Origin: Phycisphaerae bacterium RAS2
Lineage (GTDB): Bacteria > Planctomycetota > Phycisphaerae > UBA1845 > UTPLA1
Reading direction: 5' to 3'
Assembly: GCA_007753915.1 (NCBI GenBank)
Contig: CP036352.1
Location: 2,666,001-2,730,000 of the forward strand
Length of the DNA: 64,000 nt
In this document: positions 1 through 64,000 of the stretch, one piece after another
Position numbering within the stretch: position 1 is the stretch's first letter
Layout of the letters: each line of letters starts with the position of its first letter
Program-made: the position numbers and the translations under genes
The notes under the pieces: generated by a model
Told to the model about the DNA's origin: nothing
What the model saw: only the letters and a program-made list of their open reading frames with translations
The model's database searches: none

Positions 1-874
1 CATGGCCGGCTCGCTGGTCTCGGCGGGGTTGAAAAAAGTCTTCGCCGACATGGTGCGCAACCGCATGGTCGATTGCATCGTCAGCACCGGGGCGAATCTG
101 ATCGATCAGGACTTCTTCGAAGGGCTGGGCTTCAAGCATTACCTCGCCCCGGATCGCTTCAAGTCGGGCATGGAAGACGACACGCTTCGCGACCTGCACA
201 TCGACCGCATCTACGACACCTTCATCGACGAGGACGAGCTGCGCATCTGCGACGATGTCACCAAACAGATCTTCGACAGCCTCAAGCCGCGGGCCTATTC
301 CTCGCGTGAAATGCTCCGCGAGTTCGGCCGCTACCTCGACAAGAACGGCAAGAACCGCGATTCCATCCTGCTCGCGGCGTTCGAGAACGACGTGCCGATT
401 TTCGCTCCGGCGTTTTCCGACTGCTCGGCCGGTTTCGGGCTGGTCGCACACATCGCCGAGCGCGGCGGCAAGGACCACGTCATCTGGGACGGCGGGCGCG
501 ACTTTTATGAACTCACTCAACTGAAAATCCAGTGCCCGCGCACCGGCATCTTCATGATCGGCGGCGGCGTGCCCAAGAACTTCACGCAGGACATCGTCGT
601 CGCGGCGGAGATCCTCGGGCAGGATGTCGAAATGCACCGCTACGCGATTCAGGTCACGGTGGCCGACGTGCGCGACGGGGCGCTCTCCAGCAGCACGCTT
701 AAGGAAGCGTCCAGTTGGGGCAAGGTGGACACCGCGTTCGAGCAGATGGTCTATAGCGAAGCGACGCTGGCGGTCCCGGCGATCGTCGGCTACGGCTACG
801 GCCAAGGCGCGTGGAAGAAGCGCGAGGCCCGGCGCTGGCAGAAGTTCTTTGAAATGACGCCGCAACATGCCTGA
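1..874 (+). CDS. Deoxyhypusine synthase-like protein (5' partial)
   Basis: Family: deoxyhypusine synthase (DHS), an NAD-dependent enzyme that moves the aminobutyl group of spermidine to a lysine of eIF5A. Bacterial relatives are often homospermidine synthases or are uncharacterised. Visible: an N-terminal NAD-site stretch (AGSLVSAGLKKVFADMV), the STGANL motif, AFSDCSAGFGL, WDGGRDFYELTQ, and the SSWGK motif at about residue 237-241, whose lysine matches the catalytic lysine of DHS. The reading frame is open at the window edge and the first visible ATG (base 2) already lies inside the conserved domain, so the true start is upstream. The stop overlaps the hldD start by 8 bp. Substrate is uncertain because bacteria lack eIF5A. 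Confidence 0.85.
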   Translation, partial: MAGSLVSAGLKKVFADMVRNRMVDCIVSTGANLIDQDFFEGLGFKHYLAPDRFKSGMEDDTLRDLHIDRIYDTFIDEDELRICDDVTKQIFDSLKPRAYSSREMLREFGRYLDKNGKNRDSILLAAFENDVPIFAPAFSDCSAGFGLVAHIAERGGKDHVIWDGGRDFYELTQLKIQCPRTGIFMIGGGVPKNFTQDIVVAAEILGQDVEMHRYAIQVTVADVRDGALSSSTLKEASSWGKVDTAFEQMVYSEATLAVPAIVGYGYGQGAWKKREARRWQKFFEMTPQHA

Positions 875-1853
875 TTTGATCGTCGTCACCGGCGCCGCGG
901 GTTTCATCGGCTCGAACCTCGCGCATCGTTTGGCGCGCGACGGGCACGATTTGATGCTCGTCGATCGTGAGGTTACGCCCGCCAAAGCGCCGAACCTTTC
1001 CGGGCTGCCTGATTCGCGCCTCCGCCCCGCCGGTGAAGTGCTGCGACACGATCAGTTTCTTGACGACCTCGAAGCCGGGCGACACGCCCCCGATGCCGTC
1101 TTCCATCTCGGCGCGTGCAGCCGTACGACCGAGACAAACTGGGAGTTTCTTCAGGAGATCAACATCCGCTACACACAGCGGCTCTGGACCTGGTGCGCCG
1201 CGAACAAGCGTCCACTTGTTTACGCATCCAGCGCCGCGACCTACGGCGACGGCACGATGGGCTTCAACGATCGCACGCTACCCAGCGAGTTGAAGCCGCT
1301 CAATCTCTATGGCAAAAGCAAGAACGACTTTGATCAGTGGGCGCTGGAGCAAGTGGCGGCAGGTCGTCCCGCGCCGTCGCGATGGGCCGGCGTCAAGTTC
1401 TTCAACGTCTACGGCCCGCGCGAAGGACACAAGGACCGCATGGCCAGCGTCGTCTGGCACGCACGGCGGCAGATTCTCGACACCGGCGAGGTGCGACTGT
1501 TCAAATCGAACGATCCCGCGATTCGTGACGGCGAGCAGCGACGCGACTTTGTCTTCGTCGGCGATTGCGTCGATCACCTGATCTGGCTCTGGAAGTCTCC
1601 CGCCCCGAGCGCGCTGTACAACTCCGGCACAGGCACACCGCGCACGTTCATCGACCTCGCAAACGCCGTCTTCGCCGCCCTCGGCCGCGAACCGCGCATC
1701 CGCTTCATCGACATGCCGCCCGATGTCGCCGGCCAATATCAGAACTTCACCCAGGCCGATATGACGCGCCTGCGCGAGACCGGCTTCAATCTGCCGCCAA
1801 CCGCGCTGGAAGCCGGGGTCGCGCGAACCCTCGCGCCCGCAGAACACTCGTAA
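867..1853 (+). CDS. hldD: ADP-L-glycero-D-manno-heptose-6-epimerase
   Basis: Short-chain dehydrogenase/epimerase of 328 residues that makes ADP-L-glycero-D-manno-heptose for the LPS inner core. The N-terminal Rossmann motif GAAGFIGSN, the HLGACSRTTE segment typical of HldD, the YASSAATYG strand, the catalytic YGKSK (YxxxK), and FFNVYGPREGHKDRMAS are all present. The C-terminal part (YQNFTQADMTRLRETGF) is also HldD-specific. Its ATG overlaps the stop of the preceding DHS-like gene by 8 bp, so the two are probably co-transcribed. It implies a heptose-containing LPS and therefore an outer membrane. Confidence 0.93.
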   Translation: MPDLIVVTGAAGFIGSNLAHRLARDGHDLMLVDREVTPAKAPNLSGLPDSRLRPAGEVLRHDQFLDDLEAGRHAPDAVFHLGACSRTTETNWEFLQEINIRYTQRLWTWCAANKRPLVYASSAATYGDGTMGFNDRTLPSELKPLNLYGKSKNDFDQWALEQVAAGRPAPSRWAGVKFFNVYGPREGHKDRMASVVWHARRQILDTGEVRLFKSNDPAIRDGEQRRDFVFVGDCVDHLIWLWKSPAPSALYNSGTGTPRTFIDLANAVFAALGREPRIRFIDMPPDVAGQYQNFTQADMTRLRETGFNLPPTALEAGVARTLAPAEHS

Positions 1854-1939
1854 GACCTAAACGACCGTCGTGTTCATCGTACGAGGCACTTGGCTTAGAA
1901 AGCCATCGCTGCAGCCTCGACCACGCTACAATACCCATC

Positions 1940-3697
1940 ATGCCCGACGACGATGCAACTCCTGGCGGCATCATCCACACCTACCTCGGTTACGACCCCC
2001 AGCGCTTTCCGATGCCTGCGCGCGAGCCGCCGGACCTCGTCTCACCGGCCTTCGAACACATGCTTGCTTACGGCAACATGCGACGGTTCACCGACGAGGA
2101 ACTTGCCAACGCAATCGAGCTGGACCCTTCGCAAATCCGCGGCCTCGGGCCGAGCCTCGATTCGCTGCTGGCGATGCTGGAGGAACGCAAGCGCAAGATT
2201 CTTCAAACGTACGAAACCACCGGCGCGAAACAGGCGGCGCACCGCGCCTACGAATCAGCCGCCCGAAACGCCCATCCGCCCAAAGCGAAGCAAGCGGCGT
2301 ATGATCGAGCGGTCCGCGCGGCGCAGATGCGCGACCTTGAAAAACTCTGGTACGGTGAATCGCAGCGGAGCGACTTCGCCCGCGCGCTCGTCACGCTCAT
2401 GGACCGGCTCGGCGACACGTTTCAAGTCGAACAGCTCGCCGCAAAGTACGCCTTCACCGGCCGCACGCCGATGTCGGTCGCAAGAGCCATCGAAATCAAG
2501 GAAGAACTGGAGACCATTGATCGCCTGATCGAACAGCTCAAGGACGCCGCGCGCAACGCGAAGCTCTACCTCATCAACATGGACGAGCTGGCCCGCTTCG
2601 CCAATGAGGAGCAAATCGGCGAATTGGAGGCGCTCCGGCGACAGGTCGAGGAGATGGTCCGTCACCTCGCCGAGGAACAGGGCCTGCAGCGCGACGGCAA
2701 ACAGTTTGCTTTGACGCCCAAAGCCTTTCGCGTGTTTCAATCGAAACTGCTCGACCGCATTTTCGCCGACCTTCAGGCAGCGCGGAGCGGCCGGCATGTG
2801 GATGACATCTCCGGCGAAGGCGCGGTGGAACTGCCCCGTACCAAGCCCTACGAATTCGGCGACTCGCTCGCGAACATGGATGTCGCCGGCTCGCTGGTCA
2901 ACGCGCTGGTCCGCCAGTCGCAGGAATCGGCCGCTTGCGACGCGCCCGCCGAATCAGAAGCGGGTCCGTCTCCCACATCGCCGAAGCGAATCCGCCTGAC
3001 CCCGGCCGACATCGAAATCCACCGCACGCGCAACACGCCCAAGTGCGCCACCGTCGTCGTGATGGACATGAGCGGCTCGATGCGCCACGGCGGGCAGTAC
3101 ATCAACGTCAAGCGCATGGCCCTGGCCCTGCACGGACTGATTCGCAGCGAGTACCCCGGCGACTTTGTCGATTTCGTCGAAGTTTTCACCGTCGCCAAGC
3201 GCCGGCATGTCTCGGAAGTGCCCGCGCTGCTGCCGAAACCCGTCACCATTTACGACCCGATTGTGCGCCTCCGCGCCGACTTGAGCGACGAACGCATCAC
3301 GGAGCGCGACCTGCCGCCCCACTTCACCAACCTCCAGCACGGCTTGCGCCTCGCGCGGACGCTGCTTCAAGTGCAGGACACGCCCAATCGTCAGATCATT
3401 CTCATCACCGACGGCCTGCCCACCGCCCACTATGAAGACAATCAGCTCTATATGCTTTATCCGCCCGACCGACGCACCGAGCACTTCACTCTGCGCGAAG
3501 GTGCCGCTTGCCGCGATCAGGGAATCACCATCAACGTCTTTCTCCTGTCCGGCTGGGGCCAGACCGAGGAAGACGTGCAATTCGCCAACACCCTCGCCGA
3601 ACGCACCGCCGGCCGCGTCTTTTTCGTCGGCGGGCGCGAACTGGAGCGTTACGTCGTCTGGGACTATCTCAAACAGCGGCGATACCGCATCGGCTGA
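1940..3697 (+). CDS. VWA domain protein with MIDAS motif
   Basis: Protein of 585 residues. The N-terminal two thirds is helical and charged, with no membrane segment or signal peptide. The C-terminal about 200 residues form a von Willebrand A domain with a MIDAS motif (VVVMDMSGSM, first Asp at about residue 376), a conserved ITDGLPT strand and FFVGGRELERYVVWDYL at the end. Such proteins often pair with MoxR-type AAA ATPases or act like the D subunit of chelatases; no such ATPase is visible nearby. I chose the ATG at 1940 because the upstream extension of the frame lies inside hldD and has no family character. Exact function unknown. Confidence 0.85.
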   Translation: MPDDDATPGGIIHTYLGYDPQRFPMPAREPPDLVSPAFEHMLAYGNMRRFTDEELANAIELDPSQIRGLGPSLDSLLAMLEERKRKILQTYETTGAKQAAHRAYESAARNAHPPKAKQAAYDRAVRAAQMRDLEKLWYGESQRSDFARALVTLMDRLGDTFQVEQLAAKYAFTGRTPMSVARAIEIKEELETIDRLIEQLKDAARNAKLYLINMDELARFANEEQIGELEALRRQVEEMVRHLAEEQGLQRDGKQFALTPKAFRVFQSKLLDRIFADLQAARSGRHVDDISGEGAVELPRTKPYEFGDSLANMDVAGSLVNALVRQSQESAACDAPAESEAGPSPTSPKRIRLTPADIEIHRTRNTPKCATVVVMDMSGSMRHGGQYINVKRMALALHGLIRSEYPGDFVDFVEVFTVAKRRHVSEVPALLPKPVTIYDPIVRLRADLSDERITERDLPPHFTNLQHGLRLARTLLQVQDTPNRQIILITDGLPTAHYEDNQLYMLYPPDRRTEHFTLREGAACRDQGITINVFLLSGWGQTEEDVQFANTLAERTAGRVFFVGGRELERYVVWDYLKQRRYRIG

Positions 3698-3947
3698 CCA
3701 TCCGGTGAATCGGGTCCAATCCGGGGCGATTTTTCCATCTCCGCTGTTTTTTTCGCGCGACCGTCCCCGGATTTCTGTTCATTCGAAAAGTGGATTCTGT
3801 TATCATTAACATGTTCGATTGGATCGCCGATCAAGATTGATTCGGCGTAAGGTCCCGGCTCTGCCTTCCTGGCGAGCGGCGCGTTGCAATCCGCGGACGC
3901 CGGGACCCAAGCAGTCGTTCATGTCAATCAAGGTGTGGAGAATGGGA

Positions 3948-6900
3948 ATGACGACGAAAATCTATCACCGTGCCGTGCTCGTGCTCGCAATCGTTGCGAC
4001 GTCCATTTCAACGTCGGCCCGCGCGGCGGACGAAGCCGTGCCCGGAAAGTCCGCCGACTACACGCTCACGCTCGGCGAGATGAGCTTCGATCCGCTCGCC
4101 GCGCAACCCGCCCTGCCGCAGGAGTGGGCCACCCCGCGCTCGGCCGGTCCCAATCTTCGCCTCGTTCAATTCGTCGGTCCGACGAAGCAGGACTGGCTGG
4201 ACGACCTCCGCGCAAGCGGCTTGGAAGTCATTCAATACATTCACCCCTACACGTACGTCGTTTATGGCGACCTGGAGGCCGTCGCGGCGACCCGCGCGAC
4301 GCCGGCGGTCCGTTGGACCGGCGACTTCCTCCCGGCGTACAAGGTTCTGCCGCGATGGCGTTCGCTACCCGAACAAGGGGTCGCTTCAACGGTGCTTGTC
4401 TACAAAGGCGCCGACGTCGGCCGCACGGTCGAAGCGATCACGGCGCTCGGCGGCAAACTCGACGGCATCGCGGACACCGACCCGACTTTTGCCTACGTCA
4501 CCTTCATGCTCCCCGGCGATAAGTTTCAGTCCATCGCCGAACTGGAAGGCGTCTACAGCATCCAGCCCGAAGCCACCGACGGCGGCCTGCGCGGAGAGAT
4601 GAGCAATCAGGTCAACGTCAACAACGTCGATGGCTCCAACCTTGCTTTCCCCGGCTACCTCGCCTGGTTGTCCAGCGTTGGCGTCAATGGCGCGGGCGTC
4701 ATTATCGCCAACGTCGACGGCGGTGTGCAGGATACGCACCCGAACCTCGTAAACCGCTTCCTTCCCTGCGTCGGCGTTTCCTGCGGAACGACTTCCAGTT
4801 CACACGGCACGCATACCGCCGGCATCATGGCGGCCGACGGCACCAGCGGCGTGCTCGATGCATTCGGCTTTCAGCGGGGCCTCGGCGTCGCGCCGGGCGC
4901 GAACATGGTTGAGCAGAATTACAGCCCCACGTTCACCAGTCCCGGCGGCATGCTGACGCTGATGACCACGTCGTACAACAATGGGTCATCGCTTTCCGGC
5001 AACAGCTGGGGGCCGTCCGGCTCACCGCTTGGTTACGACGAGAAAACGCGTCAGGTTGACGTCGGCGTGCGCGATGCCGACCCCGTCGCCGCAGGCAACC
5101 AGCCTTTGACTTTCGTCCTTTCATTCATGAACGGCAACGGCGGCACCAGCACCCAGGGCACTCCGGACGAAGGCAAGAACCTTTTCAACATCGGTTCCAC
5201 CAAAATGCAAAACAGCGGGTCCGGCTCGCAGATCCTGCAAATCGACGATTTGTCCGCCAACACGGCGCACGGCCCCGCGCTGGACGGCCGAAAAATCCCG
5301 CACATGGTCGCGCCCGGCTGCTACGTTGATTCGACCATCCCGACCAACAGCTACGGCCTGAACTGCGGCACCAGCATGGCGTCGCCGCACGTCTCCGGCG
5401 CGGTCGCCTTGTTCATTCAATACTACCGCGGTCTGCCGGGTTACACGGTTGATCCCAGCCCCGCGCTCGTGAAGGCCGCCTTCATCGCCGAAGCACGCAA
5501 CCTCGTCGGCAAGCTCGACGCCGACGGCGGCATCCTCGGCCCTCCGTTCGACAGCAAGCAGGGCTGGGGCCGCATGGAATTGCAGAAGGTGGTCGATCCG
5601 CAGTTGTCGGTGCTTTACTTCGACAATCCGGCTGTCTTCGACAACACGGGCGAACAGTGGACCCGCGCCGTCTCGGCCGAGGACCCCACCAAACCGATCA
5701 AGATCATGCTCGTCTGGACCGATGCCCCCGGTCACGGTCTGGGCGGCAGCACCCCGGCGTGGAACAACAACCTCGACCTGACCGTCGAAGAAGGCGCGAA
5801 CATCTACAAGGGCAACATCTTCAACAGCGTCGGCTGGTCGGTCACCGGCGGCGTCGCAGATGATCGCAACAACACCGAAGGCGTTTTCATCGGCCCGACC
5901 GCGCCGGGCGGCTACCTGATTCGCGTGAACGCCACGAACGTCAACTCCGACGGCATCCCCAACAGCGGCGACGCCACCGATCAGGACTTCGCCGTCGTCT
6001 GCTACAACTGTGCGCAGGATCCGAGCTTCACGCTCGGCGTCTCGCCTTCGCCGCAAGACCTCTGTGCCCCGGCCGACGCGGTCTACACAGTCGATGTCGG
6101 CTCGATCATGGGCTACACCGACCCGGTCACGTTGAGCGTCAGCGGCAACCCGGCCGGCACCACGGTCAACATCAGCCCGAATCCGGTCACGCCGCCGAGC
6201 ATGGCCACGTTGACGGTCTCCAACACCGGCGCGGCCTCCGCCGGCAATTACAACGTTCAGATTGACGGCGTCTCCGGCGCGATCAATCGCTCGGTTGTCG
6301 CCGGCTTGAACCTTTACACGGCTGCTCCGGCCGCGCCGGCGCTCACGGCCCCGGCCAACGGTGTCACCAATCAGGCACTTCGGCCGAACTTCACCTGGAG
6401 CATCCCGGCCCAGGGCGTGAGCTACACGATCGAAGTCGCCTCCGATGCAGGCTTCACCAGCATCGTGCAGAGCGCGACCGGCCTGCTCAACCCGACCTGG
6501 ACGCCCGGCACCGACCTCTTGAGCGACACGACCTACTACTGGCGCGTGCGCTCGACCAACCCGTGCGGCACCGGGGCGAACTCCGCCGAATGGAGCTTCA
6601 CGACGCGATCCTTCCCGCAGATTCTTCTCGTCGATGACGACGACAACGGCCCGGATGTCCGCGCGACTTACACCGCCGCGCTCGACGCTCTCGGCCGAAG
6701 TTACGATGTCTGGAACACCAACAACACCGACAACGAGCCGACCGCGGCCCAGCTAGACCCCTACAAGATCGTCATCTGGTTCACCGGTGACGAGTTCGGC
6801 GGGTTCTGCGGCCCCGGCGCGGCCGGTGAGGCGGCGCTGGCGACGTGGCTGAACACAGGCAAGCGGTTGTGGATCGTCAGCCAGGATTACCTGTTCGATC

Positions 6901-7448
6901 GCGACAGTCCCACCAACGTCCCAACGGCCTTCATGCAGAACTACCTCGGCATGGCCAGCCCCGGCACCAATGACGTGAACCAGACGACCGTCACCGGGCA
7001 GAACGCCCTGTTCGCCGGCTACGGCCCGTACACATTGAGCTATCCGTTTACCAACTTCAGCGACCGGATCAGCCCCAACGCCACGGCCCTGCTGGCCTTC
7101 AGCGGCAACACCGGCACCCCGCCGGAAGCGGCCATTTACAAGGAGACGCCAGTCTATAAGACCGTCTTCTTCGGCTTCCCGTGGGAGGCGATCAGCACTC
7201 CGGCCAATCGCCAGGCCGTCATGCAGCGCGTGCTCGACTGGTTCGCGCCGCAATGCGGCCTGAAGGGCGATCTGAACGGCGACACGTTCCGCGACGGTCT
7301 CGACGTGCAGCAGTTCGTCAACTGCACGATCGGCAACGACGCCTACGCACCGGGCTGCGGCTGCGCCGACATGGACGCCAGCGGCGACTTGAGCGGCAAC
7401 GACCGCATCCTGTTTGTCGACTGCCTGCTGGGGAACGGTTGCCCGTAG
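3948..7448 (+). CDS. Secreted subtilisin-like (S8) serine protease with dockerin-like tail
   Basis: 1166 residues. A signal peptide ends near SARA|ADE. The S8 catalytic triad is intact: Asp257 (ANVDGGVQDTHP), His286 (SHGTHTAG) and Ser476 (GTSMASPHVSG), with oxyanion Asn352 (SGNSWG). After the protease come a P-domain-like region, Ig/fibronectin-III-like repeats (ILTAPANGV, TYYWRVRS), a DUF-like beta region starting ILLVDDDDNG, and a C-terminal doublet of EF-hand/dockerin-like loops (GDLNGDTFRDGLDVQQF ... DMDASGDLSGNDR). Start: ATG 3948 has GGAG seven bases upstream; ATGs at 3921 and 3942 are possible. It is probably exported and cell-surface or extracellular; substrate unknown. Confidence 0.92.
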   Translation: MTTKIYHRAVLVLAIVATSISTSARAADEAVPGKSADYTLTLGEMSFDPLAAQPALPQEWATPRSAGPNLRLVQFVGPTKQDWLDDLRASGLEVIQYIHPYTYVVYGDLEAVAATRATPAVRWTGDFLPAYKVLPRWRSLPEQGVASTVLVYKGADVGRTVEAITALGGKLDGIADTDPTFAYVTFMLPGDKFQSIAELEGVYSIQPEATDGGLRGEMSNQVNVNNVDGSNLAFPGYLAWLSSVGVNGAGVIIANVDGGVQDTHPNLVNRFLPCVGVSCGTTSSSHGTHTAGIMAADGTSGVLDAFGFQRGLGVAPGANMVEQNYSPTFTSPGGMLTLMTTSYNNGSSLSGNSWGPSGSPLGYDEKTRQVDVGVRDADPVAAGNQPLTFVLSFMNGNGGTSTQGTPDEGKNLFNIGSTKMQNSGSGSQILQIDDLSANTAHGPALDGRKIPHMVAPGCYVDSTIPTNSYGLNCGTSMASPHVSGAVALFIQYYRGLPGYTVDPSPALVKAAFIAEARNLVGKLDADGGILGPPFDSKQGWGRMELQKVVDPQLSVLYFDNPAVFDNTGEQWTRAVSAEDPTKPIKIMLVWTDAPGHGLGGSTPAWNNNLDLTVEEGANIYKGNIFNSVGWSVTGGVADDRNNTEGVFIGPTAPGGYLIRVNATNVNSDGIPNSGDATDQDFAVVCYNCAQDPSFTLGVSPSPQDLCAPADAVYTVDVGSIMGYTDPVTLSVSGNPAGTTVNISPNPVTPPSMATLTVSNTGAASAGNYNVQIDGVSGAINRSVVAGLNLYTAAPAAPALTAPANGVTNQALRPNFTWSIPAQGVSYTIEVASDAGFTSIVQSATGLLNPTWTPGTDLLSDTTYYWRVRSTNPCGTGANSAEWSFTTRSFPQILLVDDDDNGPDVRATYTAALDALGRSYDVWNTNNTDNEPTAAQLDPYKIVIWFTGDEFGGFCGPGAAGEAALATWLNTGKRLWIVSQDYLFDRDSPTNVPTAFMQNYLGMASPGTNDVNQTTVTGQNALFAGYGPYTLSYPFTNFSDRISPNATALLAFSGNTGTPPEAAIYKETPVYKTVFFGFPWEAISTPANRQAVMQRVLDWFAPQCGLKGDLNGDTFRDGLDVQQFVNCTIGNDAYAPGCGCADMDASGDLSGNDRILFVDCLLGNGCP

Positions 7449-7495
7449 GCGATACAGCGAGAGCCTTGGAGCGCAACCTCCAGACGTCGCATGAT

Positions 7496-7525
7496 AAAGC
7501 GGCCGGCAAGCTTGCCGGCCGCTTT
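7496..7525. terminator. Bidirectional intrinsic terminator (30-bp perfect palindrome)
   Basis: A perfect 30-bp palindrome (arms AAAGCGGCCGGCAAG/CTTGCCGGCCGCTTT) followed by a T run. It lies between the convergent S8 protease gene (plus) and the sugar reductase gene (minus), and its A/T-flanked symmetry lets it work for both. Confidence 0.85.
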
Positions 7526-7540
7526 TCTATCCAGATTCAT

Positions 7541-7566
7541 AGTGCGGCGAAGATGCACCCTACGGA
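7541..7566 (+). repeat. Stem-loop repeat ending CACCCTACGG
   Basis: GTGC...GCAC stem followed by CCTACGG. It covers the stop codon (TAG on the minus strand) of the reductase gene. The same architecture recurs at 33676 and 50808. Confidence 0.4.
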
Positions 7567-8453
7567 TGGATTTTCGCTATCTGTCTCATCGCTTCGGCCA
7601 TCGACCGGCCCGGCGGGTGATTGAACAGCGATTCGTACCGCGCGCACGACAGGCTCAAGTCCCCCGGGCGCGGTTCCGGCCCGCCGGCCTCGGCGCGCGA
7701 ACTGGCCGCCAGGTTCGGCCGCTCGATGCCCATCGCCCGCGCCGCGATCTCGATCATCTCGTTCCGGCTCAATCGCTGCGGCCCGGCGATGTGCAACACT
7801 CCCGTCGCCGTTGACGCGCCCGCCTCGGCCACCGCCCGCGCCGCGTCGCCCAGCTCAATCGGCGTGCGAAACTCATCGGTGAACAACCGCAGCACCCGCC
7901 CCTCCCGCAGGGCCGCCAGCTGACCGACAAACGTCGTCGGCCGATCCACCGCCGGCAGCCCGTACAGCAGCGGCAGCCGAACGATCAACGAGTCGCCGCC
8001 GATCGCGCGCACGACCTCCTCCGCGTCGGCCTTGGTCCGCCCGTACCGCGACACCGGGCACGTCGCGGCCAACTCGTCGTACGGCGCGGCCGATCCGTCA
8101 AACACCATGTCGGTGGAGATGGAAATTAACCTCGCGCCGCGGCGCGCTGCCCATTCCGCCAGCCGCGTCGTCGCGTCGACGTTCGTGCGCTGCGCCGTAT
8201 CGGGATCATCAAACGCGACCTGCACGCTTGTTACCGCCGCAGCGTGCACGATCACACGCGGTTGTGTCGTGTCCAGCAGCGCCGTCACGCGCACGGCGTC
8301 GCACAGATCAACTCGTTCGCACACGCCCGCACGCGGCGTCGGCCCGCGCGGCGAGACCCAGCCAACCGCGTCGTGCCCAGCGCCCACGAGGTGCGCGAGC
8401 AGCACGCTGCCGAACTGCCCGCCCGCGCCGGTGATCAGCCAATCGGTCGCCAT
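7560..8453 (-). CDS. SDR sugar reductase, dTDP-4-dehydrorhamnose reductase (RmlD) family
   Basis: 297 residues. Extended short-chain reductase: N-terminal nucleotide-binding GAGGQFGS, HAAAVTSVQVAFDDP, ISTDMVFDG (the family STDYVFDG motif with M for Y), and catalytic YGRTK (YxxxK). Residues TFVGQLAALREGRVLRLFTDEFRTPI match the RmlD substrate region. The family reduces a 4-keto-deoxysugar nucleotide or builds MAT2B-like proteins; no other rml genes are adjacent, so the substrate is unproven. It converges on the S8 protease gene and shares its terminator. The ATG at 8453 has GGGAG 11 bases upstream. Confidence 0.82.
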   Translation of the reverse strand: MATDWLITGAGGQFGSVLLAHLVGAGHDAVGWVSPRGPTPRAGVCERVDLCDAVRVTALLDTTQPRVIVHAAAVTSVQVAFDDPDTAQRTNVDATTRLAEWAARRGARLISISTDMVFDGSAAPYDELAATCPVSRYGRTKADAEEVVRAIGGDSLIVRLPLLYGLPAVDRPTTFVGQLAALREGRVLRLFTDEFRTPIELGDAARAVAEAGASTATGVLHIAGPQRLSRNEMIEIAARAMGIERPNLAASSRAEAGGPEPRPGDLSLSCARYESLFNHPPGRSMAEAMRQIAKIHP

Positions 8454-8574
8454 CGTCGTTGCGTCTCCCGAGTCCGTCTCGACTCATTCTCAATCCACGA
8501 CTCACACGATACAATAGAGAGCACTTCTCTCGCGGCGATTCGCCGGGTGCATCGAACCTGTGTGGGCGGGTTTC

Positions 8575-9525
8575 ATGGCGCAAGCGCACATCCATTTGAA
8601 GCGAGCCGCAGCCACGTGTAGGAGGCGGTGTTCGCCCGCTCGATCGCGGTCTCGACCTTGCCGGACCGCTCGCGCCGCCTTCACGCTGCTGGAGCTGCTC
8701 GTCGCCATCGCCATCATCGCCACTTTGCTTGCCCTGCTGCTGCCGGCGCTGGGATCGGCGCGATCCGAAGGGACGAAGGTGAAGTGCCTGGCGCATCTAC
8801 GCGAGCTTGGCATTGCCTTGTCCATGTACAGCAACGACGACACATCCGGAATGACAATTCCGGTTCATCCAAAGGCTGAGGTGTCCTGGAGTTATGACGG
8901 CGAATACGAATACGGCGGCAAGACGGGGCTGGGTGTAATGGGCAATCCCGACTTCCATGCAGAGAATCGCATCCTGAATAAATATGTTTTCGATGGCATC
9001 GGAAATACACCGTTGGGCTTTTATCAGTGCCCTGGCGACTCCGGCATCCCCCGCGCTCCCGTTAACTTTGATTCTTTCTTCCTGTCATCGGCGGTCGTCA
9101 ATCGCAGTGCTTTCGACGCTACCGGTACGAGCTATCGCATCAACAACCAGATCGACTTCGTCAACGATAAGCATCATTTCTTCGGCCCGTACCTGCGCGC
9201 CAGTTCGCAAATCCCCGACCCCTCAACAACCGTCATCCTTGAAGAGACCATCGCGGAGGTCGCGAAATGGAATTCTCCGTCTTACCGCACGATGGGCTGG
9301 CACCGAAAAGCCAACATCTTCAATGTGCTCTTTGGAGACGGTCACGCCGGCGCGATCCGCCTCGCGGGGCAGCAGGACTTGTCGAGCCAGTATGGGGGTT
9401 ACTGGGTGCTGCGCGGCGAGAACTGGCGGATGGATTGCTACCCCAAGCCGCCGATCTGTGATCTGCCGGAAGACGAAGAAGATTGCGCCTGGCCTCCGGG
9501 CAGCGGCGGCGGTAACGGCGATTGA
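8575..9525 (+). CDS. Type II secretion/pilin-like protein with prepilin N-terminus
   Basis: About 316 residues. A prepilin peptidase site and hydrophobic helix (AAFTLLELLVAIAIIATLL, with the conserved F-T-L-x-E pattern) follows an unusually long basic leader of about 36 residues. The body is beta-rich, and a C-terminal HRKANIFNVLFGDGH segment resembles the H-x9-DG motif of planctomycete prepilin-associated proteins, with 11 rather than 9 spacer residues. Starts are ambiguous: GTG 8560, ATG 8575 or TTG 8596, none with a clear ribosome-binding site. A TACAAT box at 8510 may be its -10. The likely role is a pseudopilin or surface pilin-like component; no secretion genes are adjacent. Confidence 0.78.
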   Translation: MAQAHIHLKRAAATCRRRCSPARSRSRPCRTARAAFTLLELLVAIAIIATLLALLLPALGSARSEGTKVKCLAHLRELGIALSMYSNDDTSGMTIPVHPKAEVSWSYDGEYEYGGKTGLGVMGNPDFHAENRILNKYVFDGIGNTPLGFYQCPGDSGIPRAPVNFDSFFLSSAVVNRSAFDATGTSYRINNQIDFVNDKHHFFGPYLRASSQIPDPSTTVILEETIAEVAKWNSPSYRTMGWHRKANIFNVLFGDGHAGAIRLAGQQDLSSQYGGYWVLRGENWRMDCYPKPPICDLPEDEEDCAWPPGSGGGNGD

Positions 9526-9552
9526 GTGGCTGTTGCCATCAACGATCGCCCG

Positions 9553-10452
9553 CTATCGCTCCCCGCTGAACAGCACATCCTCCATGCCGTACAGCCCCGG
9601 CGCGCGGCCTGCGATCCACTTCGCCGCGCGCAGCGCGCCCACCGCGAACGTATCGCGCGAGTGCGCGCTGTGCGCCAAGGTGATCGTCTCGCCGAGGTTC
9701 CCAAATTGCACGCTGTGCTCGCCGACCGTGTCGCCGATGCGCAGGCTGTGAACGCCGATTTCGCCGGGCGCGCGGTCGGATCGAGCCGCCGGCCCCGCGG
9801 GGTTTGACGGCGCGCTTCCGTCTCGTGGCCGGCCCGGCTCGGTTTGATTCGCCGCACGCGACGCGTTCACCTCGCCCACCGCACGGCCCGCGTCCGTTCG
9901 CCCGCGCTGAATGGCCTCGATCAGCGCGAGCGCCGTCCCGCTGGGCGCGTCCACCTTGAAGCGATGGTGCGATTCGACCACTTCCACGTCGTACGAATCA
10001 TCCAGCAGCGCGCCCACCTCGCGCGCCAGCCGCAGCAGCACGTTCACACCCACACTCATGTTCGCCGATTTCAGCACCGCGATGGACTGCGCCGCCGCGC
10101 GAATACGCGTCTGCGCAGCCGCGTCGTGCCCCGTCGTGCCGATCACGATCGGTCGCTTGATCTCTACGCACCAATCAATCCAGCCGGCGGTCGCCGCCGC
10201 CGTGGAGAAGTCGATCAACACGTCAAACGCCGCGCCCACCGGCGCCGCCGAAGCGTTGCGCAAACCTTCCGCCGCCACGCGAACACCGATCGCGCCAACG
10301 CCCGCCAACTCGCCGGCGTCACGACCGAGGTCTGCGCAGCCCGGCCCTTCCAGCGCCGCGACAACGTTCAACTCCGCATCGGCCGACGCCAGCGCGACGA
10401 GCCGCCGCCCCATCCGACCGGCCGCGCCGGCGATTGCAAGTTTGATTGGCAT
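9553..10452 (-). CDS. dapB: 4-hydroxy-tetrahydrodipicolinate reductase
   Basis: Lysine/diaminopimelate pathway enzyme. N-terminal NAD(P)-binding GAAGRMGRR, GTTGH, SANMSVGVN, and the signature ESHHRFKVDAPSGTAL with the catalytic His pair and Lys; GLYGMEDVLFSGER closes the protein. About 299 residues, longer than the usual 265-275, because of a low-complexity Pro/Ala/Arg insert of about 40 residues before GEIGVHSLRIGD. Start taken at the second ATG (MPIKLAIAG); an ATG nine bases upstream (10461) is possible. Its 3' end is 27 bp from the convergent pilin-like gene. thrC, another aspartate-family gene, lies just upstream on the same strand. Confidence 0.93.
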   Translation of the reverse strand: MPIKLAIAGAAGRMGRRLVALASADAELNVVAALEGPGCADLGRDAGELAGVGAIGVRVAAEGLRNASAAPVGAAFDVLIDFSTAAATAGWIDWCVEIKRPIVIGTTGHDAAAQTRIRAAAQSIAVLKSANMSVGVNVLLRLAREVGALLDDSYDVEVVESHHRFKVDAPSGTALALIEAIQRGRTDAGRAVGEVNASRAANQTEPGRPRDGSAPSNPAGPAARSDRAPGEIGVHSLRIGDTVGEHSVQFGNLGETITLAHSAHSRDTFAVGALRAAKWIAGRAPGLYGMEDVLFSGER

Positions 10453-10516
10453 CCCGATCATTCTCTCTGCTCCGATTGTGTGTGCTTCAATTCATTGGGA
10501 TTCGTGAGCTTGCGAC

Positions 10517-10540
10517 GCCGACGGATTGCAATCCGCCGGC
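10517..10540. repeat. TTGCAA-centred palindromic repeat, copy 1
   Basis: Near-perfect palindrome GCCGACGGATTGCAATCCGC + CGGC between dapB and thrC. A similar palindrome is at 61864-61885, with the same GACGGATTGCAAT core and a following GGC(G/T)TCC. Confidence 0.5.
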
Positions 10541-10609
10541 TTCCGCGACGCGCTGCGACAATCCATTGCGACGACGCCTTACACCGGCACGGAGCAATCA
10601 TCTTACAAT

Positions 10610-11989
10610 TCACCGCGTCGATTCGATCGCGCGACAGATCGCATCGAGATCGTTCGCCACACGAATCGGTTGATTCGAATGCCGGCCGCGCGCGCCGCCA
10701 CTCCCGCCGCCGGTGTGGTACGTCACCGTCGCGTCGGGGTCCTTCAGCACGTGACCGGTCAGGATGCACACGACGCGCGCATCGCGCTCGATGACGCCGC
10801 GCGCGATCAACTGCCGCAACCCCGCCACGCTGGCCGCACTGGCCGGCTCGCAGCCCAGACCGTGTCGCCCGATCCGCGCCTTCTCATCGAGAATCTCCTC
10901 GTCACTCACGTCACACACGACGCCGCTCATCGCGTCCAACGAGCGAAGCGCCTTCGACAGGTTCACCGGGTGCGCGATCTCAATCGCCGTCGCGACCGTC
11001 TTCGCGCGCCGACCGGCGGCTGCGTGTTCGGCGAAGTACGCCTGCGCGCCGGGGGAATCCCACTCGCCACCGTTCCAGCGCAGTCCGCGCGCGTTCACTA
11101 ACTCACAAAGCGTGTTCGCGCCGCGCGCGTTGATGATCGCCAGCCGCGGCACCCGCGGGATCAGCCCCAGCTCGCGCAATTCGATGAACGCTTTTCCGAA
11201 CGCACTGCTGTTGCCGAGGTTGCCGCCCGGCACGACGATCCAATCCGGCACGTCCCAGCCCAGCCCCTCCAGCACGCGGTACATAATCGACTTCTGCCCT
11301 TCGAGCCGGAACGGGTTCACCGAATTCATCAGGTAGAGACCCAGCCGCCCTGCCGCCTCGCGCACGCGCGCCATGCAGGCGTCGAAATCGCCGTCGATCT
11401 GAAGCGTGATCGCGCCGTGATCCAGCGCCTGCGAGAGTTTCCCGAATGCGATCTTGCCATCGCCGATGAAGACGACCGACTTCATCGCTCGGCCGTCGCG
11501 CAGCCGCGTGTTCGCCGCGTACATCGCCAGGCTCGCGCTGGTGTTGCCCGTCGACGCGCACCCCACCAGTGGCCGCCCCAGCCGCCGGGCCATCGTGAAG
11601 GCCGCGGCCATGCCGTTGTCCTTGAAACTGCCCGACGGGTTCATGCCCTCGTATTGCAGGTGCAGCCGGCCGGCATGAAGCGGCAGGTCCATCGCGGCGG
11701 GGTCCACAGCTTGCAGCAGCGTCTGCCCCTCGCCAAGCGTGACGAGGTCATTCACGTCCGCGAACGGCAGCAATTCGCGAAACCGCCACACGCCCGAAAA
11801 GTCGAGCGGCGCGACGCGACGCCCCCAGCGCGATTCAAAGAACGATAATGACGCCGGCGGCTGCAATCGGGACCAATCGTACACAACGTCCAGCAGCCCG
11901 CCGCAGCGACCGCAATCGTAGCGCTCATCGCCGAGGTCGTAGGTCGCGGCACAGGCGGGTCGGATGCAGCGTAGAAATGCGGCGCTCAT
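10610..11989 (-). CDS. thrC: Threonine synthase
   Basis: 459-residue PLP enzyme converting O-phosphohomoserine to threonine. It carries an N-terminal zinc-ribbon-like segment ([20 protein letters not shown], then RCGG), seen in one class of threonine synthases. PLP lysine is K123 in [23 protein letters not shown] is the phosphate-binding loop; [17 protein letters not shown] is conserved. A longer frame reaches 12061, but ATG 11989 begins the conserved domain. It lies upstream of dapB on the same strand with about 160 bp between them that hold a palindromic repeat. Confidence 0.93.
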
Positions 11990-12052
11990 GCAAGTGATGT
12001 TATCCGCTGGGCTTAGGTCCGCCAACGCACCACGCGACGACGGGAGATTGTC

Positions 12053-12082
12053 TTGAACCAATTCGCTCCTTTACGGTAAAAT
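12053..12082 (+). promoter_or_regulatory. Candidate sigma-70-like promoter for the deiminase gene
   Basis: TTGAAC, 18-bp spacer, TAAAAT, placed about 120 bp before the deiminase ATG in the divergent region next to thrC. Pattern match only. Confidence 0.35.
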
Positions 12083-12201
12083 GAGCGGCGTGGATTGGGG
12101 AATCGATCGACCAGGCTGCATGACCCCGCAGCAACCCCGCCGTCGATCGGAACGTCATCGTCTCTTTCGGGAGCCGACGCTCCCGCGAATCGGAGCATCT
12201 C

Positions 12202-13893
12202 ATGCGATTGGCTTTGTTTGGCGTTCTGTGCCTCCCAGCCTTGTTGTTTTTCGCGCCGTCCGCAGTCGCGCAAGTTGACGAGCCGGTGATCGTCGACGGC
12301 GAACTGGTCTTTCCGACCGATGCGGTCATCCCGCGATACCTGACCGATACCGAGCGGCGCTGGCTTGATGAGAATCCCGGCGGTCCGGCAGTCCCGCGTG
12401 TCGCGACCGCGGCTCCGACCGGACCGCTGCACTGCGTGGCCGAATACGAGCCGATGGACGGCATTCTGCTCAACTGGCGGTCGTACACGACCATTATCGC
12501 CGAGATGGCGCGGCTGATCACGACGACCGGCAACGCGAACGCGTACATTGTCGTCGCCAATGCCGCGACACAGTCCTCGGCCACGACCACGCTCTCGGGC
12601 AACGGCACGAACATGAGCCGGGTGAAGTTTCTGATCGCCGCGTCGGACACCGTTTGGATTCGAGATTACGGCCCGCGCTATGTGTACCAGGGCGATTGCC
12701 GCGCGATTGTCGACCACCGGTACAACCGGCCCCGGCCCAATGACGATGTGATTCCAACCGCCTTCGCCAACTACAAAAAGCACGGCTACTACGAGATGCA
12801 GACGCTGTACTCGCCGAACGAATTGATTCACGGCGGCGGGAACTTTCACTTGAGCGCCAACACGCAGTCGTTCGCCACGCGGCTGACCGTCAACGAGAAT
12901 CCCCTTCTGACCGAGCCGCAGATCACGAACATCTGGAATACGTATCAGGGGTTGAATCACATGTTCTTCAATCCGTTCCCGACCTCGGTCGACGCGACGC
13001 AGCACATCGACATGTGGATGCAGGTCTGCGGCGACCAGAAGGTCATGATCAGCGACTGGCCAAACAACCCCGGCTCGACGCAGGACGTCATTTGCGACAA
13101 CGCCGCGGTGACGATGGCCGGAATGGGTTACACGGTCACACGCATCCCCGCGTTCAGCGTGAGCGGCGTGCATTACACTTATACTAACGTCGTGATTTGC
13201 AACAACCTGATCCTCGTCCCCTCGTACACCAACGCCACCGTGCAGCCGTCCAACGCAGCGGCCGTCACGGCGTGGCAGACGGCCATGCCGGGCTACACCG
13301 TTTCAACGATCAACTGTCAGGCGATGATCACCGCCGCCGGCGTCATGCACTGCATCGCCATGCATGTTCCACAACATCGGGGCGGCGCGAACCCGACCGT
13401 CTACCTCAAGACCCCGCGCACGGCCCAGACCCTGCCCGCGCCCGGCAACAATGTCGCCATCAACTGGATCACCGACGACGACAACGCCGTTTCGAATGTG
13501 GACATTCTGCTCTCGACGACCGGCGGCAATTCCTACGACACGGTCATCGCCTCCGCCAACGCCGACACCGGCTCGTACAACTGGGTCGTTCCGAATCTTT
13601 GCACCAGTGCCGCACGCATTCGCGTCGTCGCGCGCGATGCCAATGGCAACACGGGCCACGACAGCAGCATCGGAAACCTCGTCATCACCGGGACGGTCGG
13701 CCCGGTTGGCGATCTCAACTGCGATTGCGCGCGCGATCTTGGCGACGTGTCGCCGTTTGTCCTCGCCCTGCTCGATCCGACGACGTACGCCGCGACGTAC
13801 CCCGGATGCCCGATCAATAACGCTGACATCAACGGCGACGGCCAGCGCGACGGACGCGACATCGCGCGGCTTGTAGACGGCTTGTTGCCCTGA
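12202..13893 (+). CDS. Secreted peptidyl-arginine/agmatine deiminase family protein with dockerin-like tail
   Basis: 563 residues. Signal peptide ends at AVAQ. The middle is a guanidine-modifying deiminase domain of the Porphyromonas PAD/agmatine deiminase family: WIRDYGP (Asp155), HGGGNF, DATQHIDMW (His268, Asp270) and GVMHCIAMH (Cys384, nucleophile). An Ig-like region follows (VYLKTPRTAQTLPAPGNN), then the terminal EF-hand doublet GDLNCDCARDLGDV ... ADINGDGQRDGRDIARL. GGAG lies six bases before the ATG. Substrate could be C-terminal arginines of proteins/peptides or agmatine; export and tail favour an extracellular peptide substrate, an inference. It precedes the beta-propeller gene by 27 bp. 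Confidence 0.88.
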   Translation: MRLALFGVLCLPALLFFAPSAVAQVDEPVIVDGELVFPTDAVIPRYLTDTERRWLDENPGGPAVPRVATAAPTGPLHCVAEYEPMDGILLNWRSYTTIIAEMARLITTTGNANAYIVVANAATQSSATTTLSGNGTNMSRVKFLIAASDTVWIRDYGPRYVYQGDCRAIVDHRYNRPRPNDDVIPTAFANYKKHGYYEMQTLYSPNELIHGGGNFHLSANTQSFATRLTVNENPLLTEPQITNIWNTYQGLNHMFFNPFPTSVDATQHIDMWMQVCGDQKVMISDWPNNPGSTQDVICDNAAVTMAGMGYTVTRIPAFSVSGVHYTYTNVVICNNLILVPSYTNATVQPSNAAAVTAWQTAMPGYTVSTINCQAMITAAGVMHCIAMHVPQHRGGANPTVYLKTPRTAQTLPAPGNNVAINWITDDDNAVSNVDILLSTTGGNSYDTVIASANADTGSYNWVVPNLCTSAARIRVVARDANGNTGHDSSIGNLVITGTVGPVGDLNCDCARDLGDVSPFVLALLDPTTYAATYPGCPINNADINGDGQRDGRDIARLVDGLLP

Positions 13894-13920
13894 TACTCTC
13901 GAACAAGGAAGGAAGCAGCC

Positions 13921-15273
13921 ATGATGACCGACTCGATTAACGGACGCCTGCAACTGTTAACGTTCACGCTCGCGGTTGTTGCCGTGTCCCTCGCGGGACT
14001 TTCGCACGCGCGCGCTCAATCCAGCACGCCCGCGCTTTTCGTTTCCAACAACGGGAACCTCGAAGGAAGCGTTTCCGCCTTTCGCGTTGACGCCAACGGC
14101 GAGCTGGAATTCGTCAACAAAGTCATTACAGGTTCGCGCGCCTCAACCAGCGACCCCTGCCCCGGTTGCAACGCCTACGAAATCTCGCTCACGCCCGACG
14201 GGCGACATCTCGTCACCATTCACCCGGCCGGCGATTTCGACGGCATCAGCTTTCTCCGCGTCAACGCCGACGCCAGCGTCACTCTTCTGCACCAGTTCAC
14301 GTTTCCCGCTCTGCAGGACGGCCCGCTGGACGTCGTCTGGCTCGACAACGAATACGTCGCCGCCGCCATCACCGGCACGAATCCCGACTCCGTCTGGGTC
14401 TGGCGATTTGATCCGAATGTGCCGTCGATGACCTTCGCGTTCGCAGTCACGGCCGTGTCGAACAGCCTCGGCTATCTCGCCGTGCATCCTACTGGCGACT
14501 ATCTCTACGCGAATGATTCGTCTGCCAACCGCGTCGTCCGCGCCTGGACCATCGGCGCCGGCGGCTCGCTCACGATTCTCGACGCGGAGTCCACCGGCGT
14601 GCCGTTTGCCCTTGAACTCGCCGTTAGCCATGACGGCACCAAACTCTACGGCGCCGGCGGCATCAGCGACGGTGGAAATAAAGTCGTCGGCATGACCGTC
14701 AACCCCGACGGCACGCTCACCGGAATGGCCGGAACGCCGTTCATTTCTCCCGGCGCGTCGCCCTCCAACGTTTTTCTCACGGGCGACGATTCCGTGCTGG
14801 TCGTCGGCCACGGCACCGATGCCACCGTCCGCACGCTTCTCGTGAATCCCATCACCGGCGCGCTCACGGCCTCTCCCTTCAATTTTGACGTCGGCCTCCA
14901 GGGCACGCTCGGCGACGTGCGCACAATGGGTGATCTCATGTTCGTCACCGACAATTCCACCGCGACCGACGGTATCATGGGCGTCTATTCATTCAAGGTC
15001 GGGCCGGACGGCTCGCTCACCATGAACGGCCCCGGCGCGTACACCACCACCGGCATCGCGCCGCGCTCGCTGGCCACCTGGGTGCCGGAGCCGCCGCTGG
15101 GCGACATGAACTGCGATCTGTCCGTCGATCTCGACGACGTTGAGCCGTTTGTCGAAGCGCTGCTCGATCCCGTCGGGTTCGGCGGCTGCGATGTCAACTT
15201 GGCCGACGTGAATCAGGATACGTTCATTGACGGTCTGGACGCCGGCCCGTTCATCGACCTGCTCGTGCCCTGA
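13921..15273 (+). CDS. Secreted beta-propeller (lactonase/YVTN-like) protein with dockerin-like tail
   Basis: 450 residues. Signal peptide near LSHARAQ. Repeats of about 45-50 residues with VSNNGNLEGSVSAFRVDANG, HPTGDYLYANDSSANRVV, SHDGTKLYGAGG and VVGMTVNPDGTLTG mark a seven-bladed propeller like 6-phosphogluconolactonase or YVTN proteins. C-terminal EF-hand doublet GDMNCDLSVDLDDVEPFV ... ADVNQDTFIDGLDAGPFI. Strong ribosome-binding site (AAGGAAGGAAG). It probably forms one operon with the deiminase upstream. No catalytic residues recognised; function unknown. Confidence 0.82.
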   Translation: MMTDSINGRLQLLTFTLAVVAVSLAGLSHARAQSSTPALFVSNNGNLEGSVSAFRVDANGELEFVNKVITGSRASTSDPCPGCNAYEISLTPDGRHLVTIHPAGDFDGISFLRVNADASVTLLHQFTFPALQDGPLDVVWLDNEYVAAAITGTNPDSVWVWRFDPNVPSMTFAFAVTAVSNSLGYLAVHPTGDYLYANDSSANRVVRAWTIGAGGSLTILDAESTGVPFALELAVSHDGTKLYGAGGISDGGNKVVGMTVNPDGTLTGMAGTPFISPGASPSNVFLTGDDSVLVVGHGTDATVRTLLVNPITGALTASPFNFDVGLQGTLGDVRTMGDLMFVTDNSTATDGIMGVYSFKVGPDGSLTMNGPGAYTTTGIAPRSLATWVPEPPLGDMNCDLSVDLDDVEPFVEALLDPVGFGGCDVNLADVNQDTFIDGLDAGPFIDLLVP

Positions 15274-15382
15274 TCCAGCTTCCGCCGGCACCCGGACCGA
15301 CCCCCTTGTGCCGATATACTGCAATGCGAGCCACGCACCGCGCGACCGGACCCGTCGCGCGCAGACCGAGGAGCCATCAAGA

Positions 15383-18300
15383 ATGTTCGCCGCTTTCCCG
15401 CTTGTCATTTCGCTCTTGCTCTCGACCAGTGCAGACGCCCCCGCCGCGACAACAAACCCCGCAGCGTCCCAGCCCACCGAAAAGGCCGAGCTGACCGCCG
15501 ACACCGCTGCCGGACTGAAGTTCCGCTGCGTCGGCCCGGCCTTGTCATCCGGCCGCGTCGGCGACTTCGCCGTGCATCCCGAGAATCGCTCCACCTACTA
15601 CGTCGCCGTCGCCTCCGGCGGCGTCTGGAAGACGACCAACAGCGGCACGACGTGGAAACCGATCTTCGACGGCGAAGGCTCGTACTCCATCGGCTGCATC
15701 ACGCTTGATCCGTCGAACCCCAACGTCGTCTGGGTCGGCTCCGGAGAGAACAACAGCCAGCGCAGCGTCTCCTTCGGCGACGGCGTCTATCGCTCGCGCG
15801 ACGGCGGGCAAAGCTGGCAGAACATGGGCCTGAAGGAATCCGAGCACATCGGCCGCATCGTCGTCCACCCGAAGGATTCGAACACGGTCTGGGTCGCGGC
15901 GCAGGGGCCGCTGTGGAGCGCCGGGGGAGATCGCGGCGTTTTCAAGACCACCGACGGCGGCGCGACCTGGAAGCGCGTACTCTTTGTCAGTCACGACACG
16001 GGGGCGAACGAAGTCCATCTCGACCCGCGCGATCCCAACACGCTTTATGCCACGGCTTACCAGCGCCGGCGGCACGTTTGGACGCTCGTCGACGGCGGCC
16101 CCGAGTCGGCCATCTACAAGTCCACCGACGGCGGCGAAACCTGGCGCAAGATCAACAAGGGCCTGCCTGACGTCGACCTGGGCCGCATCGGGCTCGCCAT
16201 CTCGCCCGCCAACCCGGACATCGTTTACGCGATCGTCGAAGCCGCCGAGGACAAGAGCGGAGTCTTCCGTTCGACCGATCGCGGCGAGACTTGGGAAAAG
16301 CGCAGCGATTACATCGCAACGTCCCCCATGTACTACAACGAGATTGTTGCGGACCCGAAAAACTCCGACGTGGTCTACTCGCTCGACACGTTCATGCATC
16401 GCACCGAGGACGGCGGCAAGACCTTTCGCCGCGTCCCCAACACCGACCGCCACGTCGATGATCACGCCCTGTGGATCGACCCGAACGACACCAACTACCT
16501 GCTGGTCGGCTGCGACGGCGGCGTTTACGAGAGCTTCGACCGCGGCGACACGTGGCATTACAAACACAACCTGCCCGTCACGCAGTTCTACCGCGTCGCC
16601 GTCGATAATTCGACGCCTTTCTATTACATCTACGGCGGCACGCAGGACAACAACACCATGGGCGGCCCCTCGCGCACCTTCGAGCGCGCCGGCATCACCA
16701 ATGAGCACTGGTTCGTCACCGTCGGCGGCGACGGCTTCGTCACGCGCGTCGACACCGAGGATCCCAACATCGTCTACAGCCTCTGGCAATACGGCGGACT
16801 TGTGCGCCACGACCGCAAAAGCGGCCAGACCATCGACATCCGCCCGCGCGAAGCCCCCGGCCAGCCGCCGCTGCGCTTCAACTGGGACTCGCCGCTGATC
16901 ATCAGCGCGTTCGATCACAAGCGGCTGTACTTCGCGGCGAACATCCTGTTCCGCTCCGATGACCAGGGCAACGCGTGGAAAGCGATCAGCCCCGACCTCA
17001 CGCGTCAGATCGACCGCAACAAGCTCAAGGTCATGGGCCGCGTCCAGGCCGCCGACGCCGTCGCTAAGCACGCATCCACGTCCTTCTACGGCAACATCGT
17101 CTCGCTCTGCGAATCGCCGAAGGATGAAAAGACGCTCTACGTTGGCACCGACGACGGCCTCGTACAAGTCACGCAGGACGGCGGTGACACCTGGCAGAAG
17201 ATCGAGCGCTTCCCCGGCGTGCCGGAGATGTCTTACGTGAGCTGCCTGGTCGCATCGATGCACGAAACCGGCACGATCTACGCCGCGTTCGACAATCACA
17301 AGAACGGCGACTTCAAGCCGTACATGCTGCGCAGCCCGGATCGCGGCAAGAACTGGGTCAACGTCGCGGGCGACTTGCCCGAGCGCAACATCGTTTATAG
17401 CATCGCCGAAGATCACGAGAACCCGCAGATGCTCTTCGCCGGGACCGAGTTCGGCGTGTATGTGACACTCGACGGCGGTACAAAATGGCTCAAGCTCAAG
17501 GGCGACCTGCCCACAATCGCCATTCGCGATGTCGCCGTGCAGCACCGCGAGAACGACCTCGCCCTCGCCAGCTTCGGCCGCGGGCTCTTCATTCTCGACG
17601 ACTACTCGCCGCTGCGAAGCTGCACACCTGAGACTCTCGGCAAGGACGCGCACATCTTCCCCGTCAAACCCGCACTGCGCTACATCCCCTCCAGCCGGCT
17701 CGGCGGGTTGAAGGGCCGCGGCTGGATGGGTGCGTCGTACTTCGCCGCACCCAACCCGCCCTTCGGCGCGGTCTTCACGTACTACCTCAAGGAGAAAATC
17801 ACGTCGCGCAAGGAGAAGCGCAAGGAGGCGGAGAAGAAAGCCCTCAAGGACAGCAAAGACGCTCCCCTGCCGACGATTGACGACCTCCGCGCCGAGGATC
17901 AGGAAAAAGAGCCGCAGGTCTTCATGGTCATTCAGGACAGCGCCGGCAAAACCCTCCGCCGCATCCCCTGCAAGCGTGAAAAGGGCATCCAGCGCGCCGC
18001 CTGGGACCTGCGTTATCCTTCGGCTCGGCCAGTCAGTCTCTCGGGCGGGCCGGACCTCGATCCGTGGGACATCCAACCCGCCGGGCCGCTCGCGCTGCCG
18101 GGTCAGTACACCGCGACGCTCGTGAAGGAAGTGGACGGCGCGGTCTCGACGCTGGCCGGGCCACAGGCGTTCACCGTTGTCGCGATGGACAATGCGACAT
18201 TTATTGATCCGAACCAGCCCGAACTGATTGCCTTCAAGCGGAAGTTCTCCCGCCTGCAGCGCGCCGTGCAGGGCGCTTCCCGTGCTGCCTCCGAGGCCGA

Positions 18301-18691
18301 CACGCGCCTGCAACACCTCCGCAAGGCCGTCGCCGAGACGCCCGACGCCGATCCGGCCCTGATGGCCGACGTGCGGACGATGGACCTGCGGCTGAAGGGA
18401 CTCGTCACGAAGCTCCGCGGCGATTCCACGCTCGGCAAGCGAAACGAGCCGACACCAACGTCTATCAACGAGCGCGTCGAAGATGCCGCGAACAGCCTTT
18501 GGTATGCCACCAGCCCGCCAACACAGACGCAGCGCGACGCCTACCGATTCGCCGGCGAAGAGTTCACCCCGCTGCTGGCCGACCTGACGAAGCTCATCGA
18601 GACCGACCTCCCCGCGCTGGAGGCGAAGCTCGAAGCCGCCGGCGCCCCGTGGACCCCGGGCCGCGTGCCGAAGTGGACGACGGAGGAGTAA
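15383..18691 (+). CDS. Secreted VPS10/BNR-repeat protein (glycosyl-hydrolase-like propeller)
   Basis: 1102 residues. A short hydrophobic N-terminus (MFAAFPLVISLLLSTSADAP) suggests export. Many Asp-box/BNR repeats follow (KTTNSGTTWKP, RSRDGGQSWQN, KTTDGGATWKR, KSTDGGETWRK, RSTDRGETWEK, VTQDGGDTWQK, VTLDGGTKWLK), forming sortilin/VPS10-like propellers; a charged helical segment at about residues 800-850 and a C-terminal helical region come after. Homologous proteins are annotated as glycosyl hydrolases, but no catalytic residues are obvious. ATG 15383 has GAGGAG upstream; the frame extends upstream but overlaps the previous gene. No dockerin tail, unlike its neighbours. Confidence 0.87.
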   Translation: MFAAFPLVISLLLSTSADAPAATTNPAASQPTEKAELTADTAAGLKFRCVGPALSSGRVGDFAVHPENRSTYYVAVASGGVWKTTNSGTTWKPIFDGEGSYSIGCITLDPSNPNVVWVGSGENNSQRSVSFGDGVYRSRDGGQSWQNMGLKESEHIGRIVVHPKDSNTVWVAAQGPLWSAGGDRGVFKTTDGGATWKRVLFVSHDTGANEVHLDPRDPNTLYATAYQRRRHVWTLVDGGPESAIYKSTDGGETWRKINKGLPDVDLGRIGLAISPANPDIVYAIVEAAEDKSGVFRSTDRGETWEKRSDYIATSPMYYNEIVADPKNSDVVYSLDTFMHRTEDGGKTFRRVPNTDRHVDDHALWIDPNDTNYLLVGCDGGVYESFDRGDTWHYKHNLPVTQFYRVAVDNSTPFYYIYGGTQDNNTMGGPSRTFERAGITNEHWFVTVGGDGFVTRVDTEDPNIVYSLWQYGGLVRHDRKSGQTIDIRPREAPGQPPLRFNWDSPLIISAFDHKRLYFAANILFRSDDQGNAWKAISPDLTRQIDRNKLKVMGRVQAADAVAKHASTSFYGNIVSLCESPKDEKTLYVGTDDGLVQVTQDGGDTWQKIERFPGVPEMSYVSCLVASMHETGTIYAAFDNHKNGDFKPYMLRSPDRGKNWVNVAGDLPERNIVYSIAEDHENPQMLFAGTEFGVYVTLDGGTKWLKLKGDLPTIAIRDVAVQHRENDLALASFGRGLFILDDYSPLRSCTPETLGKDAHIFPVKPALRYIPSSRLGGLKGRGWMGASYFAAPNPPFGAVFTYYLKEKITSRKEKRKEAEKKALKDSKDAPLPTIDDLRAEDQEKEPQVFMVIQDSAGKTLRRIPCKREKGIQRAAWDLRYPSARPVSLSGGPDLDPWDIQPAGPLALPGQYTATLVKEVDGAVSTLAGPQAFTVVAMDNATFIDPNQPELIAFKRKFSRLQRAVQGASRAASEADTRLQHLRKAVAETPDADPALMADVRTMDLRLKGLVTKLRGDSTLGKRNEPTPTSINERVEDAANSLWYATSPPTQTQRDAYRFAGEEFTPLLADLTKLIETDLPALEAKLEAAGAPWTPGRVPKWTTEE

Positions 18692-18817
18692 GCGTTAAGT
18701 TTGCAGCAGGACTCACTCGCATGTATGCGAAGGAGATCACGAGACTTGGGCGCGGCCACTCCGACAGAATTGGGGCGCGATTAGTCGCGCTTTCAAAGTA
18801 GTTACCCTTGCGCCTGC

Positions 18818-21373
18818 CTAAGGAATCAACAGGCCCAAGAACCCCCGCACATCCAGGCCGTCCACGTTGCCGTCCGGCTGCATGTCGCCCCGCAGAATGT
18901 CGCAACCGGGATACGCGATGGCGTAACCGGCCGGGTCGAGCAACGCAAGAACGAGCGCGTCCATGTCCAACAAATCCATTGTGCAGTCACAATTCAAATC
19001 GCCGGTTGTCGGACATGGTGTCGTAATCACAAAAGTGTAGGCCGCGCCGGAATTGGAGGCGCTGTTGTCGGTCTGATTGCCGTTCACGCCGGTGGCGTTA
19101 CTGTCCTCATCGTTAGCCCCAACCACCAAGGTGTCGCCGCTGATGGCCACAGATTGACCGAAAACGTCGCCCGCACCTGTGTTCGCAGCTTTGATGTAAG
19201 CGTGATGACTCCATACTCCGCCCGCGCGGCTGAAGAGATAAGCCGCACCGGAATTTATCGCGCTGTTGTCGGCCTGATTACCATCGATGCCCGTAGCGTT
19301 GCTGTCTTCCCAACGTGCACCAATTGCGAGCCTGTCGCCATCAACAGCCACCGAGTAGCCAAAGAGATCGCTTGCTCCTGTGTTGGAAGCTTTAATGTAA
19401 GCCTGCTGACTCCAGACTCCACCGTTTCGGACATATACGTAGGCCGCACCGGAATCCCCGGCACTGTTGTCGCCTTGATTTCCGTCCACGCCCGTGGCGT
19501 TGCTGTCCTCCAGGTACGCACCCACTGCCACCGTGTCATTGTCCGCAGCCACCGACCAGCCGAATTGGTCACCTGCCCCGGTGTTCGATGCCTTCACATA
19601 CGCTTGCTGGCTCCAGACTCCTCCGTTTCGGACAAGGATGAACGCCGCTCCGGAATTGGAAGCGCTGTTGTCGGATTGATTGCCGCCGATACCAGTCGCG
19701 ATGCTGTCTTCGTTTTGCGCTCCGACCACGATCGTGTCGTCGCTTGCAGCAACGGAGTAGCCAAACTGGTCGCTTGCTCCGGTATTTGAAGCCTTGACGT
19801 ACGCTTGCTGGCTCCAATTCTCGCCACTGCGGGCATACACGTAGACTGCGCCGGAATCGCCGGTGCCGTTGTCGGCCTGATTGCCGTTCACGCCTGTAGC
19901 GCTGCTGTCCTCAAACGGTGCTCCGACTAACACCGTTTCGCCGTCTGCAGCCACCGAGTAACCGTACTGGTCACTTGCACCGGTGTTCGAAGCCTTGAGG
20001 TAGGCCTGTTGGCTCCAAGAAGTGCCGCTTCGGAAAAAGACATAAGCCGCACCAGAATCGCTGGCGCTGTTGTTAGCTTGATTACCATTTACTCCTGTGG
20101 CATTGCTGTCCTCATTAGGTGCTCCGATCACTACCGTGTCACCATTGACGGCCACAGTCCACCCGAATCGATCGCCCGCCCCGCTGTTGGAGGCCTTCAG
20201 GTACGCCTGTTGGCTCCATTCACCACTGATATTGCGAACAAAAACGTAAGCGGCTCCGGAGTCGCCGGCGCTGTTGTCGGCTTGATTTCCGTTTACGCCT
20301 GTAGCGCTGCTGTCTTCGCTCCACGCCCCGACGATCACCGTTTCGCCACTAACTGCCACCGACCGTCCAAACAAGTCACTCGCCCCTGTGTTCGACGCCT
20401 TGAGGTATGCTTGCTGGGCAATGGGGTCGATGGTGAGGGGATACACCGCGCCCCAATCGTCGACCATCAGCCGAAGCCGATGCCGGCCAACCGAGTCGGT
20501 CGCACCGGTAAGTCGAAGATTCGCTGTGGCAAGCGGGTCTTGATCGACAGAGATGCACGAGCTTACTCCGAATGGGCTGTTGTCGCCCGCCGCCTCGAAC
20601 CACGCCGGCACCGCCGCACCTGTCGCGTCGAACACCGTCAGTCCGCTGTAATTCACCACCGGCGCGCCGGCCTCGTTGACGAACGTAACATTTCGCCCGT
20701 TAGTGCTCACTCGCGGTGCAAGACCGCCGCGCACCGCCAGCGTAAACGCCAACGGCCCTTCCAACGAGCCATGGGCTGCAGCCCGCGCGAATCTGCCGCG
20801 CGGCGCGGACGCCCCGACACGAAATCCGTCCGGTCGCTGGTGCACCGTGTACCCGTGCTCCAGCCCGCGACGGTCGTTGATGTACCACTCTGTCAGCGTG
20901 TCGCCCCACTGGTACTCGACGCGACCGCCGTCTGCCTGAACACATACGGGTAAGAAACCCGCTCCCTCATGGTCGCGGCGCAGTTCATCCGTGACCTCTT
21001 GTTGATGCGCGCGACTCTGTATGCCCGCGCGTCCGAAATCGACGAGCTCCAGCCCCCATGACCAGGCGCTCGCGTCGGGCGTTGTGCTAAACCCGCGTCC
21101 GTCGAAATGGGTCCGCCATTGCTGACCGGGGTTGCGCGCCACATAGCCGCACTCGGCCGCAAAGGCCTCATGCCGCTTCGCCTCATACGCCGCGAGGATG
21201 CCCGACCAATCCGAGGCGGACAGCCCCTCGGATACCTGATCGACTTCAGCCATCGCGGGCGAGGCCGACAGCAGCAGCGCCAGAACTCCCAATAGACACC
21301 ACGGTAAGCGGGCGCGGGCCGTGGCAAGAGGGTGTGGGCAAACAGCATACTGAAGATGGAGAATGGGCTGCAT
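18818..21373 (-). CDS. Secreted FG-GAP repeat protein with dockerin-like tail
   Basis: About 851 residues from ATG 21373. N-terminal signal-like stretch LPWCLLGVLALLLSASPAMA. A globular N-terminal region of about 290 residues is followed by seven near-identical repeats of about 66 residues, each beginning QAYLKASNTGA and including FG/YG-S-VA, ED-S-ATG and NQ-DNS-SGAAYV, the FG-GAP/integrin-type propeller pattern with Ca-binding-like D/N loops. The C-terminus carries GDLNCDCTMDLLDMDAL ... GDMQPDGNVDGLDVRGFL. Likely cell-surface or extracellular; a longer start at 21451 lacks support. Confidence 0.85.
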   Translation of the reverse strand: MQPILHLQYAVCPHPLATARARLPWCLLGVLALLLSASPAMAEVDQVSEGLSASDWSGILAAYEAKRHEAFAAECGYVARNPGQQWRTHFDGRGFSTTPDASAWSWGLELVDFGRAGIQSRAHQQEVTDELRRDHEGAGFLPVCVQADGGRVEYQWGDTLTEWYINDRRGLEHGYTVHQRPDGFRVGASAPRGRFARAAAHGSLEGPLAFTLAVRGGLAPRVSTNGRNVTFVNEAGAPVVNYSGLTVFDATGAAVPAWFEAAGDNSPFGVSSCISVDQDPLATANLRLTGATDSVGRHRLRLMVDDWGAVYPLTIDPIAQQAYLKASNTGASDLFGRSVAVSGETVIVGAWSEDSSATGVNGNQADNSAGDSGAAYVFVRNISGEWSQQAYLKASNSGAGDRFGWTVAVNGDTVVIGAPNEDSNATGVNGNQANNSASDSGAAYVFFRSGTSWSQQAYLKASNTGASDQYGYSVAADGETVLVGAPFEDSSATGVNGNQADNGTGDSGAVYVYARSGENWSQQAYVKASNTGASDQFGYSVAASDDTIVVGAQNEDSIATGIGGNQSDNSASNSGAAFILVRNGGVWSQQAYVKASNTGAGDQFGWSVAADNDTVAVGAYLEDSNATGVDGNQGDNSAGDSGAAYVYVRNGGVWSQQAYIKASNTGASDLFGYSVAVDGDRLAIGARWEDSNATGIDGNQADNSAINSGAAYLFSRAGGVWSHHAYIKAANTGAGDVFGQSVAISGDTLVVGANDEDSNATGVNGNQTDNSASNSGAAYTFVITTPCPTTGDLNCDCTMDLLDMDALVLALLDPAGYAIAYPGCDILRGDMQPDGNVDGLDVRGFLGLLIP
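19030..20416 (-). repeat. Seven tandem coding repeats (about 198 bp each)
   Basis: In-frame tandem repeats within the FG-GAP gene, one propeller blade per unit. Units differ at many third positions, so they are old duplications under selection rather than a recent expansion. Confidence 0.85.
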
Positions 21374-21674
21374 GGACCGGCTCCGGTGTGCCTGGAGGAA
21401 TGGCGGCCCGACCATCCGCGGAAACCTGCAGACGCTACGAGCGGCCTGCACCCTTGAAAGTTAATTTCGGATTTGATCGCGAGTGTACACAAAAAGGCGC
21501 AGTCAAATCAAGCAATTCGACAACACTTGGCCAAAAGTCTCGTTCATGGCATGGGGACAACACTGCGCACAAGGCAAGTCAATTGCGCATTGAGGGCAAT
21601 CGGCCAGTCAACAATCGAGAAACTATCGCAAGTGCGCGAGTTTCAAGAGTTTGTGAACTGCCTGCAAAATGAAA
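21374..21674. other. Intergenic stretch, no gene seen
   Basis: 301 bp upstream of the FG-GAP gene and 3' of tRNA-Ser. Lower GC than its surroundings; I find no ORF with family character and no clear promoter or hairpin. Confidence 0.4.
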
Positions 21675-21763
21675 CGGAGAGGGGGGGATTCGAACCCCCG
21701 GTACGGTTTGACCCGTACACATGCTTTCCAAGCATGCACCTTCAGCCACTCGGACACCTCTCC
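21675..21763 (-). tRNA. tRNA-Ser(GGA)
   Basis: Reads GGAGAGG ... CCTCTCC with discriminator G. Anticodon loop TTGGAAA gives GGA. The long variable arm (GTACGGGTC...CCGTAC region) and T-loop GGTTCGAATCC fit class II tRNA-Ser. CCA is not encoded. Confidence 0.95.
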
Positions 21764-21964
21764 AGGTGGTTGCTGCCGCCCTATTGTCCGGTGCGGCCGG
21801 GGGGCGTCAAGCTGCGGCACGGCCACGCACCCGCGCGGCTTGCCGTTTGGCGGGGTCGCGGCGAATCTCGTACAATCCCAGCCTGTGAACGCGCGACCGA
21901 TTCGAAATCGCGCGAGCGCATCTCACGCGGCGACACCCTCGACCCGCGGGCAATCGGAGGCGAC

Positions 21965-22249
21965 ATGGTCACCATCGGCATGAACTACAAAGTCATCCCC
22001 GGCAAGGAAGGCGTCTTCGAGACAGCCTTTCGCAACGTCATCAAGGCCATGGCCGGCATCGCGGGCCACACCGCCACGCGCATGTGCCGCGATATCGACG
22101 ATCCGCAGTCGTACGTGATCCTCTCCGACTGGAGCGACCGCGCGGCGTTCGAGGGCTTCATCGGGTCCGACGCATTCCGCGCTGTCGCCAACTGGGGCAA
22201 GGAGCAGATTCTCGCCGGTCGCCCGTCGCACAACTACTACGAGCATTGA
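21965..22249 (+). CDS. Small antibiotic-biosynthesis-monooxygenase (ABM) domain protein
   Basis: 94 residues. Single dimeric alpha/beta-barrel ABM domain: MVTIGMNYKVIPGKEGVFE, then SYVILSDWSDRAAFEGFIGSDAFRAVANWG. The family includes heme-degrading and quinol monooxygenases and many uncharacterised proteins; this member's substrate is unknown. ATG 21965 has GGAGG four bases upstream; the longer frame upstream includes tRNA-Ser and is not coding. Confidence 0.8.
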   Translation: MVTIGMNYKVIPGKEGVFETAFRNVIKAMAGIAGHTATRMCRDIDDPQSYVILSDWSDRAAFEGFIGSDAFRAVANWGKEQILAGRPSHNYYEH

Positions 22250-22312
22250 CGCCGCCCTGACGTAGCCGCCGGCCGGCGCGGCAGAAGCGTCGCGCGGCCG
22301 CTTGCGCAAGCC

Positions 22313-22819
22313 ATGCCATCGCCCGCACCCACCGCCGCCGCCGATCGCGCCCGGTCAACCCTTCGCACAAGCCGGCCCTATCTGCGCACGCCGCTGCGCA
22401 TTTACCTCATCGTCATGCTGCCGATCTGCGCCCTGCAGGGATTCCTGCTGATCAATCCGACGCCGCTGTGGATGAAGGGCACGGCCGCGCTGGTCGTGCT
22501 GCTGACGGTTCACGGATTTGTGCGCGGCTATGTCCGGCGGCTGGTGCTGACGGCGGAGGGCGCGCGGCTCGTGACGCTGACGCGCACGATCGCCCTGCCC
22601 TGGAATCGCGTCAAAAAGTATGGTGTCTATATTCCGGGCGGCGGGCTCGGCGCGGTGGAGTATTTCTACCTCACGACGCACGATCGACCGCCGGATGGAA
22701 AATGGGAAATCGACGCGAACACGATTCAGATTCAGGCGCGCGACGGGCTGATCGAGACCGTCGACGCGCTTCTCGCGGCGCACCGTGCTCAAGCCGCCGA
22801 ATCAGCCGCCGGAGGATGA
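22313..22819 (+). CDS. Small membrane protein with PH-like domain (uncharacterised)
   Basis: 168 residues. Two hydrophobic segments (LRIYLIVMLPICALQGFLLI and TAALVVLLTVHGFV) precede a cytosolic part (RRLVLTAEGARLVTLTRTIALPWNRVKKYGV) like bacterial PH (bPH) domains that follow paired helices. Function not recognised. Its 3' end overlaps the next gene (opposite strand) by 18 bp. Confidence 0.6.
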   Translation: MPSPAPTAAADRARSTLRTSRPYLRTPLRIYLIVMLPICALQGFLLINPTPLWMKGTAALVVLLTVHGFVRGYVRRLVLTAEGARLVTLTRTIALPWNRVKKYGVYIPGGGLGAVEYFYLTTHDRPPDGKWEIDANTIQIQARDGLIETVDALLAAHRAQAAESAAGG

Positions 22820-23764
22820 CGGCTCTTTCTTCGGCGCTTCGCCGCTCGCCGCCCCGTCCTTCGACGCGTCGCCTGTGGCCGACTGGGCGCTCGCCGCTCC
22901 GTCCTTTGGCGCCTCGCCCTTCCCCGACGCGCCGGGCCTGTCCCGACCGCCCGGGCCGCGCATGCTGCCCATCTGCTGTTCGAGCTTTGTTTTCTGCTCT
23001 TCGGTCAGGAGCAGGCCCACGTCGTCGTACAGCTTCTTCACGGCCGCGTCCGCCTCGCGCCCACCACGGCGGCTCTGCTTGCTCGATTCAAAATACGCCT
23101 TGAACAACGCGTCGATGTCGTTCTTCTGCTGGCTGCTCAAACCCGGCAATCGCTCAACGAGGGCTTTCAGCGCCTGCGGGCTGCGCGCAGCCATCGACAT
23201 CTTTCGATTGCGGTCGCCGCCGTACATTTGCCAGTACGCCGAGAACTTCTGCCGTTGCTCGCCGCGCATCATGCCCTCGAGGTTCGTGTGCAGCTCGGCC
23301 TTCGCCGCCTCAACCTGCTCGGTCAGCGGCCGCATCAGTTCGTCGTTCTTCGCGCGGATGGCCTTCAGCTCGTCCAGCAGCGCCGTCATCTTCGCCTCGT
23401 CCTTCGTCTCCTGCGCCGCTTTCATCTCCTCGCGGATTCCATGCAACCGCTGCAAGCTCTCATCCGTCGGCCGGTATTTCTGACGAAGGTCCTTCTGCAT
23501 CGCCTGGAAGTTCGTGACCAACTGGATCACCTGAGCCTTTTGCGTGTCATCCAGCTCCAGCCGGGTCGCCATGTCGTCGGCCACCAGCCCCGGATCGGCT
23601 CGGCCGATCTCCTTGAACCGCGGGCGCTCGCCGCGTTCCCGCTTCGGCTTGTTGGGGACAACAACTTCCTTGCCTTCTTCGGCAGGCGGGGTGTTTTGCG
23701 CGAAGACCCCCGAACCCAGAACCAACACCGACGCCAGACTCATGATGGTGAATCGAACCGACAT
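22802..23764 (-). CDS. Exported LTxxQ/Spy-like helical protein (uncharacterised)
   Basis: 320 residues. Signal peptide VLVLGSGVFAQ. The body is mostly helical and highly charged, with LELDDTQKAQVIQLVTNF and LLTEEQKTKLEQQ, resembling the LTxxQ motif of Spy/CpxP-type periplasmic proteins. The C-terminus is low-complexity Ala/Gly/Ser/Lys. GGAG lies 10 bases upstream of ATG 23764. A chaperone or sensor role in the periplasm is possible but unproven. Confidence 0.7.
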   Translation of the reverse strand: MSVRFTIMSLASVLVLGSGVFAQNTPPAEEGKEVVVPNKPKRERGERPRFKEIGRADPGLVADDMATRLELDDTQKAQVIQLVTNFQAMQKDLRQKYRPTDESLQRLHGIREEMKAAQETKDEAKMTALLDELKAIRAKNDELMRPLTEQVEAAKAELHTNLEGMMRGEQRQKFSAYWQMYGGDRNRKMSMAARSPQALKALVERLPGLSSQQKNDIDALFKAYFESSKQSRRGGREADAAVKKLYDDVGLLLTEEQKTKLEQQMGSMRGPGGRDRPGASGKGEAPKDGAASAQSATGDASKDGAASGEAPKKEPSSSGG

Positions 23765-23982
23765 GGTTTGCTGTCTCCGTTTCTTTGATAAGTGCAGTCC
23801 GTGCACTATGATGAACGCAATCGCCGCCCGATGACAACGGGGCAGACCTCACAGGATTGTAACGACGCCATGCACGTTCGTATTTCTCAAACTGCCGGTT
23901 TTGTCGGCCAAGGTCCAATGGCCTCACACGCGCCTAACTTCCTGTATCATCCCATTTTACACGCCTGCCGGGGTTCGGACGC

Positions 23983-25692
23983 ATGTATTTCCTAGTCATT
24001 CTTGCGTTCGCCCTTGTCTTGAGCGGCAACCTCCCCATCGCGGAGCTTCAGTTCATCAAAGGGGGTGCTTCGCTTTCTGATGCCTTGCCGGCTGCCCTTC
24101 CGGCGATCGGTTGCGTGGTGGTTTCGCTGGGTGCGGCGCTCCTTGCGCGGCGATGGGTGAGCGCAGCGAAGCATCATGACGTCGGCCACGCCGATGACGG
24201 CGCGGCGAGGCTTTCTCGCGCGGGGTTCGGCCTCTCTCTCGTTCACGGCGTTCTGCTTTGCACTCTGCTGCTCGCAACACCTTGGCCTCGTTTTCTGCGC
24301 GGGCCGTTAGGGCTGGACCGATGGCCGCTGGCCGACGAGTTGGTCATGCTCGCGCCGTTCTTTGCCTCGGTTCTCATTCAGTGGGTCGTGTTCTTCCCGG
24401 TGGAACGCGCCTTTCGCCACGCGGCGGTGCACGCTGCCGATTCAAACGACGAGGCCGCCTCGCATGGGCCCGAGCCGGAGGTCGCGCTCGGCGCTTATCT
24501 GCTCGACAAATGTCGCCACCAGATTCTCGTCATCGCCGCGCCAATGATCCTGATCGTCTTCGTGAAGCACTTTACCGAGGCGATCAAGCCGAATCAGCCG
24601 GATGGTTCCTTTCTCCCATCGCCGCTATTGAGTGCGTGGCTCCCAGTGAAACTCCACGGCTACGCCGCCGACGCCCTGCTCGCTGTCGCGTCGTTTTTCA
24701 TCCTGCTCTGCTCGCCCGTGCTCATTCGCCGGATCTGGGCCACGCGCCGCCTCCCCGACGGCCCGCTGCGCCGACGCTTCGTCGACACCTGCCGACGCAT
24801 CGGCCTGCGTTACCGGGAGATTCTTCTCTGGCAGACGCACGGCACGACGATCAACGCCGCCGTGATGGGGTTCATCCCGCCGATGCGATACATTCTCGTG
24901 TCCGACGCGCTCCTGGAGAATCTCGACGACGAGGAAATTGAAGCCGTCTTCGGGCATGAAGCCGGTCACGTTCACCACTGGCATCTGCCGCTCTTCGGAG
25001 TCTTCGCCCTGGTGACCATGTACCTTGCCGGCGGCGCGTTCATTCTGCTCCAGCGCATGCGATGGGTCACTGACCCGGCCCTCCTGGAGTTCATCAGCCT
25101 GGCTATCCTGCTTGCCCTTTGGCTCTTCGCATTCGGCTGGCTGTCGCGCAAGTTTGAACGGCAGGCCGATCTCTTCGGTGTTCAATGCGTCACGCCCGAC
25201 ATCACGGTCTGTGTGCCGCAATGCCGTGTACACGGCGAGCCGCCCACCGCCGGCGTCTGCACCACCGCTGCGAATGTATTCGGTCGCACCCTTGGGCGCA
25301 TTGCCGATCTCAACGGCATCGCCCGTGACGCGCCGAGCTGGCGACACGGAAGCATCGCGTCTCGCTGTCGACTGCTGGAGGCGTTTCTCGCAAGCCCCGC
25401 GAGGCTCGCACGATTTGAAAGGCAACTCGCCGCCATCAAGGTCGGCCTGATCGCCTCCGCCATCGCGGGGACAATCGTCGCGGTGTTCATCTACTGGCCG
25501 TTTGTGATGGGTGCGATGCAGAACGCTGGGAGACCGCCTGCTAGTACGAGGACAACGGAACGGGCACCGACCGCTCAAGGGTCAGCAGCAACTCGGCCAT
25601 CAACTCGGCATCCGTCGGGTCCAGGAACCCCGACGAATCCAAGTCGGCCACACAGAACCACGCAGCCGGCCCCACACCAAGAAATGCATTGA
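23983..25692 (+). CDS. Membrane M48-family zinc metalloprotease
   Basis: 569 residues. Several N-terminal membrane segments, then the zinc site GHEAGHVHHWH (His325, Glu326, His329), further membrane segments (FGVFALVTMYLAGGAFILL) and the downstream WLSRKFERQADLFGVQ (third zinc ligand, ExxxD type). This is a Ste24/HtpX-like intramembrane-associated endopeptidase, probably for membrane-protein quality control. The last about 50 residues are low-complexity (STRTTERAPTAQGSAATRP...) and are read antisense through the end of the neighbouring beta-helix gene, a 152-bp convergent overlap; this tail may result from loss of an earlier stop. Confidence 0.87.
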   Translation: MYFLVILAFALVLSGNLPIAELQFIKGGASLSDALPAALPAIGCVVVSLGAALLARRWVSAAKHHDVGHADDGAARLSRAGFGLSLVHGVLLCTLLLATPWPRFLRGPLGLDRWPLADELVMLAPFFASVLIQWVVFFPVERAFRHAAVHAADSNDEAASHGPEPEVALGAYLLDKCRHQILVIAAPMILIVFVKHFTEAIKPNQPDGSFLPSPLLSAWLPVKLHGYAADALLAVASFFILLCSPVLIRRIWATRRLPDGPLRRRFVDTCRRIGLRYREILLWQTHGTTINAAVMGFIPPMRYILVSDALLENLDDEEIEAVFGHEAGHVHHWHLPLFGVFALVTMYLAGGAFILLQRMRWVTDPALLEFISLAILLALWLFAFGWLSRKFERQADLFGVQCVTPDITVCVPQCRVHGEPPTAGVCTTAANVFGRTLGRIADLNGIARDAPSWRHGSIASRCRLLEAFLASPARLARFERQLAAIKVGLIASAIAGTIVAVFIYWPFVMGAMQNAGRPPASTRTTERAPTAQGSAATRPSTRHPSGPGTPTNPSRPHRTTQPAPHQEMH

Positions 25693-27388
25693 CGAAGAGC
25701 TGGATGTCCGCGCCATCGACTCGACCGTCGCCGTTCATGTCGCCGCTGCCCGGCAACCCCACCAGGAACTCGTCGGCCCCGACATCAATGCGACAGCCCA
25801 TGACTCGCGGCTGACCGTCGATTTCCATGGCTTCGGGCGGCACCAGGAGAATCGGATCGCCGGTGTTGATGCAGGGCGATGCAACGGAAATCTCCACGCA
25901 ATCGTCGGCCGTGCCGGAGAGGCCGTCCGGCCCGTCAAGATTAACGAAGCCCGGGTTGCCGCTGAAGTTGCCGACCCCGCCAAACAGACCGGTCCAGCCC
26001 TGCATGCAGTTGAAGCGTGTGGTTGGAAGCGGGCCGATTACTTTGACCTGCGCGGCTTCGTTCTGCCCGTTGATATCGCGGTTGTACCAGAGGATGTCGC
26101 CCTGAATCACACCCGCGCCATTCTGCTGATGGATGCCCGCGCCGCCTACCACGAAGCATCGATTATTCACGATGGTACATCCTTCAACCGTCAAGGCAGC
26201 GTTGGAATTGGAAATGCCTCCGCCACGGTCAAACCCGATGTTAGCAACCAATGCGCTGTCTCGGACGATCAAGCTGCCGAGGTTGTTATGGATCGCGCCG
26301 CCAAAGTCGCCCGCGAAATTGTTGATGAACCGGCTTGCCAGGACGGTTGTCACGCCCTGCGCCCCATACAGTGCGCCGCCGTCGTCGGCAGCGAGATTGT
26401 CCCGAAACACGCAACTGCGAATCAACGGACTGCCGCGGTCGTTGTAATACGCGCCGCCGCCGTCGTTGCCGATGACCGTGTCATTCAATTGAATGTTGTC
26501 CTGAAACAGACAGCCCGTGACCTGCGGCGTTCCAAAGAAGTGGTACACAGCGCCGCCGAAGAACCCCGCGAAGTTATCGAGGAACGAGCAGTCAGTCAGC
26601 GTGAACGTGCTGTTCGAACCGCCGATCGCCCCGCCCGAAAAATCCGCCGAATTGTTCGCGAACGTGCAGGCGATGGCCGTCGTGCTTCCGCCGCTCAGCG
26701 TTACGGCGCCCCCGGTGCCGAACGTCGAATTGCCATTGAACTGGCATCCCTCAAACGTCGGACTCACCCCCAGCGGCACAAACACCGCCCCGCCATTGTC
26801 GCCTCGGCTGTCGCGAATCAGGCAGTTGCGAACCACAGCGGGCCCCAGACACCGAACCGCGCTGCCGGCATCATCAGGAAAGATCCCGTTCGCATTGCCC
26901 CACGCAAGGACCAGACCATCCAGCTCGCGCGGCAGGCCGCCTGCCGTCAGGGTCACGACGTGAAACGAATTGTCGGATGAAACGCCGCCGACGCCGATGT
27001 CACCGCTTAACGTTGTGACATACAAACTCGGATTGCGCTGGTTCGGATCGCCGCTCGCGTTGCCGGCATATCCGCCTTCGAGAATCACACCCGAATTAAC
27101 GACAAACGTAGCAGACCGGTCCGCGCTGCCGTCATCCGGCTTGTAGGTCCCGCGTGCGATTCGAATCCGGCTGCCCGATTCCGCGACCGCCAACGCATCG
27201 TTCAGGCTCGTGAAAGCGTCCTGCCAGCTTGATCCGTCCTGAACCCCTGGCGCAGCAAGGTCCACATACAAATCGCTTGGTGCCTGGGCGCGCGCAGCGG
27301 GGGCAGCCGAAAGCCCCCCAATAAGAAGGACCAGTCGAACAGCACACAACGATGCAGGTATGCGAACAGGCGATGTGTCGGCTCGCAC
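25541..27388 (-). CDS. Secreted parallel beta-helix protein (choice-of-anchor Q-like) with dockerin-like tail
   Basis: 615 residues. Signal peptide to AAPAARAQ. SDLYVDLAAPGVQDGSSWQD and AFTSLNDALAVAESGSRI open a right-handed parallel beta-helix with repeated GGAV/GGAI turns (SGGAIGGSNSTFTLTDCSF, DFGGAIHNNLGSLIVRDSA). The end of the helix, GDPILLVPPEAMEIDGQPRV and DVGADEF, is the choice-of-anchor Q pattern. The terminus is GDMNGDGRVDGADIQLFV ... VADLDSSGFLDPTDAEL. The fold is found in pectate-lyase-like and surface proteins; no catalytic residues assigned. Confidence 0.83.
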   Translation of the reverse strand: MRADTSPVRIPASLCAVRLVLLIGGLSAAPAARAQAPSDLYVDLAAPGVQDGSSWQDAFTSLNDALAVAESGSRIRIARGTYKPDDGSADRSATFVVNSGVILEGGYAGNASGDPNQRNPSLYVTTLSGDIGVGGVSSDNSFHVVTLTAGGLPRELDGLVLAWGNANGIFPDDAGSAVRCLGPAVVRNCLIRDSRGDNGGAVFVPLGVSPTFEGCQFNGNSTFGTGGAVTLSGGSTTAIACTFANNSADFSGGAIGGSNSTFTLTDCSFLDNFAGFFGGAVYHFFGTPQVTGCLFQDNIQLNDTVIGNDGGGAYYNDRGSPLIRSCVFRDNLAADDGGALYGAQGVTTVLASRFINNFAGDFGGAIHNNLGSLIVRDSALVANIGFDRGGGISNSNAALTVEGCTIVNNRCFVVGGAGIHQQNGAGVIQGDILWYNRDINGQNEAAQVKVIGPLPTTRFNCMQGWTGLFGGVGNFSGNPGFVNLDGPDGLSGTADDCVEISVASPCINTGDPILLVPPEAMEIDGQPRVMGCRIDVGADEFLVGLPGSGDMNGDGRVDGADIQLFVNAFLGVGPAAWFCVADLDSSGFLDPTDAELMAELLLTLERSVPVPLSSY

Positions 27389-27492
27389 GCCCCTCTACCC
27401 TTCCTCCGGCTCCGGTCCAGAGGCCTCCAGTGGGCACAATTGTAACCGGGCAGCACTGTCTTCCCAAGTCTTTTTAGGGCATCAACCCTAGC

Positions 27493-27533
27493 AAAAAAGG
27501 CCGTGCCCCTTTGATACAAAAGGGGGCACGGCC
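27493..27533 (-). terminator. Intrinsic terminator of PEP-CTERM gene 1
   Basis: Hairpin GGCCGTGCCCC...GGGGCACGGCC with an A run at 27493-27498, which is a T run on the minus strand. It follows the minus-strand PEP-CTERM gene ending at 27585. Confidence 0.85.
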
Positions 27534-27584
27534 GAGTTATGGCACATCCGGAGACCGAACCGGCCTCCTGAATTTGCGTTGCTG

Positions 27585-28301
27585 TTATCCGGCAATGACC
27601 GGCTGGCGCACCCGCCGCCGAACCAGCGCGATGCCGCCCAACCCCAGGAGGCTCAATGTTGACGGCTCCGGCACGTACTCATACGTCACCTTCACCTTAA
27701 CATCGAGCTGCGGATTCTGAACTTCCAACTGCCATGCGTCGGGCGCGTTGCCCTGAAACTGGAGGTCTTGGGACATCAGGTCCGGACTTGCAAGGAAACT
27801 CACAATGTTCGGCCCATTCGTGCTATACAAGCCGACCGCGGGATTGTGCGAACTCGCCAGCGCCAGCGAATAGCCAAACGTGCCGAAGTCGATACCGTCC
27901 GGTGGTGTGCGGTCGAAGATCAGCGGACTGCCGCCGTCGTTGTCATCGGGCAGGAGGTTGACAAACGGCGTGAACGCCAGAAAGTTCCCGCCCGAAACAA
28001 CGCCCGGTCCCGTAAGCGACCAGATGCGCGTCAACCGCCCGCGAACGGTCGTGCCCTGAAACGGATCATCGTTGTCGGCGGACATTTCAACCGATGCACT
28101 GTGGAAGATCTCCACCAGTACGTTGATCAATGTGAGTGTTCCGCCCTGATTGTCGAAGCTGGGCACGTTGATTTGTGCCACCGGTTCCAGATCGCTCACG
28201 AAATGCGCTGACCCCATGTGCATGATGGAGTCGGCCTTCGTCGCTGTTACGCCGCCGAGAAAAAGCCCGGCACCCAACGCAAGAACAATTCCGCGATTCA
28301 T
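27585..28301 (-). CDS. PEP-CTERM protein, choice-of-anchor E-like, paralog 1
   Basis: 238 residues. Signal peptide (LALGAGLFLGGVTATKADS), a beta-rich body with FDNQGGTLTLINVLVEIFHSAS and DLMSQDLQFQGN, and a C-terminal PEP-CTERM tripartite signal (VPEPSTLSLLGLGGIALV then RRR). Exosortase systems cleave such signals on the way to the cell surface. Ribosome-binding site AGGGGG. Paralogous to the two following minus-strand genes; similar sequence throughout. Exosortase is not in the window. Confidence 0.85.
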   Translation of the reverse strand: MNRGIVLALGAGLFLGGVTATKADSIMHMGSAHFVSDLEPVAQINVPSFDNQGGTLTLINVLVEIFHSASVEMSADNDDPFQGTTVRGRLTRIWSLTGPGVVSGGNFLAFTPFVNLLPDDNDGGSPLIFDRTPPDGIDFGTFGYSLALASSHNPAVGLYSTNGPNIVSFLASPDLMSQDLQFQGNAPDAWQLEVQNPQLDVKVKVTYEYVPEPSTLSLLGLGGIALVRRRVRQPVIAG

Positions 28302-28660
28302 ACATCCCCCTGTTCGCCTAGACGGCCGGCCGGTACATCACGGCCCACCGTGCCCCGTTGTGTGATCCCCCTCTTGACCTGTCCGGCGTGCGAGACCCGC
28401 CCCCCACAGGAAGAGTTGCTACTCGATACTATTCACCAGGAATTTCGGCTGTCAAAGGAATTTGCGATTGTTTCGCGAGAAACTTGAGAAATGGGCCGCC
28501 AAATGTGGACGGCCCCAAAAAGACATCGTGATGAATGCCGCGAGGTCGGATCATTCGAGGTGATCGGTCCGAAACGCGCGAGAGAGATGGGCGCAAAAAA
28601 AAAGGACCGCCCCGAGCGGGACGGTCCTTTGAGGTTACAACTGCATCTTTGCGGACGTTC
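28302..28660. other. Intergenic region upstream of PEP-CTERM paralog 1
   Basis: 359 bp, no gene. It contains the terminator at 28595-28630 and an inverted repeat GTTTCGCGAGAAAC at 28470-28483 about 170 bp upstream of the paralog 1 start, a possible operator. Confidence 0.5.
28595..28630 (-). terminator. Intrinsic terminator of PEP-CTERM gene 2
   Basis: Hairpin AAAGGACCG...CGGTCCTTT with an A run at 28595-28603 (T run on the minus strand), directly after the gene ending at 28661. Confidence 0.85.
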
Positions 28661-29368
28661 TTAGCGTCGGCTGCGGCGAATCAGGCCAACCAGGCCCAGT
28701 CCGAGAAGCGAAAGGGTGGAAGGCTCCGGAACATAGTCGTATGTCACCTTCACTGTCACCGACAGCCGGGGATTTTCGACTTCAAGGGTCCACGCATCGG
28801 GGGCCTGGCCCTGAAACTGAAGGTCCTGGCTCATCAGGGTCGCTTCAACGTCGAAGTTCACCAGACCTGGGCCCGGCGTTGCGTACAGGACCGTCGCAGG
28901 ATTCGACGAATGCGCGAGCAACGGACCATACCCAATCGTGCCGAAATCGACACCATCCGGACCGGACGGATCAAAGACCACCAAGTCGCCATCATCCGCC
29001 GAAAGATTCACGAATGCGGTCGACGTCACATTGTTCCCACCAGCCACAACGCCGGGGCCGGTTGCCGCGAACGTGCGGAACATTCGACCGCGTACGACGG
29101 CCGGGCGGAACGGATCATCGTTGTCCGCGGCCATCTCGACAGAACCCTGGTGAAAAATCTCAACAAGGACGCTGTTCAGCGTGAGGGTTCCGCCCTGCGT
29201 ATCGAAGGACGGAAGCTGAATCTGCATCATGTTGTTCGGCGGCAGGTCGGTGACGAACTCCACTTTGTCCTGAAAGCTGATCGTGTCAGCATTCGCCGAA
29301 AGCGAAAATGTCGCGCTCAAGAGAGCAATTGCGACGACGGGTACGAGACTGAACTTCTTCACTTCCAT
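28661..29368 (-). CDS. PEP-CTERM protein, choice-of-anchor E-like, paralog 2
   Basis: 235 residues. Signal peptide (VAIALLSATFSLSANADT), body FDTQGGTLTLNSVLVEIFHQ and MSQDLQFQGQAPDAW, and C-terminal VPEPSTLSLLGLGLVGLI + RRSRR. Start is ambiguous: ATG 29368 abuts a GGGAGG, whereas GTG 29362 has GGAGG at six bases and would also leave a good signal peptide. Same architecture as paralogs 1 and 3. Confidence 0.85.
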   Translation of the reverse strand: MEVKKFSLVPVVAIALLSATFSLSANADTISFQDKVEFVTDLPPNNMMQIQLPSFDTQGGTLTLNSVLVEIFHQGSVEMAADNDDPFRPAVVRGRMFRTFAATGPGVVAGGNNVTSTAFVNLSADDGDLVVFDPSGPDGVDFGTIGYGPLLAHSSNPATVLYATPGPGLVNFDVEATLMSQDLQFQGQAPDAWTLEVENPRLSVTVKVTYDYVPEPSTLSLLGLGLVGLIRRSRR

Positions 29369-29596
29369 CCTCCCAGAAGACCTTCGCATGCCTGTGCGAG
29401 AGTCAGGCAACCCGCCCATCAGTGGGCAGGTGCATTCGGTCCTTCAGGAGAAAGAGTATCAGAAATAGGATTGGATGTCAATAGGCAGGCCGCGCGCGAA
29501 GCGCGGATCCCCGCTGGCCCATGCCATGAGGGGGCAATCCGGCAGCTGCATTCTCAATTTCGCCATAAGCCGTTTCAGAGAAACGACTTAAAAACT

Positions 29597-30295
29597 CTAC
29601 CGCGGCAGCCTTCGCCGTCGAACCAGCATAGCACCCGCACCCAGCGCCAAGAAACTTAGGCTTGCCGGCTCGGGGACATACTCGTACGTGACCTTCACAA
29701 CGACCGTCAACGACGGATTCTGAACGTCCAACTGCCACGCATCGGGCGGCGTTACAAATTGCAAGTCCTGCGACATCAGCAGCGGCGTCACAAAGAAATC
29801 AACCGTGCCAGTGTCGGTGTACGGCCCGAAAGCCGGGTTGTGCGAGCTTGCAAGCAACGGGCCGTAGCTAAGCGTGCCGAAGTCAACACCATCCGGTCCA
29901 GTTGGATCAAAGTTAAAGGGATTTCCACCGTCGGTATCGTCCCCCAGAAGATTCACAAACGGAGTCTGCGTGATCTGGTTACCGCCGGATACCACACCGG
30001 GGCCGGTCAACGACCATTGTCGAAACATTCGACCGCTTACCGTTGCGCCCTGAAAGGGATCGTCGTTGTCGGCCTTCAACTCGACCGATGCAAAGTGCGA
30101 TACCTCGACCAGGACGTTCGTCAGTGTGAGCGTGTTGCCCAGCGTATCGAACGCCGGCAGCGTGACCGTGCCCGTCGGTTGCAAGTCGCTGACGAACTTG
30201 ATCTCGTCCATGAAGCTGATCGAGTCGGCCGACGCAGGCGACGCGATGGTCGCGAGCAGCCCGCACGCGACGACTGTTGTCAAGATTCCTTTCAT
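29597..30295 (-). CDS. PEP-CTERM protein, choice-of-anchor E-like, paralog 3
   Basis: 232 residues. Signal peptide (GLLATIASPASADS), body FDTLGNTLTLTNVLVEVSHF and MSQDLQFVTPPDAWQLDVQ, and C-terminal VPEPASLSFLALGAGAMLV + RRRR. Closest to paralog 1 in the first half. Start ATG 30295 has GGAG seven bases upstream; the frame extends to 30529 without support. Upstream 294 bp hold no gene. Confidence 0.85.
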   Translation of the reverse strand: MKGILTTVVACGLLATIASPASADSISFMDEIKFVSDLQPTGTVTLPAFDTLGNTLTLTNVLVEVSHFASVELKADNDDPFQGATVSGRMFRQWSLTGPGVVSGGNQITQTPFVNLLGDDTDGGNPFNFDPTGPDGVDFGTLSYGPLLASSHNPAFGPYTDTGTVDFFVTPLLMSQDLQFVTPPDAWQLDVQNPSLTVVVKVTYEYVPEPASLSFLALGAGAMLVRRRRLPR

Positions 30296-30589
30296 CCTCC
30301 GACTCCTTTTCCGTTTTACTGCATTGACTCTGCGAACACGCACTTTCGCTGGGAAAGCACGCGGGAGTTGTGCTTCGTTCCGGTGCGGATCGCCCACGGC
30401 GAACCATTCACCGCCGTCGAGTATATCCGACAACGACTGTCCGTGTAAAGGAAAATCGCAAACCAAATCGTCCGCTAAACGGGAATTTATCGTGCAAACA
30501 CGCACATTTCCGGCGGTCCATTTCGCCAAATGACAAGCGTATAATATCGGAAGTAAAACCCTTTAGTATATCCGGACCGCGACGTCCAA

Positions 30590-32932
30590 TCAATCCGCCA
30601 AAAAAGCGAGCGCCTGGTCCGTGCGGCCGTCCATCACCACGCGCACATGGCGCCCGCCCGCGGCAACCGACACGTCGATCAATCGCACCACGTCTCCCAT
30701 TTCTCCCTCGCCCGGCAGGATACTCGAAAGTTGATTGTCCGACCCGCTCAAGAACGTCTCGTTGAACCGATTGCGCCGATCGTCCGGATACAAGGGCAGG
30801 TACGCAATGCCGGCCTCCACGAGATCTTGAAAGAAATGCGTCCCGAACGAGACCTCCGGCACGTAGCCATCGCGCTCCCGCGCCACCTCAATGAGCATCT
30901 TCGAGCGATTGATGTCCGCATAGCTCACCGGCACGCCCAGTCGCTTGTCATTGCTGCCCCACCGGCCCGGACCGATCAGGATGAACCGCCGGTCGCGCAG
31001 CCTCTCATTCAGCGCCCCGATGACCCGCGCCACGTGCACCCGCTTCTCGTTCGAATCCAGACGATCGTAGTCCCTCGGGTCCACGTAGATCACGTACTCA
31101 ATCCCGTCCACGATTCCCGATCGCACAAACCGGTTGGCGCTGAAAATCGTCCGCTCCTCCGGCACATCCGCCGGGATCGTGACCTCCTCCATCTCCGCCA
31201 ACTGGCTCAATGTTCGACATTGGAGGAGATACAGTCTCTCCCCATCGTGCGCAAACTCCACGTCCACCGGCACGCCGTACGCCAGCTCCAGCCGACGAAG
31301 CAGGCCGCGCATCTGCTCCGAAAACACCCCCTCGCTCATCAACTTGTCGAACGTCACGACCAATTGCGACGCCGGGGTGTCGATGTAGGTCCCCGTCGGC
31401 GGAACGAGCATTCCGTCCTGCGAGATCGACACAATTCGATCCAGCAGCCCGAACTTCCCCTCCTGCCGATAGACATCCTCAAACGAAACCGATTCCAGGC
31501 GATTCTTCGACAGGTTGATCACGTCGATCGTTCGCTGCGATCGCCGCGTGATTTCGGGAATGGATGACTCGTGCCGAAGCGTCGGCATCCCCAGCGCCAC
31601 CATTCGCGGAAACTCCGATGCCACCCGATCCACCGCACGCGTCCCCAGCCCCATCACGATCCGCATCAAGCCGTCCTCTCGGCGAATCCGCGGGCTCCAC
31701 CGATACTCGTTCCGACTGAACGCCACGCCTGCAAACGCCGGCGCGAAATACGGCCCGAAACGCTGCCCCACCACCTTCTGGATCAGGACCGCCATGTCTT
31801 CTTCGTAGTCCAGCAGATCATGCTCCCGCCGATAGAGCAACGGGTCCGGCCCCAGCGCGCTGGCGAACACCTCGGCAATCGCGCCCAGCAACGCCGCGAG
31901 CCGCTTTTCCAGCGACCCCTGATTGCCCAGAAAGAAACTCGCATACTTGCCTGAAAACGCCGTGCCGAAGCGGTCTTCGAGCAGGCTGCTGGACCGAACG
32001 ATCACCGGATGATGGCCGATCTCTTCCAACAGGCGCCGCAACTGTTCCACCACGCGTACCGGGAACTTCCCATTGCGAAACACCTGTTTGATCAGGCGAT
32101 AGTCCTTGCGGATCTCCTCCGCAGTCTTGTATTTCTGGTTCTGGTACTCGCCCAGGTCGTTTAGCTTGATGAAGTCCTCGATCACGTCGGACCGCAGGTA
32201 ATACGATTCCGGGATGGCGATGCCCGCGCAATCCGCGACCGCCTGCTGAATCCGCGCATCTTTCTCCCGCTCGCGCCCGGACGGCTCCGGGCCGCGCGTC
32301 AGGATGCGATGGGCGAGGAACATTCCGGCCGCCTTGCCGCCGATCCGCCCCATGCCGGCTTCGTCGCCAATGAGTCGCGGCACGATCTCGCCGAAATCGC
32401 GAATACGCAGGTGCCACTTGGCGATGCCGATGAACTCAAGCTGATCGCTGATGAGATGGCGGATCAGCCCCACGCGAATCCCCATTGCCTCGTCGGGCTG
32501 AAGATGTGACTCCCCTTCGGGCAGGGCACAGAATCGTCGCACGGCGTCGGACAGCAATCGGAACGACACGGCGGACAACGACACGATCGCGCGAAGTTTG
32601 TCGGCTTCCTCGCGCTTGAGCGCGAGATTCACCAGATCGTCTATTTCCCGTGCCGACAGGTGCTGCCCGGCATACCAGCGCGTGAGGCGATTGACCGCCG
32701 TGCGCTCCGCTTCGTCGCCGCGCGGCGCCTCGGCGACATTGGGGTTCCCGGTGCCCGATTCGACCTGCTCTCCGCGGGCCTTCTCATACATCTCGTCGAT
32801 GGAGATTGCGCCCTTCTCGTGAAGCGCCACCTGCAACTGGCGGATGATCCGGTCCAGGAGATGCGGGTATCGCGCAAGATACCCATCGAGCACCGACGAC
32901 GACTCGACCGTGTTGTCCGCGTCAGGATTCAT
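30590..32932 (-). CDS. PEP/pyruvate-binding (PpsA N-domain-like) protein lacking the other domains
   Basis: 780 residues. After an about 200-residue N-terminal region comes the PPDK/PEP-synthase ATP-grasp-type domain: GRIGGKAAGMFLA, VIVRSSSLLEDRFGTAFSGK, MAVLIQKVVGQRFG, YLLQCRTLSQL. The phosphohistidine swivel domain and the PEP-utilising TIM barrel are absent. The C-terminal region (ILIGPGRWGSNDKRLGVPVSY) is conserved in such stand-alone proteins. It may phosphorylate or bind nucleotide in a signalling or carbon-control role; unknown. ATG 32932 chosen over TTG 32965; no clear ribosome-binding site for either. Confidence 0.78.
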   Translation of the reverse strand: MNPDADNTVESSSVLDGYLARYPHLLDRIIRQLQVALHEKGAISIDEMYEKARGEQVESGTGNPNVAEAPRGDEAERTAVNRLTRWYAGQHLSAREIDDLVNLALKREEADKLRAIVSLSAVSFRLLSDAVRRFCALPEGESHLQPDEAMGIRVGLIRHLISDQLEFIGIAKWHLRIRDFGEIVPRLIGDEAGMGRIGGKAAGMFLAHRILTRGPEPSGREREKDARIQQAVADCAGIAIPESYYLRSDVIEDFIKLNDLGEYQNQKYKTAEEIRKDYRLIKQVFRNGKFPVRVVEQLRRLLEEIGHHPVIVRSSSLLEDRFGTAFSGKYASFFLGNQGSLEKRLAALLGAIAEVFASALGPDPLLYRREHDLLDYEEDMAVLIQKVVGQRFGPYFAPAFAGVAFSRNEYRWSPRIRREDGLMRIVMGLGTRAVDRVASEFPRMVALGMPTLRHESSIPEITRRSQRTIDVINLSKNRLESVSFEDVYRQEGKFGLLDRIVSISQDGMLVPPTGTYIDTPASQLVVTFDKLMSEGVFSEQMRGLLRRLELAYGVPVDVEFAHDGERLYLLQCRTLSQLAEMEEVTIPADVPEERTIFSANRFVRSGIVDGIEYVIYVDPRDYDRLDSNEKRVHVARVIGALNERLRDRRFILIGPGRWGSNDKRLGVPVSYADINRSKMLIEVARERDGYVPEVSFGTHFFQDLVEAGIAYLPLYPDDRRNRFNETFLSGSDNQLSSILPGEGEMGDVVRLIDVSVAAGGRHVRVVMDGRTDQALAFLAD

Positions 32933-33340
32933 GGCGTGCGGGAATTCCTTTGCGGCCGATTTCAAATGAAGGTGAAGTTAGCCGACGCGCCGTCTTCCCG
33001 TCATTCATTTCGTCGGGGCGATTCGCATGCCATCCTACCGGCTTCGCGTCCCGTTCACTCGTCCGGCGCCTTGAGGCCGAGAGAGCCGTCTAATCGGCGA
33101 ATCGCAGAGATGGACCATCCCCGAGAACGCGGCCCGCTCATAACTCTAGGCATTATAGCCTGTTACAGCAGGCCAACCAACCGGTTTCCCTCCCCTTTGC
33201 GTTTCAGCCGATAGTCACTTAGACTATTCCGCGTTCGATGGACGAGCATGGATGGCCGTTCTCTGGGTCGCCCCGAGGGGGCATGACCGGCTGTATCCGT
33301 CTCGCCATCGAGCGCACAGACAGGAGTGATTGGCCGTCAC
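32933..33340. other. Divergent intergenic region, PPDK-like gene to rpsU
   Basis: 408 bp. Contains a candidate rpsU promoter at 33197-33225. Otherwise nothing recognisable; small ORFs here lack family character. Confidence 0.4.
33197..33225 (+). promoter_or_regulatory. Candidate promoter for rpsU
   Basis: TTGCGT, 17-bp spacer, TAGACT, about 115 bp before rpsU. Pattern match only. Confidence 0.3.
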
Positions 33341-33538
33341 ATGATCAAAGTTCGACCCCGCCCCAACGAGCCGGTACAGCAATTGATGCGTCGCCTGAAG
33401 AAGCTTTGCGAGCGCGAGGGAGTCTTGCGCGAGATGAAGCGGACGGCCTATTACGAGAAGCCTTCGGATCGCAACCGGCGCAACCTGCGCAAGGCCAAGC
33501 GCCGCGTGCAGAAGTTCGGCGAAGTTCCGGCTCGCTGA
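33341..33538 (+). CDS. rpsU: 30S ribosomal protein S21
   Basis: 65 residues: MIKVRPRPNEPVQQLMRRLK followed by a basic C-terminus (RNRRNLRKAKRRVQKF), matching bS21 in length and sequence. ATG 33341 fits the family N-terminus; a GTG at 33326 would add five residues. GGAG at 33323 is 14 bases away, rather distant. Located alone, convergent with the methyltransferase gene. Confidence 0.92.
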   Translation: MIKVRPRPNEPVQQLMRRLKKLCEREGVLREMKRTAYYEKPSDRNRRNLRKAKRRVQKFGEVPAR

Positions 33539-33675
33539 TGTTCAAGTCCACCAATTTGTCTATTTAATTCCGTGAGGTTTCATCGCGCTGTTTTCGCGCG
33601 CCGTTCGGGCAGCGGGATCGCGCTCGTTCCTCGCGCCAGGGGTTGCGGGAGCCGCCACGAATACGGCAACGGCAA

Positions 33676-33699
33676 GGTGGGCAGTGCCCACCCTACGGG
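33676..33699 (+). repeat. Stem-loop repeat ending CACCCTACGG, copy 2
   Basis: GGTGGGCAGTGCCCACC followed by CTACGG, between rpsU and the methyltransferase gene; same pattern as 7541 and 50808. Confidence 0.5.
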
Positions 33700-33795
33700 A
33701 TGCAAGGCAACGGGGAGTAGTCACTCTATGGGAAGTACGGCAGCATCACGAAGGCTACCGTCATCATGAATCAATGTGAATGTCCACGGCGCGGC

Positions 33796-34455
33796 CTAAG
33801 CCGAGCGCGAAAGGTGCTGGCGGGGGCGCGAGCAGTAGTAGACGCCGCCGGGCGGGACGTTCATCCAGACCATGCGATAGTTCACATTGTCAAACAGGCG
33901 GTGATAGAAACCCTTGAACAGCACCGGGGCCACGGTGATCTGAATGAACATGCCGTTGGGGGTCAGCGATTCGCGCAGCCACTGCCACAGCCGCACGGCC
34001 GCTCGCTTCGGCAAACTGGGCGTAGGCAGGCCGCTTAACACGTAGTCCACCTTCTGAATTCCGAGCTTGGCCAGCGGCTCGCGCACGCGCGTCGCGTCGC
34101 ACTGCAGCAGGTTCGCTTCGGGGAAACGCCGGCGCAACACCTCGCAGAAATCGCCATCGTTCTCGACCGCCACGAATCGATGGTGCGGCCGCATGTTCTC
34201 CAGGATCTCCTGCGTCACCGGGCCGGTGCCCGCGCCGAGTTCAACAATTGTTGCGGGCTTGCTCCAGTCAATCGGCCGAAGAACGCCGGCCACCAGCGAT
34301 GGGCTGGAGGGCACGGCGGATGAGATGGTTCGCCCCTTGGCGAGAAACTTGCGGAAGAACAGGCTGAAGTCAGCGGCCTTGGCACGGCGCTCACCGAGCG
34401 TCGACGCAGCCATTTCGGGTTCGGCGACGTTTGCGTTCAACGGATCGTGGCTCAC
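33796..34455 (-). CDS. SAM-dependent methyltransferase, phospholipid N-methyltransferase (PmtA)-like
   Basis: 219 residues from GTG 34455. Motif I ELGAGTGPVTQEIL, FVAVENDGDF, DYVLSGLPTPSLP (PmtA-type SGLP), and a C-terminal FIQITVAPVLFKGFYHRLF. Resembles the Rhodobacter-type PmtA enzymes that methylate phosphatidylethanolamine, and more distantly KsgA. GTG 34455 has GGAG at five bases; the ATG at 34413 and a TTG at 34533 are alternatives. Confidence 0.75.
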   Translation of the reverse strand: MSHDPLNANVAEPEMAASTLGERRAKAADFSLFFRKFLAKGRTISSAVPSSPSLVAGVLRPIDWSKPATIVELGAGTGPVTQEILENMRPHHRFVAVENDGDFCEVLRRRFPEANLLQCDATRVREPLAKLGIQKVDYVLSGLPTPSLPKRAAVRLWQWLRESLTPNGMFIQITVAPVLFKGFYHRLFDNVNYRMVWMNVPPGGVYYCSRPRQHLSRSA

Positions 34456-34708
34456 ATAAGCTCCGTGAAGAAAAGTAGAGGATGCTGCATGGATGCCGGA
34501 CTTTGCCGGCGGTGCCGCTCCCGGCGAATTCAACAGACTCCGTTCCGCTGTGCGGGGCGATCCGGCGGACCGGCAATCGGCGGCGTTGCGCCGAGACCGA
34601 TCACTGCCTTCAACAACCTACCGCATACGCTACGTTCGCGTTCGTTGCACCGCGCCGGTACGAACGCGCCGCGTGTTGTCCTGCAGCGCCGCGCCGGCCG
34701 CCACAGAC

Positions 34709-34782
34709 TGGGCGTTGCAGGACTTGAACCTGCGACCTCCTGCATGTCGAGCAGGCGCTCTAGCCAACTGAGCTAAACGCCC
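34709..34782 (-). tRNA. tRNA-Val(GAC)
   Basis: Reads GGGCGTT ... AACGCCC with discriminator A. Anticodon arm CCTGC-TCGACAT-GCAGG gives GAC; base 33 is C rather than the usual U, which I recall in some bacterial Val(GAC) tRNAs. T-loop GGTTCAAGTCC. CCA is not encoded. Confidence 0.9.
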
Positions 34783-34956
34783 CAGGGCCGCTTCGCGCCA
34801 CCGCGCTACGACCATTCAGGAATGGTTAATGAGAACCCCCCGAATGTCAAGCGTAATGCCCGCAATACGTTGCGCCAGACACGCCCGCCGCCGCTTGACG
34901 CCCTGCGTTTTCGTCCTTATAAACATGGGTCCGATCGGCCCACGAGGCCGACGGTC

Positions 34957-35029
<73 letters not shown>

Positions 35030-35058
35030 GTGCTTCCTACCCAGTCTGGAACGGCTCC

Positions 35059-36243
35059 TTGCCGACCACCCCCGAAAAACTCGGCCTCTGGCTCGTCGGC
35101 GCGTCCGGCAATGTCGCGACGACGGTCGCCGTCGGTCTGGCCGCCATGCACTCGGGGCGCGTTCGACCCATCGGGCTGATTACGGAATCCCCCGCCTGTC
35201 GCGGCCTTCAGCTCGCGCCGTTTGCGTGCATCGTCCTTGGCGGTCATGAAATCGCACGGCGCACGCCGCATCAGACCGCACATGAATTGGCGGACCAGAG
35301 CGGATTATTCGGCACGGAATTGCTTAAGGCCGTCGCGCCGGCGCTGCGTCGATACGGCCGGCAAATCCGTCCTGGCTACGACCCACGCTCCCCAAGACGG
35401 GTATCAGCCGCGAGCGTGATTGCGCGACTTCGCCGGGATATCGACGCATTCAAGTCATCGCAGCGCTTGGCTCGCGTGGTCGTGATTCATGTTGCTTCGG
35501 CCGAGGCGATGCATGACGCACGCAAGTTTCCGCGCGATTGGAGGGCCTTCGAATCGATGCTGAAACGGCGCCGAGCGGCCGCCGTTCCACCGAGTGTGCT
35601 GTACGCGCTCGCGGCGATTGAGGCCGGGGCGGCGTATGTCAATTTTACGCCGGCAGTCGGCGCGGACCTTCCTGCGATTCGGGCGCGGGCGGCGCAGCGC
35701 GGCGCGGCCCTCATGGGGTCGGACGCCAAGACGGGCGAAAGCCTTCTGCGATCCGTGCTCGCACCGATGTTTTCTGATAGATGTCTGGATGTACGAAGCT
35801 GGACCGGCGCCAACCTGCTGGGCAATCGCGACGGCGCAAACCTGTCTGATGCGAAGGTCAAGGTCGCCAAGCTCCGCTCGAAGGACGCCATCCTCGCGTC
35901 GCTGCTTTCACCGCGGCCCGACACACACACGGCCATTGAGTTTGTCGCGTCGCTGCACGACTGGAAGACCGCGTGGAATCACATTCACTTCGCCGGGTTT
36001 CTCGGCACGCCGATGGCGTTGCAGTTTGTTTGGCAGGGGTGTGATTCGATCCTGGCCGCGCCGCTGGTCATCGACCTGGCGCGGCTGGCAGACCTGCACC
36101 TGCGCCGCGGCCGCTCCGGAGTCATGTCGCATCTGGCCGCATTCTTCAAGGCACCAATGGATTCGCGCGACCATCACTTTCACCGGCAAATGGCGGCCCT
36201 GCACGCCTACCTCGACAACGCCCGCGCGGAGGCCCGCCGATGA
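35059..36243 (+). CDS. Myo-inositol-1-phosphate synthase-like cyclase of an ebo-like cluster
   Basis: 394 residues. Gly-rich NAD motif LVGASGNVATTVAVG, FTPAVGADLPAIRARAA, SDAKTGESLL, and SWTGANLLGNRDGANL with the following basic SDAKVKVAKLRSKDA, matching inositol-3-phosphate synthase catalytic segments. The family cyclises glucose-6-phosphate to inositol-3-phosphate. Start inferred as TTG 35059: the frame runs back through tRNA-Lys without another start. Its stop overlaps the next ATG (ATGA). It takes the sugar-phosphate-cyclase place that EboD (dehydroquinate-synthase-like) holds in described ebo operons. Confidence 0.78.
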   Translation: MPTTPEKLGLWLVGASGNVATTVAVGLAAMHSGRVRPIGLITESPACRGLQLAPFACIVLGGHEIARRTPHQTAHELADQSGLFGTELLKAVAPALRRYGRQIRPGYDPRSPRRVSAASVIARLRRDIDAFKSSQRLARVVVIHVASAEAMHDARKFPRDWRAFESMLKRRRAAAVPPSVLYALAAIEAGAAYVNFTPAVGADLPAIRARAAQRGAALMGSDAKTGESLLRSVLAPMFSDRCLDVRSWTGANLLGNRDGANLSDAKVKVAKLRSKDAILASLLSPRPDTHTAIEFVASLHDWKTAWNHIHFAGFLGTPMALQFVWQGCDSILAAPLVIDLARLADLHLRRGRSGVMSHLAAFFKAPMDSRDHHFHRQMAALHAYLDNARAEARR

Positions 36244-37097
36244 CGCCGCGCCTGGCCTACAGCGCGAATGCCTACATGCGCTACGACGTGTTGGAAGCGA
36301 TTCGGCGCATTGCGGAAGTCGGCTACCGTGGAATCGAACTGATGGCCGACGCGCCTCACCTGTGGCCGGCCGAGACCACGCCGCAGACGATCGACGCCGT
36401 GCGCACGGCCCTTGAGCAGCGCGGCCTGACAATCTCCAACATCAACGCCTTCATGATGAATCGCATCGGCGACCCGCGGCAGCCCTATTGGCACCCGAGC
36501 TGGCTGGAGCCGGATCGGAGATACCGACAGGTGCGCATTGATCACACGCTCGCGGCGCTGGCGCTGGCACGCGACCTGGGCTCGCCGCACATCACCACGG
36601 AGCCCGGCGGGCCGAAACCCGACGGCATGACCTGGCGCAGCGCGTTTCAGCTATTTGTCGAGATGCTCAAGCCGGTGGTGGAACGCGCAGAACAACTGGG
36701 CGTGCGGCTGCTGGTCGAACCCGAACCGGGATTGCTGATCGAGCGGTGCGAACAATACCTCGAGCTGGCTGACCGGATTGCCTCGCCAGCCCTGGGATTG
36801 AATTTCGACGTCGGCCACGCATACTGCGTCAAAGAATATCCGGCCGTGTGGATCCCGCGTCTGCGCGAGCACACCGTGCATTACCACCTTGAAGACATCG
36901 CGGCGACGCGCGTACACGAGCACCTGGTTCCCGGCCGCGGCGCGATTGATTTTCCCGCCGTGCTGGCAGCGATCGGACAGGCGTATTTCGACGGCGGCGG
37001 CTGGGCGACCGTCGAATTGTATCCCTACGTGGACGACCCCGACGGCGCGGGCCGCTCGGCGCTAGCATTTCTCCACGACGCGGCGGCGGCCTTATGA
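36240..37097 (+). CDS. Xylose-isomerase-like TIM-barrel protein 1 (sugar phosphate isomerase/epimerase family)
   Basis: 285 residues. AP-endonuclease-2/xylose isomerase-like TIM barrel: ANAYMRYDVLEAIRRIAEVG, ELMADAPHLW, HITTEPGG, RLLVEPEPGLLIE, NFDVGHAYCV, YHLEDIAATRVHEHLVPG, ending VELYPYVDDPDG. Metal ligands (Glu, Asp, His, Glu) of the family appear present. ATG overlaps the stop of the previous gene; TGA overlaps the next ATG. Substrate unknown. Confidence 0.8.
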   Translation: MTPRLAYSANAYMRYDVLEAIRRIAEVGYRGIELMADAPHLWPAETTPQTIDAVRTALEQRGLTISNINAFMMNRIGDPRQPYWHPSWLEPDRRYRQVRIDHTLAALALARDLGSPHITTEPGGPKPDGMTWRSAFQLFVEMLKPVVERAEQLGVRLLVEPEPGLLIERCEQYLELADRIASPALGLNFDVGHAYCVKEYPAVWIPRLREHTVHYHLEDIAATRVHEHLVPGRGAIDFPAVLAAIGQAYFDGGGWATVELYPYVDDPDGAGRSALAFLHDAAAAL

Positions 37098-37972
37098 GCA
37101 AACTGCGAGCCTACGCCGAGCTGGTGCGGCTGCCGAATCTCTTCACGGCGGCAGCCGACGTGTTGGCGGGCTACTGGCTCTACACACGCGAGCTCTCCCC
37201 GACGCCGGTGCTTGCCGCGCTGGCAATTTCATCCGTTTGTCTTTATGCGAGCGCCGTCGCCCTGAACGCCGTTGTGGACGCGGAGCTCGATCGGACCGAA
37301 CGGCCCGGCCGCCCGATCCCTTCGGGCCGATTGACCCTGCACACCGCGCGACGATGCTTCGCATGGCTGGCGCTGCTGGGTCTCGCGTCGGCGGGGGCGG
37401 CATCGATCCTCGCGCAGACACCGGCCTGCATCGCCTTCGCCGGATTGATCTTCTTTGCCGGCGCCTTGTACAACCTTGGCGTCAAACACACCCCGCTCCG
37501 CGCTGCGAACATGGCGACGTGTCGCGGGCTGAATCTCGCCTTGGGCATGTCGGGGCACGCCGCAGTCGCCGGCCTGCCGCTGCTTGCGTTTTTTACATTT
37601 GTCGCTGCACTGACTCATTTCGGTCGCGACGAAGCAGGCGCGTCGTCGCGGAGCCGACTGAACGGCGGCGCCGCCGGCATCCTGATCGCCTTGCTGTTGC
37701 TCGGCTATTTTGCAGCCGAACGCATGATGGTCGATACGGCCGTGTTGGTGCTTTGGCTGGCTCTCGCCATTCACCTCGGCCGCGTCGCGCTACGTGCCGT
37801 CAAACGCCCCGATGCCGCCACCGTGCAATACGCCATGGGTACGTTCATCCTTGCGATCATCCCGTTTGACGCGATCATGGTGTGCGCGGCGCACGGCTGG
37901 CGCGGCGGCGTGCCCTTCGCCGTACTGCTGCTTGGAGCGGTGATCGCCGGGCGCTGGGCGCGACCCACTTGA
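37094..37972 (+). CDS. eboC: UbiA-family prenyltransferase, EboC-like
   Basis: 292 residues, about eight membrane segments. The first Asp-rich motif NAVVDAELDRTERPGRP (NxxxDxxxD) binds polyprenyl diphosphate; the CRGLNLALGMSG segment is typical of EboC/EDB UbiA proteins. The second D-rich motif is weaker. Transfers a prenyl group to an acceptor, probably in the membrane. Overlapping ATGA start with TIM barrel 1 and followed directly by TIM barrel 2. Confidence 0.82.
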   Translation: MSKLRAYAELVRLPNLFTAAADVLAGYWLYTRELSPTPVLAALAISSVCLYASAVALNAVVDAELDRTERPGRPIPSGRLTLHTARRCFAWLALLGLASAGAASILAQTPACIAFAGLIFFAGALYNLGVKHTPLRAANMATCRGLNLALGMSGHAAVAGLPLLAFFTFVAALTHFGRDEAGASSRSRLNGGAAGILIALLLLGYFAAERMMVDTAVLVLWLALAIHLGRVALRAVKRPDAATVQYAMGTFILAIIPFDAIMVCAAHGWRGGVPFAVLLLGAVIAGRWARPT

Positions 37973-37986
37973 CCGCCGCCGAGATC

Positions 37987-38850
37987 ATGCAGGATACCAG
38001 CTTGGTACCGATCCTCTCCTATAACACCAACGGTTTCGCGCACCATCGACTGCCGGAGGCGATCGAAGTTCTTTCGGGGATTGGATACCGCCATGTCGCG
38101 ATCACCCTCGACATTCATTCGCTCGACCCCGCGGGTGGCAATCTGGATGCTCACATCGCCAGCATTCGAGACTTGCTGGCAAGGCACGAGATGGCCTGCA
38201 CGATTGAAACGGGCGGCCGCTTCATCCTGGACCCGCACCGCAAGCACTGGCCCACGCTGGTCAGCGGCGACGCGCGCGACCGGCAGCGACGGATCGACTT
38301 TCTGCGCCGCGCGATCGACATCGCCGGAGCGCTGGACGCCGACGCCGTCAGCTTCTGGTCCGGCGCAATGGAACGCGACCTGCCCGTTGATTCAGCATGG
38401 TCACATCTCCGGGAAAGCTGCCGCGAGCTACTGATCCATGCGCGCGACCGCGCCGTGCAACTGGCTTTCGAACCGGAACCGGGCATGTTCATCGAAACCT
38501 GCGACCAGTACGCGAAGCTGGCCGGTGAAATGGTGGCGATCTCGAGCGGCATCCCGCTCGGGCTGGCGCTCGATGTCGGCCACGTTCACTGTCTCGGCGA
38601 CGGCGACCCTGCATCGCGCATCCGCCAATTCGCGGAATCGCTGCGCGTCATCCACATCGAAGACATGCGCACCGGCCTGCACGAGCACGTCATGTTCGGC
38701 GAGGGCGAAATGGATTTCCCGCCGATCATCGCAGCCTTGTGCGACGTGGGCTACACTGGGCCGCTCGTCGTGGAGCTAAGCCGCCACAGTCACGACGCGG
38801 TGAACGCGGCGCGACGAGCGTTTGAGTTTCTGTCGTCCATGCTCACCTGA
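37987..38850 (+). CDS. eboE: TIM-barrel protein 2, EboE-like
   Basis: 287 residues. Second AP-endonuclease-2-type TIM barrel: SYNTNGFAHHRLPEAIEVLS, TLDIHSLDPAG, CTIETGGRFILDP, FWSGAMERDLP, AFEPEPGMFIETCDQY, ALDVGHVHCLGDG, HIEDMRTGLHEHVMFGEG, VVELSRHSHDAV. Paralogous to barrel 1 but more divergent; it fits the metabolite-traffic protein EboE. ATG 37987 chosen; a TTG at 37969 would make a TTGA overlap with the UbiA stop. Confidence 0.78.
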   Translation: MQDTSLVPILSYNTNGFAHHRLPEAIEVLSGIGYRHVAITLDIHSLDPAGGNLDAHIASIRDLLARHEMACTIETGGRFILDPHRKHWPTLVSGDARDRQRRIDFLRRAIDIAGALDADAVSFWSGAMERDLPVDSAWSHLRESCRELLIHARDRAVQLAFEPEPGMFIETCDQYAKLAGEMVAISSGIPLGLALDVGHVHCLGDGDPASRIRQFAESLRVIHIEDMRTGLHEHVMFGEGEMDFPPIIAALCDVGYTGPLVVELSRHSHDAVNAARRAFEFLSSMLT

Positions 38851-38873
38851 TTGACTCTTCGGGGATTCTCGCC

Positions 38874-40184
38874 ATGCCGGATCAAACAACGATCTTTGTC
38901 TCCATGCCCGGTCTTCGCCGTCGCGATCTGCAACACATGCCGCGGTTGAGCGCTCTCGCGGCCGCGGGCGCCGTCGCCGATCTCGTGCCGACGTTTCCAT
39001 GCGTCACGTCTTGCGTTCAGGCGTCCATGCTCACCGGCCGCACGCCGCAGCAGCACGGCATCATCGGCAACGGCTTCTACCATCGCGACCGCAGCGAAGT
39101 CGAGCTATGGGTGGGCCGCAACGGTCTGATCGAAGGACCGCAGCTCTGGGGCCGCCTTGCCTCGGCCGGAGTCTCCAGTGCCGCGTGGATGACGCAGAAC
39201 ATCAAGGATGCCCCCGCCGATTTCATCGTTACGCCTGAACCGATCCACCACCCCGACGGCCGAATGGACCTCTGGTGCTATTCCAAGCCTGACGGGCTGT
39301 ATCAACGATTGTTCAATGATCTCGGCCATTTCCCGCTGATGAACTACTGGGGGCCGATGGCGAACATCAAATCGACCGAGTGGATCGTGAACGCGGCGCT
39401 TTGGCTGATCCAGCGCGAGCGGCCGCGATTCAACTACATTTATATCCCGCACATGGACTACGCCGCACAAAAGTTCGGACCGAACAGTCCGCAAGCCGTC
39501 GCCGCCTGTGCCGAGGCCGACGGGCAGCTCGGACGGTTGTTCGACGGACTTGCATCCATCGGCGCGAGCGAAGCGACGATCTTCGTAGCCGGCGAGTACG
39601 CGCTCACCGACGTGTCGCGCGTGCTTTACCCGAATCGCGTGCTGCGCGACGCAGGCTTCGCCCGAATCGACGAGCGCAACGGCGCGGAGCAACTTAATAT
39701 CGCCGAAAGCGTCGCCTTCGCTGTGGTCGATCATCAGTTCGCCCACCTTTACGTCAGCAAGCCGGAGGAGATCGACGCCGTCGCGGGGCTGTTCGAGGGG
39801 CTGGACGGCATCGCGCACGTGTTGACCGGCCGCGATCGCGCGGCGTTTCATGTCGATCACCCTCGCAGCGGCGAGGTCGTGCTAATCTGCGAGCCGGATA
39901 CGTGGCTTGCGTACTACTGGTGGCACGATGATGCAAAGGCCCCGCCCTTCGCGCGGACGGTCGACATCCACGCCAAGCCGGGCTACGACCCGGTGGAGCT
40001 GTTCTTCGACCCCGCGACAAAGTCGATCCCGCTGAATGCGTCGTTGGTGAAAGGTTCGCACGGCGCGACGGCGACGCGCCCGGATCAATTCGCGGCGATT
40101 ATTTCCAATAGCCCACTGCCTTCGCCGATCACCATAATTAACGATGCGAATGTTTACAACATGATTTCCGATCAGTTTATGTAA
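38874..40184 (+). CDS. eboF: Alkaline-phosphatase-superfamily phosphodiesterase, EboF-like
   Basis: 436 residues. Type I phosphodiesterase/nucleotide pyrophosphatase fold: FPCVTSCVQASMLTGRTPQQ with the expected nucleophile region and HGIIGNGFY, YIPHMDYAAQKFG, GEYALTDVSR, ADVVDH-type VVDHQFAHLYV, DIHAKPGYDPVELFFDP. No signal peptide. The order after UbiA and EboE matches EboF. The first metal Asp of the family (DG) is replaced in VSMPGLRRRDL, so metal chemistry may be altered; check by alignment. ATG 38874. Confidence 0.8.
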   Translation: MPDQTTIFVSMPGLRRRDLQHMPRLSALAAAGAVADLVPTFPCVTSCVQASMLTGRTPQQHGIIGNGFYHRDRSEVELWVGRNGLIEGPQLWGRLASAGVSSAAWMTQNIKDAPADFIVTPEPIHHPDGRMDLWCYSKPDGLYQRLFNDLGHFPLMNYWGPMANIKSTEWIVNAALWLIQRERPRFNYIYIPHMDYAAQKFGPNSPQAVAACAEADGQLGRLFDGLASIGASEATIFVAGEYALTDVSRVLYPNRVLRDAGFARIDERNGAEQLNIAESVAFAVVDHQFAHLYVSKPEEIDAVAGLFEGLDGIAHVLTGRDRAAFHVDHPRSGEVVLICEPDTWLAYYWWHDDAKAPPFARTVDIHAKPGYDPVELFFDPATKSIPLNASLVKGSHGATATRPDQFAAIISNSPLPSPITIINDANVYNMISDQFM

Positions 40185-40212
40185 GCAAAACCTGGTGAGA
40201 ACAGCGCGACTC

Positions 40213-40244
40213 ATCCGAGCCGCGACCGTCAGGGAGCGCCGAGT
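40213..40244. repeat. REP-like inverted repeat, left copy
   Basis: 32-bp sequence starting ATCCGAGCCGCGACCGTC, matched perfectly by the inverted copy at 40862-40893. The two copies flank the RAYT gene. GCTTGGGT is also shared further in (40248 and 40833). Confidence 0.85.
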
Positions 40245-40305
40245 GGAGCTTGGGTAGGCAAGAAAGCCCAAGTCCGTAATTAATTGCTCAATCACAAAGG
40301 ACGGG

Positions 40306-40800
40306 ATGAACAATCCGCTCGCCTACTTCATCACGTTTTCATGCAAGGGCGCTCGGTTTCACGGCGATCCGCGCGGATCCGTGGATCGCGACCACAATCA
40401 GCCCGAAGGTGAATTTGCGCCCTCCAATCCTGTTCGCGTTTCATCAGAAGCCGACCGGATGAACCACGGTCCGATCGTCTTGTCGCCCGAACAGCGCGCC
40501 TGCCTTGAAGCGACGATGCATGAGGTCTCCAAGCACCGCGGATGGACGATACACGCACTGGCCGTACGTTCCAACCATCTCCACGTCGTGGTTTCTGCAT
40601 CCGGAACTTCGCCAGAGCGCGTCATGAATGATCTAAAGGCGTACGGCACGCGTCGATTGCGAAAGCAGGGCCTGCTCGAAAGTATCACATCGCTCTGGAC
40701 GCGACACGGAAGCACAAAGTACTTGTGGAAAACGGCGGATATCGCAAAAGCCGTTCAATATGTTGATGAGTGGCAGGACGATCCGCGCCGATTTGATTGA
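40306..40800 (+). CDS. REP-associated tyrosine transposase (RAYT / IS200-like TnpA)
   Basis: 164 residues, similar in length to Y1 transposase-family members. The HUH motif is NHLHVVV (about residues 90-96) and the tyrosine lies in LKAYGTRRLRKQG. Single-strand transposases of this family mobilise REP sequences. Framed by the 32-bp inverted repeats and lying between convergent EboF and TatD genes, so it looks like a captured or REP-mobilising copy. ATG GATGAACAATCC... start at 40306; no frameshift. Confidence 0.88.
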   Translation: MNNPLAYFITFSCKGARFHGDPRGSVDRDHNQPEGEFAPSNPVRVSSEADRMNHGPIVLSPEQRACLEATMHEVSKHRGWTIHALAVRSNHLHVVVSASGTSPERVMNDLKAYGTRRLRKQGLLESITSLWTRHGSTKYLWKTADIAKAVQYVDEWQDDPRRFD

Positions 40801-40861
40801 GTTGTCGAATTCCGCATTCTACTCCCAAACAAACCCAAGCGTCTCGCCAATCCGCAGAGAG

Positions 40862-40893
40862 ACTCGGCGCTCCCTGACGGTCGCGGCTCGGAT
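40862..40893. repeat. REP-like inverted repeat, right copy
   Basis: Inverted perfect 32-bp copy of 40213-40244, ending 18 bp before the stop of the TatD gene. Confidence 0.85.
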
Positions 40894-40911
40894 TGCGCGC
40901 AAATCGTTAGG

Positions 40912-41718
40912 TCAATCGACTCCCATGAAACGCCGGCACTGACGAAAGAACGCCAGCGGGTTATCATATACAATCTTCGATATATCCGCTGCGATCCGGC
41001 CCCGCTGACGCAATTCCTGTATGAACCGCGGCACGGCCATCGGCTCGCTCGGGCCCCAATCCCCCGCCGAGTTCACCATCAGCCGCTCGCCGCCGTACAC
41101 CTCTACCATGTCTGCCGCCCGCGCGGGCGTGCACTTCGTCACCGGGTACAACGTCATCCCCACCCAGCAACCGGCGTCCAGCGCGGAGCGAATCGTGTGC
41201 TCCTCGACGTGATCGATGCAAACGCGCTCCGGGCGGATGCGCGAATCGCCACGAATCATATCGAGAATCATCCGAGTGCCCTGGTACTTGTCCTCCAGGT
41301 GCGGCGTGTGAACGAGCACCAGTTCGTCATGCCGCGCCGCCAGATCAAGCTGCTCCTGAAAGATTCGACATTCATTGGGCGTGTTTTTATTCAGCCCGAT
41401 CTCGCCGATGCCCAGCACCCCCGGCCGATCAAGGAACTCGGGAATTAGCGCGATCACTTCGCGCGACAGCGCGACGTTCTCCGCCTCTTTCGCATTGATG
41501 CACAACCAGCAGAAGTGGCGAATTCCGTATTGCGCCGCCCGCTTCGGCTCATATTCCGTCAATTGTCGAAAATAATCATGAAACGCCGCCGCGCTGCCCC
41601 GGTCAAACCCCGCCCAGAACGCCGGCTCGCTCACGGCCGCGCACCCGGCCTGCGCCAATCGCTCGTAGTCGTCGGTCACGCGCGAGACCATGTGGATGTG
41701 CGGGTCGATGTATTGCAT
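40912..41718 (-). CDS. eboB: TatD-family metal-dependent hydrolase, EboB-like
   Basis: 268 residues. All TatD metal-site motifs appear present: DPHIHM, GEIGLNK, LVHTPH, IDHVEEHT, NSAGDWG. TatD proteins are nucleases, but EboB-type members may act on other phospho-substrates. Expected partner of EboC/E/F but on the opposite strand, separated from them by the RAYT element. The ATG follows the stop of a small upstream gene by 3 bp. Confidence 0.85.
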   Translation of the reverse strand: MQYIDPHIHMVSRVTDDYERLAQAGCAAVSEPAFWAGFDRGSAAAFHDYFRQLTEYEPKRAAQYGIRHFCWLCINAKEAENVALSREVIALIPEFLDRPGVLGIGEIGLNKNTPNECRIFQEQLDLAARHDELVLVHTPHLEDKYQGTRMILDMIRGDSRIRPERVCIDHVEEHTIRSALDAGCWVGMTLYPVTKCTPARAADMVEVYGGERLMVNSAGDWGPSEPMAVPRFIQELRQRGRIAADISKIVYDNPLAFFRQCRRFMGVD

Positions 41719-41721
41719 GAA

Positions 41722-41976
41722 CTACCGCCGCGTCTGCCAACCCAATTCATACGGTCGCGAAAAAATCATCTGCACGCGCTCCGCCCGATCCGCCCCTTCT
41801 GACAGGAGCGCCGTAATCGCTTCGCGCGTCTTCACCAATCGTGGATCATTCCGCACACCGGCTGCACCCGCGCCACGCTCGACGCGATCCAGAATCGCCG
41901 CCAGGTCCAGCAGCCGGCTTCGCGCCTCGTTGAAATGCCGCGTCAGCACCGCATCGGCCGAAAGACTCGCCGCCAT
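41722..41976 (-). CDS. Small helical protein next to TatD gene (unknown)
   Basis: 84 residues, predicted all-helical and soluble (ARSRLLDLAAILDRVERG, SEGADRAERVQMIFSRPYEL). Strong ribosome-binding site GGAGG five bases before ATG 41976, and it precedes the TatD gene by 3 bp, so the two are co-transcribed. No known domain recognised. EboA of described operons is longer, so I do not call it EboA. Confidence 0.6.
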   Translation of the reverse strand: MAASLSADAVLTRHFNEARSRLLDLAAILDRVERGAGAAGVRNDPRLVKTREAITALLSEGADRAERVQMIFSRPYELGWQTRR

Positions 41977-41997
41977 CTCCGCCTCCAATGAATTGAA

Positions 41998-42026
41998 TTC
42001 GCCCGCTGACGCCCGCCCTGTATAAT
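41998..42026 (+). promoter_or_regulatory. Candidate promoter for cystathionine beta-synthase
   Basis: TTCGCC, 17-bp spacer, TATAAT. The -10 is a perfect consensus; it lies about 50 bp before the GTG start and between divergent genes. Confidence 0.45.
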
Positions 42027-42076
42027 CGATCCCAACGTTCTGGTAACGGTTCTCGTTCGCGCCCGGGAGGCTCCTC

Positions 42077-43462
42077 GTGCAGATTCTCAACTCCGTTCTC
42101 GAATGCGTCGGCCGCACCCCGATGGTGCGACTGCGACGCGTCACTGCCGGCATCAAGTGTACCATCGCCGCGAAGGTCGAGTACTTCAACCCCGGCGGCT
42201 CGGTGAAAGACCGCCCCGCCGTGCTCATGCTCGAAGAAGCCGAGAAGGCCGGCAAACTCAAACCCGGCGGCACCATCATCGAGCCGACCAGCGGCAACAC
42301 CGGCGCAGCCCTCGCCATGGCTGCCGCGATCAAGGGCTACCGCTGCATCCTCGTCATGCCCGACAAGATGGCCCCGGAGAAATTCGCGCTGCTTCGGGCC
42401 TATGGCGCCGAGACGGTCACCGTCCCGACGGTCGGCGCGAACAGCCCGGAAAGCTATTACAACGTCGCCAACCGCCTCACGCAGGAAATCCCCGGCGCGT
42501 TTCAGCCCAACCAGTTCGAGAACCCCAACAACCCCCAGGCCCACTACAACACCACCGGCCCGGAAATCTGGGACCAGACCGACGGCAAGATCGACTATTT
42601 CGTCGCCGGCGTCGGCACCGGCGGCACGATCTCCGGCACCGCGCGCTACCTCAAGGAGAAAAAGCCTTCGCTCAAGGTCATCGGCGCCGATCCGGAAGGC
42701 TCGATTTATACACAAGGCAACATGCCAAAGGGTTACCTCGTCGAGGGCATCGGCGAGGATTTCGTCCCCAACACCGTCAACCTCAAGCTCGTCGATCAGG
42801 TCATCGCCGTCAGCGACAAGGATTCCTTCACCATGGCCCGCCGACTCGCGCGCGAAGAAGGCCTGCTCGTCGGCGGGTCGTGCGGCACCGCGGTCTGCGC
42901 CGCCCTCAAAGTCGCCGCCGATCTCCCGGCCGACAAGCTCGTCGTCGTGCTGCTGCCAGACTCCGGCCGCGGCTACTTGAGCAAGATCTACAACGACGAA
43001 TGGATGCAGAGCAAGGGGCTGATTCCCCTTCCGGGCCACGGCATGACCGTAGGCGACGTGCTCGGCTCCAAGGGCGACATCCCGCCCTTGATCACCGTCA
43101 ATCGCAAAGACCCGGTCGCCAAGGCCGTCGATCTGATGCGCAAGAACAGTATCTCGCAGTTGCCCGTCGTCGCGGATGACGGCGACGTCGTCGGTTCGAT
43201 TCAGGAAATCACGCCACTGCAACTCGTCTTCGATCACATCAATATCGCGACCAAGGCCATCGGTGACGTCATGGGGTCGGCCTTTCCCAAACTGGAGAAA
43301 AACGTCGAAATCGAAAAGGGCATCAAGGCCCTGTCGCTCGGCGCGTCGGCCATCATCGTCACCGACGATCACAAGCCGCTGGGCCTGCTGACCAAGACCG
43401 ACTTCATCACGTATCTGTCCGGCGGGCCCGATGGCGTCGAAGCGGTCAAAGCGGCGAAGTGA
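42077..43462 (+). CDS. cbs: Cystathionine beta-synthase with C-terminal CBS-domain pair
   Basis: 461 residues. PLP lysine in NPGGSVKDRP, PTSGNTGAALA, GVGTGGTISGTARYL and LLVGGSCGTAV identify the fold type II beta-replacement catalytic domain. About 110 residues at the C-terminus form a CBS-domain pair (ISQLPVVADDGDVVGSI, GASAIIVTDDHKPLGLLTKT), likely a regulatory site. Makes cystathionine from serine and homocysteine. GTG start with GGGAGG six bases upstream. Followed by a small gene and a PLP gamma-enzyme, suggesting transsulfuration. Confidence 0.92.
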   Translation: MQILNSVLECVGRTPMVRLRRVTAGIKCTIAAKVEYFNPGGSVKDRPAVLMLEEAEKAGKLKPGGTIIEPTSGNTGAALAMAAAIKGYRCILVMPDKMAPEKFALLRAYGAETVTVPTVGANSPESYYNVANRLTQEIPGAFQPNQFENPNNPQAHYNTTGPEIWDQTDGKIDYFVAGVGTGGTISGTARYLKEKKPSLKVIGADPEGSIYTQGNMPKGYLVEGIGEDFVPNTVNLKLVDQVIAVSDKDSFTMARRLAREEGLLVGGSCGTAVCAALKVAADLPADKLVVVLLPDSGRGYLSKIYNDEWMQSKGLIPLPGHGMTVGDVLGSKGDIPPLITVNRKDPVAKAVDLMRKNSISQLPVVADDGDVVGSIQEITPLQLVFDHINIATKAIGDVMGSAFPKLEKNVEIEKGIKALSLGASAIIVTDDHKPLGLLTKTDFITYLSGGPDGVEAVKAAK

Positions 43463-43510
43463 TCGCGAAAACCGCCGCCCAGCGCCGAATGGCGAAGAGC
43501 AAATTGCGAA

Positions 43511-43921
43511 ATGTTCAAGCGCTGGCTCTATCCGGAATTGCGGGGCTTTCGACTCGCTCATAACCGAAACGCCGCCTTGCGCAGAGCCATCCAAAGCTCG
43601 CGAGCGACGAAAGCTTGGATGCGCCTTCTCTTTCTGGTTTGTGCCCTAACGTTGTTTGCCCAGTTTGTTTGGCCGGGTTTTAACTCGCTCTGGTATGACC
43701 GGTTGGGAAATACACTCTTGCTCTGCGCTTTCGGTAGCTTAAGTTTGCCGTTTTTTCCCGCTTGCCGGCGAGAAGTCCGCGCGCACCTTCGCCTTGAACT
43801 GCTCCAGCTCCGCCGCTGCCCCGACTGCTTCTACGATTTGCGTGCGACCGAGCTGCCGCGCTGCCCCGAGTGCGGCCTCGCACTATCAGGCGTAACACCG
43901 GGCGACGCAGAAACTCGATAG
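43511..43921 (+). CDS. Membrane protein with zinc-ribbon-like tail (unknown)
   Basis: 136 residues. Two membrane segments (LLFLVCALTLFAQFVW, LGNTLLLCAFGSLSLPFF) then a C-terminal CPDC...CPEC four-Cys cluster, a zinc-ribbon-like or rubredoxin-like pattern. Sits between the two transsulfuration genes in the same direction. No function can be stated. Confidence 0.55.
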   Translation: MFKRWLYPELRGFRLAHNRNAALRRAIQSSRATKAWMRLLFLVCALTLFAQFVWPGFNSLWYDRLGNTLLLCAFGSLSLPFFPACRREVRAHLRLELLQLRRCPDCFYDLRATELPRCPECGLALSGVTPGDAETR

Positions 43922-44054
43922 CACAATGCCGCGCGCCGCCTTTTCTTATCAACGCGACGAAACGTCCCCCCCGCCCAGGCGATGATCGCACCGCTCCTTT
44001 CTCGTCCCAGCACTCCGTGCTAAAATCCGCTCACCTGCATACGAAAGGACACCC

Positions 44055-45227
44055 ATGAACTTCGCCACGCGCGCCATTCACGTCGGACAGGAAGCCGAAC
44101 CGGTCACCGGAGCCACCATCGTCCCCATCTTTCAGACCTCGACCTACACCCAGGACGGCATCGGCAATCACAAGGGCTACGAATACGCACGCACCGGCAA
44201 CCCGACGCGCACCGCGCTCGAGTCCTGCCTCGCCTCGCTGGAGAACGCCAAGCACGGCCTCTGCTTCGCCTCCGGCCTCGCCGCGACCAACACCGTCATG
44301 AATCTTCTTTCGGCCGGCGACCACGTCATCTGCGCCGACGATGTTTATGGCGGCACGTATCGCCTGTTCGAACTTGTGTGGAAGCGCTACGGGCTGACCT
44401 TCAGTTGGGTGGACATGACCAATCCCGACAACGTCGCCAAGGCCGTGAAGCCCAACACGAAGATGATCTGGATGGAGACGCCGACCAATCCGTTATTGAA
44501 CATTGTCGATATTTCGGCCGTGGCGAAGATCGGCAAGCAGCACAAGCTGATCACCGTCGTGGACAACACCTTCGCCAGTCCGTACCTGCAACAGCCGCTG
44601 GACATGGGGGCGGATGTCGTGGTTCACAGCACGACGAAGTACCTCGGCGGCCACTCCGACGTGGTCGGCGGCGCGACGCTGACGAGCAACGACGATCTCT
44701 ACACACGTCTCAAATATCACCAGAACGCCGTCGGGGCTGTGCCGGGGCCGCACGATTGTTGGCTGGTTCTGCGCGGCATCAAGACGCTTGCGGTTCGCAT
44801 GGAGGCCCACTGCGCCAACGCCGCGAAGATCGCCGCGTGGCTGGCGGCCAACCCGGCCGTGTCCCGCGTCATCTACCCCGGCCTGCCGAATCACAAGCAG
44901 CACGCCCTCGCCAAGCGGCAAATGCGGGCCTTTGGCGGCATGGTTTCGTTCGAGTTGAAAGGCGGCGAAGCGGCGGCTCGCGCAGTGGCAGGCAAGACAA
45001 AACTCTTCTCGCTGGCCGAATCCCTCGGCGGCGTCGAGAGCCTCATCGGCCACCCGGCGACCATGACCCACGCCTCCATGCCCGTCGCCGAACGCGAAGC
45101 CCGCGGCCTGACCGGCGGCCTGATGCGGCTGTCGGTGGGGATTGAGGATGCGGATGACCTGATCACGGACCTCGATCAGGCTTTTGCCTCGATTCGCACA
45201 GGCGCGCCCGTGGCGATGCACGCTTAA
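44055..45227 (+). CDS. Cystathionine gamma-lyase/gamma-synthase family PLP enzyme
   Basis: 390 residues. Cys/Met metabolism PLP-dependent fold type I: FATRAIHVGQEAEPVTGA, ARTGNPTRTALE, FASGLAATN, and the PLP lysine in HSTTKYLGGHSDVVGG. Pairing with cystathionine beta-synthase favours the gamma-lyase (reverse transsulfuration, homocysteine to cysteine) over gamma-synthase, but sequence alone cannot separate them. Ribosome-binding site AAAGGA. A TAAAAT box at 44021 may be the -10. Confidence 0.9.
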   Translation: MNFATRAIHVGQEAEPVTGATIVPIFQTSTYTQDGIGNHKGYEYARTGNPTRTALESCLASLENAKHGLCFASGLAATNTVMNLLSAGDHVICADDVYGGTYRLFELVWKRYGLTFSWVDMTNPDNVAKAVKPNTKMIWMETPTNPLLNIVDISAVAKIGKQHKLITVVDNTFASPYLQQPLDMGADVVVHSTTKYLGGHSDVVGGATLTSNDDLYTRLKYHQNAVGAVPGPHDCWLVLRGIKTLAVRMEAHCANAAKIAAWLAANPAVSRVIYPGLPNHKQHALAKRQMRAFGGMVSFELKGGEAAARAVAGKTKLFSLAESLGGVESLIGHPATMTHASMPVAEREARGLTGGLMRLSVGIEDADDLITDLDQAFASIRTGAPVAMHA

Positions 45228-45443
45228 TGGCATCGCCGCGCGTAACATGCATCACTCATGCTCGCCGAGAAGGGACACGACGGGCAAAGACGTTTAGCTA
45301 ACATTAATTCGTAACTCGAAGCGAATGGCTGGGGGTGCCCGCTCGCTGGCGCTCGGGGCTAGGTTGAATCGACTTGGCAACGGCGGATCGCAAATCGTGT
45401 TGCGTCCGAGACGCTAACCTCTAACCACAGGCTTTCTTGCAGT

Positions 45444-45495
45444 AAAAAACGCGAGGCCGAACTGGCGCTCCGGTAAGCACCAATCCGGCCTCACG
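45444..45495 (-). terminator. Intrinsic terminator of the sigma-factor operon
   Basis: Stem CGTGAGGCCG/CGGCCTCGCG with an A run at 45444-45449 (T run on the minus strand), just after the membrane-dockerin gene ending at 45518. Confidence 0.75.
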
Positions 45496-45517
45496 TTGCA
45501 AGAGATCTAGCCGGGCG

Positions 45518-45982
45518 TTACGACTTGCCCAGCAGACAGCGTTGGAGCGCTTCCGCCTCGAGTTGCGGATCTCCGCCGCTGTCCCGTAGCCGTTCGATGA
45601 ACGCCTGAATGTCCCGACCGTCCACCACGCCGTCGCCGTTGTAGTCGCAATTCTCCGCCGAGGCGGAGGTCGCTGCCGGACCGGCCGTCGCCAGTTCGGC
45701 CACTTCGAGCGGCTGGGTGTCCGTCGAGATCATCACGGACGTCCGATCGACCGTGTTGACTGTCCTGACCAAGCTGGGCCCCACGAACACCACCGCCACG
45801 GCAGCCGCAGCCGCCAGGGGCAGCCCCACGCGAACCCATGCCATTCGCCGTCGGAGAAGGCCGGTAACCTTCGCCTGCGGCGTCTGCCACGGGAAGCCCG
45901 CCGCCGCTGCGAAACAGCCCGCTTCGCGAGCTTCTCCCAGCGTGCCGAGCATTGCGTGGAGGTTGTTGTGAGCGGAGTCCAT
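45518..45982 (-). CDS. Single-pass membrane protein with dockerin-like motif, candidate anti-sigma partner
   Basis: 154 residues. A cytosolic N-terminus of about 50 residues, a membrane helix (VGLPLAAAAAVAVVFVGPSLV) and an exposed C-terminus with one EF-hand-like loop, NCDYNGDGVVDGRDIQAFIE. Its start lies 1 bp after the stop of the ECF sigma gene, with GAGG six bases upstream, so it is translationally coupled. Topology matches an anti-sigma factor, but no zinc-binding ASD motif (HxxxCxxC) is visible. Confidence 0.65.
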   Translation of the reverse strand: MDSAHNNLHAMLGTLGEAREAGCFAAAAGFPWQTPQAKVTGLLRRRMAWVRVGLPLAAAAAVAVVFVGPSLVRTVNTVDRTSVMISTDTQPLEVAELATAGPAATSASAENCDYNGDGVVDGRDIQAFIERLRDSGGDPQLEAEALQRCLLGKS

Positions 45983-45983
45983 C

Positions 45984-46592
45984 TTAGTCCTCTATATCCC
46001 CTTGCTGATTCCCCCCTCCGAGCGCGGAAAAAAGTGAAAAATCGATGCCCTTTTTTTCCATGCACCCCCGAAGCGCCTCCATCACCCCGGGAAGCCGCGA
46101 GTCTCGAAGCGTGGATTCCGGCATGCTAAGTGCTTGCGCCACAGCCTTTAACGTGCGATTCTCGAAGAATCGCAGCCGCACAATCACCTGATCCGCCTCC
46201 GGCAGCCTCGATACGCAGTCATTCAACCCCGCCAGAGCCTCGGCCTCTGCCGCGATGGCCTCCGGTGTCGCCTCGTCCAATACCGGTTCGGCTTCGCTTG
46301 CAGCGGGTCCTGGCGCGTCCGCGGCGTACTTTCGCGCCGACTCGCGGTTCACGTTTCGCAGAATTCCCGCCAGCCAGACCAGGAACGGCGTGCGGCCGTC
46401 GTAGGCGGTGCGTCCGTTGAATGCCCGGTACCAGGTCTCGTTGGCGAGGTCGTCCACGCGGTCGCTTCGGCGGGCCAGCCGCCACGCCATCAGCCGAACG
46501 CGCTGGTGATAGAGGTGATAAGCGCGCTCAAATGCCTTCTCGTCGCCTTCGCGAACAGCGCGGAACAGTTGTTGCTCGTCGCGGTCTCGCAT
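45984..46592 (-). CDS. ECF-type RNA polymerase sigma factor
   Basis: 202 residues. Region 2 (EKAFERAYHLYHQRVRLMAWRLARRS, DLANETWYRAFNGR) and region 4 (LPEADQVIVRLRFFENRTLKAVAQALSMPESTLRD) are clear. This is a sigma-70 ECF factor of unassigned group. Transcribed with the membrane-dockerin gene, divergent from pntAA. No autoregulatory promoter could be identified with confidence. Confidence 0.87.
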   Translation of the reverse strand: MRDRDEQQLFRAVREGDEKAFERAYHLYHQRVRLMAWRLARRSDRVDDLANETWYRAFNGRTAYDGRTPFLVWLAGILRNVNRESARKYAADAPGPAASEAEPVLDEATPEAIAAEAEALAGLNDCVSRLPEADQVIVRLRFFENRTLKAVAQALSMPESTLRDSRLPGVMEALRGCMEKKGIDFSLFSALGGGNQQGDIED

Positions 46593-46731
46593 AGGGTTGG
46601 CCGAAGGCAGGCTGTGAATCGTCGGGAGTTTTCATGCGGCGAGGCGGGAGTGCCTCGGCCGACAAAGAGCGATGTTAACACAAATGCGGTCGGCGACACA
46701 GATTGTGCGCTCATCGCCGAATGCCTCGCGG

Positions 46732-46759
46732 TTGCGAGACCGCGAAATGCCAGTAAAAT
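46732..46759 (+). promoter_or_regulatory. Candidate promoter for the pnt operon
   Basis: TTGCGA, 16-bp spacer, TAAAAT, about 65 bp before the pntAA ATG. Pattern match only. Confidence 0.35.
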
Positions 46760-46823
46760 CAACCGCCGACATGCCGGAAGACCCATCCGTGAAAACGAAC
46801 CTCGACCTACGCGAAAGGCGATC

Positions 46824-47981
46824 ATGAAGCTCGGCATACCCTCCGCCATCGGCCACGGCGAGACGCGCGTCGCCCTCGTCCCCGACGTGCTGGCGAAACT
46901 CAAAAAACTCAACATTGATGTCGTCGTGGAACGCGGCGCCGGCAGCGCCGCGGGATTTCCCGATTCGACCTTTGAATCGGCCGGCGCGACGCTCGTCGAT
47001 GGCGTCGCGGCCGTCTGCGAACAGTCCAATCTTATTGTCTCCATCCGCCCGCCGACGCCGGACCTGCTCGATCCGATGCGGAGCGATACCGTGCTGATCG
47101 CCATGTGCAATCCGCTTGTACGGCACGATCTCGTGAAGGACCTCGCCTCGCGCGGCCTCACCGCATTCGCCCTTGAACTGATGCCGCGCATCACTCGTGC
47201 GCAGGCCATGGACGTGTTGTCCAGCATGAGCAGCCTCGCCGGGTACAAGGCCGTGTTGCTCGCCGCGAACGAACTGGTTCGAATCTTCCCGATGATGATG
47301 ACGGCCGCGGGGACGATCACTCCGGCCAAAGTGCTGGTGCTTGGCGCGGGCGTCGCCGGGTTGCAGGCGATCGCGACCGCCAAGCGGTTGGGCGCGGTCG
47401 TCGAAGCGTTTGACGTGCGGCCGGTTGTGAAGGAACAAGTGGAGAGCCTCGGCGCGAAGTTCGTCGTGGTGGATGCACCGCAGGAAGACGCGCAGGACAA
47501 GGGCGGCTATGCCAAGGAAATGTCAGCGGCGTATCAGCAGCGCCAGCGCGAAGTCATTGCGCAGCACGTCAAGGACAACGACGTGGTGATCTCCACGGCA
47601 TTGATTCCCGGCAAGCCCGCGCCGCGCTTGATTACCGCCGACATGGTTCCGCACATGCGGCCGGGGTCGGTGATTGTGGACCTTGCGGCCGAGGCGGGCG
47701 GCAACTGCGAATTGACCTGCCCCGGCGAGACCGTCGTGAAGCACGACGTGACGATCCTCGCGCCGACCAATCTCGCGGCGACGGTCCCCTTCCACGCCAG
47801 CCAGATGTTTGCCCGCAACGTCACGTCATTCCTGACGGACATCGTCAAGAACGGCGAAATCGTGATGAACATGGACAACGAGTGCATCCGTGATACGCTG
47901 ATCACGCGCGAGGGACAGGTCGTCAGCCCGCGCCTGCGAGAGATCATGGGTCTGGGCGCGCCGGCATTGCAACCAGCATGA
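46824..47981 (+). CDS. pntAA: NAD(P) transhydrogenase subunit alpha part 1
   Basis: 385 residues. Proton-pumping transhydrogenase subunit that binds NAD(H): MKLGIPSAIGHGETRVALVP, VLVLGAGVAGLQAIATAKRLGAVVEAFDVR, DLAAEAGGNCELT, TNLAATVPFHASQM. Split-subunit type: the membrane part is the next gene. ATG 46824 has AAAGG upstream; the longer frame to 46506 lies antisense to the sigma factor and is not used. Confidence 0.93.
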   Translation: MKLGIPSAIGHGETRVALVPDVLAKLKKLNIDVVVERGAGSAAGFPDSTFESAGATLVDGVAAVCEQSNLIVSIRPPTPDLLDPMRSDTVLIAMCNPLVRHDLVKDLASRGLTAFALELMPRITRAQAMDVLSSMSSLAGYKAVLLAANELVRIFPMMMTAAGTITPAKVLVLGAGVAGLQAIATAKRLGAVVEAFDVRPVVKEQVESLGAKFVVVDAPQEDAQDKGGYAKEMSAAYQQRQREVIAQHVKDNDVVISTALIPGKPAPRLITADMVPHMRPGSVIVDLAAEAGGNCELTCPGETVVKHDVTILAPTNLAATVPFHASQMFARNVTSFLTDIVKNGEIVMNMDNECIRDTLITREGQVVSPRLREIMGLGAPALQPA

Positions 47982-48021
47982 CCCCGCGCAAGGGCGCCAT
48001 GCCTGAAGGAGTCACACCCCG

Positions 48022-48378
48022 ATGAATCTGTACTTGATCACAACATCCCTGTTGGCCGACGGCGCTGCCGCGCACGGCACAGCCGCCCCCTCGCCGGCGT
48101 CGATGTTTGTGACGGCGATCACCGTGTTCATCCTCGCGACCTTTGTCGGGTTCGAGGTCATTACCAAGGTGCCGCCGACGCTTCACACGCCGCTGATGTC
48201 GGGATCGAATGCCATCAGCGGCATCACGATCATCGGCGCGATTCTCGCCGCAGGGCTGAAACTCAATTTCATCACGATCACCTTCGGCATCATTGCGATC
48301 TTCTTCGCCATGATCAACGTCGTCGGAGGATTCGCCGTCACCCACCGCATGCTCGGCATGTTCAAGAAAAAGGGCTGA
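48022..48378 (+). CDS. pntAB: NAD(P) transhydrogenase subunit alpha part 2 (membrane)
   Basis: 118 residues with three to four membrane segments: FVTAITVFILATFVGFEVI, TLHTPLMSGSNAISGI (conserved), IGAILAAGLKLNFITITFGI, GGFAVTHRMLGMF. Second half of the split alpha subunit that forms the proton channel with PntB. 40 bp after pntAA. Confidence 0.93.
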   Translation: MNLYLITTSLLADGAAAHGTAAPSPASMFVTAITVFILATFVGFEVITKVPPTLHTPLMSGSNAISGITIIGAILAAGLKLNFITITFGIIAIFFAMINVVGGFAVTHRMLGMFKKKG

Positions 48379-48381
48379 TTT

Positions 48382-49818
48382 GTGTCAGAAGCCGTCCGCA
48401 ACGCGCTGTACCTGTTCGCCTCGATCTGCTTCATCATCGCGCTGAAGCGATTGAGCCACCCCCGCACCGCCGTGCGCGGCAACGTCACCGGCGCGCTCGG
48501 CATGCTCGTCGCCATCGCCGTCACGTGCTTCGTCGCCTACGAAAATCCCGACATTTCCGGCCTCGGGTACTGGTTGATCGGCATCGGCCTCGTAATCGGC
48601 AGCATCGCGGGACTGTATCTCGCGGTTCGCGTTCCGATGACCGGCATGCCGCAGATGGTCGGACTGCTGAACGGTTTCGGCGGCGGCGCGTCGCTGCTGG
48701 TCGCCGCGTGCGAACTCATCGCGCGCATGGGCGCCGGTGACGTGCCCACCGAAGCCACGGCTGTCACCGAGATGCGTTTCTTCGTCGGCTCAACGATGGC
48801 CGCCGGCCTGATCGGTGCGGTGACGTTCTTCGGCAGCCTCGTGGCCGCGGGCAAGTTGCAGGAACTGAAATGGGTGCCCAGCGGCAACGTCATTCCCGCG
48901 CAGCAACTGGCCAACGCGCTCCTGCTGATCGCGACGATCGCCCTGTCCGTCTGGGCAACGTATGACTTGTCGAAGCTTTGGTTGTTCTTCCCGATGGTGC
49001 TGCTGGCGTCCGTTTTGGGTGTTTTTGTGACAACGCCCATCGGCGGCGCCGACATGCCGGTCGTGATCTGTCTGCTCAACTCTTATTCCGGTATGGCCGC
49101 TGCGGCGACGGGCTTCGTGCTTAACAACTACGGCCTCATCATTGCCGGTTCGCTGGTGGGGTCGTCGGGCATCATCCTCTGCCAGATCATGTGTAAGGCC
49201 ATGAACCGCTCGCTCGGCAACGTCTTGTTCGGCAAGCTGGGCACGGCCTCGGGCGGCGCGTCGGCGGATGATGTCTACGGCGGAAAGGTCAAGTCCGCGT
49301 CGGCAGAGGAGCTGGGCCTGCTCTTTGACGGCGTTCGCCGCGTCGTCATCGTGCCGGGGTACGGAATGGCGGTCTCACAGGCGCAGCACGCAGTACGCGA
49401 TCTCGCCAACGCGCTGGAAGCGCGCGGCGCGACTGTGGAATACGGCGTTCACCCGGTCGCCGGGCGCATGCCGGGTCACATGAACGTGCTGCTTGCCGAA
49501 GCCAACATCCCCTACGACAAGGTCAAGGAAATGGACGAGATCAACTCGTCCTTTGACCAGACGGACGTCGCGATCGTCATTGGCGCGAACGATGTGGTGA
49601 ACCCCGTTGCTCGCACCGATCCCAAGTCTCCCATTGCCGGCATGCCGATTCTCGATGTCGACAAGGCCCGTACGGTTGTTGTCGTCAAGCGCAGCCTTAG
49701 CCCCGGGTTCGCGGGCATTCCCAATCCGCTCTTCGCTGCACCCAACACGCTCATGTATTTCGGCGACGGCAAGAAGGCCATCCTCGACCTGGTCGCCGCC
49801 GTGAAGCAGGCCGGGTAA
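48382..49818 (+). CDS. pntB: NAD(P) transhydrogenase subunit beta
   Basis: 478 residues. About 9 membrane segments then the NADP(H)-binding domain (VVIVPGYGMAVSQAQHAV, HPVAGRMPGHMNVLLAEANI, GANDVVNPVARTD, VVVKRSLSPGFAGIPNPLF). Transfers hydride between NADH and NADP with proton flux. GTG start three bases after the pntAB stop. Confidence 0.93.
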   Translation: MSEAVRNALYLFASICFIIALKRLSHPRTAVRGNVTGALGMLVAIAVTCFVAYENPDISGLGYWLIGIGLVIGSIAGLYLAVRVPMTGMPQMVGLLNGFGGGASLLVAACELIARMGAGDVPTEATAVTEMRFFVGSTMAAGLIGAVTFFGSLVAAGKLQELKWVPSGNVIPAQQLANALLLIATIALSVWATYDLSKLWLFFPMVLLASVLGVFVTTPIGGADMPVVICLLNSYSGMAAAATGFVLNNYGLIIAGSLVGSSGIILCQIMCKAMNRSLGNVLFGKLGTASGGASADDVYGGKVKSASAEELGLLFDGVRRVVIVPGYGMAVSQAQHAVRDLANALEARGATVEYGVHPVAGRMPGHMNVLLAEANIPYDKVKEMDEINSSFDQTDVAIVIGANDVVNPVARTDPKSPIAGMPILDVDKARTVVVVKRSLSPGFAGIPNPLFAAPNTLMYFGDGKKAILDLVAAVKQAG

Positions 49819-49829
49819 CCGGTGCGCCG

Positions 49830-50777
49830 ATGTCCCACACCGGCTATTACTGGGACGCCGCGTCGCTCGAACACGACACCGGTCATCATGTGGAGTGCAT
49901 CGCTCGCGCCCAGGTGCTCGCGCCCGATGCGCTCCGGCCGCTCGTCCCCGGTTTGAATCACCGCCCGACCCTGACACACGACGCCCGCGCGTGGATCACG
50001 CGCGTCCACACGGCGGCTTATCACGATCGCGTTCGACACGACATCGAGCACGGCCGGCATCTCCTCGACAGCGGCGATACCGTCGCATGCATGATGAGTT
50101 ACGACGCCGCGATCCATGCGGTGAATACGCTCCTCACGGCGGCTGATGACGTAATGAGCGGCGCTGTCCGCAATGCGTTCTGTGCCGTGCGGCCGCCGGG
50201 GCATCATGCCCGGCCCGAGGCAGCCATGGGTTTTTGCATCTTCGCGAATGTGGCCATCGCCGCGCGCTACCTGCAGCAACAGCACGGAATCGATCGAATC
50301 GCGGTGGTCGACTGGGACGTGCATCACGGCAACGGCACGCAGGAGATTTTCTACGACGATCCGTCGGTGCTGTTTGTTTCGCTGCATCAGCACCCGCTCT
50401 GGCCCGGCACGGGAATGACGAACGAAGGCGGTGCAGGCGCGGGGACGGGGTTTACGCTGAACATTCCGATCGCACCCGGCACATCGGAGCACGATTACCT
50501 CGCGGCGTTTGAGCGGGTGGCCCTGCCGGCGGTTCAAGATTTTCAGCCCGAGTTTGTGCTGATCTCCGCCGGGTTTGACGCTCATCGGGATGACCCGCTC
50601 GGGGGGTTGCGCCTCAAGGAGACCGGATTTGAGACGATGACGCGGCACCTGATGCACGTGGCTGATGAGTTCTGTGATGGTCGGATCATCAGCGCGCTGG
50701 AAGGCGGCTACAACCTGACGGCGTTGCAGAGCTCCGTTGCGGCGCATGTGCGGGAGCTGGCAACGGGCACGGCGTGA
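49830..50777 (+). CDS. Histone-deacetylase-family amidohydrolase
   Basis: 315 residues. Zn-dependent deacetylase fold: RPPGHHARPEAAMGFCIFANV, VVDWDVHHGNGTQEIFYDD, SLHQHPLWPGTG, LISAGFDAHRDDPLGGL and EGGYNLTAL. All metal and catalytic His/Asp residues appear kept. Bacterial members act on acetylpolyamines or on acetoin-utilisation targets; substrate unknown. The start is 11 bp after pntB, so possibly in the same transcript. Confidence 0.9.
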   Translation: MSHTGYYWDAASLEHDTGHHVECIARAQVLAPDALRPLVPGLNHRPTLTHDARAWITRVHTAAYHDRVRHDIEHGRHLLDSGDTVACMMSYDAAIHAVNTLLTAADDVMSGAVRNAFCAVRPPGHHARPEAAMGFCIFANVAIAARYLQQQHGIDRIAVVDWDVHHGNGTQEIFYDDPSVLFVSLHQHPLWPGTGMTNEGGAGAGTGFTLNIPIAPGTSEHDYLAAFERVALPAVQDFQPEFVLISAGFDAHRDDPLGGLRLKETGFETMTRHLMHVADEFCDGRIISALEGGYNLTALQSSVAAHVRELATGTA

Positions 50778-50807
50778 CCAAGCCGAAAACAGTGCGACGA
50801 CCCATTG

Positions 50808-50831
50808 GTGCGTCGAGGACGCACCCTACGA
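50808..50831 (+). repeat. Stem-loop repeat ending GCACCCTACG, copy 3
   Basis: GGTGCGTCGAGGACGCACC followed by CTACG; same pattern as 7541 and 33676, in the gap after the amidohydrolase gene. Confidence 0.5.
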
Positions 50832-50895
50832 TCGAAACTCACCTTGCGATTGCACCTCCATGTCTTCGGACATTTCTGCATTTCTGACTTCGCGC

Positions 50896-51453
50896 CTATT
50901 CCTCAATCTTTTCAATTTCAAACACGCTCACCACGGCATTCGGTCCCTGCCAGGCATCGGGCGAAACGCCGATCTTCTCCGCGCAGCAGACTGACAGAAA
51001 CGTCGGCGCATCCCAGCCGTGTTCGGTCGCCACGCTGGGCAGAAAGCACCCGCGGCGGCCGCCGATCGCCACGTGAACACCGTGTCGGCCGATCACGATT
51101 TCGCTTGCATCCCGAATCGGCGTCAGCGGCGAAAGCAGTGACAATTCGATGCGCAGCGTCGGCAGATCGCCCGGCCCCAACGGCGCGCCGGTGAAGCGCG
51201 AGTCGTGCGTCGCCTCGGCAGCGATGTGCCGAATGGTGGAGATCAGTTCGCCATCGGGGTGAAACGTGCCGATGCAGCCGCGAAGCCGCTCGCCGCAACG
51301 AAGCGTCACAAAAACACCGTGATTGGGATACTCGAACTCGCCGGCGGACAAGGCGGGCATGAGCCGGCCACGAACTTCCGCCTCGATGGCTTCGCGCGCG
51401 ACGCGCAGCAGGTGCCTTCGAGCGCGCTCATCGAAATCAAATCGTGGAGTCAC
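50896..51453 (-). CDS. AMMECR1-domain (AmmeMemoRadiSam system A) protein
   Basis: 185 residues. AMMECR1 fold: EYPNHGVFVTLRCGERLRGC, GCIGTFHP, AEATHDSRFTGAPL, LSLLSPLTPI, GRHGVHVAIGGRRGCFLPSV, and the C-terminal FEIEKIEE. In other bacteria it occurs with Memo and radical SAM genes, neither of which is in the window. GTG 51453 with GGGAGG upstream; the preceding TPR gene ends 49 bp away on the same strand. Confidence 0.87.
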   Translation of the reverse strand: MTPRFDFDERARRHLLRVAREAIEAEVRGRLMPALSAGEFEYPNHGVFVTLRCGERLRGCIGTFHPDGELISTIRHIAAEATHDSRFTGAPLGPGDLPTLRIELSLLSPLTPIRDASEIVIGRHGVHVAIGGRRGCFLPSVATEHGWDAPTFLSVCCAEKIGVSPDAWQGPNAVVSVFEIEKIEE

Positions 51454-51502
51454 GACTTCTCGCCTCCCGGATTGAAATCGACCCGGGCCGGCCGCCTCCC
51501 GA

Positions 51503-52261
51503 TCAGGGCCGCGCTGCGGGCGGGGGCGTGTTGAATGCCGGCGACGCGCCCAGCCGCGCCAGCGCCGCCACGACGCCCGGCGAACCGGGTCGCATCGAGT
51601 GCGCCTTCTGGAGCGCCTTGACCGCCTCGGCGTCGTTGCCGCATCGCATGTAGAAGAGACCCAGTTCGGCGTAGGCCGCGGGATTCTCCGGCTCAACCGA
51701 GACTGCCTGCTTGAAGTACAACTCGGCCTTGTCGATCTCACCGGCCTGCGCGAACTGCCGCGCCTTGAAGATGTGCATCTTTGCCTGCGGGCCGACGTAC
51801 GAGGCCGCCCACGTTGCGACATCCAGCGCGTCCTTGTGTTTGCCCTTCAGCACCAGCGCATCGGCCTTCGCCTGCTGCGCTCGGCTGTATCCGGGAAACG
51901 CGCCAACGGCGGCATCAAACGTTGACAACGCACGGTCACAATACCGCAGCGCGCCGGGCAGATCGTCCTCCCGAAATTGCCGATCGGCCATTTTTAGATA
52001 CGCCAGCCCGGTGTAGTACGACGGCTCCGGCCGCTCGCGATCCGCCTCGGCCGCGTTCTTGAACATCGCAATCGCTTCGGCATAACGCTGGCTCTCGTAC
52101 TCGCTCAAACCCTCGGTCATCAGATCGTCGTAGCCGCTTGTCGGCCGGCCGCATCCGAAACCCGCGAGAGCCACCAGCGCGCACGCGATGACGACGCGGC
52201 ATTTGCCCTCGCCGAATCGCGCTGAATACCCGGCTCGCTCGACCCTTGATAACATAGGCAT
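51503..52261 (-). CDS. TPR-repeat lipoprotein
   Basis: 252 residues. Lipoprotein-like signal (VVIACALVALAGFGCGR, Cys at about position 37). Several TPR units follow: LSEYESQRYAEAIAMFKNAA, GLAYLKMADRQFREDDLPGA, KARQFAQAGEIDKAELYFKQAV, YAELGLFYMRCGNDAEAVKAL. ATG 52261 has GGAG at eight bases. Likely a periplasmic/outer-membrane scaffolding protein. Confidence 0.75.
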   Translation of the reverse strand: MPMLSRVERAGYSARFGEGKCRVVIACALVALAGFGCGRPTSGYDDLMTEGLSEYESQRYAEAIAMFKNAAEADRERPEPSYYTGLAYLKMADRQFREDDLPGALRYCDRALSTFDAAVGAFPGYSRAQQAKADALVLKGKHKDALDVATWAASYVGPQAKMHIFKARQFAQAGEIDKAELYFKQAVSVEPENPAAYAELGLFYMRCGNDAEAVKALQKAHSMRPGSPGVVAALARLGASPAFNTPPPAARP

Positions 52262-52367
52262 GATGCTAATACTCCCGCGAGGCAGCCGCAAGGACGGCCC
52301 GCCGGTCGAGCCGGCGGCGGCCGACGATGGAACGCCTCTTGTCGGATCGGCATCGGATCGCACTTGA

Positions 52368-52769
52368 ATGAACGGCAGCCTCACACCCTTGCCAGGGGCC
52401 GAAAACCCCCGAAGATTTGTTGTCCTGCAACACACGGACAAGGCCGGTATTCATTTTGACCTGATGATCGATCTCGGACCGACGCTTGCAACCTGGAAGT
52501 TCTCCCATGCCCCGGAGAATGCGACTGCCGGATCGTTGCCATGCCATCGTATCGGCGATCACCGGCGCGCATACCTCGACTACGAAGGACCGGTTTCCCG
52601 TGACCGCGGGCATGTCGTTCGGCACGACTCCGGCCAATGTGACGTGCAAACCAATGGCGGCTCGGTTTGGACGGTGACATTTCGTGGTGAGAAGCTCTCG
52701 GGGCGCTTTCGATTGAAAGCTGCGGACGCAGCAGGAAGCGCGTCCCTGTTTGAGCTGGAATTCACTTAG
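52368..52769 (+). CDS. Stand-alone LigD-type 3'-phosphoesterase-like protein
   Basis: 133 residues. Resembles the N-terminal phosphoesterase (PE) domain of bacterial LigD: RFVVLQHTDKAGIHFDLMID, TWKFSHAP, HRRAYLDYEGPVSRDRG. LigD PE processes 3' ends in non-homologous end joining. Here it is a single domain without ligase or polymerase. The H-x-H/D motif pattern HFDLM is kept; other metal residues should be checked by alignment. Convergent with the next gene with 4-bp overlap. Confidence 0.7.
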   Translation: MNGSLTPLPGAENPRRFVVLQHTDKAGIHFDLMIDLGPTLATWKFSHAPENATAGSLPCHRIGDHRRAYLDYEGPVSRDRGHVVRHDSGQCDVQTNGGSVWTVTFRGEKLSGRFRLKAADAAGSASLFELEFT

Positions 52770-53482
52770 CGCGGGGGAGGTCGTCGACCCAGCGGCTGCA
52801 CCGAGATGCTGATTTGCCCGGGTTCGACCGCCAGATCGGTCACGCGGTATGCAATCCCGCCGTTCTTCCACCAGCCCTCGGCATCAATTCGCAGCCCGGA
52901 TACGAAATCGCCCTTGATCCTCGGGCTGCCGGGCCAGAGTTTGCCGGCGGAATAATCCACCCCCCGGTCCAACCCCAACCGGCTCGTGTCAAACGAGACG
53001 CGCGCCGATCCGCAGCGCGTCGCGAGCGCGCGAACCTCGATCGCGCCATCCCGGAAGCCCACCGCAAGATCCAGCGAGACAACGACGTCGACGCCGCCGA
53101 GCTTGTAGCGCCCCGCCACCGTGACTTCCCCTTCGTCGAAAACCACGAACGGCTCGACCAATTCGGACGGTGTCAGGCTCTCCAGCAGCGGGTAAATCTC
53201 GCGCCGCATGGCGATCCAACGATTCAAGTCCTCGGCGTGCAATTGATAGACAAACGGCTGATTCGCACGAAGGCTCTCGGTGAAGCGCTGCTCGGCCTCG
53301 ACAAGGTTGTTTCGCACGCGCTGGCGCTGGTCCATCGCGATGTTCGGAGGCGCGTACCACGACGGCGTGCGCAGCAGCGCGAAGGCGCCGGCCGCGACAA
53401 CGCCCAGCGCCCCGAGCAGCGCGAGCGCACCGTACGTTCGCCAGGCGCTGCGACGAATCCAGGTTGGGAGCCTGTGCGTCAT
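52766..53482 (-). CDS. Membrane-anchored protein (unknown)
   Basis: About 238 residues. One N-terminal membrane helix (YGALALLGALGVVAAGAFALL) then an exported beta-rich domain (EGEVTVAGRYKLGGVDVVVSL, GDFVSGLRIDAEGWWKNG). No known domain identified. ATG 53482 has GGAGG 11 bases upstream; ATG 53500 is an alternative without one. Divergent from the ABC operon's first gene and separated by 186 bp. Confidence 0.6.
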   Translation of the reverse strand: MTHRLPTWIRRSAWRTYGALALLGALGVVAAGAFALLRTPSWYAPPNIAMDQRQRVRNNLVEAEQRFTESLRANQPFVYQLHAEDLNRWIAMRREIYPLLESLTPSELVEPFVVFDEGEVTVAGRYKLGGVDVVVSLDLAVGFRDGAIEVRALATRCGSARVSFDTSRLGLDRGVDYSAGKLWPGSPRIKGDFVSGLRIDAEGWWKNGGIAYRVTDLAVEPGQISISVQPLGRRPPPR

Positions 53483-53668
53483 TCGATTGCGGGCCTCCAT
53501 GGATCGCCGCTCGCGAATTGTCACCGCGGCGGGCCGACGATGCGAGCCAAACGACCGCACAAACCCGCCCTCACGCACGGAATGCCGAAGCGGTCGAGCC
53601 ACGAGCGAATTGACCCCTTCACCCCATGCTCCATAGAATCCGTCGGCGACCGTGGCGCATCGAGGCTC

Positions 53669-54562
53669 ATGCGATCCGGAGCTTTGCCTCCGCGAGGGTT
53701 GGTCATTTCCGCGAATCGAACCATCGGGCTGTTGCTCGGCATCACCTGGACGCTCGCCATGGCGGCGCTGGTCCATCGCGACGTGCTGCCCTATTGGCTC
53801 GCAGAAGACTCGCCCGGCCGCGCGCTGCGCGCCGGCGACTTTCAAACCGGCATCTTCAACGAACGCGGCGACCGCGTCGGCACAACCTGGGTCACGGCCA
53901 CGCCGACGGCCGACATCACCACGGTGTACAGTCTCTCCCAACTCGACATCGGCAAGGTGACAGGGCTTGCGCCTTTTTCCGGCCCCCTGCTGATGGAAAC
54001 CGTTGTGACGTTCAGCGGCGATAGCACACTCGATGACTTCAAACTCAACCTCACGGGCGGGCCGATGCCCGTGCGCGTCTCGGCCGAGCGGTTCGGCACG
54101 GATTTCGCCTGCACCGTTCGACTGGGCGACTCGACGATGACCGTGCCGTTCGACGGGCGCACGTCGAGCGTGTTGAGCGAAACGCTGCGTCCCTTCACGC
54201 ACATGGGAAAGCTGCACGTCGGCCAAAGCTGGCGGCTGCGTCTTCTCGATCCGCTGGCGTTGCTCAAGGGCGAGGCGATGGAGTTCCAGACCGAGCTGGC
54301 GCGCGTGACGCGACGGGAACAGCAGAAAATCAACGGCGTGGAACTGGAGTGTTTCCGAATCGAAACGCGCGGTGCCGTTGCCTGGGCCGACGACGAGGGC
54401 CGCGTTCTTCGACAGGAAGTAACGCTGCCGTTTCTGGGTAAATGGATTCTGCTCGATGAGCCGTACGACGCGGCCGCACGCAAAGCAGCCATGACGCTGA
54501 CGCGCGTTTCGACGCCCCGGAAGGACGCGCGCGAGCGTTTGCGTCGCCGCGAGGGTCGATGA
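53669..54562 (+). CDS. Membrane-anchored protein at the head of an ABC exporter operon (unknown)
   Basis: 297 residues. One N-terminal membrane segment (TIGLLLGITWTLAMAALV) and a long extracytoplasmic beta-rich region (LLMETVVTFSGDSTLDDFKL, ECFRIETRGAVAWADDEGR). No family recognised. The stop overlaps the ABC ATPase ATG (ATGA), so it is part of the exporter operon and may be its periplasmic accessory. ATG 53669 chosen; TTG 53699 is possible. Confidence 0.65.
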   Translation: MRSGALPPRGLVISANRTIGLLLGITWTLAMAALVHRDVLPYWLAEDSPGRALRAGDFQTGIFNERGDRVGTTWVTATPTADITTVYSLSQLDIGKVTGLAPFSGPLLMETVVTFSGDSTLDDFKLNLTGGPMPVRVSAERFGTDFACTVRLGDSTMTVPFDGRTSSVLSETLRPFTHMGKLHVGQSWRLRLLDPLALLKGEAMEFQTELARVTRREQQKINGVELECFRIETRGAVAWADDEGRVLRQEVTLPFLGKWILLDEPYDAAARKAAMTLTRVSTPRKDARERLRRREGR

Positions 54563-55353
54563 ATCCCATGAACGAACCTCGCGCCATCACCATCGACATC
54601 CGCGACGTGACCAAGTGTTACGGGCGGCTGCGCGCGGTGGATCGTGTCAGCCTTCAGGCATCGGCCGGCGAAGTGCTCGCGTTCCTCGGTCCCAACGGCG
54701 CCGGCAAGACCACGACGATGAAAATGCTCTGCGGCCTGCTGACGCCCGACGAGGGCGAAATCACGGTCTGCGGTCGGTCGATCGCACGCGAGCCGCAAGC
54801 CGCCAAGGCAATGCTCGCTTATGTGCCCGATCAGCCGTTTCTGTATGAGAAACTGACCGCGCGGGAGTTTCTCTCTTTCGTCGGGCGGATGTATGCGCTG
54901 GACGACGGAACGATCTCGCAGCGATCAACGCAATTGATGCAGCGGTTGCAAATCGTCGGCTTCGCCGACCATCTCGCGGAGGGATTCTCCCACGGCATGA
55001 AGCAGCGGGTGGCGCTGGCCGGCGCACTCCTGCATGATCCGGCCGTGCTGGTCGTGGATGAGCCGATGGTCGGGCTGGACCCACGGACTGTGCGAACCGT
55101 CAAGGAACTTTTTCGCGAGCGCGCCGACGCGGGCCGCACGGTGCTGATGTCCACGCACACACTCGACGTGGCCGAGGCCATCGCTGACCGGATCGCGATC
55201 ATTCATCACGGACGGATCGTCGCCTGCGGCACGCTGGCGGAACTGCGCGACCGGGCCGAACGTGAGCATCGACTGGAAGATATTTTTCTCGAAATGACCC
55301 GTCCCGACGAGCCGCAGGAAATGGCCGAAGCGGATGTCGTCCCCCGAGCCTGA
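54559..55353 (+). CDS. ABC transporter ATP-binding protein
   Basis: 264 residues. Walker A GPNGAGKTTTMKML, signature-like FSHGMKQRVALAGALLHDP, Walker B VLVVDEPMVGLDPR, H-loop MSTHT. ABC-2-type exporter ATPase. Overlaps both neighbours by 1-4 bp, so it works with the permease that follows. Confidence 0.9.
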   Translation: MNPMNEPRAITIDIRDVTKCYGRLRAVDRVSLQASAGEVLAFLGPNGAGKTTTMKMLCGLLTPDEGEITVCGRSIAREPQAAKAMLAYVPDQPFLYEKLTAREFLSFVGRMYALDDGTISQRSTQLMQRLQIVGFADHLAEGFSHGMKQRVALAGALLHDPAVLVVDEPMVGLDPRTVRTVKELFRERADAGRTVLMSTHTLDVAEAIADRIAIIHHGRIVACGTLAELRDRAEREHRLEDIFLEMTRPDEPQEMAEADVVPRA

Positions 55354-57101
55354 TGCGCCCACCGCATACCATGACCCAACTGCCCATGAGCCATGCATCC
55401 GCGGTCAGCCACCCACGCGCCACGGTCGATGCCCAGGTCGGCATCGGTATTCTGATTCGCCTCAAAGCGACGCTGCTGCGCAACCGCGTGCGCCAACTGC
55501 TCGATCAGTCGCCGATGCGGCTGCTGCTCATCATTTTCTTTGTCGCCGTGATCTGGCTGCTGCTCTATGCCGTCTTCGCGCACGTGTTCACCTTCCTGCG
55601 ACGCTTCGAGCAGCAAGCCGTCATCGCGATTCCATACGTGTTCCATGCGTTTTTCCTCGCCATGACCGCGCTGCTGGCGTTTTCAACCGCCGTCATTGTC
55701 TATGGCGCGCTCTTTGCGCGCGCCGAGCCGGCGTTTCTGCTCTCCGCGCCGTTGCAGCCGCGCAGTGTCGTCGCGGTCATGTACCTCGAAGCGCTGTTCT
55801 TTTCCAGTTGGTCGCTCATCCTGCTCGGCATCCCCCTGATGATCGCCATCGGACAGGTGCAGGGGCTGCCGCTGCGTTTCTATGTCCTGTTTCTGCTGGC
55901 TTTTCTCGGGTTCGTGCCGATTCCCGGCGCGCTGGGGCTGGTCGCCGCCCTGCTCGTCGCGGTGTACCTGCCCCGCGTCGCGAAGCAGACGCTTATCTAT
56001 TCCTGCGGCGCGGTTCTGCTCGGCGTCATCCTCTGGTGGGGCCGGCTCTGGGCCATTTCCTCGCTCGATTCCAACGAATGGCTGCACCGCTTTCTTGGCG
56101 AACTGCAATACCTCAAGGCCGCCATGCTGCCCTCCACGTGGGTCACGAACACGATCCGCTTCGCCATCGAGGATCAGCCCGCCATGGCGGCGTTTTACCT
56201 CGCGGTCACGGTCGCCACCGCGCTGTTCTTCAGTTGGGCGGCGGTGACGATCGTCGGCGCGCGGCTGCTTCGTGCGTATGCCAATGCGCACAGCGGCTTG
56301 AGCCGATCGCGAGGCTACACCGGTCGATTCTCTGCGATGCTCACGCGCGGGCTGTTCTTCTATCTGCCGGAGCCCTCGCGCTGGCTCGTGTTGAAGGACG
56401 TGCGCGCGTTTCTGCGCGATCCGCTGCAGTGGTCGCAACTTGTCATTCTCTTCGGTCTGCTCGCGCTGTATCTCTTCTATCTCCCGACGACCCGGCCGGA
56501 CGGCTTCTCGCTTCCGTGGCAGGCGCTGATCTGTTTCTTGAGCTTCGGCGCGGTCACGCTCATCCTTTCGACTTTCACGAGTCGATTTGTCTTCCCCATG
56601 ATCTCCATGGAAGGCAAGAACATGTGGCTGCTGGGACTGTGCCCGTTTGATCGGCCGCGCGTGCTGCGTGCGAAGCTGGCCTACGCCGTCACGATCACGA
56701 TGCTGGCGGCGCTGGCGGTATCGGCGCTCTCGGTTCGGGCGCTGGACCTGCCCCCGGCGATGGCGCTGGTGCAACTGGGCGGGGTCACGGCCACGTGCAT
56801 CGGTCTGTGCGGGCTGGCGATCGGCTTGGGCGCGCGGATGCCCAGCTACCAGGAGCGAAACAGCAGCCGGATCGCCTCGGGACTGGGCGGCACGGTGAAC
56901 CTTGTCGCGAGCGTGGCGCTGGTGGCGGCCAATGCGGCCATGATGGGGGGAATCTGCGTCCGGCTCGTCGGAAACGGCAGCCTGCAATCGCTTGATGCCG
57001 TGAGCGGCGGGCTTTTTGCCGGAATGGTGACACTGGGCCTTGCGTCGTGCGGGCTGGCGATGCGCGTGGGCGGCCGGGCGTTTCGATCGCAGGAGTTTTA
57101 G
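55353..57101 (+). CDS. ABC-2-like permease
   Basis: 582 residues, at least 10 membrane segments, for example LLLIIFFVAVIWLLLYAVF, FHAFFLAMTALLAFSTAVIV, LVILFGLLALYLFYLP and ALICFLSFGAVTLILSTF. Start overlaps the ATPase stop by 1 bp (TGATG). Substrate unknown; the exported accessory gene upstream and absence of a binding protein suggest efflux. Confidence 0.85.
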   Translation: MRPPHTMTQLPMSHASAVSHPRATVDAQVGIGILIRLKATLLRNRVRQLLDQSPMRLLLIIFFVAVIWLLLYAVFAHVFTFLRRFEQQAVIAIPYVFHAFFLAMTALLAFSTAVIVYGALFARAEPAFLLSAPLQPRSVVAVMYLEALFFSSWSLILLGIPLMIAIGQVQGLPLRFYVLFLLAFLGFVPIPGALGLVAALLVAVYLPRVAKQTLIYSCGAVLLGVILWWGRLWAISSLDSNEWLHRFLGELQYLKAAMLPSTWVTNTIRFAIEDQPAMAAFYLAVTVATALFFSWAAVTIVGARLLRAYANAHSGLSRSRGYTGRFSAMLTRGLFFYLPEPSRWLVLKDVRAFLRDPLQWSQLVILFGLLALYLFYLPTTRPDGFSLPWQALICFLSFGAVTLILSTFTSRFVFPMISMEGKNMWLLGLCPFDRPRVLRAKLAYAVTITMLAALAVSALSVRALDLPPAMALVQLGGVTATCIGLCGLAIGLGARMPSYQERNSSRIASGLGGTVNLVASVALVAANAAMMGGICVRLVGNGSLQSLDAVSGGLFAGMVTLGLASCGLAMRVGGRAFRSQEF

Positions 57102-57109
57102 CGCGGCAA

Positions 57110-57403
57110 TCAGCCAATCAGTTCGGACACCCGCCGCGTGTATTGAATGCGCTCGCCGAACTTCTCCAGCCCCTCGGCGCGCAGCCGCGGCGCGTGATGG
57201 GCGAGATACTTCTCCAACTCTCCACGCGAGACAAATTCATATTGCGCGACGAACGCATGCGCAGTTCCGTCAACTTGCAGCACGCGCCCGCTCATCGCGC
57301 CTGCGTCGACGACGTCGCGCAGGTGTTTCACACGCATCCAGCGGACCCACTCATCCGCCGTCGCGGCATTGTCACACTTTGCGTTCACTTCATAAAGCAG
57401 CAT
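57110..57403 (-). CDS. DUF4286-like small protein
   Basis: 97 residues. MLLYEVNAKCDNAATADEWV + RWMRVKHLRDVV and FVAQYEFVSRGELEKYLAHH match the small ferredoxin-like DUF4286 family; function unknown. The longer frame (57487) lacks family character. Eight bp from the convergent permease gene; 80 bp downstream of rarA on the same strand. Confidence 0.7.
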   Translation of the reverse strand: MLLYEVNAKCDNAATADEWVRWMRVKHLRDVVDAGAMSGRVLQVDGTAHAFVAQYEFVSRGELEKYLAHHAPRLRAEGLEKFGERIQYTRRVSELIG

Positions 57404-57483
57404 TTCGAGTTCCCACGCGTCAAGCGCTCCTGGTTCATGCGGACGCCGTCGACATACGGAGGCGGGCCGACTCGCCCCGGTCC

Positions 57484-58827
57484 TCACCGCGCGTCACGCA
57501 GCGCCTTGAACTTCGCCAGATATTCTCCCATCACCCGCTCGTGGCCGCGATCGGTCGGCGTGTAGTAGGTCTTGTCCACGCCGAGGTAGTCCTGCGCCGC
57601 GATGCCGCCCGGCGCGTCGTGCGCGTATTGATAACCCGTGTGCCCCAGTTGCTTCGATCCCTTGTAATGCGTGTCACGCAAGTGCCTCGGTACGGGGATC
57701 GTTCGCCCCTCACGAACATCCTTTCCCGCGTTCCAGACGGCCATTGCGCTGGCGTTGCTCTTCGGCGCGCAGGCAATGTAGATCGCCGCCTGGGCCAACG
57801 GCAACTGGCACTCCGGCATGCCCACCAGCAGCGTCACCTGCACCGCCGCGCTGGCGACCACCAGCGCCATCGGATCGGCATTGCCGACGTCCTCGGCGGC
57901 GCAAATGGCAATCCGACGGGCGAGGAACCGCGGGTCTTCACCGGCTTCCAACATGCGGGCCAGCCAATACACCGTCGCGTCCGGGTCGCTGCCGCGCATC
58001 GACTTGATCAGCGCGCTGGCGGCGTCGTAATGCTGGTCACCGGCGGCGTCATAGACAATCGCCTTGCGCTGGATGCTGTCCTGCGCGATGTTGAGCGTGA
58101 TGACGAGCGGTTCGCCCGTCGCCAGCGCCGCGCCCGCGCTTCCGCCCGTCCGCTGCGACAGCGCCGCCACCTCCAGCCCTCCCAGCGCCCGCCGCGCGTC
58201 GCCATCACTGGATTCCGCGAGGAACAGAGCGGCCTCGGGCGCCAGTTGCACCTTGAGCGCGCCCAGGCCGCGCTCGGGGTCCGCCGTCGCGCGATGCAGC
58301 AGCGCGACGATGTCCTCATTCGACAGCGGCTCGAACTGAAACACCTGGCTGCGCGAGACGAGCGGCGCGTTCACCGTAAAGAACAGGTTCTCCGTCGTCG
58401 CACCGATGAGAATCACCACGCCCGCTTCGACATCGCCGAGCAGCACATCCTGCTGCGCCTTGTTGAACCGGTGGATCTCATCGAGAAACAACACCGTCCG
58501 CCGGCCGTCGTTGAGAACGCGCTCTTTCGCGCGGGCGATGATCTCGCGGATTTCTTTGACACCAATCGACGCGGCGTTGGTCGCCTCGAAGGCGGCCTTC
58601 GTTTGATCGGCGATGAGATTCGCCAACGTCGTCTTGCCGGTGCCCGGCGGACCGTAGAAGATCGCGCTGGTCAGCCGGTCGGCATCCAGCAATCGTCGAA
58701 GGAGCTTGCCCGGCCCGAGGAAATGCCGCTGCCCCACGAACTCGTCGAGGTTCTTCGGGCGCATCCGCGCCGCCAGCGGACTGACCCGACGCATGGCGTC
58801 TTCGCGTTGTTTGTGAAACAGGTCCAC
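57484..58827 (-). CDS. rarA: Replication-associated recombination protein A (MgsA/RarA)
   Basis: 447 residues. MarR-type AAA+ ATPase: DLFHKQREDAMRRVSPLAAR, MRPKNLDEFVGQ, Walker A GPPGTGKTTLANLIA, Walker B TVLFLDEIHRFN, GATTENLFF, then a C-terminal tetramerisation domain. Acts at stalled forks. GTG 58827 chosen because it begins the family N-terminus; the longer frame to 58989 reads through the palindromic repeat. Confidence 0.92.
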   Translation of the reverse strand: MDLFHKQREDAMRRVSPLAARMRPKNLDEFVGQRHFLGPGKLLRRLLDADRLTSAIFYGPPGTGKTTLANLIADQTKAAFEATNAASIGVKEIREIIARAKERVLNDGRRTVLFLDEIHRFNKAQQDVLLGDVEAGVVILIGATTENLFFTVNAPLVSRSQVFQFEPLSNEDIVALLHRATADPERGLGALKVQLAPEAALFLAESSDGDARRALGGLEVAALSQRTGGSAGAALATGEPLVITLNIAQDSIQRKAIVYDAAGDQHYDAASALIKSMRGSDPDATVYWLARMLEAGEDPRFLARRIAICAAEDVGNADPMALVVASAAVQVTLLVGMPECQLPLAQAAIYIACAPKSNASAMAVWNAGKDVREGRTIPVPRHLRDTHYKGSKQLGHTGYQYAHDAPGGIAAQDYLGVDKTYYTPTDRGHERVMGEYLAKFKALRDAR

Positions 58828-58844
58828 TTTGCATCGCACCTTCG

Positions 58845-58970
58845 AGCCGCGGGCGCTCCAGTGAGCCGCGGGCTTTAGCCCGCGCGGCCCACCGATCGCG
58901 CGTAAACGCTCACTCAGTGCGCAGCGCCGCGCGAGCTCAAGCTCGTTGACGCGCGTGAACGCTTTTCGCA
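58845..58970. repeat. Dispersed repeat B: two 19-nt units plus palindrome and conserved flank
   Basis: Two AGCCGCGGGC units 19 bp apart (58845, 58864), the second running into the palindrome AGCCGCGGGCTTTAGCCCGC + GCGGCC, followed by a GATC-CGCG-AA-GCT flank like that of repeat A at 62641. Lies between rarA and the dihydropyrimidinase gene. Confidence 0.7.
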
Positions 58971-58998
58971 ATACGCTGCGCCCGCGCAAGGCTCCGAC

Positions 58999-60402
58999 CT
59001 ACACGACGCCCGCCGACTCGCGCCGTAGCCACTTGCCCCAGCCGTTCTGGCCGCAGAACTTGTAGTCGTCCACGATTACACGACCGCGTGACAGCGTCGT
59101 CCGCGAAAAGCCCGCCAGCTTCCAGCCCTCATAAGGCGACCAGTCGGCGTTGGTCTCCATCTCCGACGGCTTCACCTCGATGCGATGCTTTGGGTGGATG
59201 ATGGCGATGTCGGCGTCGTAGCCCTTCTTGATCGCGCCCTTGCGATCGCCCAGGCCCATGATCTTCGCCGGGCTGTGACTCACTTTGTCGACAAACTCCT
59301 GCATGGTGAGCTTGCCCTTGAGCACGCCGTGTGTATAGACAATCGGCAATAACGTTTCCAGCCCCGGCAGCCCCATCGGGATCTTTGTCCAGTCGCCCTG
59401 CCACATCGCCTTCTGCTCGCGCGTGAACGTGCATGTGTCCGTGCTGACAACGCAGACCGTGTCGCTCGCCAGGCCCTTCCACAGCCGCTTCTGATCGCTC
59501 TTCTTCTTGATCTGCGGGCAGCACGCATACAGGTGCCCGTCCGCCCCGGCGAACAGCGAATCATCCAGCACAAGGTACTGTGCGCACGTCTCGGCGAACA
59601 CGTTGTCCAGCCCGCGCTTGTGCGCCGCCCGGATGATGTCCGTCCCCTCGGCCGTCGACATGTGCACGATGTAGAGCCGTCCCCCGGTCGCCTCGGCCCA
59701 GGTCACCGCGCGCTGAATCGCCTCGGCCTCGATGAAGTTCGGACGGGTGATGCCGTGCAGCTGCGCCCCGAGTTTTCGCATCTCGTCTTCGTTATGATGC
59801 CGCTCGATCAACTCGTCCAGCACGCGGCTGCTCTCGGCGTGGATGAGCAACATGCCATTCAGATCGCGCACCTGTTCCAGCGCCCCGTAGATCGCGGCGT
59901 CGTCGGCCTGCCAGCCCTCGCGCGCGTAAATCATGAACTGCTTGAAGGTCGGGAAGCCCTTTTTCACCATGTCGGCCATCTCGCCGCGGTGCCGCTTCCA
60001 GTCGGTCAGCGCAACGTGGAACGTGTAATCCACGCACGCCTTGCCATCGGCCTTGGCCATCCAGTTGTCGACGGCCTGCTGGAGCGACTCGCCGGCGTAG
60101 GGAATGGCAAAGTCGATCACGCTTGTGACGCCGCCGCGCGCCGCGGCCCGCGTGCCGGTGTTGTAGTCATCCGACGAGGTCGTGCCGCAGAACGGCAGCG
60201 CGAGATGCACGTGCACGTCGATGCCGCCGGGGATGACGTAGCAACCCGTTGCATCAATGATGCGCGTGCCGTCGGCGTTTGCCTTTTTCGCCAGCCCCTT
60301 GTCAACGCGGGCGATGGTCTCGCCGATGATGCCGACATCGGCTTTGGCGGATTTGTTCGCGTTGACGACGGTGCCGTTGGCAATGATGGTGTCAAATCGC
60401 AT
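58999..60402 (-). CDS. Dihydropyrimidinase / hydantoinase family protein
   Basis: 467 residues. Cyclic amidohydrolase with GGIDVHVHL (metal His pair), GFPTFKQFM (carboxylated Lys), LIHAES, YIVHMSTAEG, VVSTDTC and SPAKIMGLGDRKGAI. Opens dihydropyrimidine or hydantoin rings. ATG 60402 with GGAGGGG eight bases upstream. Divergent from arginine deiminase; both act on small nitrogen compounds. Confidence 0.9.
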   Translation of the reverse strand: MRFDTIIANGTVVNANKSAKADVGIIGETIARVDKGLAKKANADGTRIIDATGCYVIPGGIDVHVHLALPFCGTTSSDDYNTGTRAAARGGVTSVIDFAIPYAGESLQQAVDNWMAKADGKACVDYTFHVALTDWKRHRGEMADMVKKGFPTFKQFMIYAREGWQADDAAIYGALEQVRDLNGMLLIHAESSRVLDELIERHHNEDEMRKLGAQLHGITRPNFIEAEAIQRAVTWAEATGGRLYIVHMSTAEGTDIIRAAHKRGLDNVFAETCAQYLVLDDSLFAGADGHLYACCPQIKKKSDQKRLWKGLASDTVCVVSTDTCTFTREQKAMWQGDWTKIPMGLPGLETLLPIVYTHGVLKGKLTMQEFVDKVSHSPAKIMGLGDRKGAIKKGYDADIAIIHPKHRIEVKPSEMETNADWSPYEGWKLAGFSRTTLSRGRVIVDDYKFCGQNGWGKWLRRESAGVV

Positions 60403-60512
60403 GGGGTGTTCCCCTCCAGGAGAATGGAAGATTCGCAGACCGATTATTGTGACGCTTGCCGAGCCGCGGGTAAAGCAGCCACGGCCCCCGGCAAGTCGCC
60501 TCGAAACTCCGC

Positions 60513-60541
60513 TTCCGAACTCCATCGTCGGCCCGTACAAT
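60513..60541 (+). promoter_or_regulatory. Candidate promoter for the arginine deiminase gene
   Basis: TTCCGA, 17-bp spacer, TACAAT, about 55 bp before the ATG. Pattern match only. Confidence 0.35.
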
Positions 60542-60595
60542 GCGGCCCCATAGCTTGTATACCACGCAGCGACAGGCAATTAACGCGAATCACCC

Positions 60596-61816
60596 ATGCA
60601 ACTTTACATCCCCAACGAATACGCCAAGCTCGAGACCGTGCTCGTCCATCGGCCCGGCGACGAAATCGACCGGCTGACCCACGAGAACATGAAACGCTAC
60701 CTGTTCGAGGACATCCCCTTCCTCACCGGTATGCAGGAGGAGCACGACGAGTTCGTCGGCGAGATGATCGACAATGACATCCGCGTCTTGTACCTCGAAG
60801 CGTTGCTTCTGGAGCTGTTTCGCGGGCAGCCGCTCATCAAGGCCAAGGTCGTCGAACAAGTTTGCATGGCGGCGCAAGCGCCGGCCATCGCGCCCGACCT
60901 GCTCGACCCCGCGCGCACGCCCGACGATATGCTGGTGCGAATTCTCTTTCGCGGAATGACGCATGGTGAATACGCGGAGCTGACCGGTCGCACGGTGCTC
61001 GACGGCACGGTGCGCACGATGTTCATCCTTCCGCCGATTCCCAACGCCTATTTCAGCCGCGACCCGGCCGTCGTGGTCAATCGCTGTGTCGTCAGTTGCA
61101 AGATGCACTACGCCGAGCGCGTTCGTGAAACGCTGCTGGTGCGTGCGGTGCTGGAGCATCATCCCGAGTTCGCGGGCCACACCATCGCCTACGGCGGTTC
61201 GCAGTTCCCGCTGGAGGATCGCCCCTTCACGATCGAAGGCGGCGACGTGATCGTGATCAACGAAGAAGCCGTGCTGGTCGGCGTCAGCGAGCGGACGCGC
61301 AGCGAGACGATCAAGGCGCTGGCGCGCAAGGCCTTCGCCGGCGGGCATGCGAAGCGCTTCTACGAGATTCCGATCCCGACCGAACGGACGTTCATGCACC
61401 TCGACACGGTCTTTACAATTGTCGATCTCGGCGTGGTTGTCTGGTACCCGGGCATCATGGAGCGGGCCATGCCCATCACGCAGATCGCCACGGACGGCAG
61501 CGGCGGCATCGTGGAAAAGGCCGAATCCCGCTCCCTGAAAGGAATCTTGAGCGACGAATTCGGCCGCGAGCTGCGCATCATTCGCACCGGCGGCGGCGAC
61601 GAGCATTTCGCCGACCGCGAGCAGCGCACCGACGGCACAAACATCCTTGCGATCGCCCCCGGCGTCGCCTGCACTTATCGGCGCAATGTCCGAACGACCG
61701 CGGCGATGGAGTCGGCCGGCGTGAACGTGCTGAAAATCTCCGGCTCGGAGCTGGTCCGCGGCCTGGGAGGCCCGCGCTGCATGACCATGCCGCTGCGGCG
61801 CGCGACGGTGCAGTAG
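60596..61816 (+). CDS. arcA: Arginine deiminase
   Basis: 406 residues. Guanidino-group hydrolase converting arginine to citrulline and ammonia: SRDPAVVVNR, FTIEGGDVIVI, FMHLDTVFTIVD (catalytic His), and the C-terminal GGPRCMTMPLRR with nucleophile C395. All catalytic residues seem present. No arcB/arcC genes follow, so the full ADI pathway is not encoded here. Monocistronic, divergent from the dihydropyrimidinase gene. Confidence 0.92.
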   Translation: MQLYIPNEYAKLETVLVHRPGDEIDRLTHENMKRYLFEDIPFLTGMQEEHDEFVGEMIDNDIRVLYLEALLLELFRGQPLIKAKVVEQVCMAAQAPAIAPDLLDPARTPDDMLVRILFRGMTHGEYAELTGRTVLDGTVRTMFILPPIPNAYFSRDPAVVVNRCVVSCKMHYAERVRETLLVRAVLEHHPEFAGHTIAYGGSQFPLEDRPFTIEGGDVIVINEEAVLVGVSERTRSETIKALARKAFAGGHAKRFYEIPIPTERTFMHLDTVFTIVDLGVVVWYPGIMERAMPITQIATDGSGGIVEKAESRSLKGILSDEFGRELRIIRTGGGDEHFADREQRTDGTNILAIAPGVACTYRRNVRTTAAMESAGVNVLKISGSELVRGLGGPRCMTMPLRRATVQ

Positions 61817-61863
61817 ATCCCTGCATGCGGGCTTCTTTCACATTCATGCGCGCAGATCTGACA

Positions 61864-61885
61864 CCGACGGATTGCAATGCGTCGG
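61864..61885. repeat. TTGCAA-centred palindromic repeat, copy 2
   Basis: CCGACGGATTGCAATGCGTC + GG, near-palindrome in the gap after arcA; matches 10517-10540. Confidence 0.5.
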
Positions 61886-61916
61886 CGTCCCGGCACATGG
61901 GGACGCGCGTCGAATA

Positions 61917-61960
61917 ACAAAAACAAACGTGCCCGGAGGCTTCCCATCCCCCGGGCACGC
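61917..61960 (-). terminator. Intrinsic terminator of the lipoprotein gene
   Basis: Stem CGTGCCCGG (61928-61936) with CCGGGCACG (61951-61959) and an A-rich run before it (T-rich on the minus strand), just after the gene ending at 62001. Confidence 0.75.
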
Positions 61961-62000
61961 TCGCATTGAAAGGAGCAGTCGTTCTGATTGCGGTGGGCGA

Positions 62001-62345
62001 CTACGGTCTGCCCGGCCGCTGTGCCGCGCCGACGCTGTAGCTGCGGAAGTTCCGCTGCGGCGTCTGGCGCTCGGAGAATTCGTTGCCGAAGAAGTCGCGG
62101 TAGTACTCGATGTACACCGTCTCCTGCGGACTGTGATAGCCGTTCCACGTCGATGGCCAGTCGGTCCGCCCGATCTGCCCGGCGACCGAGTCCTCCCACG
62201 GATCACCCATCAGGAGATTCGTCCCGACGGATGTCGCGATCGGCGACGGCGCGTCCTGCCGGCAGCCGATCATTCCCCCCGCGATCAGCAGCGCCGTCGC
62301 GCCGCCGATGATCCACAACCCCGGATGTCGAACCCCCCGATTCAT
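62001..62345 (-). CDS. Small lipoprotein (unknown)
   Basis: 114 residues. Lipoprotein signal LWIIGGATALLIAGGMIGC + RQD, then a Trp/Tyr-rich soluble part (DWPSTWNGYHSPQETVYIEY). ATG 62345 has GGAGAAGGGG upstream. No family recognised. Confidence 0.65.
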   Translation of the reverse strand: MNRGVRHPGLWIIGGATALLIAGGMIGCRQDAPSPIATSVGTNLLMGDPWEDSVAGQIGRTDWPSTWNGYHSPQETVYIEYYRDFFGNEFSERQTPQRNFRSYSVGAAQRPGRP

Positions 62346-62766
62346 GTCCCCTTCTCCCTCTCGCGCTCGTCGGGAGGATAGGGCATCCGGCGCGCCAGGG
62401 CCGGATAATTGCACGTGTCGCGGCGTGTTCCGAAAATGCGAATTCCCCGCGATTTCGTCGAAGTGCCCGTGGAGCAACAGGTTGCGACGAATCAGGGGAG
62501 TCCGACTCGCGCACGGTTGTGACGATTGGCGAAGAGAATCATCCTATGACGACGTGAATGCTTGGATGGAATCGTTGTATGAATTCATCCTGCCGTGTTG
62601 CCGCCATGCTGTATTGCCGCTGGCAGCAGCAATTACCACAAGCCGCGGGCTGTTCAAAGAGCCGCGGGCTACGCAAGGAGCCGCGGGCTTCAGCCCGCGC
62701 GGCCATTCGATCACGCGTGAATGCTTCGCCCCGATTCCCAACGCCGCGCGGACTAAAGCTCGCAGC
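62346..62766. other. Intergenic region with repeat block A
   Basis: 421 bp between the lipoprotein gene and the M28 gene. No gene; contains the repeat at 62641-62766. Confidence 0.5.
62641..62766. repeat. Dispersed repeat A: three 19-nt units plus palindrome
   Basis: Three AGCCGCGGGCT units at 62641, 62660 and 62679 (19-nt period). The third continues into the palindrome ending CAGCCCGCGCGGCC, and its 3' flank resembles that of repeat B (58845). Confidence 0.7.
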
Positions 62767-64000
62767 TCATTCGCGCGTCGGCTCGCCGCCGAATCGCTCG
62801 GGCATGTCGGCGATGACGTAACTCACCGCCGCCATGACCGCGACGCATTGCGACAGCTCGCGCGGATCGACCTTGTCCAGCGTGTCGGCGTGCGAGTGGT
62901 GATAATCGAAGTACTTGGAGCCTTCGACGCCCAGGCCCATCAGCATCACGCCGGACTCCTTCATCGGGGAGATGTCCGCCCCGCTGTGTTCACCGCTGAT
63001 GCGCAGCGGTCCCACCGGTGCAAGCAGCTCGAGAATCTCGTCCAGTTGTTTCGCTGCCTTCTCGCGGCGCGTCTTGTCCGCACATTCCAACCCGAACGAC
63101 TCCGGCCGAAAACCGCCGGCGTCCGACTCGATCGCAGCGATGTGCTTGTCCAGTTCGTCGGCATGGTCCTTCGCATACGCCTTGCCGCCCATCAGGCCGT
63201 TCTCTTCGTTCGTCCAGAGGACCACCCGAATCGTCCGCCGCGGCGTCAGGCTCATCTTTCGCAGCACATTGATCGCCTCCATTGCCATCACGCAGCCGGT
63301 CGCGTCGTCGTGCGCTCCGTGGCCGACGTCCCAACTGTCGAAATGGCCGCCGATCACGACGACCTCGTCGGGCCGCTCTCGACCGCGCAACTCAGCGATG
63401 ACATTTGCCGACGGCGCCATGCCTTCGTCCCGGGCCGACATCTTCAGCGTGACCTTCACTTCCTGCCCGCGCGCCGCCAGCCGCGCGATCATCTCGGCAT
63501 CCTCGCACGACACGGCCGCTGCGGGGATCTTCTTCACGCTCTCTTCGTACCGCATCATGCCGGTGTGCGGCGAGCGCAAACTCCGCGCCGTCACCGAGCG
63601 CACCAGGCACGCAACCGCACCCTGTTTCGCCGCGAGGATCGCGCCCTTTCCCCGAAACCGAACCGTCTCGCCGTAGCGCGACCCGTGCTCTTCGTCATAC
63701 GGCGGCATCGCGTTGTTGTACAAAACGACCGCGCCCTTCACCTTGTCGCCGGCAGCCTCCAACTCCGCCTCATCGCGCACAACCACCACCCGCGCCGTGA
63801 TGCCGTCCTTCGGCGTGCCCACCGACCCGCCCAGGCCGAGCATCGCCATCGGCATGCGCCGCGGTGAAACAATCTCCGCCGATTCCTCGCCACGCACCCA
63901 TTTGGGCACCATCACTTTTTCACCACGCACGTTCTCGTGCCCGTCGGACTTCATCGTCTCGATGGCCCACTCGATTGCCCGCTCAAGCTCCCGCGAGCCG
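62767..64000 (-). CDS. M28-family metallopeptidase (5' partial)
   Basis: Frame open to the window end; 411 residues visible. M28/carboxypeptidase-Q-like: PA-domain insert (VRVV-type region), then the zinc site VVVIGGHFDSWDVGHGAHDD, TNEENGLMGG and DYHHSHADTLDKVD. Translation of the last bases before ATG 63954 (GSRELERAIEWAIET) continues the family N-terminal helix, so the true start lies beyond the window. Probably exported; signal peptide not visible. Confidence 0.88.
   Translation of the reverse strand, partial: GSRELERAIEWAIETMKSDGHENVRGEKVMVPKWVRGEESAEIVSPRRMPMAMLGLGGSVGTPKDGITARVVVVRDEAELEAAGDKVKGAVVLYNNAMPPYDEEHGSRYGETVRFRGKGAILAAKQGAVACLVRSVTARSLRSPHTGMMRYEESVKKIPAAAVSCEDAEMIARLAARGQEVKVTLKMSARDEGMAPSANVIAELRGRERPDEVVVIGGHFDSWDVGHGAHDDATGCVMAMEAINVLRKMSLTPRRTIRVVLWTNEENGLMGGKAYAKDHADELDKHIAAIESDAGGFRPESFGLECADKTRREKAAKQLDEILELLAPVGPLRISGEHSGADISPMKESGVMLMGLGVEGSKYFDYHHSHADTLDKVDPRELSQCVAVMAAVSYVIADMPERFGGEPTRE

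Follow-up and report, generated by a model that had tools for sequence, protein, structure and literature searches.

An ebo-type gene cluster of a planctomycete with a myo-inositol-1-phosphate synthase-type cyclase and a TIM-barrel protein in place of EboD

The analysed window, a stretch of 64,000 nucleotides, contains a run of plus-strand genes whose first member (35059–36243, TTG start) encodes a cyclase of the myo-inositol-1-phosphate synthase type (MIPS; PF07994, 8.8e-42; PF01658, 1.7e-26). It is followed by a xylose-isomerase-like TIM barrel (TIM1, 36240–37097; PF01261, 1e-36), a prenyltransferase of the UbiA superfamily and of the EboC type (37094–37972; PF01040, 4.6e-13), a second xylose-isomerase-like TIM barrel (TIM2, 37987–38850; PF01261, 5e-37) and EboF, an alkaline-phosphatase-fold phosphodiesterase/phosphohydrolase (38874–40184; PF01663, 1e-51). 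The reading frames of MIPS and TIM1 and those of TIM1 and UbiA overlap by 4 bp; 14 bp lie between UbiA and the start of TIM2, and 23 bp between TIM2 and the start of EboF. EboB, a TatD-like metallo-hydrolase with a DPHIHM motif (PF01026, 2.6e-10), is encoded convergently on the minus strand (41718–40912). All these proteins had been recognized in the first-pass annotation, and Pfam and NCBIfam matches located each of them in the place given there. The block of ebo-type genes is kept across relatives of the same family and is therefore not a chance arrangement. Promoter and terminator scans gave nothing above chance level.

Directly upstream of MIPS lies a plus-strand gene for tRNA-Lys(CTT) (34957–35029), a neighbour that MIPS also has in four further members of the family. 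The open frame from 34822 was considered as the start of MIPS and rejected: its part before 35059 crosses the tRNA gene and is not coding, and the relatives begin near 35059. Between eboF and eboB, a REP-associated Y1 transposase gene (40306–40800, plus strand; PF01797, NF047646) is flanked by perfect 32-bp inverted repeats (40213–40244 and 40862–40893), so that the element extends from 40213 to 40893. It is missing in the sister genome L025, in which EboF and EboB directly adjoin each other in convergent orientation. The transposase gene is an insertion and stands outside the pathway.

EboF is 35–41% identical to EboF of annotated ebo clusters, with 37–41% for those of Chitinophaga and Streptomyces, and EboB is 42–43% identical to its counterparts in Chitinophaga, Aureibacter and Streptomyces. 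The best NCBIfam match of UbiA is EboC with 143 bits (cut-off 250), followed by the SCO3242 family with 126 bits, also below its cut-off. With 35% identity to Chitinophaga EboC and a UbiA tree which also encloses known EboC proteins, UbiA of the window is of the EboC type, the NCBIfam match being below the cut-off. The nearest solved structure is digeranylgeranylglyceryl phosphate synthase (6m31). A contig scan with a single UbiA protein returned 3 loci only, being too stringent for distant relatives.

A genome-wide search found no second copy of MIPS. Its closest solved relative, Ino1 of Archaeoglobus fulgidus (1u1i, 3e-67, full-length alignment), has a housekeeping role in archaeal inositol metabolism. 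The NAD-binding domain (PF07994) and the catalytic lysines are present: N252, K271, K275, K303 and K364 align to N255, K274, K278, K306 and K367 of Ino1, and these five positions are invariant in 14 ebo-type MIPS proteins. MIPS is 42% identical to its counterpart in a Streptomyces MIPS-type ebo cluster. MIPS of the window belongs to the ebo clade, and by these residues its active site is complete.

TIM2 shares 44% identity with the corresponding barrel in the MIPS-type cluster of Streptomyces; its AlphaFold model from single-sequence input was unusable (mean pLDDT 50). The nearest solved relatives of TIM1 are MJ1311, TM_0416, Art22, IolI and AsbF. TIM1 was rejected as EboE, since it scores 37 bits against the EboE model (cut-off 250). 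In the genome itself the EboE profile found no match at E 1e-40, and EboA (NF035938) had no match either, with the Chitinophaga positive control at 1.3e-49. The sole EboD-like match in the genome is a true AroB (TIGR01357, 352 bits vs a cut-off of 305). An EboD homologue beside eboA elsewhere in this genome, which would have spoken against the first-pass reading, was therefore not found.

The distribution of these genes was followed by phylogenetic profiling of 244 genomes of the phylum, each at least 90% complete. MIPS is present in 132 of them, EboC-like UbiA in 186, EboF in 183, EboE in 167, TIM1 in 19, TIM2 in 119 and EboD in 55 (259–379 bits, two outliers of 167 bits being left out). UbiA and EboF occur together in 176 genomes, of which 119 have MIPS only, 51 EboD only, 2 both and 4 neither. 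Co-occurrence of MIPS with EboC and EboF, on which the first-pass reading had been made to depend, is thus seen in 121 of the 176 genomes, and MIPS is practically exclusive with EboD. Fisher's test gives 6.5e-37 for this exclusion when shared ancestry is ignored; phylogenetically independent pairs on well-supported branches number only 4, none contrary (p 0.125), too few for significance. Of the two genomes with both cyclases, one (G140) has a MIPS of another subtype that falls in a separate clade, and in the other (G170), which the tree does not cover, the MIPS gene is broken. On the UbiA tree the EboD and MIPS labels are interleaved with about 8 changes of cyclase, at least 4 of which are forced by starred branches for EboD.

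The two TIM barrels, which could be taken for duplicates of the same function, have different profiles, and this interpretation was rejected: TIM2 tracks MIPS and TIM1 replaces EboE. TIM2 is an obligate partner of MIPS: wherever TIM2 was found (119 genomes) MIPS is present too, and TIM2 is absent from all 55 genomes with EboD. The TIM2 cut-off (E 1e-65) falls within a continuous range of scores, and the lack of TIM2 in 13 genomes with MIPS may therefore be due in part to technical causes. EboE is found in none of the 19 TIM1 genomes, the two proteins never occurring together, and TIM1 takes the place of EboE. All four slot combinations are seen (98, 49, 10 and 2 genomes), the 2 genomes with EboD and TIM1 both having a divergent TIM1. 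From this profile of co-occurrence and exclusion it follows that the ebo system has two swappable slots, one filled by EboD or by MIPS with TIM2, the other by EboE or TIM1. The window contains both alternatives, MIPS with TIM2 for EboD and TIM1 for EboE. The first-pass reading of a MIPS-based variant is supported, neither of the two refuting conditions named for it having been found, and has to be amended in that MIPS does not act as a substitute alone, TIM2 being tied to it. MIPS and UbiA lie at most 5 kb apart in 15 genomes; in most planctomycetes the genes are unclustered, and the association there consequently rests on co-occurrence.

The MIPS-type arrangement is widespread, occurring in actinomycetes and haloarchaea too. 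In plasmid records of other phyla, haloarchaea included, which were searched with laxer cut-offs and serve as an independent replicate, MIPS is present in 33 of 33 records with TIM2, and neither MIPS nor TIM2 is ever found together with EboD. TIM2 homologues also accompany a different MIPS in a YcaO cluster that lacks UbiA in Roseomonas and Hymenobacter, and lie near one in Methylobacterium, which ties TIM2 to the product of MIPS.

The ebo operon eboABCDEF is described from Bacteroidota, cyanobacteria and eustigmatophyte plastids (PMC5133447; PMC6282210). The window shares with it homologues of EboB, EboC-type UbiA and EboF (25–43% identity) in an overlapping gene run, and differs in having MIPS with TIM2 and TIM1 and no EboA, EboD or EboE. 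The designation as an ebo/edb-like variant holds for the three homologues, but the first TIM barrel stands for EboE and is not EboE itself. The SCO3242-type cluster of actinomycetes (inositol-3-phosphate synthase, SCO3242 family prenyltransferase, sugar phosphate isomerase, EboA, TatD, EboE, nucleotide pyrophosphatase) resembles the window in its MIPS, TIM2-type barrel, UbiA, EboB and EboF; unlike the window, it keeps EboA and EboE and lacks TIM1. In S. coelicolor, SCO3242 and SCO3243 are part of the CDA region. With an ebo-clade MIPS, a TIM2 orthologue near it and EboD absent, the window agrees with the MIPS-type ebo cluster as seen in actinomycetes. The plasmid cluster of haloarchaea (Halocatena, Natronococcus, Halobaculum) has the content of the window (EboB, two TIM barrels, UbiA, MIPS, EboF) and likewise no EboA or EboE, but its gene order is different and its second TIM barrel is nearer to TIM1 than to TIM2. 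The edb (edible) cluster of Pseudomonas includes a full ebo cluster with EboD (PMC6282210); compared by its published description, it is of the EboD type and has extra genes. MIPS-type clusters of Streptomyces and haloarchaea are already present in database annotations. No paper describing the variant or the swap was found in the literature on MIPS in ebo clusters, prenylated inositol or SCO3240–3244.

The gene set of the window probably represents a doubly substituted ebo pathway, in which a common core is fed by EboD or by MIPS with TIM2 and the second slot is taken by EboE or TIM1. The core would comprise the EboB hydrolase, the EboC membrane prenyltransferase and the EboF phosphohydrolase, with EboD alone and MIPS plus TIM2 as interchangeable ring-making modules. 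EboD is a sugar-phosphate cyclase of the DHQS type and releases phosphate as the ring closes. MIPS (EC 5.5.1.4) converts glucose 6-phosphate to 1D-myo-inositol 3-phosphate, and this reaction could be catalyzed by MIPS of the window. TIM2 could convert the MIPS product into the cyclitol made elsewhere by EboD in one step, either by stripping a phosphate which is in any case lost in the reaction of EboD-type enzymes, or through isomerisation or dehydration of the ring. EboE's step on the ring could be performed by TIM1. EboC would add a prenyl chain at the membrane; the closest enzyme of known structure acts on a polyol and not on an aromatic ring. EboF and EboB may trim phosphate or acyl/ester groups. 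MIPS would be the supplier of the cyclitol, and the pathway would end in a prenylated cyclitol bound to the membrane. An isoprenoid-cyclitol product was proposed for ebo earlier (PMC5133447); the literature yielded a demonstrated synthesis of this kind for no ebo cluster, and no biochemistry of MIPS-type clusters. Against this route stands UbiA-297, the only prenyltransferase of an ebo cluster with an assay, for its farnesylation substrates were quinoline carboxylic acids and not cyclitols (PMC9235831).

It is possible, as a tentative extension, that EboD and MIPS with TIM2 are analogous, non-homologous routes to one cyclitol. The substrate of EboD would then be glucose 6-phosphate, which the related 2-deoxy-scyllo-inosose synthase also uses, and not the published sedoheptulose 7-phosphate; the ebo product would be a prenylated inositol-type ring across bacteria, haloarchaea and some plastids. 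A different view, for which similar caution is due, is that most enzymes are common to MIPS-type and EboD-type clusters but the end compounds differ, one being an inositol-derived and the other a C7-cyclitol-derived prenylated molecule, with EboC and the downstream enzymes tolerating either ring. The published tree (PMC5133447) places EboD together with sedoheptulose-7-phosphate cyclases and the substrate of MIPS is glucose 6-phosphate, which agrees with different products; the interleaving of UbiA proteins of both types, even within one family, and the retention of EboE, EboC and EboF across the switch are easier to understand with the same intermediate.

Within the phylum MIPS has a wide distribution and is mostly unclustered, as a housekeeping inositol synthase standing beside ebo genes by chance would be, but such an explanation is very improbable and was rejected: 53 of the 55 EboD genomes are entirely without MIPS, TIM2 never occurs without it, and MIPS is placed within ebo clusters of Streptomyces, Gemmatirosa and haloarchaea and adjoins UbiA in several planctomycete families. 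O-prenylation by EboC of inositol phosphate or of a glycerol-inositol unit, giving an ether lipid of the membrane and not a secondary metabolite, would suit the UbiA relative named above and the presence of the gene set in haloarchaea and most sampled planctomycetes; it leaves the interchange with EboD, the two TIM barrels and the edible and scytonemin phenotypes unexplained and seems quite unlikely. That the ebo proteins form a system for small-molecule translocation, with the cyclase giving a carrier or cofactor, is also unlikely, since all families except EboA are enzyme families and the conserved need for a cyclase fits synthesis. Translocation and biosynthesis are compatible if the lipid made is the carrier.

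The ebo cluster occurs in many phyla and in algal plastids; it has an effect on the export of a sunscreen by cyanobacteria and on the grazing of nematodes on Pseudomonas. The swap links the EboD reaction to an enzyme with known substrate and product, so that a small set of purified enzymes would be enough to test which cyclitol ebo makes, and it gives a pathway context to the large unannotated TIM-barrel family of TIM2. A survey of 2016, the text of which does not contain inositol, reported three planctomycetes with unclustered genes and eboD missing from two (PMC5133447); the swap offers a reason for this absence. EboC, EboF and a cyclase are found together in 172 of the 244 sampled genomes, which suggests that a large part of the phylum commonly has the pathway.

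Five plus-strand genes, separated by short gaps or 4-bp overlaps, encode a myo-inositol-1-phosphate synthase type cyclase (MIPS, 35059–36243, TTG start), a xylose-isomerase-like TIM barrel (TIM1, 36240–37097), a UbiA prenyltransferase that is EboC-like in comparison with reference ebo clusters (37094–37972), a second TIM barrel (TIM2, 37987–38850) and an alkaline-phosphatase-fold phosphodiesterase corresponding to EboF (38874–40184; 37% identity to Chitinophaga, 41% to Streptomyces). A TatD-like hydrolase corresponding to EboB (41718–40912; 42–43% identity to reference EboB) is convergent with them, and all genes listed in the first-pass annotation were thereby located. An alternative MIPS start at 34822, to which the frame is open, was rejected, since this stretch crosses a tRNA-Lys gene and the starts of relatives lie near 35059.

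The surrounding genome (single contig of 4.32 Mb, 97% complete; window at 2,666,001–2,730,000) contains no match to EboA by the NCBIfam model, with which a Chitinophaga genome, the positive control, gave 1.3e-49; no gene taking the place of EboA was found. No EboD is present either: the sole EboD-like protein is AroB, which speaks against an EboD homologue elsewhere in this genome. The profile search of the 244-genome survey detected no EboE in it. Half of the six genes that define ebo were searched for and not found, which makes the cluster, by strict membership, an incomplete ebo operon. Ebo-like function would require other enzymes covering the missing steps, and the survey supports such predicted cover for EboD and EboE.

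The main result, more important than the individual points of the first-pass annotation, is a rule of two exchangeable slots, one occupied by EboD or by MIPS with TIM2, the other by EboE or TIM1. The same seven gene families were searched in 244 evenly drawn genomes of the phylum (≥90% complete). MIPS was found in 132, EboC-like UbiA in 186, EboF in 183, EboD in 55 (accepted matches >259 bits, next best 167), EboE in 167 (no listed match between 1e-40 and 1e-63), TIM1 in 19 and TIM2 in 119. Among the 176 genomes with both EboC and EboF, 119 hold MIPS without EboD, 51 EboD without MIPS, two both and four neither; the MIPS-based ebo variant proposed at first pass therefore holds, with near-exclusivity towards EboD and with a MIPS-to-cyclitol step predicted from sequence. 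All 119 TIM2 genomes carry MIPS, and TIM2 occurs in no EboD genome. EboE and TIM1 never occur together, and all except two of the 176 genomes hold one or the other. The two slots combine as MIPS+TIM2+EboE (98), EboD+EboE (49), MIPS+TIM2+TIM1 (10, the type of the window) and EboD+TIM1 (2), besides minor classes. Both genomes with two cyclases belong to family f45 and carry an EboD-type cluster and an unlinked MIPS (G140 at L163 and L165; G170 at L164 and L166); the G140 MIPS falls in a separate clade, and the G170 gene is broken and was left out of the MIPS tree.

Fisher values for the exclusivity are very small, but they are not to be interpreted as though the surveyed genomes were independent. 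Both cyclase types occur within single families (f33, 15 MIPS and 12 EboD; f61, seven and one). In the UbiA tree of 74 proteins the MIPS and EboD labels are interleaved, with eight changes needed; the starred branches alone force at least four changes for EboD and at least five for MIPS. Well-supported branches provide four phylogenetically independent pairs, none contrary to the prediction, a number with which significance is unreachable. The exclusivity is consistent and recurrent.

The pattern extends to other phyla. Among 72,556 plasmid records (TIM2 threshold E 1e-20), EboD was found in 16, MIPS in 44, TIM2 in 33 and EboE in 47; all 33 TIM2 records contain MIPS, and no EboD record contains MIPS or TIM2. 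Since this search was run at E 1e-20 for TIM2, the pattern is not an artefact of the strict cut-off of the phylum survey. Streptomyces plasmids carry contiguous genes for MIPS, SCO3242-type UbiA, a TIM2 orthologue (44%), EboA, EboB, EboE and EboF; SCO3242 (putative transferase) and SCO3243 (MIPS) are assigned in the literature to the CDA cluster of S. coelicolor (PMC3610822). In Gemmatirosa, EboB, EboF, UbiA, MIPS and TIM2 are contiguous and EboE adjoins them, and three haloarchaea share the gene content of the window (EboB, two TIM barrels, UbiA, MIPS, EboF). The haloarchaeal ebo-like gene set lies on megaplasmids (L172, L173, L178, L180), in Haladaptatus (L180) without nearby MIPS. EboD-type clusters of Deinococcus and Ketogulonicigenium contain EboD, EboE, UbiA, EboF and TatD, in Ketogulonicigenium also EboA.

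Conversion of glucose 6-phosphate to inositol 3-phosphate is probably catalyzed by MIPS. Among solved structures, Archaeoglobus fulgidus Ino1 is the closest to this enzyme (3e-67); K275 and K364 align with Ino1 K278 and K367, both altered in mutant entries of Ino1, and N252, K271 and K303 with N255, K274 and K306. These five residues, the catalytic positions, are intact and invariant across 14 ebo-associated relatives, and the genome holds no other MIPS. From inositol 3-phosphate TIM2 would then produce the ring for which EboD needs a single step. Phosphate is expelled during cyclisation in the superfamily of EboD and retained by MIPS, so that the MIPS route should call for one more enzyme. 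TIM2 might remove the phosphate or reshape the ring; its PDB relatives comprise epimerases and inosose enzymes, with a weaker match to endonuclease IV. A TIM2 orthologue (45–49% identity to those of Streptomyces) also shares a cluster with a different MIPS in Roseomonas and Hymenobacter, together with genes for YcaO, Gfo/Idh/MocA oxidoreductase and PIG-L deacetylase and without UbiA; in Roseomonas the cluster additionally encodes a GT4 glycosyltransferase, a methyltransferase and an MBL hydrolase. In an unannotated Methylobacterium record MIPS lies ~5 kb from a TIM2 orthologue, again without UbiA. These UbiA-less loci (L169, 3470–12782; L170, 4214–12915; L177, 3690–10819) point to TIM2 acting on some MIPS product, and the YcaO cluster looks like a pathway to an unknown inositol-derived metabolite.

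TIM1, whose solved relatives include IolI and AsbF, would substitute for EboE. The closest solved relative of EboC is a polyol-prenylating enzyme, an analogy that would suit a cyclitol acceptor; the one ebo prenyltransferase assayed accepts quinoline acids (PMC9235831). EboF and EboB are predicted hydrolases.

When ebo was described in 2016, its product was suggested to be an isoprenoid-cyclitol compound and, given the tree position of EboD, sedoheptulose 7-phosphate to be the substrate, which the authors called speculation; in three planctomycetes clustering was not found, and eboD was missing in two (PMC5133447). In 2018 each deleted gene (eboA, B, C, E, F) was required for the scytonemin monomer to reach the periplasm (PMC6282210). 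MIPS-type gene sets are already visible in database annotation; no description of MIPS-type ebo clusters or of MIPS/EboD exclusivity was found in the open-access literature. Through the two-slot rule, unknown ebo chemistry becomes testable via the known chemistry of MIPS.

Between eboF and eboB a REP-associated Y1 transposase gene lies within perfect 32-bp inverted repeats (40213–40893). The insertion looks recent, since in the sister genome (L025) it is absent and the two convergent genes directly adjoin. In five genomes of the family of the window, MIPS is preceded, at a distance of at most ~500 bp, by tRNA-Lys(CTT) (window 34957–35029; L025 7766–7838; L026 7365–7437; L027 7291–7363; L028 11217–11289), which suggests that the two are transcribed together or that the tRNA gene marks an ancient insertion site beside it. 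An OlsG-like ornithine-lipid N-methyltransferase gene (33796–34533, minus strand; 177 bits, under the cut-off) adjoins the cluster and also occurs near MIPS or UbiA in L025, L026, L027 and L043. Elsewhere in the window, three paralogous secreted proteins with PEP-CTERM-like tails (mutual identity 56–60%) are encoded in tandem (27585–30529, minus strand).
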